DNA from: Umbelopsis ramanniana AG | Taxonomy: Eukaryota; Mucoromycota; Umbelopsidomycetes; Umbelopsidales; Umbelopsidaceae | Direction of reading: 5' to 3' | Assembly (NCBI RefSeq): GCF_025399195.1 | Contig: NW_026252087.1 | Coordinates: 186,001-250,000, forward strand | DNA length: 64,000 bases | Shown here: positions 1 to 64,000 of the stretch, one piece after another | Layout: every line of letters begins with the position of its first letter | Position numbering within the stretch: the first letter of the stretch is position 1 | Position numbers and translations under genes: made by a program | Notes under the pieces: model-generated | Seen by the model: the letters and a program-made list of their open reading frames with translations, nothing else | Told to the model about the DNA's origin: nothing | Database searches by the model: none

Positions 1-1
1 G

Positions 2-3000
2 AAATCATCCACGGACCAAAACGCAGTTCAAGAAGTTTCGGAAAAGGCTGAAAGAGAGAAAGCGGACCTGTTGAGCAAAATTCAAACTTTAGAAACGGAG
101 TTGATGAACAACAAGAGCCAACACGAGCATATGACCAAGTCTCATGATGAGGCCATTTCTGAGTTAAAGTCCAGAGAGGAGGAACTCAAGACAAAACTCA
201 CGGAAGCTGAAGCCAATCTCAAACAGATGAAGGATGACAATGAGACCGGTGCAAAGAAATTACTGGAAGACCAGCAAGCGAAACTTCGGGCTTCTGAGGA
301 GGAATTACAGGCAATTAAGAATGAACTCGACCAGCAAAAATTGAGCAGCCAGCAATCGCTGGATGAGCATGTTGCGAAGGTCAACCAGATACAGGAAGCA
401 CATGATACGGCTCAACAAACGATCTCCCTCAAAGACCAGGAAATTGAAAAGGCTCGAGAAGATCACCAATCTTTGCGGCAAAAGTTTGAGGATGTCAACA
501 CGGCACTAGCAGAGCATCAACAGAAGTCTGGTTTAATACCTAAATTGGAAGCACAAATTAGCGAACTTCTAAAGAAAGAAGAAGAGGCATCGAATAACTT
601 AACTGCGGAGCAGGCAGCAACAGAACGTCTGCAAGCAACACTTGACAGCCTGAATGAAACTTTGAATTCAAGCACAAGCGACAATGATGCTAAATTGCAG
701 AATTTGATCATGTCCCATAACAAAGAGAAGACTGAATGGGATGAAGCGACAGATAAGCTAAAAAGCGAAGTATCAGAGGTCGAGAAACTCACAGTAACGT
801 TACGTGAAACAGTAGCACAGCAAGAGCAAGCTATCAAGGAGAAAGAAGAACAGTTGTCGGCACTCAAAGAGAATGTAGACAACGCCAAATCTATTACCGA
901 ACAGATCGAAAACGAGAAGGATAGCTTGCAAAAAGAGCTCATCGCTTTGAAGGGCAAGTACGACAGTGTAATGAAACAAAAGGAGAAAACCCAAGCAGAG
1001 ATTGAACAGCACTTAGCCAACATCACGCAGCTACGGAAATCTGAAGAAAATGTATCATTGCAACTGAACAAGCTTTCACAAGAATTTGAAGCATATCGCA
1101 CTGAGACAGAGAAGGGACAGGAGGCGACTTCAGCTAAACACAAAAATGCTATGGAAAATGCAGCTCAAGCCGCCATGGATCGCGAAAAAGAACTTCAAGA
1201 AAGCTTGGAGAAGTTGGGAACTGAGAAAGGACAGCATGTATCCAACATTGCTCAGTTACGTGAATCACACGCCGACACATCATCCCAACTTGAGAAAGTA
1301 TTACAAGACCTTGAAACTCATCGCATTGATACATTGAAGGAACAAGAGGCTATGTCTTTGAAGCATAGAGAAGATCTGGATCAGGCAGCTCAAGAAGCCG
1401 AAAGCCGTGAACAAAAACTTCAAAATAGTCTGCAGAAGTTAGAGAATGAGATCGAACAACATGTTTCAACTATTGACCAGCTACGTGAATCTCACAGCGA
1501 CTCTTCATCCAAGCTTGAGAAGGTGTTGCAGGAATTTGAAGCCTACCGTACCGAAGTCTCGAAGGAGCAAGAAGCTACATTCCTAAAGCATCAAGAAGTC
1601 ATGGAGAAAGCAACACAAGACTCTTTGAGCCAAGAGAAAGAAATGAAAGCAAAGTTGCAGGAGTTGGAAAATGAAATTGAGCAACACGTCTCCAGTATCA
1701 CCGAGCTTCGTGATTCCAAGGCTGACACATCGTCACAATTAGAAAAGGCTATGCAAGAATTTGAAGCATATCGCGCCGACATGCTGAAGGGACAAGAAGC
1801 ATCAGCCTCAAAGCATAAAGAAGCCATGGATAGAGCAACCCAACAAGCCTTACATCGAGAACAAGAACTTCAAGCAAGTTTGCAAACGTTGCAGAGTGAA
1901 ATGGAGCAGCATGTTGCCAATATCAATGAGCTGAGTGATTCTAAGGCAGATACAGCATCTCAGCTTGAACAGGCTTTGCAGGATTTCGAAACCTTCCGCG
2001 CTAACACAGCAAAGGAAAAGGATGAAACAGAATCTAGCCATAAAGCTGCCATAGATAGAGCTGCCCAAGATGCTTTGAAGCGAGAGGAAGAACTCCAGGC
2101 CAGTTTAGACGAGATGAAGAATGATATCCAAAGAATCGACGCAGCCAAAAAGGAGATAGAGCAGCAAAAGTCTGAATTGGAGATGGAGCTTGAAACGCTC
2201 AAGGTAAGCCATGAACATCCAGCAGAGGGTTAAGTAAATTCAGATATTTGTAAAGCTAATATACAACGCTTTAGTCCATTGCTTCAGATCTGGAGTCTCA
2301 AAACTCGCAAAACGTGCAGACGATTAATGACCTTGAACATGTTAATTCTACGAAAACGGCTCAAAATGATGAACTTTCTCAATCACTGCAAGCGGTCAAG
2401 GCTGAATTGCAACAAAGTAATGATACCGCAGCAAAGGAAGCAGAGACCAAGGAGCAGCGTATTCATGAACTGCAAGCACAAGTTAACAAACAGGAGAAGA
2501 TTGCCACCAACAACCTTCAACAACTTGAAGAAGTCAGCGAAAAGCTTCAGAGGATCAACACAGAGTGCGAAGGTTATCGTGCTGAAATTGAACAGTTAAC
2601 AACTGAGAAGCAAGCAATGGAGGCTGATATCACAATGTACATAGCTACCAAGACAAGCTTGCAAGAGCAAATTACCAATTCGACCTCTCAAATTGCAAAG
2701 TTGGAGCAAGACCTAACAAACTCAACAACTGAAAAGGACGCTTTAAGTGAAGAAATCTCCAGTTTGAAAACTGCTCACAACGAAGAAATAGCCAAGATCA
2801 AATTGAGTCTGGAGAAGTCACAGGAAGAAGCCAAGTCTTTGGATGCAGAAAGGTTGGCATTATTGTCCTCACTAGAGGAATCTAAGAAGACAGCTGATCA
2901 GCAGGCAAAGACGTTACATGCTGAGCTGAAACAATTGAAGACAAATGAAGTCGAATTGAAAAATGAAATCCAGCAGCTCGAATCGAAGCTAGGTGAATAT

Positions 3001-5679
3001 CAAGTGGACAACGGTAGACTCAGCAAACAACTGGAAGATGCACAGTTGGCCAAGCAACATTTAGAGGACGAGTTGCGAACTGAATTGTCTCTTCATCAAC
3101 AAACGGCTGAGTCGAACCAAAAGGATGCTGCTAAGGAAATTGAACGATTGACTGGTGAACACTCGACTGTACGCGAAAAACTTGAAGCAGCGGAAGCTTT
3201 AGTGGTTCTTGAACAAAACAAATTGGCGAGTGCTCAAGCTGAGCATGAAAAAAATATGCTGGAAGCAAATGGAAAGCAGCAGTCCTTGGTGGAGGAGATG
3301 GATGACCTTCGTCAAACGCATGACAAGAGCATTACAGAGCTGAAGAATGCTCTTGAACAAGCAGAAAGCCAAACCTCTTTGCTTCAACAAGATCTAGATC
3401 ATCGACAATCATTATTGGATGACCTCCAGTCCAACCACAGCTTATTGGAAGAACAACTTACAAACCTTCGACTTGAACATGAAAAACTGAACCAAAACAG
3501 TAAGGCTACATCCAAGCGCCTTGCAGCCAAAATTTTACAACATAAAACGCAACAGAAGGAATTCGAGGATCAGAAACAATTGTTAGCAAACGAGGTATCT
3601 GATTTGCAAAAGGCAAAGGGCGACCTTCAGTCCGAGCTGGATGATGTCAAAGAAGAATACAGAAAAGAAATGCTGGATTCTCAATCAAAGATCTCAAATC
3701 TCGAAAAGGACAAAGCTATAGTAGAAAGTGATTTGACGTCGGCAAGAGCCAAAATCGATTCCATGTTGATCGAGCACACCATGACCAGCGACAAACTTCG
3801 ATCAGAATTGGAGGATACTATCTCCCAGCACCAATCTCAATTGCAGCAGCAACATGAAACTCAGGTAGCCCGCGACCAACAAATCTCTCAGCTTGAACAT
3901 CAAATCTCGTCACAAGTTGAGGAAATCACCAAGCTGCATGCTGATCTTGCCAAGAATGAGAACAAACTGGCGGAAGCAAAAGCGCAACTTGTTGAAACTC
4001 AATCATCGGCCGAAGCGGAACGAAGAACCATCATTGCCAAAAATGACGAACACGCGAAGCAGCTGCAATTAAAGCTTGAATCTAAGATGACAGAATTAGA
4101 GGACATACGGACATCACTGCAGTCAACGATCGATGACCAGTCGCACAAGAACAAAAAGCTTCAAAAGGAGAACGACTCTGTTTTGGAACAGTTGAGAGAG
4201 TCAAATAGTCAAGTTGACGCTTTGTCTCAAGATTTATCAGCCGAAAAAAGCACTGTCTCTAATTTGAAAGACCAACTGAGCAATGTCGAAGAGCAGTTGG
4301 CTCAAGGGAATCGCAAGATCGAAGGTAAGCGTTTATTTAATTGCACAGAAATGAGTTGATCATGTTCCGTGACTTACAGTGTGGGTCACACAGATCTGAC
4401 CGCCAACAGTGACGAAAAAACCGCCGAGATCCATGCTTTGCAGTTGGAGTTGAGTGGACTAAGATCAGAACTTGAAGCAACTGGTGAGAACCACTCAGCA
4501 GCATATAGTCAACTTACAGCCGCTTTGAAGGAACGAGAAAGTGCACTTGAGAAACTCAAGCAAGAACATGAAGCATCCAAGCTCTCTCATGAAAATAACT
4601 TGGCCGATGTCCAATCGTCGTACAAAGAGATGGCACACAGAGCGTCGGATCTGGAAGCTGAGGTAGCAACAATCAAAAAAGATTATGCGCAGAGCGAAAA
4701 GAGACTTCAGGCAGCCAACGTAACGCTCGAAGACGCAAAAGCTGAACACCAGAGTGCCTTGGAGATACTACAAAAGCAGCTGGATGACACCAACGTTCAA
4801 ATCTCTGAAACTCGTGCTCAACTATCAGATACTCAACGTGAACGACAAGCTATGGAAGAAACTGCCACTACGTCACAAGACGAGCTAGCTGCCTGTAAGC
4901 GTGACATCGAAAACATGGCAGAGAAACTTACTACATTGGAAGCAAATTTTGCCCGATCACAGCAAGAATTGGCAACTTCTGATGCGAAGCTTTTGTCGAT
5001 CACACAGGATAGGGAAGCCACGGAAAATAGCCTACGTGCTGAACTTGAACACGCAGAATCTTCATTGAAAGAAGCACTTTCGCAAATTTCTGACCTGAAA
5101 GCACAGGTTTCTGAAGCGCGAAAACAAGAAGAGGTATTGTTGGCCAGCCAAGTACCTGAGGACGAGCTGCAAAGTCTTAGAAACCACATGAAGGCAACTG
5201 AAGAGAAATATGAAGCTGAAGTCAAACAACTTCGCCAGCAAGTCCAAGACAGTGAGAGCCGTCTAGAACGACAACTCGGTGCGTTCAATACCATTAGAGG
5301 AGAGCTTACGGCGGTACGGGAACGTCAACTGGATCGGGAAGACGAAATAGAACAACAAATGCAAGCTCAAATTGATGAACTTCATCTAGATTTAACCGAA
5401 GCTTTTGAGAAAAGGAAACTTGCTGAAGATAAATTAGCTCAGAATGGGTTAAGTCCCGTCAGCGAGAGAGGATTTTGGGTATCGGATGATGGGCAAACCG
5501 ATACTGACCAATCTGATGGTGATGAAGAAGAACTTAGCCATCACCAAGAGCCTGAAGCGGTTGGAAAGCACCGCAGCCCGAATTTAGGAAGGATACCACC
5601 ACTTCAAAAGCCTCGATTTTCTGAATTCCATCATGTCCCACAGTGCAGTGGATGTCTGAGCGAAGCCTTTGACATATAG
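2..5679 (+). CDS. Giant coiled-coil protein (5' end outside window)
   Basis: Three exons are visible: 2-2203, 2275-4324 and 4394-5679 (stop TAG), joined by short introns with GTAAGC/GTAAGCG donors. The frame is open from the first bases, so the start lies upstream. The visible part is about 1845 residues. It is almost entirely charged heptad-type sequence rich in E, K, Q, L and S, with no visible catalytic motif. A tandem block of ~75-residue repeats lies at about 1000-2140. Only the last ~90 residues are not coiled coil: an acidic Asp/Gln segment followed by a basic Pro-rich stretch and a CSGC pair 12 residues from the end. The second acceptor was placed at 4393, not 4379, because only that keeps frame. 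AATAAA-like sequence follows the stop. The family is not recognised; a golgin, spindle-pole or tethering-type scaffold would fit the architecture, but that is inference. High confidence in coding, low in function. Confidence 0.88.
1000..2140 (+). repeat. Tandem ~75-residue coiled-coil repeats inside the giant coiled-coil gene
   Basis: Within exon 1, a unit of about 225-228 nt recurs about five times. Each unit carries a block like EQHVSxIxQLRES, then SQLEKxLQEFEAYR, then an AxxKHKEAMxxA block. The starts of the EQH blocks fall near 1004, 1231, 1454, 1679 and 1903. Units are diverged at the DNA level, so duplication is not very recent. Confidence 0.85.
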
Positions 5680-6044
5680 AATTGTGTTAATAAAAGCCAC
5701 TATAAATGCTGCTTATATTCATTTCTCACTCTTTGTCGTTACATTAATGTAATAAAAATTATATTTGTTTTCTCTTACACTTTGATCAGAACAATAGTAC
5801 TCAATCTTGCCCATCCTCTTCATTTCACGAGGTTGTTGGCGGGTGCAACCAGCGTCCTTGCCGAGCTGAAAGCACTCAGTCATGTTATTGTTCGGGACAG
5901 CTTTATATGGTCAGGTGTCGGTACTTCGTTACACCACAGTCGCTATTTCCTTTCTTTGAATATAAACTTGGATTACTTGAAAACAAGCTGATCATTTTCA
6001 GTAGCAAACCACTTCTTCCTTCTGCTCTATTTTTTTCAAATATC

Positions 6045-6551
6045 ATGGCCACACGATATCCCGAAAACATGTTGGTGCCGACACCTTCTCCCCTCTTTTT
6101 TCCGTCTGCATCGCCCACACCAAAAATGCAGGCATCTCCGTCCAAACGACAGCCGACACCGGTGGATTGGGCTAGAGAAGAGTTTTTTGCAACTGTATTC
6201 GACCATATAGTTCCTCAATTACGCATGAACAACAAGACTCCTCCCAATAAACTACTGGAGCAACATCGTAACATTAGAGCTCTTGTTGAGTCTGTGCGAG
6301 TCGAAACTTTATGGCGATCACCTAGCCCGGCTATTCCGCGTCCCATTCCGAGCGAAGCTATGATTCATGTTGCTCCTGTCATTCGTCGACGAACTCCAGT
6401 AAATGAACTCTACGCTACTCCTGAACCTTCCATTCAATCGTGGTCGAAATCTGATGTGTCGTCCAAAGGGAGCAGTACAAAGCTTAGCAACCTTTTTAAC
6501 AAGATGAAAAATGCCGCCAAAACACCTTTTCGTCGAATATCCAGAAAATAA
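6045..6551 (+). CDS. Hypothetical Ser/Pro-rich basic protein, 168 aa
   Basis: Single exon. The frame is open further upstream, but the ATG at 6045 (context ATCATGG) is chosen because the preceding residues look like translated leader. The N-terminal ~45 residues hold several SP/TP dipeptides (possible proline-directed kinase sites). A middle segment with WAREEFFATVFDHIVPQL looks like an amphipathic helix. The C-terminal ~25 residues are strongly basic (KMKNAAKTPFRRISRK). No known domain is recognised. It converges with the REG1-like gene downstream. Moderate confidence that it is a real gene; function unknown. Confidence 0.6.
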   Translation: MATRYPENMLVPTPSPLFFPSASPTPKMQASPSKRQPTPVDWAREEFFATVFDHIVPQLRMNNKTPPNKLLEQHRNIRALVESVRVETLWRSPSPAIPRPIPSEAMIHVAPVIRRRTPVNELYATPEPSIQSWSKSDVSSKGSSTKLSNLFNKMKNAAKTPFRRISRK

Positions 6552-7123
6552 GCTTGAGCCATGAGGATGACATTGACAGGGTTTGAGTGATCCGATTTTT
6601 TTGATATATTCTGGACATATCTCCCCTTTTTTCATGTATATGTGTTCTCCACTTCTTCCCACACTGTCCTTCATAACCCTTTGTATCCAAATGCCATTTA
6701 GTTTCCATGTATTTACCCTTCGATATCACAACCAGATCTTCATCCATGTAGTATTTTTCTTTGTTCCACTTTCCTAACCTAACCTCGCCCATTCAATATT
6801 ATCCATATGTCACTATCGTTTCCAACGGTTATAAAACCCCAATTTACTCTATCTAAATGGGATCAATTGTACAAATTTTATCCACACTACCTCTCACCTT
6901 TTATTATTGTAGCCTTCTTTTAAATGAGAAATACTTGTTTCCCCACCAAAAAAGAAACAAACAGAAACGGAAACAATGAAAAACAACCTGGTAACCAACC
7001 AATGTATATGTATAAAGGTTTTTTGTATGACTATGTGCAAGGATTTTTTTTTCGGCTATCAGCGACCAACGCCGAAAAAAGGATTATAGAGAACTATGTA
7101 TATTGTCGAGGAAATGGGTGACA
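6552..7123. other. Spacer between convergent genes
   Basis: T-rich 3' flank of the Ser/Pro-rich gene, then the A-rich 3' flank of the REG1-like gene on the other strand. Short open frames here have no protein-like composition. I see nothing else. Confidence 0.5.
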
Positions 7124-8477
7124 TCAAAGGTTGGTAAGAGACCGTGGACGGCTTTGCATTTTAGCTCCTGAATGGCGTTGCATTTTCATTTTGGTGACCC
7201 ATGCAATGGGAGCGATTCCAGCGGAAATGCTTTGATACAGCAACCAGGAAGCACAAAGAGCGATAAGGCTTTGTACCATTTGTACAAGTAGGAGAGCCAG
7301 CTCCGTTAATGATTCGGGGGGCTGATCGACAGGTCCACCCCGGTTAGGCGCCAAATCGAAAGCTGCATCTTCTTTATCTGATCGCCAAAATTCAACCCAG
7401 TAAGACATCACAACAGACTGACTTGGAGAAATCAATTGTTTGTGTATTTCGGCATCTTCATCGTCACTGTCCCAAAGTACGTCATCAGGAAACGCTTGAA
7501 TGATAGGTGATTCCGGTAGAAATTGAACTTCAATCACATCTGGGTTGAAATGCACCACCTCCCTAGGCCATGACTGATGCCGAACAGGTTCCTGAAGATC
7601 TTTTGTGGCGGTGTTGCCATTTGGATGGCGCAAAGACCAGTCTATCAAGAGCCCGGGAGTCGTGGTTCGTTTCAGCACTGGTTTCAATTTGGATGCTACT
7701 TCATCCAGGGTATCAAACGATGAGCTTGTTGAAGTGGCGGGAGAAAGACATGAAACGGAGGGGGACGAATATCCAGTGGCGGAAGATTGTGTTGATGGTG
7801 TCAACAAACCATCGGCGGCAGCATGGCGCATTTCAAAGTTATCATCGTCATCATCTTTTCGGTATAATGGCCCATAAAGCCCTATGAAAACACGATGACA
7901 TGGAGGTTAGAACTATTCCAGATTGGTGTATATATATAAAAAAAAATATTTTTTTTAAGCTTAAATTGGCATTCACGGCGACAATGAGCTCGAACGTAGT
8001 ACCACATGCCCAGTACCCGATTCATTCTATGCAAGTGGCGGCACACCAAGCTCAAGCACTTGAAGTAAAAAAGAAAAAATTAAAGAGAATATTCTTCTTA
8101 CATGTAATATCATTATCACGTTGCCTGGAAGAACATGCAAAAAATTTTGTCAGCAGATTAATCTATTTCACAATCGCCACATCCGGTCTGTTCTGTTCTT
8201 ACCAGTTGATAGACACAGGGTTGATCTTTGAGTTGGATGAACCGAGTCCAGATGTGCAGCGCAAACTTATCTGGCGCCACAGGGTATTTTCAAATCGTCT
8301 TAACCGACTTCGCTCACCAACAAGACGTTGTTGTTCTCGAGGATTCTCAAATGATTCGGGTGCCGACAACAGAACGGCGGTTTGAGAAAGTTGTTGTCGA
8401 GTTTGAGAATGGGCAAATATAAGATCATCTAAATCCCAATCATGTGATAGATAATCGACGCATATATAGGCTTTCAT
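7124..8477 (-). CDS. REG1-like protein phosphatase 1 regulatory subunit
   Basis: Three exons read on the minus strand: 8203-8477, a 23-nt exon 8102-8124, and 7124-7881; total 351 aa. The joined protein has the DUF1752/REG1 signature: VDYLSHDW near the N terminus, then W-x-Q, then a conserved INWQRDNDITWLYGPL block that is created only by including the 23-nt exon. Further on, REVVHFNPDVIEVQF matches the RVxF-type PP1-docking region of yeast Reg1 (HIHFN). In yeast, Reg1 targets Glc7 to glucose-repression substrates; the same role here is inferred. The start at 8477 is chosen because the longer upstream frame is a pyrimidine-rich leader. Oddities: the protein is short compared with yeast Reg1, and ends with a hydrophobic stretch (LALLLVQMVQSLIALCASWL) that could anchor it in a membrane. 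Confidence 0.85.
8102..8124 (-). other. 23-nt internal exon of the REG1-like gene
   Basis: Flanked on the minus strand by a CTTCCAG acceptor and a GTAAGAAG donor. It supplies the third base of the preceding Trp codon, then QRDNDIT and the first base of the next Trp codon, restoring the family block ending TWLYGPL. Confidence 0.8.
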
Positions 8478-9360
8478 GTATGTAGAACAAGCAGCGAGGA
8501 AAGATAAGAAAGAGAGAAGAAGAAAACAAGATACGGTATTTTTTTCCCAAATGTAAAAGAATTTTTTAAGATGCAAGCAAAAGGAGAAAGACAAAAGAAA
8601 GGGACAAGATAGGACTGAAAGGCTAAAGTCACCCCCCTTTTGCCACACTCCATCCCGAAACTGCTAACCTTCCGTTTTTCATGCTGGTGGATTAGAGAGC
8701 CTTTTTGCAACAAGAGAAACGCCCTTCAAACCGTCTAAACCAAGTGTGGGGAACTACTTGGGTGGTGGCTCGAGCCCACAGCATAAATATAATGAAAGTT
8801 TATAATACTCTTTGGCCAGCAAATCAAATCGGAAAAAGTATGACAAAAAGTCACCAGGTTTGGTTCATCCTTTGGCGATCGCGTATCAATGAGGACTGAA
8901 TTCCTTTCTTAATATGGGATATTTGTTTGCACAGCATGAAGACTCCAACATGAGTGTGAGAAAAGGAAAATTCGACGTGGAGAACAAGCGGTTGGGAACA
9001 AAAGGGTTTCCAGCCAACATCTTGTGGAACTAACCTTATGTTTTTGCCCAAAGAAAAAAAAAAAAAAAAGGTGGTCATAGATAGGCGGGGGTGCTGACGA
9101 ACGACTTATAATGCGGATGGTGATTTACCAAAAAAAGCTGGACATGCACTGATAAGAATAGCTAAGCACACCTTCTCACTTGCTCTCCGTATTTGTTGTT
9201 TGTTAGTGTTCCAGCAGATTATTTGCAGGCAAATTTGGTAATGCACAGTGGGTAGGAAGGGTCGGAATGGGTATAAATTACATGTGAAGTTGTGAAGTAA
9301 AAGTAGAGGCGGTCTCCTGCACATTTTGGCACTTTGGACCCGGAATGATGAGTCAAAGCA

Positions 9361-9380
9361 ATTAACCACAATTAACCACA
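9361..9380. repeat. Perfect tandem decamer ATTAACCACA x2
   Basis: Two adjacent identical 10-bp units in the spacer between the REG1-like gene and TAF9. Could be chance or a factor-binding site. Confidence 0.6.
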
Positions 9381-9898
9381 TGTGCCCAAATCCGACTGCT
9401 TGATATTGAAACATAGCCAAGGGGTCTGTTGGTGAATAGCTTGACGGAAAACGTGCGCTCAATTTCAACCATCTTCATGCCGTTTAGCGCCACCAGGCTT
9501 AGCCAACTGCATGCTGCTGCCGTCGAACTTCTATAAAACTTATTCCAACGGTAACTTGCTTTTGTAAATTGGTTCCTACTATATAGCTGGAGAGTTCACC
9601 CTGCTTCTTTGTGTGTTGATAAGCTTTGTATCTTCACACTCACCAATCAACTGTTGCCTTTATGCCATTCATTTACAATATGGACTAGATGTGGTGGCTA
9701 CACCGTTTTCCTAAAACATCTTGTACCAGTCAGTCGGGTTGGTTAGCATCAGAACAGTCCTGGCGCTGGAAGGCAATCATTCGCTCATGGATGGACAAGT
9801 TGAGCCCATACCATACAGGAATACAGTTAAATTGTACGATATCTGAACTTGTTTTTGCCGTGCTGAACCCTTACTGATTTTTCCATTTGAAAAAAAAA

Positions 9899-9914
9899 GG
9901 CATTCACGAATGCC
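9899..9914. repeat. Near-palindrome GGCATTC-AC-GAATGCC
   Basis: Seven-base perfect arms with a 2-nt spacer, directly after a run of eight A residues. The spacer is too short for a stable RNA hairpin loop, so a protein-binding palindrome is as likely as any RNA element. Confidence 0.5.
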
Positions 9915-10349
9915 TATCATGATTTTGTGTTGACGACTTTGACAGTATTAGATGCACCGAGCGTCGTGATAAGCTGATTCACAAAGACCATATCGACTTC
10001 CTAGACTAAATTTTAAGGAGCTGGAACACGTTTACACCCGAAAGTGATCGTCATGATTAAACAAACCGGTATCTCGCCAAGCAGTTTCATACTGGACTGG
10101 ACTATTCTAACGAACCGAGCGTCGGATTGCCCAAAATTTTCAATACCAGTACAACCGGCATACACCCATCATAGCAAGATATCCCTCGCGCATCATCAAG
10201 CTAGAAATTTTAAAAAAAAATCGAAACAAGCCTATATTTACAAAATTGCACTTCAAGAGCATTCTGAGCCTCACTCTTCGCCCTACTGTAGCCCTCACTC
10301 GAAGCATAAATTGTTCACAAGTAAACTACTGTAGGTTAATCTCGGTTTT

Positions 10350-11182
10350 CTAATCATCATAATCATCATCCTCCATAGTTTCCCGCCCTCGCTTTGAATT
10401 CGACAGAATGCTATTGTCTTGATCGGGTCCTGGGTAAGATAATGATGCTTCCTCCGCTTGGTAGTCGGGCATATCAGCATCTTCAGACATCGTTCGTTGT
10501 GGTATAGTCTGGCTGTCGTCTGCAGAGGGCTTCGAGACGAGATTTTTAGGCGGCGGCGGTGCCTATAGCGACGCAAAACGCGATCAGTCACCTCCTCCAT
10601 CCTTCGCTGTATCTGTAATATTTCAATTTCACTTACATTGGGGGTTACTTGGAAATTTATCGCTGTAAGACAATGTTTTTCATGTGGTAATCGAATACCG
10701 TACTTCTCAGGAATGAGAGGCAAAGGCACCTTGTTTTTTTCTTGAGCAAGTTCCAATAGAAACTAGAACAAAAAAAATTCATCAGATTTCCCTTTTTTGA
10801 ATGCTATCCACTTTGCTGACCGAGTGAACTTACTTCTCGAGGTGGTGGAGCGGTGAAGGAGTGACTGACACGTCCCTGTACGGCCAGTTGTACGTCAGCA
10901 AGATCAATATCCTGCCGCCCTGCATGCTCAGCATACACTAGAGCATCTTGAAAAACATCTGACGTATATCCTTGAAGTGAAAATGAAAAGTTAGGCACAC
11001 ATGCTCGGATTTTATGTCGAAAAGATGCCATGGTACGCACTGTGAGCAAATTCTAATAACTGATGAACAACTTTGGGATCAAAGTCGTGTACACCGTGTG
11101 ATTGCAACAATAGAGATATAATTTTGGCGTCTCTAGGCTGTTGTTGTCCTGAGTCACGCTGCTGTTGCCGCTGTCGATTCAT
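10350..11182 (-). CDS. TAF9: TAF9, histone-fold TFIID/SAGA subunit
   Basis: Four exons: 11041-11182, 10834-10970, 10637-10762 and 10350-10562; 205 aa. Residues ~15-90 form the TFIID-31kDa histone fold (PRDAKIISLLLQ, FDPKVVHQLLEFAHRYTSDV, DLADVQLAVQGR). The hallmark SFTAPPPREFLLELA and LPLIPEKYGIRLP blocks follow. TAF9 pairs with TAF6 in TFIID and SAGA to set up RNA polymerase II initiation (family knowledge). The last intron (10563-10636) was chosen because splicing it yields a typical acidic tail ending EDDDYDD, whereas reading through gives a basic, unlikely tail. The first ~13 residues are Gln/Arg-rich. Divergent from the SDR gene. Confidence 0.93.
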
Positions 11183-11843
11183 CGTTTACTATCGGTGCGA
11201 TTAACGAGATTGCAGTGTGTTTTGGCGACGAGGTGTGAATTCCATTTCCAACTCCGAGTCTCCTAAACTTTTCTCTGCCAAGTCACATGCCTCTTGAAGC
11301 CCAGAGGTAAATGATGGCCAGAAAAATAACCGCGAACTTGCTCAACTGCTCATTTCATAACATGGATCAGAAAATATAGTCTACGTCTTTGATGAAATCG
11401 CTTCAAAGTTAGGTTTTTTGAAATATATTAGCCATTTATCATAGGTAGTTTTGTAATTCTAGTTCACTTGGAGTTAATGCAACTACTCTGCTTTTAGCTT
11501 CCGCCTCCTGCCTTAAAGGCTGTTTTGAGACGAAAGTAATTTTGCAGACTTAAGCTTTCTAATCATTCAACGTTCAAGAATGTTCTGATTACATGAGATT
11601 GATGTTGACAACGTAAATTGAATCAGGTATCATGCACGTCAAAGGTACAATTTACGTAAAACCAGTCACAGCGCCTTACGTTTTGACTGTAGCTCGATCA
11701 CACAAATTATTAATGCTGGTGTTAATGTTATTTCGTTGACTTGCACAAAATCCAACTCGTTGCCATATAAAAAGCGAGCATGCTCAACCCTCCAAAAAAC
11801 CATATCCATATCCAAATCAAAATCAAATTTAAACAACACAACC
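11183..11843. other. Divergent promoter region between TAF9 and the SDR gene
   Basis: No coding sequence seen. A TATA box lies at 11766-11773 on the plus strand for the SDR gene; no TATA is visible on the TAF9 side. Confidence 0.5.
11766..11773 (+). promoter_or_regulatory. TATA box of the SDR gene
   Basis: TATAAAAA, 71 bp before the ATG at 11844, followed by an A/C-rich leader typical of fungal 5' UTRs. Confidence 0.6.
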
Positions 11844-12659
11844 ATGACTTCATACCTAGTAACAGGCGCTTCCAGAGGCATTGGTCTCGAGTTCATTCGT
11901 CAGCTCAGCGAAGACTCCAAGAACACTGTCATTGCCCTTGTCCGAAATGCTGCCAAGTCCGTCTATCTGCAAGAAATCACTCATCTTCCTAACGTCCATG
12001 TGGTGGAAGGCGATGTCACTTCAATCGAGACTATGAAAAAGGCAGCCGAAAGTGTTACCGCTATCACTGGTGGCACATTGGACTATATCATTGAAAACGC
12101 TGGTGGAGACATAGGAACAGACACTTCTCTTGCTAATCCAAACAGGGATCCTTCGACCCTCGTCGAAGAGCTTAAAGGAAACTTTGAGCTGAATGCCGTG
12201 TCAGCAGTCATCACCACCAACGCATTTTTGCCCTTGCTGCGTAAAGGCAAGGCAAAGAAAATCATCCTTATCTCTTCAGCAATAGGAGACCTTGAGTTCA
12301 CCCGAATCACCGGATTTGTAGGCATCCCAGCCTATGGTGTTAGCAAAGCTGCATTGAACTACATCGCTCAAAAGTATGCTGCTGAATTGGCTGCCGAGGA
12401 CTTTGTTGTTTTGGCGTTGTCACCAGGACTTGTGGATACTAGTAGCACTAAGGAAGGGGAACAAACTCAGCCTTCAGAGGAGGATATAAAGAAAATGCAA
12501 GCTATTTTTGAACAGTGGGCCAAGTCTCAACCTGATTGGGATCGGAAGCCATTGACAGTTCAAGACTCTGTTACCAAACAGCTTAAGGTGATTTCCTCTG
12601 TAGGCCCAAAGGATAGCGGAAAACTGTTGTCGCAGAACGGCAATACTGCTTGGTTGTAA
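11844..12659 (+). CDS. Short-chain dehydrogenase/reductase, 271 aa
   Basis: Single exon. The classical SDR fold is visible: VTGASRGIG cofactor loop at residues ~5-13, an NAG motif (ENAGGDIG) near residue 85, a catalytic Ser in ILISSAIGD, and the active-site YGVSK (Tyr-x3-Lys) followed by ALNYIAQ. Arg after TGAS suggests NADP preference. It resembles fungal C-factor/carbonyl reductase-like SDRs that act on small carbonyl substrates in the cytosol; the substrate cannot be read from sequence. The start is the ATG in context ACCATGAC after an A-rich leader; a longer upstream frame overlaps the TATA box and is rejected. Confidence 0.9.
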   Translation: MTSYLVTGASRGIGLEFIRQLSEDSKNTVIALVRNAAKSVYLQEITHLPNVHVVEGDVTSIETMKKAAESVTAITGGTLDYIIENAGGDIGTDTSLANPNRDPSTLVEELKGNFELNAVSAVITTNAFLPLLRKGKAKKIILISSAIGDLEFTRITGFVGIPAYGVSKAALNYIAQKYAAELAAEDFVVLALSPGLVDTSSTKEGEQTQPSEEDIKKMQAIFEQWAKSQPDWDRKPLTVQDSVTKQLKVISSVGPKDSGKLLSQNGNTAWL

Positions 12660-13453
12660 AGTGCTAGCCGTGCTTTAGTGAAAGTTAGCTGTCACCATAG
12701 AGTATAATTTTTTGTTCATTAACATTAACGAATAAAACTATATCTTACTGTAGCAATGTCGTACGATACAGTCTGAACTGTGGAGATTTCTCAATGTACC
12801 GGAAAAATTGCTCCAATAGGTGATTCAAATATACTTTCCTTAGTGAAGGCTGTGATTGAAAACCTGAGACCGATGAATAAAGTGTGAATCCATCAACCAA
12901 CATAGCATATATACATCCAATGTGTAATATATCGTAGTAAAGGTGTTGGTTTACATCCTATCATGAAAGATTGCCATTGGGTAAGTACGCCAGTATTTAC
13001 TCACTGTGATCAACCGTGTACCAATAGAAACATGGTCCTAATTTGGATTTGTTCAATGACGTACTTCCCGCGATCAGGTAAAGATGAAGCTTGGCACCTG
13101 TTCATTTGTACAAGACGGCTATGCTGATAATATACAGTTAAACTACACTTAATGGCATAAGATCATCAATGTATTAACAGATCGTATTAAAAGGCATCCA
13201 ACGTGGCATTGACGACATTGGTCGGACATGTGGCTTTGGTCTGATCTGACTGTTACCAATGAGTCACCATCAAAACTGTTCTTGATTATTAATTGAACTC
13301 GCTGCGGTGTCATCAGGTCCCCATTAAGCGCCACGGTGCGATATCCACAGCTCCAACCAAGGCGGGAAATGAAATTTGCTGAAAGCTTGAGGTCAACTTA
13401 AAAGGTGTATTGCTCGCACATCAATTTCTCAGCCAAAATCAAGATATCAAGAA
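12660..13453. other. Spacer between SDR and DUF3291 genes
   Basis: AT-rich 3' flank with an AATAAA at about 12731, then the upstream region of the DUF3291 gene. No protein-like ORF. Confidence 0.5.
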
Positions 13454-13912
13454 ATGACCAAGAAAGAATACGAATTAGCTCAACTTAACGTTGGTCTCAC
13501 ACTGGCTAAATCAGACGACCCCACAATGGCTGGTTTCTATGATAACCTGGACAGGATCAATGCTTTAGCAGAAGCGTCCCCTGGCTTTGTCTGGCGGCTC
13601 CAAAGCGATGAAGGCAATGCCACGGATATCAAGCTCTTTGACAACGAACTGATGATAGTAAACGCATCTGTTTGGGAAAGCAAGGATGCACTTTTTCAAT
13701 TCGTCTACAGGTCTGCCCACAAGGACTTCGTGAAACAACGCAAGCAATGGTTTGCTCAGTGGGATGGTCCTCACATGGTCCTTTGGTGGGTCGAGAAAGG
13801 AGTCAGACCCACGCCAGAAGAAGCCAAAGCGAGATTGGAATATCTTGCCAAGAATGGACCGACGCCTCATGCATTTACCTTCCGTTCCATGTTCCCAGCG
13901 CCAGACGAATAA
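13454..13912 (+). CDS. DUF3291 family protein, 152 aa
   Basis: Single exon of the length expected for the DUF3291 family. Diagnostic features are an N-terminal YELAQLNVG strand, DNLDRINALAEASPGFVWR, the SVWES turn, and the FVYRSAHKDFVKQRKQWF segment followed by VLWWV. The fold is related to dimeric alpha/beta-barrel proteins (ferredoxin-like monooxygenase folds); a biochemical role is not established and I do not assign one. It is soluble, with no signal peptide. Confidence 0.88.
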   Translation: MTKKEYELAQLNVGLTLAKSDDPTMAGFYDNLDRINALAEASPGFVWRLQSDEGNATDIKLFDNELMIVNASVWESKDALFQFVYRSAHKDFVKQRKQWFAQWDGPHMVLWWVEKGVRPTPEEAKARLEYLAKNGPTPHAFTFRSMFPAPDE

Positions 13913-14157
13913 ATGGAACTGGGATATTGCAACCTACATTTACCTATCCCGTAATTCATGCCATTTGTTAATAAAAATCATTGCTTTATGCGAATTTTGT
14001 CCGAGGGAGTTTCCTATTCAAAACCTCCTGACTGCCTCAGGTCACTCTACAAAGCCAAAAAGATGTTGTTTGTCAAAATGTTACAGGTGAATTTATTATT
14101 AAAATGAAAAAAAAAAAAAAGTTTTTAAAGTTGTATATAACACTGCTATGAAAAAGA

Positions 14158-15894
14158 TTACTGATGACGAGTAAGCTTTTCGCCAATATCATGTATCAAT
14201 AATCCCTTTGCAATCAAACCAGGTGTAACAATGGTTTGTTCAATTTTTTTGGGTATGTAGACGCCTACGTTATGAAGAGTATTCCAAGCATTGATCACAA
14301 GTTCGGCGGTTGGTTGGTTCAGTGTATGAGCCGGGGTATCGGATTGAAGTAAGGCATTAAATACCAATGCGAGCGTTTTGGGACCAAATACATTGTTAAG
14401 AAACGTGGTGGGCGGTAATATTTGCTTGAGCTCATCCTCTTTTAGGTGATATCTGTATCGTGCTGGACGTTTTCGTGGAATGGCAAAATCAATGGTCGCC
14501 TTGCGTGTGACATAGTTTGATCCAGTGAGAGCGTCCAGCGCCCAGACCAGGCCAGAAATATTGTTTTCGGAAGCCATAGCACCAATGATCCGTCTCCACA
14601 TCTTTTCGTCCGGTGTTATGTTATATTTTTCTTGGAATCGAACAATGGCATCTTTTGCATGAGCGGTGTTCCTTTCATTTATACAAACGCCAACGTAGTG
14701 AATCAAGGCTTGATAACCGGGGGGTAGACCACGAGCGTCCATGATATCTAGTATTTTGGGGATATCCTGCAAAGCCCTAGCTGGCGCATCATATAACATA
14801 GCTTTCATCATGATGGTATACGAGACGGCATCTGGATGAATTGTAGTAAAAGTACCAGGATCAGTGGCCAACAGCGGTGCTCCAAATTCCTCTTCCCATA
14901 GATTCTCTAGCCTTTGCAAACGTTTGCGATGGTTCATATTAGCGTTGATCTTGCGACATAAAAGCGAATGCATTTTTTCGTTGATCATCCACGACGTAAT
15001 GGGAATCTCGGTAGATCGCAGATATTCGTAAATCTGATCCACTCCACTGCTATTGCCATGTCGTCCAACCGCGTTCATAATGACACACCAGCCTATGAAA
15101 TCCGGATACATATCTCGACTCTGCATGACATCCAGCAATTTGGTAAACCCATCCATATCACCTTGCTTCGCCATGGAGAGCATTAACATACTATACGTGT
15201 GTAGAGTCGGTGTATGTCCCTTCTCCAACATTTCGCCGTAGACCGCGTGTACCTGGGAATGTTCTTGACGTTCAAGCAGAATTCGAAGAAGGGTATTATA
15301 CAAAGCGGTATTGAGGGAAATGTTCAAGCTCTTCATGTCTTCATAGATAGACCATATTTGATTGATATCCATAGGCTCGGTATTTTTGTCGATTAGATTG
15401 ATCATCATGGAGCAGACGCTGATAATAGTTCGCTCAAATCGGTTTGATATGGGTCTACGAAGTGTGCGCAGACGACGGAAAAATATCTTGTAAATTTCCA
15501 GGGCACGGTCAATATCGTTGGCACTAAAGCAGGCGCTAAAGTATTGGCTTATAACGGCATTGGTAGGCATAGAACCATCCTCGAAAATACGCAATATCTG
15601 ATCGTGAGCTTCTTGTACAGACCCTCGTTTCGACAGGAACAGGACCAACGTACTCTTGGAGAGGGATGATAGATCGCTATCATGCTTCTTCAGCAAATCC
15701 GTGTCCATTGGCTTAGATACTGATGCGGTTGAGTAGGCTAGTTTACTGAATGCAGGCTGTATAGCAAGCACTTGCTCTAATCGTGGTATTGACTGTCGGC
15801 ATCGGTTCATCATGGCCAGGGACGGTGGAATGGAAGGTACATTTGTGCTCGTGCAAGATCTAAAGGCGAAAATGGCCCAAGATCGCGCTTTCAT
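14158..15894 (-). CDS. Mitochondrial pentatricopeptide-repeat protein, 578 aa
   Basis: Single exon. The N-terminal ~60 residues are rich in R, S, A and P with no acidic residues up to the glutamate at residue ~40, as expected of a mitochondrial targeting presequence. Helical-pair PPR units are visible from about residue 180 to 420, for example NTALYNTLLRILLERQEHSQ, PTLHTYSMLMLSMAKQGDMD and YPDFIGWCVIMNAVGRHGN. A further conserved region runs to the C terminus. Fungal PPR proteins bind organellar RNA and control maturation or translation; the specific transcript is unknown. The ATG at 15894 gives the presequence and is the natural start. Divergent from the bicistronic-looking locus at 16.3 kb. 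Confidence 0.88.
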   Translation of the reverse strand: MKARSWAIFAFRSCTSTNVPSIPPSLAMMNRCRQSIPRLEQVLAIQPAFSKLAYSTASVSKPMDTDLLKKHDSDLSSLSKSTLVLFLSKRGSVQEAHDQILRIFEDGSMPTNAVISQYFSACFSANDIDRALEIYKIFFRRLRTLRRPISNRFERTIISVCSMMINLIDKNTEPMDINQIWSIYEDMKSLNISLNTALYNTLLRILLERQEHSQVHAVYGEMLEKGHTPTLHTYSMLMLSMAKQGDMDGFTKLLDVMQSRDMYPDFIGWCVIMNAVGRHGNSSGVDQIYEYLRSTEIPITSWMINEKMHSLLCRKINANMNHRKRLQRLENLWEEEFGAPLLATDPGTFTTIHPDAVSYTIMMKAMLYDAPARALQDIPKILDIMDARGLPPGYQALIHYVGVCINERNTAHAKDAIVRFQEKYNITPDEKMWRRIIGAMASENNISGLVWALDALTGSNYVTRKATIDFAIPRKRPARYRYHLKEDELKQILPPTTFLNNVFGPKTLALVFNALLQSDTPAHTLNQPTAELVINAWNTLHNVGVYIPKKIEQTIVTPGLIAKGLLIHDIGEKLTRHQ

Positions 15895-16306
15895 CTTGGT
15901 CCAATTCAGCTATTTATCGGGAACTGGGGTAGGTGGCAAGGAATGTCGATTGAGTGGTTTTGATTTTTTTTTTTGCAAACAGCACAATGAACTCTTGTAT
16001 TGTATTGGCAGTCACGAAATCATCCCAATGGAACGGTATTGGAACAGTTTGGAAACAAGTTTTGAAACTGCCAAGCTGAGCTTCGCTGAGGGGAAAAGTT
16101 GAGTCATCAATAAAACTTCGGACTTTGGGCAACGGATAGTTCGCCAACTTTTTTTCTTTTCTGCCCCATTTTTCTCGTTTGCCATCCATTCATCATACAC
16201 ATTTTAGCAAGAATGGCTTGCATTTACGTTTAAATTGCTACTTTTAAACCCGTTTCCACATCACACAATCCAACCACACATTTCCACCCACCACAATCCT
16301 CACAAG
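15895..16306. other. Divergent spacer between PPR gene and the 39-codon ORF
   Basis: Promoter region for both directions; contains a T-rich tract around 15965 and a C/A-rich leader (about 16250-16306) before the short ORF. No TATA box recognised. Confidence 0.4.
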
Positions 16307-16426
16307 ATGGGTCGCATTTTCGGCTTTACCAGCAACTTTTCCCAACTCCAACATAAATCTCTCTACAACAACGTTTTTGACAATTACAATTTTGTCGCAC
16401 CACCCAACTGGCAGAAACAATTATAA
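16307..16426 (+). CDS. 39-aa ORF overlapping the next gene's start (TAATG)
   Basis: Short ORF beginning MGRIFGFTSNF and ending PNWQKQL. Its ATG has a strong context (A at -3, G at +4) after a C/A-rich leader. Its TAA stop at 16424-16426 shares its last A with the ATG of the W2-domain gene. The product is not recognised. It is aromatic-rich with Asn and Phe, and does not look like random leader translation. It could be a translated small protein from a bicistronic mRNA, or an upstream ORF that controls reinitiation at the main ORF. No intron is needed to connect the two. Confidence 0.5.
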   Translation: MGRIFGFTSNFSQLQHKSLYNNVFDNYNFVAPPNWQKQL

Positions 16427-18326
16427 TGCTTTCTCACATTTTACAACCTCGTGTTGACCCCAACACTATTCACCGACCTCAACTAATGAGACGACCATAT
16501 TCCTCACCCACAGCGGGCCAAGCTCCTGTTCTCATCACAATATCGTCTGACAAAACTGTAGCGGAACCAATGAATCTTAATTTTGCTCCGTCTGGGCTAC
16601 TCTCTGCTATGTCTATTCCTATTACTGCACGTGGGCTTGGCTCCTTGGCAGTTCGAGCAATTTCTGGCAAGGAGACTCAACATGCTGCCTTTGTTGCTTT
16701 TTACCGTAAGTGTGGCAATCCCGATTTGACCAATCATAAAATTTCGGCAATCCATATATTAAAAAAATAATCGATCGCTCATCATACTCAATTTTTTTTC
16801 CTTCCATAATAGCTCGCCGTTTACTTGAGCAAGTCGAACCAGCTTCGCTGCCTTCGCATCCCATTGTTGACAGACCTCATCAACTATATATGGAAATCGA
16901 TCGCACACCTTCCATGGCCGGCTCATCTACGTCATCGTCACGTTCCACTTCTCCCAGTCGGCGAGCCAAAAAACATAACCAAGCGTCGCTGCTACGAGAA
17001 ATGCGCCGGGTACGAGCAGAAAACGAGATATTGCATGGTGGTATTGCCATCTTACAGGATGACCTCCGTGCGGAGCGTCAGTCTCGTCGAATTGCTGATG
17101 AGTGTCACCAACGATATGTTGCCCAAGTTACGCAAGAGAAGGACCACCTTGAGATGGAAACGATCCAGTATCTGCAGCAAATAGAAGATCTCAAGCAAGA
17201 AATTCAAGAATTGAAAAGCTCCTCTCGCAATGACACTAGCCTCTCCTATGTTGGCGCTGCTGACAAACGCAATATCTGGGGCTGCCACACTATCGAAGGT
17301 GACGAAGATATGATGTGCCACTATCCAGCAGGAGAATCCGCTTTTCCTGATGCTATGGAGCGAGTGGATTGGAGTGAAGACGAATCACTCAACACCCGTG
17401 AAGATGATTTAGATGATGAAGAGCAATTTGAATCAGTCGCTTCTTCATTTTTACAACAAGCGTTGCTTTCGGGCTTGACAAGCGCTCGAGTCAACCTTGA
17501 ATTAGACGATATGACCATCAAGTATGATCCCTCACCACGAACCATTTTGCGTACAGTCACCACCACTTTTGTCACTTGGATGGGGCAACGATTGCAAGTA
17601 ACGGAATCAGAAGAAGCTCGAAAAGTCATGGTCGATGTCATCCAAAAAGTTTTTCTCGATTTCTGGAAAGTCGTCTTACAACAACATATCCGCACCGAAC
17701 ACGATCAACTTGAATTCCTTTTTGTGGCGGAAGAACATATGCTGCAAGGCAAAGTTCCCAACCTCCAACATCTTGCTGACCAATATCAGCGGCTTCTCTT
17801 GATCTTGTACAAATACGACATCGTCGATGGCGATGCTCTCTTGGCTTGGTGGCGAGGGGCAGCCAGTGATGCCAAATTATCCCAAGCCATCCGTGAAACG
17901 GCTCAAAAGTTCATCACCTGGATGGAACAGGACGAAATCGATGTGGATGAAGATGTCAGCGATGAAGACAATGATGATAGTGAGGACGACGAAGAAGACC
18001 ATGAACTATATCCAGAACATGACGACGACGAGGAAGACAAAACCTCTATTTTTAGCGACTATGGTTCGGATGATGCTGGTAGTGCAGATCACGGTAGTCT
18101 CATTCCTGACGACTATTCTTCCAATACCGACGAAGATTTACATACCATAGACTACACCGACGTTGCCAACCAGGCGCTTCCAGAAGACAATATCTGTGTT
18201 TGTTGTTTTGATGAGCAAGTTAATAACCAAGCCATCACAGGACAGTGCACATCCGATACGAACTGTACCGATGTCGCTGTTGACAAAGCATACAAGGCTA
18301 AAAAATCAGTTCGCATTGTTGTCTAA
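16426..18326 (+). CDS. eIF2B-epsilon-like W2-domain protein, 597 aa
   Basis: Two exons: 16426-16705 and 16813-18326 (GTAAGTG donor, CATAATAG acceptor). The N-terminal ~95 residues look like a Ser/Pro-rich, possibly mitochondrial-type leader. Next comes a Ser-rich and basic segment, then a coiled coil (about residues 155-230). The C-terminal region resembles the eIF2B-epsilon C-terminal domain: SFLQQALLSGL, VNLELDDMTIKYD, LLLILYKYDIVDGDALLAWW and KFITWMEQDE, ending in a long Asp/Glu tract. In eIF2B-epsilon that domain binds eIF2 and drives nucleotide exchange. Here the nucleotidyl-transferase and hexapeptide-repeat domains are absent, so it is a stand-alone W2 protein. A role in binding eIF2-like acidic/aromatic partners is inference. 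The last ~60 residues contain a Cys-rich patch (NICVCCFD). Confidence 0.8.
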
Positions 18327-18833
18327 AATGTGAAACTTCTTCGTTCTAAAAAAAAAAAACTTTTTTCCTTCTTGGCTCTACAGCGTTCAACTTTTGCCCT
18401 TGTATATTCGAACTCTTTCCTTGAAATTTTCTTTCTTTTTGTACATTGAAACAAACCCTTCCTACATAAACCCGTCGATATATAAAAAAAAAAAAAAAAT
18501 TTGCTTCCTTCATGCGAGCGGCGCGAAAGGAGTGGTAGAGGAAAAAAGTGTGCTGCCGTGGTTCTGAGTATTGCAACAACGGTTTATATCAAGGTTTGAC
18601 AGCTCTTTCATCTCTACTTTGTTTTCGAATGAAATCAAAGGCTCCATGACACAACTCTGCGAAGCAATTTGAATGAAACATGGCAGTAGAAATCCACTAT
18701 CACAAGAGTATACAGCTCTTCCATATCCAACCATCTTTGTTTCTTTCTCTTTAACTTATTTTGCAATGTAGTCCATTAATTACAAGACCACACAGTGGTA
18801 TTTTATTTGATTTTGTCCACCCTGATGATTTAT
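18327..18833. other. Spacer between convergent W2-domain and AKR genes
   Basis: Poly-A/T tracts (18348-18365, 18484-18499) typical of 3' flanks. No coding sequence supported. Confidence 0.5.
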
Positions 18834-19985
18834 CTATTCATACCCAATAGGCTTGGCTGACTGTTCAATGACCAATTGGGCACTGGCAGCTGTGAGTCCG
18901 GTAAACTTACCTGTCGTCTTGGGATCCTCACCAACAAAGTTGTTAGGGAAACCAGGTTCATATGGCAAGATACTTTCCAAGTAAGCGATCTGATCCTTTG
19001 TAAGCTTGATCTTCAACGCCTGTATGTTGTCTTGAAGGTGCTCGACTTTTCTACCACCAACTAATGGGAAGACATTTGGAGCCTTGGCCATGACATAGGC
19101 AAGAGCAATGGCAGTAATAGACTTGATGTTATGTTCTCCAGCTACTTTTTCCAATGCTTCACTCATTTTCAATTCCGCCTCTGTCTGCTCGGCTCCATGA
19201 AAGCTTCGTAAAGTTTCACCCTTTTTCTTGCGTTCTTCGACGGCTGCTTTAGTCTGAAGCTTGCCACCACCCAGGACATCCCATGGAGCCAAGGCCATTC
19301 CAAAGTGACGAGCCATGGGGATGATTTCGCGTTCGAAGTCTCTGGACATGACGTTCCATCTTCCTTGATATACGCTGAACGGGGTCTTTCCATGAGCACG
19401 GGCATAATAGTTGGCGGCACTCACCACCCATGCTGGAGAATCCGAAATACCAAGGTATAGCACCTTTCCTTGTTGTACAAGGATATGTAGACTGTCCATT
19501 ATTTCTTCGATCGAAGTAGTCCAATCCCACCAGTGCAAGTAGAGAATATCAATCCAGTCGGTTTGAAGCTTTTCAAGGGAGTCCCGGACGCTCATATGAA
19601 GACTTCGCTTGTGATTTCCACAATGGTTGGGAGCCTTTCCCTTTCCCAATTTGTGAGATTTGTAATCCGAAGTGAATTTGGTGGCGATAACCACTTGATC
19701 CCGATTTTTTCGGAGAGCCATCCATTCACCGAGCCAGCTTTCCGATTGCTCGTTTTGGTAGTTATTTGCAGTGTCAATGAAATTGCCGCCAGCGTCATAG
19801 TATGCATCCAGGAGTTTGAAGGCAGACTCCTTGTCCATGGACCCCAAAACGCCAGACCAGGCATCTCCAATTGACATGGCTCCTAACTGAAGAGGAGAAA
19901 CGCGAATGCCCGCGGTGGAGGAAAGGATTCGAAAGCGGCCAAGTTCAGTGGCTGGCTCAGGTGCAGGTGCAAATATGTCGGCCAT
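18834..19985 (-). CDS. Aldo-keto reductase, aryl-alcohol dehydrogenase (AAD) type, 383 aa
   Basis: Single exon. The AKR tetrad is present: Asp in NFIDTANNY, Tyr in the same block ([11 protein letters not shown]), Lys in [10 protein letters not shown], and His in LYLHWWDW. The C-terminal cofactor-binding segment includes [19 protein letters not shown]. Length and the WLGEWM and [13 protein letters not shown] blocks match the fungal AAD/norsolorinate-reductase-like AKR9 group, cytosolic NADPH-dependent reductases of aromatic or aliphatic aldehydes. The physiological substrate is not predictable. A TATA box lies 60 bp upstream of the ATG, as is common for stress- or substrate-induced genes. Confidence 0.93.
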
Positions 19986-20044
19986 AGTGAAGATAAACGA
20001 TTGCTAAAGTTGAATAATGTGAATAAAGCAATCGACACGGTTGA

Positions 20045-20051
20045 CTTTATA
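20045..20051 (-). promoter_or_regulatory. TATA box of the aldo-keto reductase gene
   Basis: TATAAAG on the minus strand, about 60 bp before the ATG at 19985. Confidence 0.55.
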
Positions 20052-21290
20052 TGTCTCAATGTATTTGAAAGGTTGGGCGTTAACTCCATGAATCAGAATA
20101 TACGTAAGCCCCTGGCTAAACTATTGAAACCGACATACGTAAGCGCCTGTCTAGTACCCATGTCGGCGGGCTAGAAACCACTATAGCTGTTGAAGAGTCA
20201 CATGACCTATCTCAAACCAATTGACCTAGCCATCGAAATGCCGGCAAATCCCTATAGCTCAAGGATCCCGAAAGTATACAGTCATAACATGCAGAGCAGG
20301 CGGGTTTTCATACAGCGTGATGCTATTTCTCTCGACAAATGCTCCAGCTAATTTTCAAATCCCGATACGTCAAAGAATCATACTAGCGGCTAATTTGTCG
20401 GATGCCGCAGCGAGTTCCTGGATTCTGGGATGATCCACACCCACTCTTTTTCCTTGCTCACTAGTGCTCCAGAGACGATATAGCTCATCGATCATCAGAG
20501 ATTTAACTGTATATTTTACCCTCGAAACAAACTCAGAAGATGTGAACAATCCTAGGATTCACAACTCGTATAGTGGATTTGTAGCGTTTCATCTGCGTCC
20601 TCCGTCAAACTAGCCACAATGAATGTGAAAACAACCGGGTCTGCCCTGTCGTCAACGTAGAAAGCGAAGGAACCGTTCAAGGACGTCCTTAAAACGCAGT
20701 CGACATCGGTCATGAAATAGGTCAGTGAGTCCGTAGACCAAGCGCTTGATTTATAATGAAAGATTCATTTTACCAAGTGATAGCATTTCAAATACCATTA
20801 TTATGGGAACTGTGTACACTCTTTCCGAGCCTAAACCGACTAAATGGTATTTTCCAGTGCCGCTGATCTGCTGGAGTGAAGCTTGCCTTTATCCCCGACT
20901 GCCATTCCTGGGTTTTTATATGTTATACTCTATGCCTTATTATCACCACTATCCACTCAGCCTGTGTTCCTTCTTTTCGTTTGAAACTATCTTCTCTGTT
21001 GATTTTCGTTAGTAAGTGTAAAACCTTCTGACTTGATGGGTGTCGACGCATAAGCATAATGAGAATTTTGATAAATAATAAAGTTTGTCCATCACCATTT
21101 GCTGATGAACTCAGACCAGCTGAAGCGAGCCTGCATGCAAAAATACAGTGTTGAGCATCTACTTCATCTCATGTGTTGATTAATTCTTCAAGTGGTCTGC
21201 CAAGCAAGTCTTGTCTTCCAAAATGCCATGCAAGCCTCGTTCGCCAAGTCTAGTGGCGGCTGCTGCGCAAATGTGAACAGGCCCCACTTT

Positions 21291-21300
21291 GCATAAAAAA
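21291..21300 (+). promoter_or_regulatory. TATA-like element of the FAD monooxygenase gene
   Basis: GCATAAAAAA about 60-70 bp before the ATG at 21361; spacing matches the TATA boxes of the neighbouring oxidoreductase genes, but the core is non-canonical. Confidence 0.4.
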
Positions 21301-21360
21301 GCACGTCCCACAAACCCGGTATTTGTCATTTGCAATAAGCATTACACTTTTTGAAACTCT

Positions 21361-22590
21361 ATGCCCTTATCATCTGTTCTGATTGTCGGCGCTGGACCCG
21401 CTGGTCTTTCTTTGGCTCAATACCTCAAGACACATGGGATTCCCTACCGCATTGTTGAAAAGTCGAACGGTGACCGCCTCCAAGGCTACTCAGTGTCTCT
21501 CCACTTTGCTTTCGAACACCTTACTAAAGCAATGGGCGAAGAAAAAATGAAGTCCATCGTTGAAAAGACTTCAGTCAATTACCGTGACGAAACAGCTTTC
21601 GCTACGGTCGATCACCTTGGCAACCCAGTCATGAAATCCAATGGATCACCTACCCTGATTGGATATGGCATCCGTGCCAACCGAAGTAGACTGAGAAAAT
21701 TCCTCCTGGATGGTATTGATGTCGAGATGGATGTTGATGCCACCGGCGTTGTCTTCACCGACGATGGCCCTGTGCTCAAGACAAACAAAGGCGATATGTT
21801 AGCGGATGTGATTGTGGGAGCGGATGGTCTTCACAGTGCTGTACGAACAAGTGTCATTGGCGATAAAGTGGAAGAGACCAATATTGTCAACCTCAGTACT
21901 TCAAGAAATATCTCAGCTGAAGAACACGCAGAGTTCATCAAGTACAGCCCAACGCACGCCATGATGTATGGCGAGAAGAAAGACGGCCAAGAAGGTGTGG
22001 TGAATCTATTCTATGGCGTCAATGATATATCACCCGACAAGAAGACAGTCAATGTTCGATGGGTTCTCTCTTGGGACAAAACTGCCATCTACAAGGATAT
22101 TCCAGATACTCAAGACGGACTCCGTAAGTTAGCTAACGAAATGACCGAGGAGTTTGCTGATCCATTCAAGTCGCTTGTACAAGACACCGATCCAAGTGAA
22201 AAATACTGGGTGGGAATGATCAGTCAATACATGCCTGATCCGTCTTGGAACGGGGAAGGACAAATAACCTTGGTGGGCGATGCTATGCATGCAATGACAC
22301 CGTATCGAGGTGAAGGCTTGAACCACGCTATTCTGGATGTTACTCGGCTCGGAGAACAGCTTGTCAAGGCACACCAAGGCGAGCAGACAACGGCAGAAGC
22401 CATTGCTATTTATGAAGAGGAGGCCATCGTACGTGGTCGAAAGGCAGTGCAAGCCAGCTTAGATATGGCCACCTCTGTTCATCGTGGTTTTACCTGGCCA
22501 TTTGTGATACTTGCCAGATCGATCAGTTTCATGCTCAATTTCACTCAAAATATCCCTTTCTTAGAGTTTTTCTTCCCTAAGACGCACTAA
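21361..22590 (+). CDS. FAD-dependent monooxygenase (PHBH-fold), 409 aa
   Basis: Single exon starting right at the beta-strand of the FAD fold. Class A flavin monooxygenase motifs are in order: VLIVGAGPAGLSLA (dinucleotide-binding GxGxxG) at residues ~6-19, IVGADGLHSAVR (DG motif) near 155, and ITLVGDAMHAMTPYRGEGLN (GD motif) near 300. The C terminus has a hydrophobic helix (FVILARSISFMLNF) that could associate with membranes. Such enzymes hydroxylate aromatic or polyketide-like substrates with NAD(P)H and O2; the substrate is not determinable. The adjacent AKR could act in the same route, but nothing else here suggests a biosynthetic cluster. Confidence 0.92.
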   Translation: MPLSSVLIVGAGPAGLSLAQYLKTHGIPYRIVEKSNGDRLQGYSVSLHFAFEHLTKAMGEEKMKSIVEKTSVNYRDETAFATVDHLGNPVMKSNGSPTLIGYGIRANRSRLRKFLLDGIDVEMDVDATGVVFTDDGPVLKTNKGDMLADVIVGADGLHSAVRTSVIGDKVEETNIVNLSTSRNISAEEHAEFIKYSPTHAMMYGEKKDGQEGVVNLFYGVNDISPDKKTVNVRWVLSWDKTAIYKDIPDTQDGLRKLANEMTEEFADPFKSLVQDTDPSEKYWVGMISQYMPDPSWNGEGQITLVGDAMHAMTPYRGEGLNHAILDVTRLGEQLVKAHQGEQTTAEAIAIYEEEAIVRGRKAVQASLDMATSVHRGFTWPFVILARSISFMLNFTQNIPFLEFFFPKTH

Positions 22591-23450
22591 TTTTTCACTC
22601 TTTGCCAATAATATATACAACTCGTAGAAATATTACCTTCCTTCCTTAATATATCTCTTGTATCATTCATCTCTTTTCTATGTAATATAACTTCACCTTA
22701 GCAGTGAGCTCTACCTTCATCCTCGTGTCTCCTTGTCGATGAGTGTGATACAAGTCGTACTGGAATTAGTACAATGTTATCTACAATAGCACTCTTCGAC
22801 CGATCTAGACCCATTCATCAACCTTGAACGTAGGAGATCGAATTTGAACCATAGAATTGATACCCAATCATGACTTTGCAATTCTTTGAGGGTATAGGCA
22901 TGGCTGATAGGTGGTGTCTATCAAGTACTTACTGCCATGTGCGGTGAGAGTGCTTGGAACTTCACGACTACTATTTATTCATTTTTTTATCGTTACAACA
23001 GCAGAGTCTGGCGGTCTGTATGCAACGCAATGAAGTATTAGTATCGGCTGCTACAAGCAAATTGCAAAGAGGACGTGTATGCACTGGTTCCTGTAAGAAG
23101 TCTGCAAGAATGAGTCTGCTAAAAGCTGCAAGGTTGCCACCATATTACCCCAGCCACTCTTATGATAAGCCAAATAAAGCCAACTCCCAACCAAAGACAA
23201 AGTCCTGTTAAATAACGGTACGAACAAAAAAAACCTATGGTCGGGTTTATTCATCGCAGAGCCTGGGTCAACTCAAGGTCTCCCAAATGGCAAGGCGCCG
23301 AGAGAGCATTAAGTAAAATAATGACTAGGTAAAAAGATAAACGAGGGAATCCAAAAAAAAAATAAATGCATTTTTGTTTTGTATATGAAGCCGAAAATTA
23401 CACAGGCAGGATAAGAGGGTCATGGACTACAGACTCTGCGGAAAGGGTGC
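22591..23450. other. Spacer between convergent FAD monooxygenase and HEM1 genes
   Basis: AT-rich 3' flanks with A-tracts near 23226 and 23354. Short open frames here do not look coding. Confidence 0.45.
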
Positions 23451-25307
23451 TTAGACAGAAGCAGCTGCACTAGCCAGAGTCTGAGTGCTAGTCTCAGAGA
23501 CCTTGCCAATACGCAATTGCTTGTCAGTCCAAATGGGTTCGACCTTGCTAGCGTCCTTGATGCCAACACCAGCACGACCCCCTTCAGCTTCCCACTGCTT
23601 GACACGCTTAAAGCTATGACGAGACCAGATCTTCTCCAAGCTTTCAACAAGGTGATCAATCATCTCTTCGTTATGACCAGGAGTAGGAGTGATACGAAGA
23701 CGCTCTTCGCCAACAGCGACCGTAGGGTAGTTGATACTTTGCACGTAAATGCCGAATTCAGACAACAAGGTATCGGAAGCGAGTTTAGCCTGTTCGGCAT
23801 CACCAAGAAGAACGGGAACAATGTGGGAGGGGTTAGGAACAACAGGAATGTCCAATTGGGCCAGGCGATCCTTCACCACACGCGTGTTCAATTGCTGTTT
23901 GGTACGCTCAGCACCAGAGCGCTTCAAGTACTTGACAGACTCCATAGCACCGGAAACCACGGCGGGTGGAAGAGAGGTAGTGAAAATGAAACCAGGAGCA
24001 TACGAACGGACCATGTCAACCAAAGAAGCACTTCCAGCGATGTAACCACCAACAACGCCAAAGGCTTTGCCAAGAGTACCAGTGTAGATATCAACCATGT
24101 CCATGACCGATCCATTACCGCCGTGAGGTTGGGTAGCATTCAATTCGAAATCCAAATGCTCAGCAACACCAGCACCGCGTGGGCCATACATACCGACAGC
24201 GTGCACTTCATCCAGGAAGGTGATGGCGCCGTATTTTTTGGCCAATTCGCAGATTTCCTTAATAGGGCCAATGGAACCACACATGGAGTAAACGGATTCG
24301 AAAGCAATGATTTTGGGAACGGATACATCGACACTTTGCAACAACTCTTCCAAGTGAGCAAGGTCGTTATGACGGAAAATCTTCTTCTGTGCGCCAGAGT
24401 GGCGGATACCTTGAATCATGGATGCGTGATTCTGGTTATCGGAGAAGATGACGCAGCCAGGGAGTTTGCCAGCCAAGGTAGATAAAGTGGCGTCGTTGGC
24501 AACATAGCAGGAAGAGAAAACAAGCGCTCCCTCAGTGTGATGAAGGTCAGCTAGTTCGCTTTCGAGGCGAAGATGAAGATCGGCGTTACCGGCAATATTG
24601 CGAGTTCCACCAGCACCAGCTCCGTAGCGATCCATAGTACGCCTGGGAAAAGAAGGAGAAAAAAATTACAGGTGAGTCACGTGCTTGTGGAAGGGAGATG
24701 GCCGACAAGGAGGTTAGAGAACTTACTTCATGCTTTCAATAAGAACTGGGCTTCTACCCATTCCAAGATAATCATTGGCACACCAAACGGTGACTTCATC
24801 CTCAGGGCGAGCAGTGTGTGCACGAGGGAACTTTTGGGCCAAACGGTTGATGTTGTTGAAGTAGCGATAGCTCTTATCTTTGTGCTTCTTCTCCAACTGA
24901 TGATTGTAAAAAGATTCATAATCAAACTTGTTGCCAGTGGTGTTGTGCGAGACAGGAGTCACAGCTGTTCAATAAAGAGAGAGATAGATGAAATTTTTTG
25001 ACATTAGATATATTTTTTTTTGGGGTGGGGGAAGAGGCGCGGACAATTTACCTGCTTTCTTGGATTCATTAGAGGCGATAGCTCTAGGAACCGTAGGAGT
25101 AGGGGTAGCAACCTTGGTAGTGGTGTGGAAACGGGAGGTCTGAACAGCCATGGCTTTGCCCATGACAGGGCATTGTTGAGCCTTGTTGATGAGTCTGCTG
25201 CTGGAAGTACCAGATGAGGACTTGGTGGACAGATTACGAAGGGTTGCAGCCGAAGCGTTATGCAAAAAAGGGCAAGCTTTTTGAGCTGTATTCAAGACTC
25301 GTTCCAT
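23451..25307 (-). CDS. HEM1: 5-aminolevulinate synthase, mitochondrial
   Basis: Three exons: 25052-25307, 24727-24964 and 23451-24642; 561 aa. PLP-dependent alpha-oxoamine synthase that condenses glycine and succinyl-CoA, the first step of haem synthesis, in the mitochondrial matrix. The catalytic core starts with [20 protein letters not shown]. It shows [52 protein letters not shown] (PLP-binding Asp) and the Schiff-base Lys in [20 protein letters not shown]. The N terminus is a Ser/Thr/Lys-rich presequence with two Cys-Pro haem-regulatory-type motifs (KACPFL and QQCPVM). These are consistent with feedback on import by haem, as established for other ALAS proteins. The codon use at the 3' end of exon 3 is GC-richer than neighbours, as expected of a highly expressed gene. 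Confidence 0.97.
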
Positions 25308-27085
25308 GTTGGACAATTACGCTTTCAAAGTGAGAAGAATGAGTTGAAATGTTCAAGAGGCGAGCCAAGCTATATTTTTTTTCAGTTTGCTTACCAAAAG
25401 AGGCGAGAAAAATCTTCAACAGCCGGGGGGCGGAAAGATTTTAAATGCACATGCTCACAAAATATGATTGGCTGGAGTTATACTTCCGCCTAGAAAGCCG
25501 ATGCAAGCGAAAGAAGGTGAGTCAGATTTTATTTTACTCCCGACTTACCCAATGATTTTAGCGGCTGTATTCCTGGTATAGGAGAATGATTTTGGTGAAT
25601 AAAGTGTAGGGAAGTGAGCTCTTGAGACAACTTGAAGTCTTCAGCCCATGTGGATTTTGTCATACGCTTTCAGTCAGCGTGAGATTCTGTGACAGCCGAA
25701 AAATGTAAGCACTGAAGCGATTGGTCAAGATATTTTTAAGTTCTTAGATGGAGGAAAGCTGTCAGCGCTTGCTCCATCTCGCAAGACCGGATTCTGGGAT
25801 AGTGAGTTGATCTCAGTCCTTTCATAATGTGTGCGTCAGTGCGCTGTAGGCCAGTTCCTCTTCTTCATATTAAGCGGTGATCCGCCAATATTGCAAGATA
25901 GGGACACTGAAGCGAGGCATGGTGGTCTCACATCTTGCCACCGTCCGATACCTTGCTTCTTATTGGCTCCTCCACATTGAACTTGTTTTAACCACAGCAC
26001 AAATGACCCTTAATACATTGCTCGTATACCAAGCTATTGGAAAACCCAATAGTAAAAATGGCTGATAATGCCTTTCGAACAAGGATGGATGCGCGATAGC
26101 CATTTTTACAATTTGGCAGTTTGCTCATGTTATCGAGCTACAAAGTTTTGTGTGTACTTTACAAGTCAGTCCAATGAGCTAAGCCTTGAGCTAGGGAATA
26201 TTATTTATCCAATCAACCTAATTCATTTTGTTCGCGCACGCACTTCCAAGCAAGCATTCAGTCATTTGCAAGAAGGAATGGAACGTCGTTTCACAAGCCA
26301 GGTTCAGCCTCGGTGGTGCAGTCAATGGCTGATATCTGTATTGGTAATCCTGACGAGGATACGCGAAAGCCGTTACACCAGATAACGACGATAAAGGCAG
26401 CGAGCGAACGTTGAGTCAAACAAGTCCGGACTCAGTTTTGTTTTCATTATTAAGCGTTTCAGGAGGCCAAAGTCAAACCCATTCGACCTGTTTGAGCCAT
26501 AATGATTACTGGTGGCCGTAAGGGGAAATGTTCTAAACCGCGCATTATGTGCCTAAGGCTCGTTATAGATTCGTGCCTATCAATAGTCATGGTTACGTAT
26601 CCATGGAATCGATAGCAAGTGGGTCATCACCAGGCATCATAAGGAAAGTGCACAAAAATGATGCCATAGCACTGGAATGGAAGGTACGTGTAGGAAGGGC
26701 CAGGCCAAAAAAAAAAACAGATTCGGAACATCGGCTACAAACAAACCGCTTCTGACTCAACCACGTAATTCCGCATCCGCCCAAAAATCGCAGTTTTCAA
26801 ATATCATCAAAAAGTATCATATTTATTGTTTATACATAAGGATTCCAGATCAATGGAATTGAGAGGTGAGCATATATATATATATAGGAGTAATAAGCAC
26901 TACTGGTAATATGTGTGCACAGGCTTGAATGTATTTACAGAGTAGTCGAGGTGACAGATAATGGAAGTTGAGATGTGATGTAATAGGATGCAATAGACAA
27001 GTGCGAATGACAAGATAGTTGTGTGATGTTGAAGCCAACTTGGTACGAGCGTTGATGGAGCCCAATTGTGTTCCAACACAACCAA
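25308..27085. other. 1.8-kb spacer upstream of HEM1
   Basis: HEM1 promoter side plus the 3' flank of the small Ser-rich gene. Several short open frames (up to about 105 codons near 26.1-26.4 kb) have no recognisable domain or codon regularity. An (AT)n tract lies at 26872-26886. No gene supported. Confidence 0.4.
26872..26886. repeat. (AT)n simple repeat
   Basis: Fifteen alternating A/T bases in the 3' flank of the small Ser-rich gene. Confidence 0.9.
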
Positions 27086-27367
27086 TTAAATGTAGCAACC
27101 AGAGATCTCTTCGGTGCCTAATATCTTTCGGTCACCAGTTCGATAGCGAAGCATCCATGATCCATTAGGAAGTTTCAAGTAGAAATTGGAATAAGCAAAT
27201 GTATCGTATGATTCGTCTTTGAAAGATTGCAGTGAGGAGTCTTCAGAGGAGACATCGCTGGTGGTGGAAGAAGCAGAGCTAATGGATCTGCTAGAAGCGT
27301 TGGGGACATCAATGGTCAACTTTGATTGACGTCTGATGGTCTTGCTGCGGGTGAGTGATCGATTCAT
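27086..27367 (-). CDS. Small Ser-rich protein, 93 aa
   Basis: Single exon with a clean architecture: TATATAAA 55 bp upstream, ATG, stop TAA. The N-terminal ~20 residues are basic (MNRSLTRSKTIRRQSKL). A Ser-rich stretch follows (SSRSISSASSTTSD). The C-terminal ~45 residues read like a folded motif: DTFAYSNFYLKLPNGSWMLR, then YRTGDRKILG. Not recognised. The strong TATA and short size suggest an inducible, abundantly expressed small protein (inference). Confidence 0.65.
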   Translation of the reverse strand: MNRSLTRSKTIRRQSKLTIDVPNASSRSISSASSTTSDVSSEDSSLQSFKDESYDTFAYSNFYLKLPNGSWMLRYRTGDRKILGTEEISGCYI

Positions 27368-27421
27368 TGTTGCTTTGGAGAGTAGTGAAGAAACAAAAAA
27401 TCTGACAAGAGGTTGGCAGGA

Positions 27422-27429
27422 TTTATATA
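27422..27429 (-). promoter_or_regulatory. TATA box of the small Ser-rich gene
   Basis: TATATAAA on the minus strand, 55 bp before the ATG at 27367. Confidence 0.65.
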
Positions 27430-27859
27430 CAAGCGAAAAGGTTACGCGTGGCGTTACGCTTCGGTCAGAAAGTGGTCATTTCCAAACGGGGAAACTGGCA
27501 CTGCGGCATCCCCTTATGGACTGCGCGCGCCCAATGAAATTTTTTGGCTGGTTGCTCACAAATCCACCTTTCCATAGCAACCGCAGCGTTTCCATCGTTT
27601 CTTGTAACCATTGCTTTGACTGTGCTCGACAAAAATCCCTCAGCCGTACTACCTCGCGTAGTAGAAACGCTTTGGAACCTTATCATGCGCATGATAGCAA
27701 TTCTGGAAACCCCCCCCCCAACGTAAACACTCCACACCCCCTCGCGGTCTCCGTCCGGAGGCATTTGACTCAACCCTGACGCCACTCCACTCGCTAATGA
27801 TACGGGCAGGCTATGACTCAGCCACCACCTGCAAACTGGTTTATTGGGATTTTGCTTGC

Positions 27860-30800
27860 CTAATTCTGAGGTCTTCGGGATTTCAACCACTCATCCGCTT
27901 CAAGGAACATGTTGCAAGTTGCCTCGAACGATTTTGCCTCTTTTAGTACCTTGATGCCCTTCATGACATTGTCCCAAAATTCGAAGCCTTTTTGGAGATC
28001 CCTTTTCAGGTCGACCGCTGAGGTGAACGTCTTTTCGGTGGCTTCCATCGCTTTCGATCCGTCCGTCACCGTGTGTTCCAAATAATATTTGCTCACCATA
28101 CCAAGTGCTGCATTGATGTCAGCCACATATGGCATTCTAGACAAAAAAACAAACGGGTGAGCCCTTCGCGTGCGCGGAGACGATCGGACCGCGGAGTTAA
28201 ACAAACTTTTTACGTTACCTGATACTCAGCTCGGCATAATCGTGCCTATCCCGTTTCACACAATCATTCAGGAACAGCGACAGTAGGAGCATCTCGCATA
28301 GGTTGCGGTAGCTACGGTTTAAAGCTTTGACGAAGCTGTTGAATACAAGAATATCTCTATTCATTTGGCCGACAAAAGGTCCATCCTATTAGCCGACAAC
28401 ACTCATGAGTTAAGACCCCCTCGAAATGTTGTAATGATTAGACTTGTAGTGACTTACCTTCAACGTCATTGGCAGCAAAGATAGTGCTCTTGATATCAAT
28501 CGAATATGCTTAGTGTGGTCGTCTGCCATAGTGTATTTTCCTGATTAGTAAATAGACAAACCTAGAGCGCCAATTTTTCAAACCAAAAAAAAATGTCGCC
28601 ATGATGAGATCACTCTCCTACCTTTAGGCCCTTTGTCATATGTCTTGCTATATTCGTTGGATGTCAAGATATCAAATCGTATGAGTTCAAATGCGGTAAG
28701 AAGGGCTTCCTGATTATCGTCAGTGGCAGCAGCCGTGAAGGCGGTTCCCCAGTGAGTATGAATATGCTTTGAGGTTAAGAAGCTGATGTAGGGGTTATTT
28801 TAGTATGGAAATTGACATGCACCCAGTAAACGAAACCAAACTCACTCTCGAATTTCCAGCATTTTACAGAAAACCACGCCAACCACTTCATCCGTACTTT
28901 CCAATGCCTAATTGAAACGGTTCAGTGAATAATGCCTGCATGACGACGCGTGAACGCAATTTTGCATGAAATTTTGCCTGACCTTAAGTGGAGTATTTAG
29001 AGTTTTGGCCGCCAGAGCTGAATCCTGTGTTGCCTTCAAACAGAATCGCACATCGACGCGAGAAGTCTGTGAAAAACACCACCCCAATGTTTCAGATTTA
29101 CAAATCCAGGTGTATTCAAAACAATCACCCACATCCTACCTTTTGTCTTGCCTTCTCTTCCTCTATGAACGCCGGAGTTATGCTCCACGTCTTGGTTGTT
29201 TCCCACACCGTATTAAGAGCGCTTGCATTATTGTTTGGCCCGTGTAAGACATTGGCTGCACTATGGCAGTGATCTGGATGGTGATGCATTATATGCTCTT
29301 CGCTTGGATCAAACCAGAATACCGTGATCACTTTACGCGATTCGTAGAATTTGTGCAGGGGGTGAGACAGAAGACTGAGAGTCTGTGTTCTGATGTTTAG
29401 AAGCTGCTGAAGGAAAATGTGGTATTCCTGGGTTTCGCCATTGCAAAGAGGGGCGTTTTCTATCAAAACACCTGATTCTAAGCAATTGATTACCTACAGG
29501 TTTGTTCCGAACGATGACACAAATAACAACTGTTAGTTTATGGCCACAAACCTTGCGCATGTTACTCTCTTGTGCGTGTAGCCCTTACCTGTGGTCCAAT
29601 CATGCCAGTTAATAGGTAAAAGTACACTTCATCAGGCAACCTGTAGCCAATGATCTCATGAAGATCACTTGGTGCACGTTCATGATGCAATGGGCGAACT
29701 TCACCATCATCGGTATAAACCAGATGATATTTGACAGCACAGCGAGTACGGCAGAATGTATCTATGTAGTGTGTTTTGCTGACGCTTGGATCATCTGCAT
29801 ATGCCTGCACAACATTGAATCCAGTCTTGTGTTGTTTAACCAAATCATGTGTTCCTGAATTGTCTGTGTATTAGACCACCGCCATGGCTGCGACAAACAT
29901 ACATTCGTTTTATTCATCCAACACAAACCTTTGAATGTAAACCCAATCATGTTGTTGCTCAATGGCGGGAATGTGGGGCAATAGTCGAATCCGGCAAGAA
30001 TACAAACATCCAAGAACTGATCCTCAGAAAGTCCAAGATCAGATAGGACGGTTTTCTTGCTCAACCAAGAATAGTTTCCTTTCTAAAATGATCTCGCACC
30101 ATTAGATAAACACCTTCTGATGCTGAATGACACGAACCGATGCACATACCTGCAGATCAATCCCAACAATGACATTATCCACATCCCAAATCAGCATTTC
30201 TGATCCTCCAAGTACTCGGTTTACAATATGTCGTGGATGAGAATGCATATACGACAACTAAATGCAAAGAAGCCAAAGTGTATGTCAGTTCACATAAAAA
30301 GAGATGGGTGCCAGAGATGGGGAACATATTTTACCTGAGCCCACTGTGAGTATGGAGCACGAATGAATTCAACCTTGTTTTCGGTGAGGATTTCCATGAC
30401 ATAAGTGATCATGTCGGACTGTTGAACACCTCCACTGCTAGCCCATATCGACAAGGCTGCATCGAGCTTTCCATTATCATATGTTTCCCACCCATTCTCA
30501 CGTCGTCCAGGTCTACTATCTTGATTAGAAAACGGTTTGTCTTTGCGCACCATGTTAAGACCTTGGAACACAAAGACGGGTTGAATGCGGTGTTTCCTGG
30601 GCAAGGAAAGTAAAAAGCGTCAGTAGGGTAACCGCGGAATTCAGGGGGAGGCCCGGCATCTAAACCCCATGTCCACTTACTTGAAATTCTCTAGTTCTTT
30701 CTCGATGGCTGCGCGAATACCGGAGGGAAAACCGCCTATGGCGACGGCAGTGGGCTCCTTGGGTAAAACTTTTCTAAGCCAGTAGTTTGCATCGATGCCG

Positions 30801-30962
30801 ATCTTTTGATCTTTCAGGAGAGTCACAGCCGAGGTCTGTATCAAACGCCTTTCAGCGAGGAAAACTGATTTGAGAGCAAAATTAACAAAATGGCCATAGT
30901 GTTGTTGAAATGCAGAGTTGGCTTGGTGTAGGCTGCTTACTGTCAAAGTGCCTAATAGGCAT
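27860..30962 (-). CDS. MKT1: MKT1 homologue (XPG-like post-transcriptional regulator)
   Basis: Thirteen exons, roughly 30941-30962, 30681-30864, 30335-30596, 30150-30257, 29929-30082, 29589-29854, 29140-29493, 28983-29066, 28846-28907, 28622-28782, 28458-28540, 28219-28385 and 27860-28136; about 727 aa. The first coding exon is 22 nt and gives MPIRHFD, continuing FLAERRL, which aligns with the yeast Mkt1 start MAIKSLESFLFERGL. The XPG-N-like part has KIGIDANYWLRKVL, AIGGFPSG and IQPVFVFQGL. The XPG-I-like part has APYSQWAQLSYMH and MLIWDVDNVIVGID. The MKT1 C domain has HWGTAFTAA and NAALGMVSKYYLEH. In yeast, Mkt1 works with Pbp1 on mRNA 3'-end/P-body regulation; nuclease catalytic acidic residues are largely missing, as in the family. 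It precedes the small Ser-rich gene on the same strand. Confidence 0.9.
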
Positions 30963-31685
30963 GGTTCAAGTTGTAATGTAGTGCGGAACGCGAAGTTTCT
31001 TTATACCACGCGCCACGCCACAGTAGAAAATTGTTAAAGCTCGCTCTATGAAAAATGCGTCATCAATCCCCCATCCCGTTCGGCTCCGAGCCATCATAAC
31101 CGCAATTCGACTGCGGATCCATTCTGCCGATCATCGACAAATAAGATAATCCAAATGAATATTTTGCTCTGTGGGGTTTCTGGGCCTTATGTAGACTAAT
31201 GATGCGCAACGAAGTGTAACCTTTTGAGATCATTCATAACCAGTGGGAAGTAGCTTTTTTTTAAAAGCGACTTTGGCAAAAGGCTATAAACCAGTGAAGC
31301 CCTGTAAAAAGTGGGTATGTAGCATTTTGATCAAGCATCTATGCTTAATCGTGCAATTATAATATCCAGCGCCAACTCGTTTTGGATTGTAACAACACGA
31401 ACGGACTCTAGGCATAAAAAGCAAATTTGAATGACCGGTCGGACCCTTCTCAGTAGCATTGAAGCTATTCTTGGTTTCTTTTAATGTTTACCCCGTATGA
31501 TAAGAAAAGGAATAAAATACATTCATGCGTTTTTACTAGCAATGGTCGATCCTTGCAGGTGAAGTGATAGTCGCTTTTATTATTTATCTTATTATTCAAC
31601 AACATCATTTTCGTGCGAGTTAAGCTATAATCTTTATGATTATGAGAGAATTTGAGTTTTTGAAGACAAAACTCGTCTGAAGACC
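30963..31685. other. Spacer: MKT1 promoter and 3' flank of first GH16 gene
   Basis: AT-rich, with multiple stops in all frames. No coding or RNA element recognised. Confidence 0.45.
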
Positions 31686-33517
31686 TTAATGGTGTTTGGG
31701 TGCACCAGGGGAAGCGTGATGGCCAATAACAATGCCATTGGAGAGCTTGTCACCGACTTGGGACTTATTGTCAGAATCAGCATTTTTGACCGAAGCGAGG
31801 GCATTAGTGGTGGTTCTGGGTCCAATGACATGGTTGTATTCGGGATTGCACTCGACCTGGAGGTAAAGCGCAGTTAGCATAGATGAATTATGCAAGCAAA
31901 ATCCTGCAAGGCGAATTGTTAATAGCAAAAAGTATAAATATTTACCTTGATGTAATCGAATTGAGCATCGAGTTCGGTGTACTGATGCCAGTTGATAGGA
32001 CCACCTCCCCAGCCGCTGTTTTGGTAACCAGCATCCCAAATGCCAATCTCCAAGCGAGATACCTAAAGAATTGGTTGCGATCAGTTATCTAGCATGTTAC
32101 AGAGTAAGACAGCTCTAATGGAAACATCTTATTGAATAGTAAACATACCTCCATGGGATACATGTATTCATTACCGCTGGAAGAGTAAGTGTCGGCCTTG
32201 TTGAGGGTACGAACAGTTTGGCCATCGACAATCCAAGTCATATGATCAGGATACCATTCAACACGGTACACATGGAAATCGGCAGAGGTGTTGAATCCAA
32301 CGTTGGGATAGTATTCATGATCTCCAATTTTTGAAGGTCCATCCATTCTTCCCTTTGAGAAATAGTTGCTCTCAAAGTACGTGGGACCGTGAGAATTGAA
32401 GAATTTAGGAGAACTAACATACAAAGAGAGTTCAGATCAGTTAGGTTAGCCACGTTAGAGTTCGAAGTTTAAATAGATATCTTTTTTTTTTTTTTGCATT
32501 TTCCGTCACGTACATTTCAATATCAATTTCGTCACCAGAGGCACTCATAGTGTTGAAAGTGGATACGGCACCAGCCACAGGGTTGGCTTTGACGCGAATT
32601 TCAATGTTACCGTATTGCATTTCAAAGGCCATATCGATGGTGGCAGCAACACCTTCGCTGTTTTGCTGGCCGCTTTTGTTGAAGGTAGGTGGAAGCATTT
32701 TCAAGGTAAGAATGCCATTTTTGACACTGTAGGCGCTTGGGCTACCTGAAATATTGACCATGTCGACGGAAGTAGACTGTGGGGCCCAGTCATCAGCTTC
32801 GACAATGACGGGGTTGTTGAAGTTCTCAGTGTAAGATCTGCATGTAGGCTTGGGATTCATTGGCGAAGGATGGAGTGGCCCGTATGAAGCAGTGGTAGTG
32901 CTAGATTTTGAATACGTTATTATCGAATGGGACAAAGTATAAAAAGATGTAGTAATGCCGATTTCTTACGCAGTGGTGGTAGTGGTGGTTGGTTTCTTGG
33001 TAGTGGTAGTAGTCTTCTTGGTAGTGGTAGTAGTCTTCTTAGTAGTGGTGGTGGTCTTCTTGGTAGTGGTGGTCTTCTTGGTAGTGGTGGTAGTCTTCTT
33101 GGTAGTGGTGGTAGCCTTCTTGGTAGTGGTGGTCTTCTTTGTGGTTTTGGGAGCAATATCACTGTTGAAAGTCGATAAGTAAAGTATGTGGAATTTTTAA
33201 GTATAAATGTATTTGCCGTACCAAATGGTTCCGTTAGGGTCATTGACACACTGAAGTGTGCTCAAATTACAGCAAGTGACACCTGCAGAAATTATTTAGT
33301 AAATCAGTTCGACTTCATAGATATATCCGATGTAGTTGATTTTACCAGGGCAATCTATAAACAACGACTAGTTAGTGCATGATTTTTTTTTGACATAATC
33401 TTTCGCTATTTCAATACCATTATCTGTTTTGCACGAAGAACGTGCAACCAATGTACCGGCAGAAGATGAAGCTACTAATGCTGCAAGGGTAAAGGTGGCA
33501 ATGGAAGACAAACGCAT
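31686..33517 (-). CDS. Secreted GH16 (Crh-like) cell-wall enzyme, copy A
   Basis: Eight exons: 33418-33517, 33346-33354 (9 nt), 33222-33282, 32970-33161, 32514-32900, 32149-32413, 31946-32062 and 31686-31856; 433 aa. Residues 1-20 are a signal peptide (MRLSSIATFTLAALVASSSA). A small Cys module follows (SCKTDNDCPGVTCCNLSTL to GTIC). A Lys/Thr linker of repeated TTTTKK units comes next, then the GH16 catalytic domain with the nucleophile/acid motif DEIDIE, MQYGNIEIRVK before it and FHVYRVEWYPDHMTWIVDG after it. Crh enzymes transfer chitin onto glucans in the wall; the same role is inferred. No GPI-anchor signal is seen at the C terminus. A near neighbour of copy B on the same strand. Confidence 0.92.
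32970..33161 (-). repeat. Minisatellite-like linker repeats, GH16 copy A
   Basis: Exon 4 is nearly all imperfect repeats of an 18-21-nt unit coding TTTTKK or TTTTTKK, forming a Thr/Lys linker likely to be O-mannosylated. Confidence 0.8.
33346..33354 (-). other. 9-nt exon of GH16 copy A
   Basis: ATTGCCCTG on the minus strand between a TTTATAG acceptor and a GTAAAATC donor. It encodes the join N-D-C-P-G inside the Cys module; skipping it would remove three residues including one Cys, while keeping frame. Confidence 0.8.
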
Positions 33518-34476
33518 TGTTCTTTGAGGGAATGGAAGGGGAGAGGTTTATGTTTGAGGGACAAAACCGAGGGGGTTAAAGAGAATGAAAGCTTGAGCGC
33601 GGTGGGGAAAGGAGGCAAAAAAAAACATGTGGTGGTCTTTTATACCACCACTTCTTTCACTGGTGGAATCGAGTGAAGTGTAGGCCGAAAGCCACAACGA
33701 ACCTGCCGTTTATTTGTACCACGTTGCTATTCAAGAGACATACTCGTGAAGAGCATATGCATGCGACAAACGCCTCCTTCTTTCCCGAGGTGAGTCAAGA
33801 AAAGAGCCTCCCTGCCTAATTGGCAATCATTCACCAGTGCTCAAAAGGTACAGATGCATAACGAAGTGCACACTGGAGAGGAAAATGAAAAAAATTAAAT
33901 CTTCGCATCTTTCTCCGCAACTGCAAACTCCCCCCATGGAACTCTTTGGGGTTTCCTGTACCAGGCGTATGGCGCACAGGTTATTTTTACCTTTATGAGA
34001 TTTTCTTTTGTTGTTACAAATATTATGTTGTGTCTGTAACTTTACTACCAGGTTCCTGACAATCGAGCATGCAAATTGACTGTTTAAAACAGACAATCAT
34101 CGCCAGAAAATTCATTATTCTTGCTGCGACTGATACCACGGATTTTCGTTGTACTACAGTGCTCGCTCGAGCCTGCCGCTAAGCTTTTTACGAAAATAAA
34201 AATAATAAAAAAGAAGCGATAAACCGATCGCCTCTTCAAATCGCCTCCACCAAGCTACCACGTTCCGCTTTATCGGCAGCCAGCCCTGCGTGAGATAAAT
34301 AAAAAGGAGCTGCTGCACTGCACAACGAAATTGCTTTTAATGAAATCGGTTGCCCATGGGAATCCTCTTTTAATGTAATGCTTTGAATGAATGTGGAACA
34401 ATCGATCCAGATCAAATTTGATCGTTGCATACCGTATATTAAAGAATTTAAAAATAGGATGGCAAAAAAAAAATTA
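33518..34476. other. Spacer between the two GH16 genes
   Basis: Promoter of copy A and 3' flank of copy B. Nothing else recognised; frames are short and interrupted. Confidence 0.5.
33637..33644 (-). promoter_or_regulatory. TATA box of GH16 copy A
   Basis: TATAAAAG on the minus strand about 120 bp before the ATG at 33517, implying a leader near 90 nt. Confidence 0.55.
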
Positions 34477-36369
34477 CTAAATCTGCTCAATGGACTTGCT
34501 GGAGGCAGAACCAGGAGAGGCATGGTTATAGCCGGCATCGGCAACCTTACCAACGATGACCTTGGTGTCCTTTGGAGGGATACCAGGAGATGCATGTCGG
34601 CCAATCTTGATACCGCCAGGAAGAGTCTTGTTCAAATTGCGAGGAGCTTCTGCGTCCAAGTTGACGTTCAAGCTGACAGCCTTTGATGTTTGGGAAGCTC
34701 TAGCGGGAATGACGTGGTTGTAGATGGGATTGCATTCTATTTTGACGTAATCGAACCAAGCATTGACTTCCTTGTATTGGTGCCATGGGATAGGGCCACC
34801 ACTCCAGCCGCTAATTGAAAAGTAAAAGTTACGGTTTAGCAGACCGCCGTGATACGAAGTATACATGTCTTATTCACTTACGAGTTTGCAAATCCAGCGT
34901 CCCAGATACCAAGTTCAATGCGGGAAGGCTCAGTGGGGAAGATGTAATTGGTACCGTCGAAGGTTTCATTCTTGTTTTGAACATGAACGATTTTACCATC
35001 GGTTCTCCAGATGATGGAGTCAGTATTCCATTCAGCACGATAGACATGGAAGTCGGCAGAGGTGTTATATTTAAGATCAACATAACCACCATGAGTGACA
35101 CCAGGAGGACCAGAGCCTTGTCTACGGTAGAAATAGTTGTATTCTTGAATGCTAGGTGGTTGGGTGTTGAAATAATGAGGGGCCCTAAAATGTTTGTATT
35201 AGTCTACTGAATGATGGCTACTAATAAATCAGTCAGATGGCGTTGGTGATTTAAATACTACTTACATCTCAATATCAATTTCGTCGCCATTTTCAGACAT
35301 GGTGTTGATTGATGTGCAAACACCGTTGACAGGGCTGGTCTTCATTCTGACCTCAATGGCACCGTATTGCATCTCGAAAGCCATGTCAAGGGTAGCAGCT
35401 ACACCTTCAGTCTTGGGCTTTCCATTTGCGTTGAACTCTGGTTGCATCATTCTGAGCTTCAACATACCGTTCTCAATCTGGTATGCACTCTTAGAACCGG
35501 AGAGATTGACCATGTCGACGTTGGTGGACGTAGGTGCCCAATCATCAGCTTCTTGGACAACGGTGTTGGTGAAATCTTCAGTGTATGAACGGCAAGTGGG
35601 CTTAGGATTCATGGGAGCAGGATTCATAGGACCGTATGAAGGAGTGCTGGACGAAAATAAATGTTAGAATCGATGGAGGGCAATATCGGGTACTTGGTGA
35701 AATTACCACTTACGCAGTGGTTGTGGTGCTTTTGCGTGTGGTGGTCGTGGACTTTTTGGTGGTAGTAGACTTTTTGGTGGTGGTAGAAGACTTCTTGGTG
35801 GTGGATGACTTCTTAGTGGTAGTAGAAGACTTCTTGGTGGTGGACGACTTCTTGGTGGTGGTAGAAGACTTCTTGGTGGTGGAAGACTTCTTAGTGGTGG
35901 TAGATGACTTCTTAGTGGTGGTGGATGTCTTCTTGGTGGTGGAAGTTTTCTTGGTAGTGGTAGTCTTCTTGGGAGGAATGTCACTGTTGAAATGAGTACG
36001 TTTAGTTGATCTGTTGCCTATAGTGAATCATCGTTCGATTGACATACCAAATGGTTCCATGTGGGTCGCTAACACATTTCAAAGTGCTCAAATTACAACA
36101 TGTAACGCCTGCGAATAAGACATCAGTATTGCTACAGGAGGTGAATCAAGCAGCAGCATCCATCCTTACCAGGACAATCTAAAAAAAAAGTGTCAGCAAT
36201 AATCCGGACTATTATATTTTTCCTAGTATAAACGAGACAGTGGCAATAACTTACCATTGTCGTTCTTGCAAGACGCTGCACGTTTTTCAAGGACTGGAGA
36301 AAATGGTGAAGCGGTGGCGGCGCTTATGAAGGTTGCTATAGCAAGCGCAGCAACGTACGATAGACGCAT
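34477..36369 (-). CDS. Secreted GH16 (Crh-like) cell-wall enzyme, copy B
   Basis: Seven exons: 36255-36369, 36170-36178 (9 nt), 36048-36108, 35714-35983, 35266-35646, 34882-35184 and 34477-34810; 490 aa. Same plan as copy A: signal peptide (MRLSYVAALAIATFISAATA) and a short propeptide ending in Lys-Arg. Then comes the Cys module (SCKNDNDCPGVTCCNLSTL) and a longer Ser/Thr/Lys linker. The catalytic domain has DEIDIE, MQYGAIEVRMK and FHVYRAEWNTD. After the catalytic domain it has a longer C-terminal tail containing two HASPG repeats. No GPI signal. Compared with copy A, two downstream introns are missing and one is at a new position, while the first five exon junctions are identical, so the pair arose by duplication followed by intron change. 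Confidence 0.92.
35714..35983 (-). repeat. Minisatellite-like linker repeats, GH16 copy B
   Basis: Exon 4 is built of repeated units coding KKSSTTT or KKSSTT, about 18-21 nt each. It is longer than in copy A (270 versus 192 nt). Confidence 0.8.
36170..36178 (-). other. 9-nt exon of GH16 copy B
   Basis: ATTGTCCTG on the minus strand between an A/T-rich ..TTTTTTAG acceptor and a GTAAGGATG donor; same position and phase as in copy A. Confidence 0.8.
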
Positions 36370-36974
36370 GGTTCGAAAGGAGTGGTATGGGTTAAGGCGA
36401 TGAGACGCAAACTATATCGAGAGCAAACAAAACGTTTTATTCATCTTTGTGCCAACTTGTGTTATATACCGGAGACAAGATCTGTCTGCGCTGATGAATG
36501 GACACGGTGTAGCGTAATAGTAATCCCCGTGTGGTACAATTCATATATTCGCATGTTCTCTTTCGTTGGGCCCATTATTAAGAAATTATATACATCTTGT
36601 ATCATGGCTAGTCAGTATAGTGAATGTAATTTATCAATTATCATCGAAAATGCCAGAAACATTTACCAAAACCTTCTAGTTTCAATCTTTAAATTACCTG
36701 GTTCTGGCATCTCTTAGAAATACGAGGTGTTGAGCATAAAAAAACCAAAAAAAAAAAAATTATATCATTCAAGCGGAGTGACTTGGACAACGGCAGTTAA
36801 ACCTTCTGATTCTTCTTTTTTTCATGATATCTACAACTGGTTGTAGTAGCAGATGCTCATGCATGAGTCTCGACCGTCAATCTCAAATATATTCACTTTC
36901 GTAAATGCACCAATAATTCATTCGGCTGAATCTTTTAGGCATTTTCAATAACTCAACCAAAAGAGCAAAAGTAG
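36370..36974. other. Spacer upstream of GH16 copy B
   Basis: Holds the copy B promoter. A-tract near 36748-36759. No coding sequence supported. Confidence 0.45.
36462..36468 (-). promoter_or_regulatory. TATA box of GH16 copy B
   Basis: TATATAA on the minus strand about 95 bp before the ATG at 36369. Confidence 0.5.
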
Positions 36975-37461
36975 CTAGATGCCCATTACGCAGATAGGTT
37001 TAGCCAAATTGAAGACAAAAATGGGGGAGCAGTAAAGTAGGGCTATACGGAGGTACTGAAAGCAGTACCGCTGGGATTGAGGTTCGTCAAAGAATAGCGT
37101 TCCACCAATTACGAAAGGTTCAAGTCCCGCTAAATTGGTATCACCCTCTCCATTTTGTAGCGTACCAGGCATGGCAGTATAGACGTTGAACTGCCGCATA
37201 AAGTTGGTAAGTAGACGATTGACGAGGCAAGAAAAGTCTTAGCATGGTTTCAAAAACGCTATGATCACATACTTCCCATAAGAACAATGGGAAATGTACG
37301 TAGTGGGATGGAGGTAAAAAGACCGGCACATGCCACGGTCGCATCAAAACCTGTAGGCTATTAAAAGAATTTATTTTTGAAACTTTTATTGCAAGCAGTA
37401 GGCGAGCGAACCTGTTGATTACCAAAGATGTTGCGGGATTTGCATGCAGATCTTTATCCAA
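36975..37461 (-). pseudogene. Possible orphan exons of an unidentified gene
   Basis: Two minus-strand segments read like real protein. The first, ending at about 37283, contains VLMRPWHVPVFLPPSHYVHF and then PLFLWE. The second (37187 down to the TAG at 36975) begins FNVYTAMPGTLQNGEGDTNL, then AGLEPFVIGGTLFFDEPQ. A GTATGT donor after PLFLWE and a GCGGCAG acceptor before FNVYT join them in phase, with an intron of about 95 nt. Upstream the frame is open to a TAA near 37470 with no ATG before VLM, and no convincing earlier exon is seen before the pyrimidine-rich region at 37.5-37.9 kb. It may be the 3' end of a decayed gene, or a short gene with an unseen first exon. Family not recognised. Confidence 0.35.
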
Positions 37462-37935
37462 GGTTATGGGAAAAGGTGTACCCGTTCGTTAGTGATACCA
37501 ATGCTTTCCTAAAATAGCCATTTCATGCGACAGTCAAGTTTGTGGCAATGGTTTTAATAAGTATAGGAAAAAAAAAAAGTAAGAGCAAAGGCATACGAGC
37601 GTATCGCAACAGGTAAATAAAACAATCCTTGCATGCAAATGACTGAGGATGGATAAGGTTGGGGCAAAAGGAATATAAGAAAAAAAAAGGAAAGAGGCAG
37701 AAGGTAGAACGTTGGTAGCGTAAAGTAGGTAAAAGGAGGATGTGGGGAATGGGAAAACCAAATAGCGCGACAGTATAAACAACAAACAGAGAGAGTTATA
37801 GAAGGAGTGGATGGAACATTTTCAAGAAGCAGACACATATAAGAAGATAAAATTCAAAGATTAATAGAAGAAAGAAAAAAAGCTTTTGGCAAGATGAGGG
37901 CTTCGTTATTTTGTTACAGGCCGTGCTGGGATCCA
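37462..37935. other. Pyrimidine-rich (minus) 3' flank of the NDT80-like gene
   Basis: On the minus strand this is a long C/T-rich stretch, probably the 3' UTR of the NDT80-like gene. Open frames in it are low complexity and not credible. Confidence 0.45.
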
Positions 37936-40200
37936 TCAAAGATTGTCAGCTTCCTCCATTCTACCCATCCTCATGTGCATAACATTCTTCCCGAGTTCAT
38001 TTGCACGATGTTGGTCAGGCAAGTCTGATTTCTTATCATTGGGTTCTTGCCCATCACCATTGTATGTATCAGGTTTACGTGGCTCAGCCTGCTGTTCACC
38101 CGTGTGGCCATACTCTGGTCTACGATCGTCATGATGTCGATATTGATCATTTTCAGGATGGTAGCCATGTGGACCTTGCTGACCTGGATGGCCTTGCCAT
38201 TGAAAGTCATTGTAATTATGTCCAGGATAAGTGGGTGTCATAGGATGGGAAGGATGAATGGAGGGTAGGTTAGGTGCCGGACCTAAATCAATCTTCACAT
38301 CAGATCGAGTAGGTGTAAACGCTGATGGCCCTGACGTAGATGGTGAAGGTAAGTGGGGAGGACCGCCATAATAAGGCTCTGGATGATGAGCGGTAGGATG
38401 ATGAACATGTTCATGCGGTGAACTGGGTTGCGGATATCCATTCAAACCTCTTGATCTCTGCCATGCTTCATGCTCATGCTGAGGGGCGCCATGCATACTG
38501 ACTCCATGGGGCGGTGGAAGATGAGATGGGTGATGATGGTACGATGGATGTGCAAGCTTGTGCTGACCATTCTCGCCACCACCCTCTGCAAATTCACCGG
38601 AATATAAATCTGGCGATGACGACTCTGACGATGAAGGATCGGAAATGCTAGGTACAATATAAGGATTTTGGGGAGGGCCATAATGTGGATGAGGAGGATA
38701 ATGTGAATTGGGGCCATTAGGGCTGTTGATCATCATCGGACTATATGGTTGCGGTGGATATGGGTGATAATTAGGATAAGAATAAGGTGCTGAAGCATAA
38801 TCGCCAGTAGGTGGTTGCATAACGGCCGGTGATGGCATGGCATGCTCTCGACTATAATGGGCATTTCGCCCGGCCTCATCATCCATTCCTGAAGGTGAGA
38901 CGACCATAGGGTTATACCGATCGGTGCTGTCTGCATAATGACCAGGGCTACGTCCCCGAACAACAAGATGGGCTGATTGACTGGAAGCAACCTTAATCTG
39001 TTCGTTATTGGTGAGACAGGCAAAAAGATCGATAACAATGACATAATATTGCTGAGCTGCACGGCGTTTTCCATTGTTTGCTGTTGCGGTCTTGAACTGA
39101 ACTCGCTCATAAGTGATGATATTAAGACCTGAGCCCACCGAACTCAATCTCAGATCGCCACCTGGCTTGATAGGTCTACAAGGCGGAGTAATCTGCGGAC
39201 CTTTATCACGTTTTGGGGTATGCTGGATAAGATCGATAACTTTGTCACTGTTGGACACCTTTGCGCTGATCCCGATATTAAAATGTTTGATAGGGTAGAA
39301 GTTATCATTGATCTGGACCAAGCAAGGCAACTCATGATCGTTGTAAATGTGACTGAGACCATCGATAGCAAATACACTACTAACTTGAAAGTAGTTGCGA
39401 CGATAACATGTCCAATCGTTGTCAGCTAAGAAAAATCCACGATCGATTTTCGAGGAAAGTCTTGGAGTGAGACTAAAATGAAGGAACGAACGAACGTATT
39501 AGAATGAGACTTTTTACACGTTGGGGGTTTTTTTTGAACTTGCAGACTTACACGGTGGTTCTATCAGTGGCATACAGATTGCCAAATGTTTTAGTAGGGC
39601 TAAAGTAAGGACCTGCCTCAGGCTGATAAATTGAGTCATTGCGTCTTTTTCGGATGGGGCCAGCCGCATAAGGCGAATTAGGAGGATATTGGGGTGGATA
39701 TTGCATACTATCCTTACGTTGATCATGATTTGGAGATTGAGACAATGGTGAACCCGGCCGAGGCGTTGAGGGTTGAGAGCTGTGAAAGAAAAGAATCAAT
39801 ACTCCGTTATGTCCTTCGGTTGTACCCCTTTCTTAATGTAAAGTTTGTCTTACCCTGGGTGTTGTCTTATGGCATCAGACTGCTCAGGTGGTCCGGGAGG
39901 TAGGTAAGGACTATGCTCCGGTGGAGGGTGATTAAAGTTATGTGAAGATCTACAGAAGATATAAAGTTAATCTCAAGTTTGTGTTTCAATTTAAACGCCT
40001 TGTGAAGCGAAGCATAAATGAACGTTCAGGGGAAGTAAAGCAAAAAAACTTGTGACGTACATCGCGTGAGGGTGGTCTTGAACGTAGGACGGCATATAAC
40101 CATTTGGGTGAGGTCGCATGGATTGATGGTATTGACGTTCGTCCTGTTGAGCGGGCGAACTGTTATTCTCAACCGACCATTCTTTGTCCTGGACGCTCAT
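37936..40200 (-). CDS. NDT80/PhoG-type transcription factor, 666 aa
   Basis: Four exons: 40061-40200, 39854-39949, 39552-39779 and 37936-39472. An N-terminal Pro/Gln/His-rich part precedes the DNA-binding domain at about residues 155-350. That domain shows IDRGFFLADNDWTCYRRNYF, then FKTATANNGKRRAAQQYY, and the signature LVVRGRSPGHY. NDT80-family factors bind promoter elements through this Ig-like fold and control meiosis, nutrient or drug responses depending on species; the target set here is unknown. The C-terminal ~300 residues are very rich in Pro, His, Tyr, Ser and Gln, a typical disordered activation or interaction region. The exon 3-4 join was fixed by the family block LTPRLSSKIDRGFF. 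Confidence 0.93.
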
Positions 40201-41068
40201 CGAGGATGAACCGAGATGATGAGGGGTAGATTTGGGGACCGAGTGGTTTTACAAAAAAAAAAAAGTGGTTCAGGGGCAGGAACACGAACACACAAGCTAC
40301 TCCAGTCAAGTCGATATCGCTGAAACTAACAAGACACGCGAAGTTCCGAGAAGGTCTGAATCAATGCTGTTCAGATGATGAAGAGAAAGAGCAGAGCTTT
40401 AAGTTGTTGTTATTTTTTCCTGTTCAGCCCCCCAATAGAGTTCGTTTGGCTCCTTACCAAATGAGCGACGCAACGGGGCAGGCGGCGCTTCAATTCCCGG
40501 TGTTCATCCATGATGAATTGCCCCACCTGTAAAATTATTTGTCACAGCAAACCAACATGATTGAATTGATGGAAGCAGTAGAAACATTGTATTTGAATTT
40601 AATACAGGCGCATAGATCAACCGAGTATTCTAAAAAAAAAAGGTGATGCCATAGTACTTTGACGACGCCAATCTAGCAATTACTGTTTATACCCAAATTT
40701 TTTTTCTGTTCTCCGTCTCAATATTTCAATAAGATTGTTTAGCCAATCGCTGCACGTTTTTCTACGGATGGCACTGAAAATAAGTTTTGTCGGTTTTTAC
40801 TTTTTTTTTTTTTTTCGCGCTGGCCCTCCTTATCCACAATAAATTTCAATGGCAATTAGTGGTTGAACAATTTGCTCTATTTATATATGAAGCAATTTAT
40901 TACAATGAAACCTGCGTTTTAAAACCAAGACTTGAAAGATATTGGTTCACAAAATTTCGTCGATCGAAGCATGTGTGCTACAGGGTTCATTAGATGGCAA
41001 TGAGAGTGTGTGTGCGTTGAGCCAACATTTTGACACACGTCGCACACAATGCTTAAACAAAACATATC
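40201..41068. other. Spacer: NDT80-like promoter and 3' flank of GAR-domain gene
   Basis: A/T tracts (40253-40265, 40800-40816). No TATA or gene recognised. Confidence 0.4.
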
Positions 41069-44000
41069 CTAATTTTGTAGAAGGTTGACCCGACTTGATC
41101 GTGGCACCGTGCGTTCATCTTGAGCTCGCTTCATCTTGACCTCAATACCGTTTCCAACAATAAATCTATCACCGTTCTTGATTCCTCGTTCAGGAGTGTG
41201 TGTTTTGATGACCCTTCCAAGCGGTGCATTATTACGATGGGTTCGAATGAACCCTTCTCGAAGTCCTTCATCTTCCGTAAAACTCCTTTCGCGCGGTATG
41301 AAATTCTCTTCCAAAAGTGCATGATCGCGCAGAAACTGAGTTAATTCCGCCCAGCCTCCGCCAACCCTCACCATGACCATACTGCTCTTGAGGATACGGC
41401 AGTACGCGAGCTTGGGCTGTGACTCTCCAAACCAATACCTTCCAACTTCACCAGGAACGGCTTTGACACAGATTCGATAGGGTGACTCGTTGATGATTCG
41501 ACCCAGCTCAACGTCAAGAACGTTGGCTGGATCAGGTATATATATCTGCCTTGCTGATTTGGGACCAGATCGACTTGAAACACTCGGTCTGCTACGAGTG
41601 CTACTGCTTCTGCTTGAGACCACAGCGGACCTGGATGCTACCAGATGGTCATTGAATGTTCCGAGATTAGACGTCTTTCGACTCGGTAAGGATATCTTTC
41701 TTGCCCGCATTTCCAATTGGTTGGGGTGCGACAGTTTTCTTGCACGTGAATTCATGTGTTCTCCACACCCACGCATTTTGGCTAATTGCGCCTCAAATTT
41801 GCTTATCAGTCGCCGCAGTTCACAATGCTTTTGCTGTAGCTTGGTGAGGGTTGCTTCACCTAGTCCCTCATACGCTTTGCTAAGGTTTCGGAATGCAAAA
41901 TTCGTCGATGCTATATTGGTTTGAATTAGTTCGCGAAAGATTTGTTCGGCGGAGTCAGTCGATGCACATCGGCCGTCTAATAATTTTTCGGATTGTGCGC
42001 TACCGTCCAACTGGAGGATGCATTGTTCCAATTTTTCCTTGCTTGCGTTCCACCGTGCCTCCCAAATTTGTCTTAAATGCATTGCCAGCGTTGTGCTCAC
42101 TAATTTATGATAAGCTAGTCCTAATCTTTTTGCCATGGAAGAAACTCTGGATGATCGCAAATTGAGTGCATCGTAGCTGCCGTTCGTTCCATCATGCTGG
42201 AGCAATTTTGTTGCTAGATCGAGTAGGTTTTTACTTAAACCCTGTGCCAAGTCGGATAGTGTTTGTACCTCTGATTGCACAGAGAGACATTGCACCAAAG
42301 CCAGCGTTGAATTGACATCTTGTGGCACAGGTTCATCTGCCAAAGCGTAATCTGAGCTCCTGGCTAAAATTTTCGTGTGACAGTCTTGGTAGCGCTGTTG
42401 CAAGCAAACCTGATCTTGCAATAAAGAACCTAGCTCTGTGAAGTGGCTACCGTTGTCTATGATAGTCTTCAACTTTTTGCACAGAGTGTCTTGAAGTTGG
42501 TTGATATACTGACGTACTTGTCGGTTGGAATCCATCAGATCTAGTATATATGCGTGTGGTAGTATTGAGTGCTGCTGACAGTCAGGGTACAAGGCATCAT
42601 CAATACATTGCTGATCGAAATATTGTATTTTGCTCTTCATCTCCTCAACATCTATGTCAAAACACGCCATTTCCTCATACCGATCATTGTCGTTTGACAT
42701 GGCGCACTGTAGCTTTGTATACAGTTCATCAAGCTGTGCCATGAAAAGATTGTAGGTACTTTCCAGTGCTTGTACACGATATCGCTGGTTCAGTCTATCG
42801 ATCTGAATGCTGGAGGTCAAGGAGAGGAGCTCTACCATATTTACCAGATTTGCGTGTCGATCGCCAGCATCACTGAGTATGATTGCGAGTTCTTCATCTG
42901 TCCTACAGGACGTACTTTGGCCACTGTACACTGTAATGAAAGCGTCGAATGCAAGTTTCTCTTCCAGTAATTTGTCCTCCATCGATCCAAGTACGTAAGC
43001 AAGGTTTATATCAGCCATATCCATTGTTTTGTTCTCAGTTTGCCACGCCATTTGGATGATGTTGGGTAGCTCTTCCATCATCTTTTCTAACACCACAGCA
43101 CATTCTTCATATCGAGCTTCCCAAGCAGCCCTAGTCATCATCATATTGACCAGCTCTCGGCGCTTGCTTTGTATTTTCCCAAGCCTATCCATTAATGCCA
43201 TGACGAGGTTTTTTTGTGCATTGTATGATGCTTTGCCTTCTTCACATGATTGTAACAGGTTGAGCTGAGGAGGTGAACAGATTACAACTGTTTGCTTGGC
43301 CAAACTACGTTGATACTGTAGATCACTGATGATGTCGTTTAATTCTTGAATGGACATTCTTGCCTTAGGATTGATTGGGGAGTCCTCAAGCGAAGCTATG
43401 CGAGATTGGAGCAGTCGTATTTGCCGTCCAGCGGTTACTTTCATTTGCTCCATCGCATGCTGCAGTTCTCTATTATGCCGGTGATCATCCATAAGGTTTC
43501 TCAAATCCTCCAGTATGCTCATCAGGGTCATCTGCATTGTTCCTATACCAGAACGTACATGTTGGTTGGCATGTTTGTTTCTACGAACTTCGCTGCTAAT
43601 GGTGCTTTCAGGATAGTGGATGGATGTATGACCACTGATACCAACAGTGACGACCATTTTGCAGAGTTCATCTAACTGGGCGATTGAGTGATGCTCAGTA
43701 CTCGTCGTCTTGAAGGTGCGAAGGGTGCTCTGTATTTCGGTCACGTCTGTCTGAAGTTTGGAAACTTGCTGATATTGTTGCAAAATATAGCTAGTAAATT
43801 GTAGTCTACTCTGTAAATTTGTAAATAGTGACACTAGGATTTGTTGGCTTTCGTGCATGCGATTAGGAAGTTTGAACATGGCCGTTATCAATGTTTCTTC
43901 GAACTGTAAGATGGCGTCTGCGACTTCGCTTAATTTCATATCCTGTAGTGCTGATTCTATTCTTCCCTTCTGTACTAGCATCTTCGCAGAGTGTTGGTCA

Positions 44001-45410
44001 TTATCAGTGTCATTTAAGTGACTGGCCCAAGTACTGCGCATCTCAAAAAGCTCGTCGATGAGACCGTTTGTACACGCCATTTTTGCCATAGTATCATTGT
44101 AAAGGCCTTCCCATCGTTTGCATTGTGCTAGTACTTGGACACGCTGACAAATTCGTTCAAATCGGGGCTCAACGTCCATAATCTGAATTTGTGACTCCCT
44201 CAGTCGAGATAGCAACTGTGCTTTTGACCCACAGTGTTCGTCCTGCACACATATTAGTCTTGCGGATTCAACAGAGGATTTGATGCCATGTAAATGGGTT
44301 TCCAAATGCGCTAGTCTATCCAAGGTAGCAGAGTCCAAGTTGGCAGTTGCGAGATTGGACCATGAATTCTGTAGTACATGTTCGAACATGTCGCATTCCT
44401 GCACCCAACCATTTATACCTTCTTCCAAAGCCAAAACGAGTATTTCGTATTTGTCACCATTAGTATTGTTACTATTGCATGTGTTATTCTAAAGGTGTTT
44501 AAACACATTTGTGAGATATATGTACTGTTACTTCTGCCTTGACAGAAAGCTCAAATTTTACCTGCGGCTGTGATGTATAGTCTTTCCTTCTGAGATCCTC
44601 GCATGTCACAGTACGATCGGTATAGCAAGTATTGGGACACCGAACCAAATGAAGGTGTCGCCGAGAACTGTCAAATTGCTGTCGTAGTTCAATTACACTG
44701 GACTGAAATGATGAGTAGTTGATTTTGGCGTTGTTCACGGTTTGAGTCAATTTATCACAAATCGTAGCCATAAGTTGCGTCCTATGGAACAAAGACATGT
44801 CCTTTAAGCCTTCCTGAATTTTTGGGATCTCACTGCAGAGCCACTGATTGATTAAATCTATTGAGATCATCAATTGCTGGAAAGCCGCCATGTCGCTATG
44901 CTGCTGATCGTTGTCAGGTAGGGAAGAAGTAAGTGGTGCCGCGCTTGGCATGATTCCTAGTTGCTGTATCATCCGAGACAGACGTGATGCACAAATTGCT
45001 GAGATTGATCCATCGTTATCCCATGTGATGGAAGGCAAATGTAGAGACGCAGCAAACTCCAAGTGATCTAATATGCCCATCAACAATTCTTCCATAGCAT
45101 GGAATGTGCTAAGTGTCTCAGTTTGATCTGGTGTTTGCATTCTAGGCACTTGATCATTTACTTCCATTGTGTTGCGTAATGAATGGCCGATGCTCAGATA
45201 CACTTGCTCATTCTCTTGTTCGTAGGTTGGTTTGCACTTGATAGCCTGTGTGGTAACTGGATCGCATCGACCATCCTCGCTGCCGTTTGAAAAAATTGGC
45301 TTATTGAAGACGAGAGGAGATTTGGGCGTGAGGATTGCGTTCATGATGACCAGACTTCTATCCAAATGGCCGTCGGTCGTGCCCAGCTCGGCGCTTGTGT
45401 TTGGGAGCAT
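41069..45410 (-). CDS. Large Gas2-related (GAR) domain protein, about 1422 aa
   Basis: Two exons: 44562-45410 and 41069-44488, joined in phase 0. Nearly all of the protein is helical, with spaced Trp and Leu residues resembling spectrin-type or Kar9-like bundles. A GAR domain lies near residues 1270-1345: GRIINESPYRICVKAVPGEV, GRYWFGESQPKLAYCRIL and SSMVMVRVGGGWAELTQFL. A Ser/Arg-rich basic stretch precedes it (SSRSSSTRSRPSVSSRS). GAR domains bind microtubules in metazoan Gas2/spectraplakins; here no actin-binding calponin-homology domain is seen, so a microtubule-associated linker role is inferred. The ATG at 45410 is a conservative start: the frame is open for about 20 further codons upstream (to near 45475) with protein-like sequence, so an upstream exon may exist. 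Confidence 0.82.
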
Positions 45411-47882
45411 TTTGCTAAATTCAATTATGCTACTGAGGTAGGGATTTTGCGTCTTGAAAACGATGTGAATATCAGATTTTCGCCGAGCAGGTTTCCCACT
45501 TATTCTGACATACCTTCAAGTCTTTTGTGCAGCAGATTGGTGTCTCTATCGACATGCTTTCATGCTCTACAGTGGCCCCTCGGCCGTCATTTAAATTATC
45601 TACAATCGCGTGGCATTTTGTCCTCCGCCGTCCGACTTCAGCCTTATCAGAAGTGTTGGCGACTACGTCTATCCAAAGAGGTGTACCATGGTCAACAAAA
45701 GGGTAAGAGCACGCCATTGGGAATTCGATTTTAGACATTCCCATGTCAATGATAGCGAAGAAAGATCCGTAAGGAATGTGGGATTCCAAAGTTTCCGCTT
45801 TCTAGGATTCCTGTTAAGAACGTGCCTTTTGACAGAAAAGGGACAGTGTTCAGCAGCAACGTCAGTTTCTAATAATCACTATCATTAGCTTACCTCCTGA
45901 AGATCCATCCCTTATTTTGAACCACCACTTTGTTTCTTAATGAGCCATGCTTTTTCTGATGGCACTGTAAGAAGGCTATATAATTCTTACATTGACCATT
46001 ATGTGCTTGAATTTTCCTGGATTTTGATCGTTCGGTGCTCAGGAATACAGAGTTGAGCTTGAGCTTGTGCCACGAAAAAAATAAATGCGGTTAATAATAG
46101 TATCAAACTTGAAATTACATGTCGTAAGCTTAAACCGACTTACACCTCCCTTCCAGTCTAACCATCGTCGATTTTTGTCATGATACTATGTCACGACCGA
46201 GTATTTCAGCTGTATTTTGTCCTTAATGAATAATGTAGAAACTCGCTCTGATTGCCAACCCATTCCCTGTTATACACTGTCGCACATGAAGTTGCACATG
46301 AAATCAGACACGCGTGGAGAAACCGCGATGTGGATTGCGGTATCCAAAACGTGTCCTACAATATAACTAGCGCTTCTCATTAATTGCTTGGAATTAGAGT
46401 TGAAAAACCTGTTTAAAAGCTATTTGTGCCACCTATGTCCATACACACAAATGCTGCTATTTTGACAAAGTAACGCTATGTACGCCTTCATGAATGTCTA
46501 AGTATTTCCAAAGTACTACCACAACATCAAATCTCAGGATAATATATTATTAAACCTGTGCTATAACCAGCCTCTTCTTGAGCTGGATGCCTTTCATGGT
46601 GGCGCTGTTACTGGTTGGTGCTTTCTGTAAACTCTGTCTGACTGCCGGCTGTAGCTAGCATTACTGATGAACTGGAATCTGATCTTACTATCTTTCAGGG
46701 TCTAGGGATGTACAGTTACCAAATAATAGGAGTCTAATGCAGTGGAGTCGCTGTCCTGAAATTTTCTTTTCATAGATCATTCAATGTACGAGCTCCTTAA
46801 CCATGATCGGCATCCCTTCATAAGCTGAGTCACAGCCGTAGAGACAAACACTGGTATACGGAAAGCACATGCCCAAATTCAGCTGTCGTACCGATGAGTT
46901 TTCCTTTCACCGTAGTTTTTACGTTCAAGCCGAATAGGTGTAAAGAAGACGCATAAAAGCAAGACGAAGTTTAATACAGCATTGAGGACCACATAACGAT
47001 CATTTTATTCATATTTGCTGGTTATAACTTTTGGGATTTACTCGCATTGAATCTGAAACGAAAATTATTGTCATAGTACATCAACATCTAAAATATCTAT
47101 TTTGTTAAATATTGTCATAACCTCAGTTTTTATATTGCTAGCACCTAGCATGACATAATTTTGCATTTGCGATTGGAATTGTAGTGCGGTATATATCAGC
47201 CAATTCAAATCATGTTATATTACAAATGTTTTTAACAGTAGTATAACTAATTCACAGCACCAGCTTGTTAATGACCAGGATAAAAGGTGTTTGTTGGAAA
47301 AATGTAAACTGAAGAAATAAAATTCTCAAATCTGTGAAATGTGTACGCGGTGGGATTTTTCATATAGACCAACAGGTATTTCTACCATTCATAATAAACG
47401 AAAAAGCTGTGATGTTTCTATCATTTACTGCTGAACATCGAGACTAAATCGAGGAATTAGCATGTCTCAAGTGGTGAGTTTTGATTTATTCTTCTTACTA
47501 GAATCGCAGTATGCATGGTCTTTACCTTTCAATTCGTTAATTGTCCGGTTGTCTTACAATACTCAAACTTGTTCCCCTTTTTATGAAAGCGGAAATGATT
47601 ATGGTATATGAAGCAGCCCTCTATACACTAACAAGTATTTTTCAATTCGATACCTGTGACAATGCTAATTGAGAGGCAAATACAAGGCTGGTTGGATGAC
47701 ATTTTTGATTCCAGTCGTGGCGAACTAAATGGTTGGTTGAGCCCCGCTTTGGCTGATGAAATTTGAATTTTGAATCCTGTCTACGTCATCATACGCGTTG
47801 CGCGTCTCAGATAGTCTCGGCTATTCAAGGTACGTCTGCTTGAATTCCCTCTAGTCCTTGTACAAAATCACTTTTACACAAA
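45411..47882. other. 2.5-kb region with no recognised gene
   Basis: Between the divergent GAR-domain and PUP3 genes. From about 45.9 to 47.9 kb neither strand has an open frame over 60 codons. A frame at 45472-45789 (-) overlaps an opposite-strand frame and cannot be spliced in phase to the GAR gene. The region near 47460 (CATGTCTCAAGTGGTGAGT) could be a non-coding or very short first exon. Nothing further is supported. Confidence 0.4.
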
Positions 47883-48917
47883 ATGGTAATAGTCATTTCC
47901 TCACACTTGTTGCAAAAAGGGATCGAGGTGCAAGCTGAATGCATCCATGAAGCACTGCATAGCTCGATGCCTTCTGGATTTGCCCTTTACTGACATTTTC
48001 TTACTCAGTCGATAATGGAATATAATGGAGGCTCGGTGGTAGCCATGGTTGGAAAGGGTTGCGTAGCCATTGCTTCAGACAAACGATTGGGTCAACAATT
48101 TATGACTGTTTCAACCAATTTCCAAAAGATCTTCCCTGCCAGTGAAAAGACCTACATTGGATTGCCCGGCCTTGCAACCGACGTCCTTACACTGTAAGCT
48201 ACTTGTCGATATTGACATATAATTCTCATGACAACACCTGTTAAGACTAATCATTCTTAGGTCCGAGCGATTCCGATTCAATATCAACATGTACAAAATG
48301 GAGGAGGAAAGAGATATTGAACCCAAAACAGTGGCACACATGATTTCTTCAACATTGTACCAACGACGGTACGATACGCTCTTTTTCTTAACATCAGTGG
48401 AATACAAGCTTGCTAAGTTACTTACTGTGCATTTAATCCGACAGATTTGGACCTTACTTTGTAGAGCCTGTCGTTGCTGGATTGAGCAAGGATAATACAC
48501 CTTTCATCTGCGCCATGGACCTTATTGGATGCATAAACTTTGCAAAAGATTTTGTTGTGAGCGGAACGGCGAGTCAGAACTTATACGGCATGTGTGAATC
48601 ACTTTGGGAACCTGATCTAGAACCCGAAGATCTGTTCGAGACAATCTCCCAAGCACTTTTGAATGCTCAAGACAGAGATGCTTTATCTGGATGGGGTGCT
48701 GTTGTTCACATTATGTATGTTTCAACGAATACTGTATTATTTTGGTAAATTGAATTATGTACTAATGCGTCTATGATTTCAGAACGCCAGACAAGGTCAT
48801 AACACGTTCGCTCAAGTCTCGTCAGGTGAGCAAAGAGAAATATGGTGTTGTAGGATGCAGCAGTACCTCTACAGTGAGACTAATAATCATTTTCATTCAC
48901 CCACATTTCAGGACTAA
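47883..48917 (+). CDS. PUP3: 20S proteasome subunit beta-3
   Basis: Six coding exons: 47883-47885 (ATG only), 48009-48193, 48261-48368, 48445-48714, 48783-48825 and 48912-48917 (GAC TAA); 204 aa. The protein starts [20 protein letters not shown], matching the human PSMB3 start MSIMSYNGG, which fixes the unusual first exon. Family blocks follow: [57 protein letters not shown] and SGWGAVVHI, ending RSLKSRQD like yeast Pup3 (MRQD). Beta-3 is a structural, catalytically inactive ring subunit and, as expected, lacks the propeptide and N-terminal Thr nucleophile. Confidence 0.95.
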
Positions 48918-49135
48918 ACCATCTGATGTATACGTTTCCTTTCTATATGCAATAAAATGCTTTAAATTCTCAACGTTGTATGGCGAGGCTTGTTGAACAT
49001 GAGTTGTCTACTAACCAAAATGTTAGAACCAAGTGCGACATATAGGCTCAAATAGTTCAATGAGAGAGAATGTATATTGAAGATTTTATAAAAGGGAAAA
49101 AGGTATGTGAAGTGATAGAAACAGAACTGTACAAA

Positions 49136-49720
49136 TTAATCGACCCAACGATGGCCGCAGGCCCTGTTACAGCAAACATAAAAAAGGGTCATTTTAGTAT
49201 CTGCTCGTCGCGCTGCCGACTGGAAGAACACCGCTTCCTGGTAACCGCAACGAGGGCAGGCAGTAGTGGTTCGTGGCTATGACAATAGAAGAAATATGAA
49301 TGAGTTTCATTTCAGCGTCAGCTTAGACAAAAAGACCATGAACATACCAAAGTGGGATCAGCACTAAGATCAGTCAACACCATGGTTTGTTCACTATAGT
49401 TAGGAAAATGGGCGGTCAGATCAGAAAGCTGGTTGGAACGGATGGAACAGCAAGATCAAAGCAAAAAACAGCGAGTGTGATTACATACGAAGGAGCATGC
49501 ACGATTTCGTGTCGGTAAACGCAGTTGTTATCAGCATCCTCTTCGAAATGACAGTTGCGGCAAGCAAATAGTAGTTTGCGATTAGTCTTGTCTTCTCTCG
49601 GGTACAACATGTTGTTGCTAAGATAAACGACAGAGATCAATAACGAATTAGGGTATAATGGTTCTCAAGTATACCATATCCACGATCATACCATTCCGAA
49701 CAGTACTTGAAGCTTGCCAT
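49136..49720 (-). CDS. RPB9: RNA polymerase II subunit RPB9
   Basis: Four exons: 49692-49720, 49489-49617, 49348-49393 and 49136-49276; 114 aa. The N-terminal zinc ribbon is CSEC...CRNC within [16 protein letters not shown], then LLFACRNC. The YRHEIVHAP segment and the linker [14 protein letters not shown] are typical of RPB9. The C-terminal TFIIS-like ribbon has CPRCG and [13 protein letters not shown] (Cys-x4-Cys as in human RPB9). RPB9 affects start-site choice, elongation fidelity and interaction with TFIIS. The 29-nt first exon was located by the need to supply MASFKYCSE. Divergent from the MidA-type gene. Confidence 0.96.
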
Positions 49721-49877
49721 GTTGATGACCAAAGCTTACTGCGAAGGAATGGCAAACAACGCTTCAAATTTGAAGACGACCCATTACGGACGCACGTGAC
49801 CTTAGTGAAATTTTCAAACCTCGACAGTTTTGTACTTCCAGGCCCGTCAGTGCAGTCGAGGGAAAAAGTTCATAATA
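49721..49877. promoter_or_regulatory. 157-bp bidirectional spacer, RPB9 and MidA-type gene
   Basis: The two start codons are only 157 bp apart and point away from each other, so the promoters must overlap. No TATA box is visible. Confidence 0.55.
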
Positions 49878-51535
49878 ATGAAACGATTTGCAGGATCGGT
49901 CGTACGCCGAATCCCCAGCGTTTCTACAAGGTGGAGCTCACGGTGTCACCAACTACGCAACTCCAACGTTTGGCTAGAACATCGACGCCAACTTCATCAA
50001 TCCAGGCTACTTCTTTCGGCTGAGAAGGTGGTCAAGCCTGTGTTCATTCCCTTCCTTTCACCTCCAGAGGATGAAGATCACGATTACGAAAACTACCGAC
50101 GTGCCACTGCCAAGGATATTGCACCATTGTCAGAACTTCCCACGCGCACGAAGATGCTTGTTAGAGACTTCATAGACAATTCGCTATACAATCCAAACTA
50201 TGGCTACTTTTCCAAGCAAGCTGTCATTTTTTCCCCAGAGAAGGACTTTGAGTTTTCACAAATGAGGGACCACCTCCACTTCATGAATCTAATTGCCAAA
50301 AAGTACAAGGAAATAGAAGGCGATGTCGATGAGGTAGATGAAGTTGCGAGACAGGTCTGGCATACACCTACAGAGTTATTTAAGGTCAGTCTCGCTTTCA
50401 TGTGCCTGGGGTACGTGTTGGAGGCGTCAATTAACTTGTGCCATTTCAGCCCTGGTATGGTTATGCTATAGCAAAGTACCTTGTTACCGAATACAAGTTG
50501 AACTTGTATCCCAACAAGGATTTGATCATTTTCGAAATGGGTGCCGGTAACGGAACTTTGATGTTGAACATATTAGATTATATTCAAAAGTATGAACCTT
50601 CGGTCTACAAGAGGACCCGGTACAATATTATTGAAATCTCGCAAAAGCTGGCTGAACGACAATACCAGCGTCATGATGTTAGAGACGCTCAACACCGACA
50701 TCACTGCGTTGAAATCATCAACAAGAGTATCTTCGATTGGGATGTTGATGTAGAGGACGATTGTTTCTTTGTTGGCATGGAAGTTATTGTAAGTGAAATT
50801 GTTTATCACCTATGAATCAAATTGGATTCATTTCGTTTTCTCTGGCTTGGTTTCATTACCCCTCGTACTGAACGAAGAATCGGTTTACAGGATAATTTTG
50901 CACATGATCTCATACGGTACGATACAGAGACCATGCAACCCTTTCAAGCATTGGTCAGCGTAGATGACGAAGGAAATTACTCCGAGATCTATGAACCAGT
51001 TGGAAGCGATCCGTTGATTGCACGGTACTTGGCCCTGCGTAAATCCACGATGTACCGCACTCCTGTATTGAACCATCACCTGCTCCAACGAATCATCAAC
51101 ATGTTTCCCTTCTCACCAAATCTTTCTGCACCTGAGTTCATACCAACCAAGCTTCTGCTGCTCTTGGAAACCTTGAACAAGCGCTTTCCCAAGCACCGAC
51201 TGGTCTTGTCTGATTTCTCATCTCTACCGAATGCTATTGAAGGTGTAGATGCTCCGGTGGTCCAAACTCGCTACAAGGGTTCTATGGTTCCATGCTCAAC
51301 ATACATGGTTCAACCAGGATGGTTTGATATTTTCTTCCCAACTAATTGGGAGCTGTTGCGCGACATGTATTTGTCCATCTGCCGTGGCTCGCGGGCTGGT
51401 AACGACAAGGCGGTCAAGGTACTTACGCATAAGGACTTCTGTCAGCGGTATGGCGAAATAGAGAGAACCAAGACTCAGAGCGGGGAAAATCCCATGCTCA
51501 TGTATTATGAAAATGTAAAAATGCTACTTACGTAG
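49878..51535 (+). CDS. MidA/NDUFAF7-type mitochondrial SAM methyltransferase, 496 aa
   Basis: Three exons: 49878-50384, 50450-50788 and 50891-51535. The N-terminal ~45 residues are Arg/Ser-rich (MKRFAGSVVRRIPSVSTRW), a mitochondrial presequence. The family blocks include FIDNSLYNPNYGYFSKQA, WHTPTELFKPWYGYAIAKY, the SAM-binding loop IIFEMGAGNGTLMLNILDY and MEVIDNFAHD. NDUFAF7 methylates an arginine of complex I subunit NDUFS2 during assembly. This protein belongs to the same Methyltransf_28 (DUF185) superfamily, but the usual NEFFDALP block is replaced by GMEVIDNFAHD. It could therefore be a fungal-specific branch with another substrate. The ATG at 49878 gives the presequence; the frame extends upstream into the promoter. 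Confidence 0.88.
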
Positions 51536-52209
51536 ATATAGTTTATACACCAGTGTTATTTCCTATCTCCCTAGCTCAAATTCAAAAAAGACAAGACAAT
51601 GAACCCATCAGCAGTGTATGAATGAAATGCTAGAAGGATCGATGCGGCTTGTGGAAGAATCTTCTCCTAAACAATGTTCTATTCTTGAACTTGTATTTAA
51701 CCTTCTTTGGAGGGATGAAAACTTTACTTCGCTGAGTCGGACTGTGAGAGTCAGCCGGTATGCATTTGTCTCAGTGACTTGCATACGTACTTCTCCACTT
51801 TTGCTGTAGTTTCAACTGCTGGAGTCGAAAGCTAATTACGTTCTGCAATATGCCAGTATTAAAAATTACTTGAGGGAACGAAAGTTAGAAGATCGACGAT
51901 GCAAAAATATAGCATGGGCAAGTGTATACAAACATGCGAAATACCAAAGCTATGTTTTTGTAGCATTCACCAACTGTCAAATGAACGTCAGCAGATTGGT
52001 AAAACGCGGGGAGAATGGTTTCACACGGTTTCGGTAATAGCTATGCATGATGAATATGGCAAATAATAGGTACAGATCAAAGTAGGAAAGGTCTCATCTT
52101 TTACTGTTGTGGTGGGGGGGATTACAAAGAGGAGGTGGGGAGAATTTCCCCGCTCCCATTGCTTCTCTTCTTTCATTTTTGGGCTTGCTATTAGTAGCTT
52201 CTCGTACCT
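51536..52209. other. Spacer upstream of the acid trehalase gene
   Basis: 3' flank of the MidA-type gene then the trehalase promoter; a G/A-rich stretch lies near 52108-52145. No TATA box or coding sequence recognised. Confidence 0.45.
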
Positions 52210-55200
52210 ATGATTCTTCGTCCTCTGCAATTAGTCGCAGGACTTGTTCTACTCGCCAGTTCAGCAGCATCTAGATATATTAAACGAGATGCAGAAGAAA
52301 GCTCAGATTCAGACGGATGGACTCTAAGTACAACTACTCTTAACACCACTGCTTTCCAAAGTGAAGCCTACGTCGCAAATGGCTATATTGGCGCCCGACT
52401 TCCTGTAGAAGGCGTTGGATTGAAGGTGTACCCTGCCATTAACTATACCGCAATGAACGGAACCCAAGGATGGCCACTGTTCACATTGAGACAAACCGCC
52501 TCCATTGTTGCAGGTTTCTATGACCAACAAGGGCCGACCAGAGGTACCAATTTTGTGAGTACCGGCAAGAATGCTATTCGTGCAAATTAAATTTTAAGTA
52601 ACATTACTAATTATTGTGGATGCTGAAGGACCAAACCGGTGGCGAACAAGTCATATCCCTTCTACCAACTTGGACTTCTTTGTATCTGACTGTCGCTCCT
52701 TCTGGAGCTGCGGATAATACGTCATCTTCCAAGGATTTGGCTACATACCGTGTCGGGGTAGACGCTAGCCAGATAAAGTCGTACAAGCAATCCCTATCCC
52801 TACGTAATGGAATAGTCGAGACGACCGTTACCTGGGCACCGTTCGACTCCAATTCAGACAAAGATACTTCCTCTATTGAATTGGTTTACACCGTTTTGGC
52901 CCATCGCGAACGCCCTACTTTAGGCTTAGTTCGCCTGGATGTCAGCGGTCTAAAGGATGGTCAGCAAGTAATTATTACCGATGTATTGGATGGCGCCGGA
53001 GCGCAAAGAGTCGAAAAGGAACAGGCGGGTAAACTTAATGACGATGAGCTGGAGTATGGTATATACTCGGCTGTCAATCCGTTGGGAATAGATAACGTCA
53101 CCGCGTGGGAGATCTCCACGCTAGAGTTTACTGACGGAAGCAATATTCAAGAAACGGAAGTCCCTCAAAGCATCGACTTGGGAACCAATAAGTCAACCGC
53201 TGCTCAAGCATACTCATTGACTGCGGATGGCAGCGGATGTATCTCCGTGTTCAAGGCCGTAGGCATCGCTTCATCGGATGCTTTCGCCGACGAAGAGAAA
53301 TCCACTGCTCTTACTACCGCCAAGGAAGCTAAGCAAAGCGGCTGGGAAAAACTGGTTTCTGAACACAAAGATGCCTGGGAAACCCTTTGGAGCGAGGGAG
53401 GCGAGATTGACATTCTTGGTGCAAAGAAATCAAATGAAAATAACCTATTGGGAGAACTACAAACCACTGCGAGATCTAGTCTCTTCCATCTTCTCTCTAA
53501 TATTCGAAATGGTAACGAAGGAACAGGATTAGGCGACAATAGTATCGCCCCTGCTGGACTTACATCGGATTCTTATGCTGGAGGTATCTTTTGGGATGCT
53601 GAAACATGGATGTACCCTTCGTTACTGTCGCTCTTCCCTGACTACGCTATGAGCATCAACAACTACAGAAGCAAAAATTTGGGTGCAGCTATGGAGAATG
53701 TCAAACAATTTAACCGATCTGGCTTATTGTATCCTTGGGTTTCATTTAGATATGGAAACTGTACTGGTAAGCGCAAATTATGTTCCTAACATGATTATTC
53801 CTGTCCATGGTTCTTCTGATCTGACATTTTACTCATAGGAATTGGACCTTGCTATGATTATGAATACCATTTAAATAACGATATTGCGCTTTCGCAATGG
53901 CAGTATTTCCTTGTGACTGATAACAAGACCTGGTTGGAAGAGAAGGCTTATCCCATCATGAAAGGGGTGTCTGAATTTTGGGCCAGCCAAGTCATTAAAA
54001 ACTCCACCACAGGGTAAGTTGACACTAGCTATTTTTTTTTCTTTCAATTTCTTTGAATCACGGCATTCACATGTGCTGACAAAAACAATAACGTTCTCAC
54101 AGTACTTATCAGACTCGCAATGAAGTAAGTCCTCACTATGAACATTCAGTTAACTTCAAAAGCGAATACTAACTCAGTTTAAACTTTTCAAATAGACTGA
54201 TCCCGACGAGTACGCGAATTTCCAAGACAATGCTGCCTTCACGGATGCGGGTGTGGCGATTACGCTTCGTAATAGTATTAAAGCAGCTTCGATTCTTGGT
54301 AAATCAAAGGATGTTCCCGGCAACTGGAGCGAAATAGCGAGTAACATCGATATTTTATACGAACCTGCAAGTGACGTTGTTCTTGAATACGAAGGGTTCA
54401 ATGCCTCAACCCCTGTCAAGCAAGCGGACGTTGTATTGTTGATCTACCCACTGGAATACAGTGTACGTGATGCTACCGAGGATCTTGCCTTCTACGCTGG
54501 TGCCAACAGCCCCAAAGGCCCAGGAATGACTTACTCCATCTTCAGCATCGACTCCGCTCAGTTGTCAACCCAAGGCTGTGAGTCGTACACATACTTATTG
54601 CAGAGCAGCGAGCCCTATGTTCGTGGCCCATTCGCTCAGTTCTCTGAGCAGACAACGGATATCTATGCTGACAACGGTGGCACCAATCCTGCCTACACGT
54701 TCTTGACTGGCCACGGCGGATACTTGCAAGTCTGGACTCACGGCTTCACTGGATATCGACCTCGTTATGACTGCTTCTACTTGGATCCTTCACTTCCTCC
54801 TCAATTGGCCCCAGATGGGTATACTGCTAAAGGCATGAAATGGCAAGGCAGCGTTTTTGATGTCACCATCGCTGGAGAAGACACTACTATTCATCATCGA
54901 TCTGGTGGCTCTGACGCTAATGTGTGCATCGGTGATAGGAACAAGAAGAGCGGTAATTAGTAAGTGAAACTTATAAGAGACCTTTTTTTTTATAGATGCA
55001 TTGCTCATAAATACTAATATGATGCTTCTGTTATACAAGTTCACTTGGTGTAGGCGATTCCCTTACTGTACCGACGTATAGAAGCGATCTTAATGGTACT
55101 GTTGTTGCCGGAAACAAAGCACAATGTCCATCTGGCGTGTCCACAAATGCAGCAATTGAGCCTGGCCAATATGCTCTTGCAGCTGTTGACGGCTCCAATG

Positions 55201-55565
55201 CTACGTACTGGCGTCCGGATAGCAAGTCTGCAGCGTCGATTGTCATTGATCTGGGTAAAAGCCAGACCATCTCCGGCTTCCATTTCAACTTCAACAATAA
55301 CCCCCCAACCAGTTATACTGTGTATGCTGGTATAGCTAACACGACGCAGGGGTTGAAGCAGGTTGCCAAGGTCGACAAGGTCACAATTACTGCTCCCTAT
55401 GACCCTGAAAATGCCGATCAAGTACAAGTGCGACTTGGTAATGTCAGCGATGTATCACTCTCAAAGTCTATCAAAGCACGTTATGTACAGTTGGAAGTTG
55501 AAGGTACTCAGACGGATGATGGTACAATGGCTGGAGCTACTGTTGCGGAGATTGCCGTCATCTAA
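52210..55565 (+). CDS. ATH1: Secreted/vacuolar acid trehalase, GH65
   Basis: Six exons: 52210-52554, 52629-53766, 53839-54013, 54103-54124 (22 nt), 54196-54959 and 55040-55565; 989 aa. Residues 1-21 are a signal peptide (MILRPLQLVAGLVLLASSAA), followed by a Lys-Arg processing site (YIKRDAEE). The GH65 N domain has AYVANGYIGARLPVEGVG. The catalytic (alpha/alpha)6 barrel includes YAGGIFWDAETWMYPSLL and the general-acid region CYDYEYHLNNDIALSQW (Glu in YEYH). LTGHGGYLQVWTHGFTGYRP lies near the end of the barrel. A C-terminal beta-sandwich with ATYWRPDSKSAASIVIDLG resembles F5/8-type carbohydrate-binding modules, as in other fungal acid trehalases. It hydrolyses external or vacuolar trehalose to glucose. 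Exon 2's acceptor (CTGAAG, 52628) is the least certain join. Confidence 0.93.
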
Positions 55566-55852
55566 GCGCTGTTAATGATCATTATGAATACAGCTTGATC
55601 CATTTGGGCTATACATGAGTAACATACTTGTTATACCGTGTATTTCCATACATCTGTTATTTTATATCTAAACAATCTGTATGCTACTTTTATTATATTA
55701 AACTACCGAATAAAGACGAAACGAAGTGCAAAAGACGTTTTGAAAAAGCGATATAATTCATTTCTCGATTATGTTCCGCAGGTAATATGTAAAATTGATC
55801 GTCAGGGTATAGAAAGAAAGGATATATACACAGATTTTTGTCCATGAAATTT

Positions 55853-58008
55853 TCAAATTCGTAGAGAATCTCGAAACGAACGAAGCTTATGTCTTGTGCC
55901 AAGTCGAGTTTGGTCCTTCGAAGAAGAGACAGCATTTAAGGATTGTGGCAAATTTGATTCAATTTCAGGAACAGTATCAGGATCAGCTGCTAGAGTGTGC
56001 CAAAATGTGTAAGCGGCGAAACGTTTACCAAAAAAGACACCCGCAGCACTTACCGAGATCGTATCGATCGACAATAGGCAGCTTGGTATCCTCAGCGCAG
56101 TCTTCAAACACACTTATACGCCGAGCATAGTTCCGCTTATATGTAGATTGTTGTGGGCTGGAAGCGCGTCGTACTATGTACCTTTTGACGGGAGATCTCC
56201 TCTTCAGCATTGAATGGTTCTCTGGAATGCTCTCATGCAAAGCAAAGTTGGCTATGGCTGGTTCCATTATGTTTACTTTGTGTGTTGCACTTGACCTTCG
56301 TTTAGGAGCTGTTAATGAAACGCTTCTTGTGACAGTTTCGGCTGGAACAAGCTCAGTGGGATGCAACATGGAAAATGAGGCACGTTGGCGAAATATGCTG
56401 AACCTCGGACTGAAAGCCTCCGCTTCTTCGTCAGTATCACTTTCACTGCTATCTTCTGTTTGTCTCAAGAGGTCTGCAAAAGTAATATTTGACGTTGCTG
56501 GATTGGATGTCATGACAGGTATCGGCGGTTCTACAGTTTGTGGGTGCACTAGTATGATGGGGACCTCTACCAACGTCTCTATGCTGAATTCACCCATACT
56601 GTTAATGTTGTCCATTACATAAACAAATCATATATATTAAAACATACCCTTTAGATGTTTCGATGGACGCTTGGATTGCGTACGATACATCTATTAAGTC
56701 ATGATCTTTGACAGTGATATGCTGAAGCTGTGGACATATTTTAATTCTACTTTCCTTTGCACGGATTGAAAGACGCAGTATTTGACCTACCATAGTTTGC
56801 AACTCCAATACAACATTCTCTTTTACACCACTCGCAAGCCCGTTAAACCAGCCAAGAGAAGAGATAGAGGTGGTACTGACAACATCACACAGCGAGCTGA
56901 CAGGCATTAGTTGAAAGCTTTGGCTTAAATTTGAATACGTATTTTGTCGCCTAAGGAGGATTAATTTGATGTCCTTGAGCTAATGGGGGCGAACTCAGTA
57001 AAAAGCTGATACAGCTCATTGTGAATTAGTACTTACAGTCACTTCCGTTTCGTTGTTGATTTGAAGAGAGCAAAAGATGGGAGATCCGGATGCCCATACT
57101 CGCCTCTGTATTGATAATTGTAATTTGACATTGCCTTCACCGTATTTACTGAAGTCAATGGAGTTATTCTCAGTTAAGTGTGAATATAACGACTTTTCTC
57201 TGGATGCCAAGTTTCCAATATTTGCACGCACGATGACTTCCTCTTCAATAACAGTCAAGTCGCCATGGCCATTCCTACCAGTTTGTTTGACACTGTCGTC
57301 ACATAAAGATAAAATGACAATATTAGCACAATACGATGCACATATTGATATAAAGACCGCCCCTGACATACCCTCGGATGACATAATAAACTTTGCTAAT
57401 GTTGTCACTATAAGATCCTTGCAACCAGTCTGGTAAACTCAATTGAAAAGATATCCATGGTTTTGATTTTCCTCGCAAAGAATTTTGGCAAAAGGTCCAG
57501 TCATCGATGCCTTGCTTATAAAAGCCATGTCGATGCGTTTGCCTTCCGCGCCTAGTAATGTCAATCACCTCTGTTGTATATAGACGTATGATCAGTCACT
57601 ATACCAATTGCACTTAAATTATATACCCATGACAGCCATACCCTCAACTCCAATGATTTCGAGTATCAGAGATTGGGCTGAATGGTGGTCTAATTTTGTT
57701 TTTGGTGGTACTTGGATTCTCCCGGCGATGGTCTTGCCAGCCATAGCGCATGGAGTAGTGATAAAAATACCTCTTGTCGATGGCATTGTTGATTGTATCG
57801 GCGGGTCAGGATGTTCTATAGGGCTATTCTTCCAGCCTTGAGGTAAAGGGGATACTCTGGGACTCGCCGTTTGGTTCGGACTTGAAGACAAACGCAAACT
57901 TGTCAGGACGCCAGTCCGCCAAATCCTTCGAGACTCGCCAGGCCCTATCGAAGCCTTTGAACTGTCGCTGTAGGACGATGTGCATGAATTGCTGGACAGA
58001 ATACTCAT
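55853..58008 (-). CDS. Alpha-arrestin (ART-type) trafficking adaptor, 615 aa
   Basis: Six exons: 57627-58008, 57372-57570, 57037-57292, 56648-56979, 56054-56598 and 55986-55853. The arrestin N domain shows GIFITTPCAMAGKTIAGRI, PWISFQLSLPDWLQGSYSD and KVYYVIRGVK. The C domain shows LQLSIQRRVWASGSPIFC, VSYAIQASIETSKG and the final strand EVPIILVHPQ. Alpha-arrestins link plasma-membrane permeases or receptors to Rsp5 ubiquitin ligase. Here the usual PPxY ligase-binding motif is not evident in the Ser-rich N-terminal leader or in the ~230-residue C-terminal tail, which is Ser/Arg-rich with an acidic patch (SSESDTDEEAEAF). The last exon was chosen by the CTAGCAG acceptor that keeps a long frame. 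It converges on the trehalase gene with 287 bp between stops. Confidence 0.82.
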
Positions 58009-58234
58009 TGAGTACGATTCGGAATATTTAAGTAGCTACTGGTGATTTCTTGTCATTGGAACATTATATTGAAGGTTATATATACATGTGTGTACATCGT
58101 ATAATATAGGTTCAGAATGAAATGGGGTGAAAGCAAACAAAATAATTACATAGATGAGAGTTGTATTATTCCGAAAAAATAAAATTTGACTGTACAGTAT
58201 ATTAGGATATAGCCCATTAAACTATGATTAGATT

Positions 58235-59005
58235 CTAGCGCTGAGCAAGGTGCTGCTTCTCTGTTTTGAAAATCAGAATCTCCTCGTCGTATAGTTGGAT
58301 GGCTCCTTCACGCTCGACTATTAGTTTTTTATAAGCTCTTGTTGACACCAGTAAAAGTTCAGTGAATAAAAGTGCGCCGATGATATATTTACATGTATAG
58401 GTAAATGTAACCAATGAACATTGCATGGATGCGGTTTCCTCTGCACTGCCTATGCATACGTTGTCGAAAAATTGATATTCAGACAAGCTGAAAGAGCTGC
58501 TCTTCTTTTCGAAAACTCGCTTGGTGTGTACATCGAATAGGATGCAGAATATCCAACTGACCATGAGTTCTAAGGGCACAACCATTTGGCATAGTTGAAT
58601 AAAGATGGACTTGTAACGCGTGGGCTCGATCTCTATACCGCCTCGGTACTGGCCAATCAGCACAAGGAGAGAACAAATACTAGTGGCATGAGCAGTGACA
58701 AGTGTTGAAATCAAGCGTCTGTCTTCAATTGCATTTGCGAATAACGACAAAACAAGTTCTTGAGCTCCTTTCCCTGTTGTCGTATGGGTTGTGGTTGTAT
58801 AATGGAGTAAATCCGATGTCATAACCATAGCAGATACCAGCAGACTTGAGGCACGAACCACGGTTAGAATGCATGGAAATGAAACGGTGTGTCTCTTGCT
58901 AAATGACGACACTAGCATTATGAACAAATGTAATAGGAGATAGCAGCTAAAACAAAAGAGATATAGCAGGGTAGGCAAAATATATATGAAAATTTTTGGC
59001 AACAT
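58235..59005 (-). CDS. Multi-pass membrane protein, 256 aa, unknown
   Basis: Single open frame. Hydrophobic segments lie near residues 4-35, 45-65, 100-118, 135-160 and 200-225, suggesting four to six membrane helices. The C-terminal ~30 residues are charged and probably cytosolic (REGAIQLYDEEILIFKTEKQ). No family recognised. The first ~30 residues may include intron sequence, because a strong CTTTTGTTTTAG acceptor-like string occurs near 58950; in that case the true protein would start with another exon or at the Met near residue 30. Its ATG is 596 bp from that of the divergent RIB7 gene. Confidence 0.55.
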   Translation of the reverse strand: MLPKIFIYILPTLLYLFCFSCYLLLHLFIMLVSSFSKRHTVSFPCILTVVRASSLLVSAMVMTSDLLHYTTTTHTTTGKGAQELVLSLFANAIEDRRLISTLVTAHATSICSLLVLIGQYRGGIEIEPTRYKSIFIQLCQMVVPLELMVSWIFCILFDVHTKRVFEKKSSSFSLSEYQFFDNVCIGSAEETASMQCSLVTFTYTCKYIIGALLFTELLLVSTRAYKKLIVEREGAIQLYDEEILIFKTEKQHLAQR

Positions 59006-59601
59006 AAACTAAGGGTTTTTGCTCCTTTGAAAAGACGAAAGGTTTTATTCATGTCAGACAGGAGACAGAAAGGGGAACGGGGAAGGTAAACAAACGCAAC
59101 TCTCTGTGGCTATCGTGTAAATTTCTCATCGTGACTCCAATCAACGATGATTTGAGGGGACGCCATTGAAAAAAGCAATAATTACTCCTTGATCACCGTA
59201 GCATCCTTGACATACTTTCACGTCTCCTTCCTCTTGCTCTTTCATTCCTATTCTATGATATTGTTTCGTCCACAATTGATCCCACAAAGGCCACACGAAT
59301 TTCTAAATTTAGTGCTTCCACCAAGGTTGTAAATAATTATAACCTACGACCACCGAGCCGAGAAAGCCTTAAAATATCCATAAACGATGGCCGTGCAACG
59401 CAGCTGACACTGTTCACCATGCTTATTTACCAACATCTTCCGCCTGGATTAGATATGGCGAAAGAAGCCTCTATCCTGATTCAATTATTGCACCGGATAG
59501 CCTGTGAATTAGATGCCTATTCAAAATGGCGGAGTTTTGTCCGTCAAAAAAGTCAAAGATGCGTCGCAGCCTGACGACCACCTTGACTCCTGATAAATTC
59601 A
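59006..59601. other. Divergent spacer, membrane-protein gene and RIB7
   Basis: Promoter region for both genes. No TATA box or ORF of note. Confidence 0.4.
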
Positions 59602-60705
59602 ATGACCAGGACGGCAGAACAAGCCTGGGAATTCTTACAACCCTTGTATGTTAAAAGTTCGACTGATAGTCTTCATGTCACTTTGACATATGCGCAGAGT
59701 ATGGATGGGATAATCGCAGGACCCCAAGGTCAACAAATTCTGATCAGCGGCAAAGATTCCATGGTCATGACCCACACGTAAGTACATTTGAAGCAATGGC
59801 TGCACTCCGCAACTGACTTTTTTAACAAAAGAATCTAAGGCTTCGGCTCAATATGGACGGAATCATCATCGGGATAAATACTTTGATCAACGATTCACCC
59901 CGACTTACAGGTATGTTAGGAACAATACATGGGATTCTTTGTCCCTGTCGTATTGAATGATGATCATTCACTAGGTCGAGCGGACTACGTCGGCGAAGAC
60001 TATTTGGCCACACACAAACAACCGACGCCAGTTGTTTTGGATTCAAAGCTGCGATTTCCTCTTGATGCCTCGTTACTAAAAATCGCTGCGACCAAACAAG
60101 GCAAACCGCCTATCATCTTTACGGGCGTAGATCAGAGCGATGACAAATACTCAGCACGATGGGTAAGTCGCCTCCAATAGAAAATTTTAAACTCGTGATA
60201 AGAAGGTATTAACGAAGTATCGGATTCAATGTATTTTATAGCATCAATTAGAAGATGCAGGGGCTCACATCTACACTGTTGGCGTGGACGCATCTGGTAA
60301 AAATTGATTCGGTTGAATCCAGCCCACACTTGCAAGATCAAAATTTAACCCAGGAGCATATACATTCCAGGACACTTGAACTTAGAAGAGGTGTGCCAAA
60401 ACTTGAAGAGTAGAGGTATGGAGCGTGTGATGATTGAAGGTGGTGCATCTGTGATCAAGACCTGCCTTTCAAGCTTTGCCTTACTGGATGCTGTGGTTGT
60501 CACCATTGCACCCACATGGATTGGTAATGGTATAACGATACAGAACCCTCTTTCTAAAGAGGTAAGTGTTCTTGAATTTGGAAACCTGGAGATACTGTTT
60601 GAAAGCTCACTCAGTGCCTCGCAGCCTTCAACGCCCATGTTTAGCAGCGTACAATATCAACAATTCGGTCGAGACGTGGTTATGGCGGCTAATATTTCGA
60701 GTTAA
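59602..60705 (+). CDS. RIB7: Diaminohydroxyphosphoribosylamino-pyrimidine reductase (riboflavin synthesis)
   Basis: Five exons: 59602-59777, 59840-59910, 59975-60162, 60242-60296 and 60371-60705; 274 aa, about the usual length. RibD-C/DHFR-like reductase that converts the ribosylamino-pyrimidinone 5'-phosphate to the ribitylamino form with NADPH, the second step of fungal riboflavin synthesis. Diagnostic blocks are VTLTYAQSMDGIIAGPQGQQ near residue 25, LRLNMDGIIIGINTLINDSP (the family DGILVGxxT region), PTPVVLDSKLRFP, and the cofactor-binding VMIEGGASVIKTCL. The second acceptor was placed at 59839 because the earlier AAAAG acceptor gives an immediate stop. Confidence 0.93.
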
Positions 60706-60941
60706 TTCAAATCAAAAGCCAACATGGTGAAATTTTATAGCTTTCTAGCACGTTAGTAGGAATTTTCGAGTTATAGACGTTTTGTACATTATTAAAGGAA
60801 AAGTCAGTTTTCATATTCAAACATGTACGATTCAGAGAGAGGGGAATTGAATGAACGTAAAACTCCGCCGTATAGTCAGACTGGTCTCCAAAAGATGGAG
60901 AGCAGCAAGCAGCCATCGAACCTCCTTTTCCACCACATACC

Positions 60942-62088
60942 ATGAAGTGCGTAAATCCATCCATCTATCCATCGTGCATCCATCGTTCATCTGTACTGAC
61001 CCTACATCTCTCATCACCATTACAACCTATCTTGACTTTTACAACTTGACATTTGCTTACCGATTGCCACTTTTTTTTTTTTTTCTTTGCCCATGTTTGA
61101 CATTGCCTGTTCATTGCCATTCATTCAAACAGGACTGAAATCTGCGCTTTCTCTGGTTACAAGATCTACCCCGCAAAGGGTAAGATTTATGTTCGCACTG
61201 ACAACAGGTGAGTCTTGCATTTCTATGTGTCGAAACACTCACTGTGATGGAAACTGATGAGCCCTGGTTTTTCTTTGTTATTACAGAGTATGTACTTTAC
61301 ACCTATTTTTCTCGATGTTTTTTTGGTAGCGCGTACAGAGAGAGGGAAAGTCATAGTTTCAGCAACTTCGAAATTGCCCCGGATTCCAGCAATATCGATG
61401 AAGACTCGGCCCACAATACCTAAAAAAGCACCATTGTGACATTATACTTTTGACACCATAACAAAATTCCATCCGCCTTTTTAACGAACCATCTCATTTT
61501 TACCTTATACGCAATGAACGCCATAGCCGATCGTATCTTCACTACCTTCTCCATCGAATATGCCCTGCCGACTGCTGCTTCCATTTCCTTCCAGTGTACG
61601 CGTATGATAAACTAACTGACCTCTTTCTTCTCCCCACAAAGTCTTTCCGTTTCGTCAACGGTAAGTGCGAGTCCTACTTCAAGCAGCGTTTGAACCCTCG
61701 CAAGATCGACTGGACCGTTGTCTACCGTCGCATGCACAAGAAGGGTATCACTGAGGAAGTTGCCAAGAAGCGCACCCGCCGCACTGTCAAGCACGACCGT
61801 GCTGTCGTCGGTGCTTCCTGGGATGCCATCCGTGCCAAGCGTGCCCAGAAGCCCGAAGTCCGTGCTGCTGCTCGCCAGGCTGCTGTTGCCAAGTCCAAGG
61901 AGGCTAAGAAGGCCAAGGCTGCTACCAAGACCACCGTAAGTACCAGCTGAGTTTTCCATACTCTTTTTTTTTTCCATTGTTCCAATCCCCCACTGACATC
62001 GTCTTATTTGTAGAACGCTAACCAGCCCAAGGTCAGCAAGCAACAAGCCAAGGGTTTCGCTCCCAAGGCCGCCGCCACCTCTCGTTAA
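60942..62088 (+). CDS. RPL24: 60S ribosomal protein L24 (eL24)
   Basis: Coding exons: 60942-60946 (ATGAA), 61133-61207, a single base at 61287, 61642-61935 and 62014-62088; 149 aa. The product starts [20 protein letters not shown], continues [19 protein letters not shown], and ends [14 protein letters not shown], closely matching yeast Rpl24 (VAATSR end). The N-terminal part holds the L24e zinc-ribbon-like fold, though only some of the Cys positions are kept. Exon 2 ends in phase 2 while the exon at 61642 starts in phase 0. The frame is restored only if the A at 61287, which sits between a TTATTACAG acceptor and a GTATGT donor, is an exon; it completes the Arg codon that the family has at this point. 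Coding GC is high, as expected of a ribosomal protein gene. Confidence 0.93.
61287..61287 (+). other. RPL24: Candidate 1-nt exon of RPL24
   Basis: The local sequence is CTTTGTTATTACAG, A, GTATGTAC. The acceptor has a pyrimidine tract and a branch-like CTGAT about 35 nt upstream; the donor is a near-consensus GTATGT. Including the single A turns AG at the end of exon 2 into AGA (Arg) and makes 5+75+1 = 81 nt before the next phase-0 exon. Confidence 0.65.
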
Positions 62089-62584
62089 AATCATAAAACT
62101 TGAATCTCAGTATTGAAAAGAAAGCACGCAACCAATAAACTTCTTTGTTTTGACATTGCAGCAATTTTAATGTGTGTGTAAAAAGTGAAAAGATAGAGCT
62201 GATGTGGTAAATCATAGAGGTGGATTTTTTTTGATAGTTTCACGGGAAACATCGGATCCTAGTGCTGATAATGCGTTCGGAGATCCGTCCCAAGAAGATA
62301 GCTCATTGTGACCGCATGATAATGCCACTCGTTACTTATAAATATACATCCAAAAGGTATGTAGTACCTAGTAAAACGCAAAGTGCTTTGTCAGAGGTTT
62401 CATGTTACCAAATTTTGGAAATACCAGGATTTTATGGACGGTTTTTGCGTGACTAGATCAGGCAAACAGATCCAACGTCGGAGCCTACCTTAACCTTGTT
62501 ACTCTTATCCCAAATCTACATTAGTCTGTCACTATCTCACTCTTTTCGCTTCTACTCTCGTTCTTTCCTTGACACCTTTCCTCC
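62089..62584. promoter_or_regulatory. Racemase promoter region with GATA-type sites
   Basis: Between RPL24 and the racemase gene. GATAAG-type core sites occur at 62504-62509 (CTTATC, minus-strand GATAAG), GATAA near 62267 and GATAG near 62233. Fungal nitrogen-catabolite GATA factors bind such sites; use here is inference. Confidence 0.35.
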
Positions 62585-63364
62585 ATGACTCGAAAGCTCC
62601 TCGTCGTCAACCCCAATACCAGTCAAAAGATGACCAACACCATAGCGCAAAGCGTAGAGGCGGCTTCTAGTGTCTTTGGCGACTTCATACAGTCCACCAC
62701 CGTATGTGCGGACAAGGGCGTAGAGTCAGTGGAAGGAGCGTTCGACGAAGCGATCAGCACATACTGGACTCTAGAGAAAGTGCTGCCGTTGCTAGATCAA
62801 TACGACGCAATACTGATTGCTTGCTTTTCCAACCATGCGTCGGTCAAAGCGTTACGAGAGGCTACGAATAAGCCTGTGCTGCATGTGATGGAGGCAGCTA
62901 TCCTCCAAGCATGTCCTTTAGGAGCGACGTTCTCAATTGTGACTGATTCCGATCATTGGCGACCGTTATTAGAGGAAGGAGTTCGTGACCTTGGCGCTCA
63001 TGACAAACTGGCTAGCGTACGGGATGCAGGTATGACGGCGTTGGATACCGTCAGTCTTGCCCGGGAGGAAGTGGTTCGTAGACTGGTGGAGGCCAGCCGT
63101 GTGGCTGTACAGGAAGATAAGGCAGAAGTCATTTTACTTGGCTGTGCAGGCATGGCCGGTCTCAAGGAAACCATCTCGTCTCAGTTAGGTGTGCCTGTGA
63201 TTGATGCCGTTATGGCCGGCGTGTGTGTAGCAGCTGGGCTTCTAGCTTCCGGTGGCCTTACCAGCAAACGAGCCATGTACACGCAACTAGAGCCTCGCCC
63301 CAACGAAGTCAACGTACCGGAACCAGGCATCATGGCTGCCTACGGTGCGAACGCCGCGCAATAG
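62585..63364 (+). CDS. Asp/Glu/hydantoin racemase family protein (DCG1-like), 259 aa
   Basis: Single intronless exon. Two-Cys racemase fold: KLLVVNPNTSQKMT at the N terminus, the first catalytic Cys in AILIACFSNHA near residue 80, and the second in VILLGCAGMAGLKE near residue 187. VPVIDAVMAGV follows. Relatives racemise 5-substituted hydantoins or Asp/Glu; yeast Dcg1 is a nitrogen-regulated member next to allantoin genes. It lacks introns and its coding sequence is GC-richer than its surroundings. This could reflect expression level or a transfer from bacteria. It converges with arginase, another nitrogen-catabolic gene, 262 bp between stops. Confidence 0.92.
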   Translation: MTRKLLVVNPNTSQKMTNTIAQSVEAASSVFGDFIQSTTVCADKGVESVEGAFDEAISTYWTLEKVLPLLDQYDAILIACFSNHASVKALREATNKPVLHVMEAAILQACPLGATFSIVTDSDHWRPLLEEGVRDLGAHDKLASVRDAGMTALDTVSLAREEVVRRLVEASRVAVQEDKAEVILLGCAGMAGLKETISSQLGVPVIDAVMAGVCVAAGLLASGGLTSKRAMYTQLEPRPNEVNVPEPGIMAAYGANAAQ

Positions 63365-63626
63365 AACATATAAACAAGCCAGCCGGAGTTCTGTCAATAG
63401 AGTTTTCGTCTAACAAAACAGCCGATCAAATATAAACCATAAAATAAAAAACTCAAGCCCATTTGTTTTTGAGAAGAAACTGAAAAGCATTATATTCATT
63501 TGTCTTGTTAAATTACAAATGCGAGAGCCATCATCTCGGAAGCGCTACGCAAAGTTCTACGAGTGATTTACAGAAGAGAGGGGGGGAGGGCGTGTGTTAA
63601 AAGATTATAAGGGCGGCGTGGGGAAA

Positions 63627-64000
63627 TTACAAAAGAGTTTCTCCAAGGCAGCAGCGAGTCAAAGAGCATCCAACCTGGACGGTTTGGAAAACAGCTTGCT
63701 CGTCTTCAAGAGCAGGGTTAACTTCCATGATATCAGCAGCCACCAACAAGCCAGTTTCAGCGAGAGCTTCACAAATATAGTGGCCCTCGCGGAAGGTCAA
63801 ACCTCCGCGGACGGGAGTGCCAGTACTGGGAGCGACACTGGGATCCAGGGCATCGACGTCAAAGCTCAAATGAATGGGTCTATCACGGTTGGGGTTGACA
63901 TGGTCCAGGGCCATTTCGACAACCTTTCCAATACCATACTTGTCAACATGGTGCATGCTGAATGCCTTGATGCCATTGTCCTTGAGGATCTTCTTTTCCG
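63627..64000 (-). CDS. CAR1: Arginase, C-terminal part (gene runs off the window)
   Basis: The minus-strand frame is open from 64000 to the TAA ending at 63627. It gives the last ~124 residues of arginase: [20 protein letters not shown], then [20 protein letters not shown] (the Asp residues of DVDALDP ligand the two Mn ions), [19 protein letters not shown], and DIMEVNPAL. Arginase cleaves arginine to ornithine and urea. Regular codon use with high GC suggests strong expression. No intron in the visible part. Confidence 0.95.

Follow-up and report, generated by a model that had tools for sequence, protein, structure and literature searches.

The window, a 64-kb stretch of the Umbelopsis ramanniana AG genome (22.8 Mb in 123 contigs), comprises bases 186001-250000 of contig C1, and a taxonomy lookup places Umbelopsis in the Mucoromycota, Mucoromycotina, Umbelopsidales. 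The plus-strand gene at 60942-62088 is that of ribosomal protein eL24 (RPL24), which encodes 149 aa in a frame that is open to the stop codon (Table 1). The Ribosomal_L24e profile (PF01246) matched exon 2 with 43 bits and exon 3 with 59.2 bits, above the curated cut-off, and the encoded protein aligned with the five printed eL24 sequences of solved structure free of gaps from residue 1 (residue 2 in one of them) to about residue 102. The top three database proteins came from Umbelopsis, and the comparison with the U. vinacea protein showed 121 of 122 residues to be identical from SFRF onward. An Rfam scan of the 64-kb window found nothing above the gathering score.

Table 1. Coordinates of the eL24 gene and of the splice features discussed (positions in the window; slashes within motifs mark splice junctions)
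Feature	Position	Strand	Remarks
eL24 exon 1, coding part ATGAA	60942..60946	+	donor GTGCGT next; ATGAA/GT also in the C42 paralogue
eL24 exon 2	61133..61207	+	ends GACAACAG (..GAC AAC AG), phase 2; donor GTGAGT
In-exon pseudo-donor GTTCGC	61191..61196	+	used by public models such as P0001; removes VRTDNR
Intron 2	61208..61286	+	79 nt, GTGAGT...TTATTACAG, with TTATTACAG at 61278-61286; paralogue counterpart 70 nt
Candidate single-nucleotide exon A	61287..61287	+	third base of the Arg27 codon AGA
Intron 3	61288..61641	+	354 nt, GTATGT (61288-61293)...AAACTAAC...CCCCACAAAG, branch site assigned by eye; paralogue counterpart 94 nt with TACTAAC
Decoy one-base candidate T	61595..61595	+	CCAG-T-GTACGC; Ser27 if used
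eL24 exon 3	61642..61935	+	phase-0 start TCT TTC CGT at the conserved family block, acceptor ..CCACAAAG
eL24 exon 4	62014..62088	+	includes the stop codon TAA
Predicted mRNA across the junctions	61207/61287 and 61287/61642		contains GACAACAGATCTTTC

Elsewhere in the window, bases 1-4000 show a strong skew of A over T, and long open frames lie on the plus strand at 2-2233, 2314-4359 and 4369-5679. Judged by eye, bases 1-1800 read as a Glu/Lys/Gln-rich, coiled-coil-like protein with repeated stretches, and coding of this composition may account for the A excess. Two minisatellite arrays about 2.6 kb apart (32977-33139 and 35738-35972) are built of related TGGTGGTGGTCTTCT-like units with periods of 18, 21, 39 and 60, and possibly code on the minus strand for Lys/Thr-rich protein repeats.

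The first-pass annotation had read exon 2 as ending with AG in phase 2 and the next conserved block as starting in phase 0 directly after an acceptor, and the coordinates of both were confirmed. Since a direct join of a phase-2 end to a phase-0 start shifts the frame, one extra base is needed; joining exon 2 straight to exon 3 leads to a stop after 132 coding nucleotides, and likewise in a second eL24 copy located on contig C42. A single A between TTATTACAG and GTATGT supplies the base and, together with the AG of exon 2, forms the codon AGA for Arg27, a position occupied by Lys in the five printed sequences of solved structure. This A has a canonical acceptor before it and a canonical donor after it; without it, the reading frame is lost and a conserved codon stays incomplete. 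The arrangement is the same in the C42 copy. Judging from the genomic sequence, we consider position 61287 very likely to be a genuine single-nucleotide exon. The earlier proposal that an A within 61278-61293 completes the Arg codon thus stands, with support from the arrangement in the paralogue, the scores of the possible splice paths and the breakage of public gene models within one clade.

The second eL24 gene (locus L002, minus strand) shares this layout of five exons. It begins with ATGAA, its exon 2 ends GACAACAG/GTAAGA, and a 70-nt intron ending in TTTTGCAG is followed by A and GTACGT; the second intron of 94 nt ends in CTCATTCAG, after which the coding sequence resumes with TCC TTC CGT. 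The two copies differ by 39 synonymous and 6 nonsynonymous codon changes among 150 codons, with 30 of 72 fourfold sites changed. Their intron interiors are only weakly similar: for intron 2, the local score was 10, where 500 base shuffles averaged 7.7 (p about 0.10), and for intron 3 it was 14, where they averaged 10.4 (p about 0.05). The one-base exon has therefore outlived most of the neighboring intron sequence, the same base being conserved at the same place in a diverged homolog.

The paralogue also bears on two explanations that would dispense with a one-base exon. A sequencing error or pseudogene, in which exon 2 or exon 3 has lost a base and a single ordinary intron separates them, is almost certainly not the answer: one indel could account for one conflict, but in the diverged paralogue both the phase conflict and the A recur, and the frames of both copies are open to the stop. 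Alternatively, a non-canonical intron with TG-AG, TA-AG, GT-AA or GT-CA termini could be shifted by one base. A G follows exon 2 in both copies, and AG plus G (AGG) would also encode Arg27. However, unusual termini would be needed in both copies although both offer canonical sites for a one-base exon, and we know of no U2 introns with any of these four pairs of termini; we regard this explanation as scarcely credible.

In order to compare the single-nucleotide exon with other splice paths, GT/AG paths across the junction with introns of at least 40 nt were enumerated, allowing either one intron or a microexon of 1-30 nt, and the open products were scored with an HMM built from 78 intact eL24 models, all from outside the Mucoromycotina set. 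The window gave 537 paths, of which 80 were open (5 with a single intron), and the paralogue gave 92, of which 25 were open (7 with a single intron). The path through the A scored highest in both copies, with 262.9 bits in the window, where the best single intron reached 235.9, and 261.6 bits in the paralogue, where the next path scored 242.2 and the best single intron 237.9. The one-base path thus exceeds the best single intron by 24-27 bits. In the window, the runner-up at 260.4 bits, 2.5 lower than the top, uses the T at 61595, which has a good pyrimidine tract and would place Ser at position 27. We consider it highly improbable that this T is the one-base exon of the window gene, whether alone or as a minor alternative. 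No T-exon path is among the best six of the paralogue, and Ser27 contrasts with the Lys of the five printed sequences of solved structure, as well as with 49 Arg and 29 Lys in the 78 training models, a count that is supportive only, as these models were selected by a pattern requiring Arg or Lys. Additionally, the T would leave a downstream intron of 46 nt, whereas the other introns of both genes measure 62-354 nt.

We also asked how readily such a site arises by chance. Of 5000 dinucleotide shuffles made for each gene, 4 contained YAG-R-GTRNGT with at least 40 nt of intron on either side in the case of the window gene (434-nt region) and 0 in that of the paralogue (165-nt region). The pattern alone is not special, since 2.35 matches are expected on the two strands of the 64-kb window and 3 are present; what carries the weight is where it lies, which base it holds and that the paralogue repeats it.

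Public eL24 models break at the same junction. From two protein searches (best 120 of each), 146 distinct listed proteins were classified as intact when they carried the VRxDxR-xFxF junction and as broken otherwise, the rows being mutually dependent. Broken junctions were found in 47 of the 66 named Mucoromycotina models listed (6/6 in Umbelopsis and 41/60 in Mucorales); 19 of 27 genera had one or more broken models. In contrast, 79 of the 80 listed models outside this set, which are from named fungi outside the clade or are unnamed proteins, were intact. The sole exception, P0069 (..TIQ/TFRF), is an unnamed metagenome protein with 94% identity to the window protein over 48% matching, and its sequence looks like an unspliced Umbelopsis-like ORF with the CAG acceptor in phase 0. 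Mucoromycotina are not simply worse annotated, since models starting with MK or MR, for which a tiny first coding exon is needed, account for 46 of the 80 models outside the clade and 41 of the 66 within it. The 19 intact Mucoromycotina models represent 19 copies in 18 genera and may reflect good curation, or the loss of one intron in those copies.

The ways in which the models break are varied. A DSR-V-R/C/S reading, as from a GTACGT, GTATGT or GTAAGT donor directly after the Arg codon, occurs in 8 of the 47; DSR-Y, as if a phase-2 donor AG/GTAY had been read through, occurs in 2; DSS, with the phase-2 AG joined elsewhere, in 4; exon 2 is in the wrong frame in 9; and 13 fall under other modes. 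Two of these 13, P0126 from Rhizopus arrhizus and P0129 from Mucor hiemalis, continue as DSR-LSVS.., which reads as the phase-2 AG set straight onto an exon 3 beginning ACT TTC CGT.., one base short. The remaining 11 models lack VRxDxR, as by use of the GT of the Val codon (scripted count).

Taken at face value, this last class would mean a single intron from the GTTCGC at 61191 to 61642 and a mature protein without VRTDNR, as modeled in Umbelopsis sp. AD052, PMI_123, Rhizopus arrhizus and others. Such an intron restores the frame with no foreign residues, so that the claim in the first-pass annotation that no other donor and acceptor pair could do so needs qualifying for this in-frame deletion. 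The AD052 model P0001 is identical to the C42 paralogue except for the missing VRTDNR. However, the deletion takes six residues out of a stretch found intact in the 79 non-clade models and in the five printed sequences of solved structure, GTTCGC is a poor donor beside CAG/GTGAGT, and the path scores 235.9 bits in the window and 234.5 at its paralogue counterpart, in each copy 27 bits below the one-base path. Models of other species escape the conflict in several different ways, as would be expected if the deletion were an escape of the gene caller rather than biology, and we hold this single intron to be very unlikely.

Because many related fungal gene models fail at the same spot, this very small exon may be ancient and may have been missed widely. 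From the protein models we infer both intron positions within the clade, with Mucor and Lichtheimia showing both kinds of model, and these annotation errors suggest that the one-base exon is probably ancestral to Mucoromycotina. A search of the protein database for exon-2 fragments, with the aim of obtaining the donors of other species, gave no candidate. Scanning a genome-contig and a viral-contig collection for relatives gave no DNA of these species; the one match, among the genome contigs, was an Acidobacteria MAG with 37% identity over residues 86-149, a K/A-rich stretch. The eL24 junction in public records such as P0001-P0003, P0015-P0017 and P0022 calls for re-annotation.

A third locus with an L24e domain, L003 (G000:C14:33548-36658), is identified by its sequence as RLP24, the eL24-like ribosome biogenesis protein; its last coding block matched solved RLP24 chains with 149 bits and eL24 with at most 34. 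At the homologous site, RLP24 has one phase-0 intron (AAC GAC GCA AAG/GTACAG..TTCTAG/ACT TTC CGT), and the second residue past this intron aligns with residue 29 of RLP24 and eL24 chains. Since RLP24 has a phase-0 intron at the same place, the phase-0 intron would be the older of the two in eL24. A second intron would have entered later at a proto-splice site CAG^A, one base upstream, before the split of Umbelopsidales and Mucorales.

In the mature eL24 mRNA, the Arg27 codon AGA would be assembled from three exons, with AG from exon 2, the A, and then exon 3 in phase 0. The spliceosome can hardly occupy both sites of a one-base exon together, so introns 2 and 3 would be excised in succession, by intron definition; Guo and Liu make a similar steric argument for the consecutive removal of the introns of APC11 (PMC4674806). 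The upstream intron 2 would most likely go first, as it is short in both copies and its removal keeps the CAGA/GTAYGT context unchanged: exon 2, like intron 2, ends in CAG, and the donor of intron 3 is thus alike before and after. For potato invertase, the same authors report that the second intron is the first to be excised (PMC4674806). The order with intron 2 first therefore cannot be taken for granted in eL24, although it seems likelier.

An early stop follows if the A is skipped or either intron is retained, so that eL24 could in principle tune its own mRNA; in the skip product, the stop lies 242 nt upstream of the last exon junction in both copies. It is conceivable, if rather doubtful, that the exon, arising in the ancestor of Mucorales and Umbelopsidales, has been kept since as a built-in switch by which eL24 adjusts its mRNA through unproductive splicing and nonsense-mediated decay. 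Any regulatory use of the one-base exon is speculation.

Confirmed nuclear one-base exons that we found in print comprise two plant genes and one Fusarium P450 family. The Arabidopsis example mentioned in the first-pass annotation exists: Guo and Liu (2015, PMC4674806) describe a constitutive, experimentally shown one-base exon in APC11. As reported there, it resembles that of eL24 in lying between two introns, being essential for the frame, having been mis-annotated (for APC11, in GenBank) and having consecutive removal proposed. APC11 differs as a plant cell-cycle gene with experimental proof, while the eL24 exon is predicted from sequence. RNA-seq and RT-PCR are reported to support 1-nt microexons in APC11 and VPS55 across land plants (PMC8831610). 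Both these and the eL24 exon are absent from annotations, the plant exons are conserved over a large clade, as the eL24 exon probably is, and the plant genes are duplicated in many species; they are other genes in another kingdom, and the VPS55 exon is described as alternatively included in some plants. Nelson and Syed (2026, PMC12940212) present a one-nucleotide exon in Fusarium CYP621A, supported by SRA reads, as the first for a fungal gene. Both CYP621A and eL24 are fungal nuclear genes in which the phase is restored within a conserved motif and the exon was found by comparison with homologs. However, the CYP621A base is described as the middle one of a glycine codon, and this P450 is rarely expressed and belongs to a single ascomycete genus, whereas the eL24 base would end an Arg codon in a Mucoromycotina gene for a core ribosomal protein. 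Single-nucleotide exons have also been described in mitochondria (PMC5436844, PMC12308204).

Two other known systems resemble the eL24 site in part. In stwintrons of fungi, an internal intron is described as interrupting a splice signal of an external intron (PMC5639578), so that two introns at nearly one place are excised in succession. A stwintron was rejected for eL24, where GTGAGT..CAG and GTATGT..AAG both have all their signals and are kept apart by one exonic base. Ratchet points are described as a directly juxtaposed acceptor and donor, mostly in long introns, that leave nothing in the mRNA (PMC8605326). They share with eL24 a nearly juxtaposed acceptor and donor and a stepwise removal, but one coding base stays in the eL24 mRNA. 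The first-pass annotation had left a choice between a true exon and a recursive site leaving one base. The two give an identical final mRNA, and the one-base exon reading held; a 0-nt ratchet point was rejected, as both copies have CAG-A-GT and not AG directly before GT.

The open-licence literature gave nothing on microexons in Umbelopsis or Mucoromycota or on introns of Rhizopus ribosomal protein L24; a search combining RPL24 and microexon gave unrelated matches only, and none of the matches listed for fungal microexons concerned eL24. Within this literature, the kind of exon is already known, and its occurrence in this gene and this lineage, as well as the depth to which it is probably conserved, appear to be new.

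If the one-base exon is confirmed, dozens of public eL24 models would be corrected, and the locus would offer a tractable system for testing the order of splicing. It would also predict that relatives in which either of the two introns is lost show a one-base intron 'slide', which provides a concrete test bearing on a debated phenomenon. Finally, the gene concerned encodes a core ribosomal protein, and the exon would be retained in both of its diverged copies and probably throughout a fungal subphylum. Such a case would mean that spliceosomes can deal dependably with an exon of one base in an essential gene, and over long periods.
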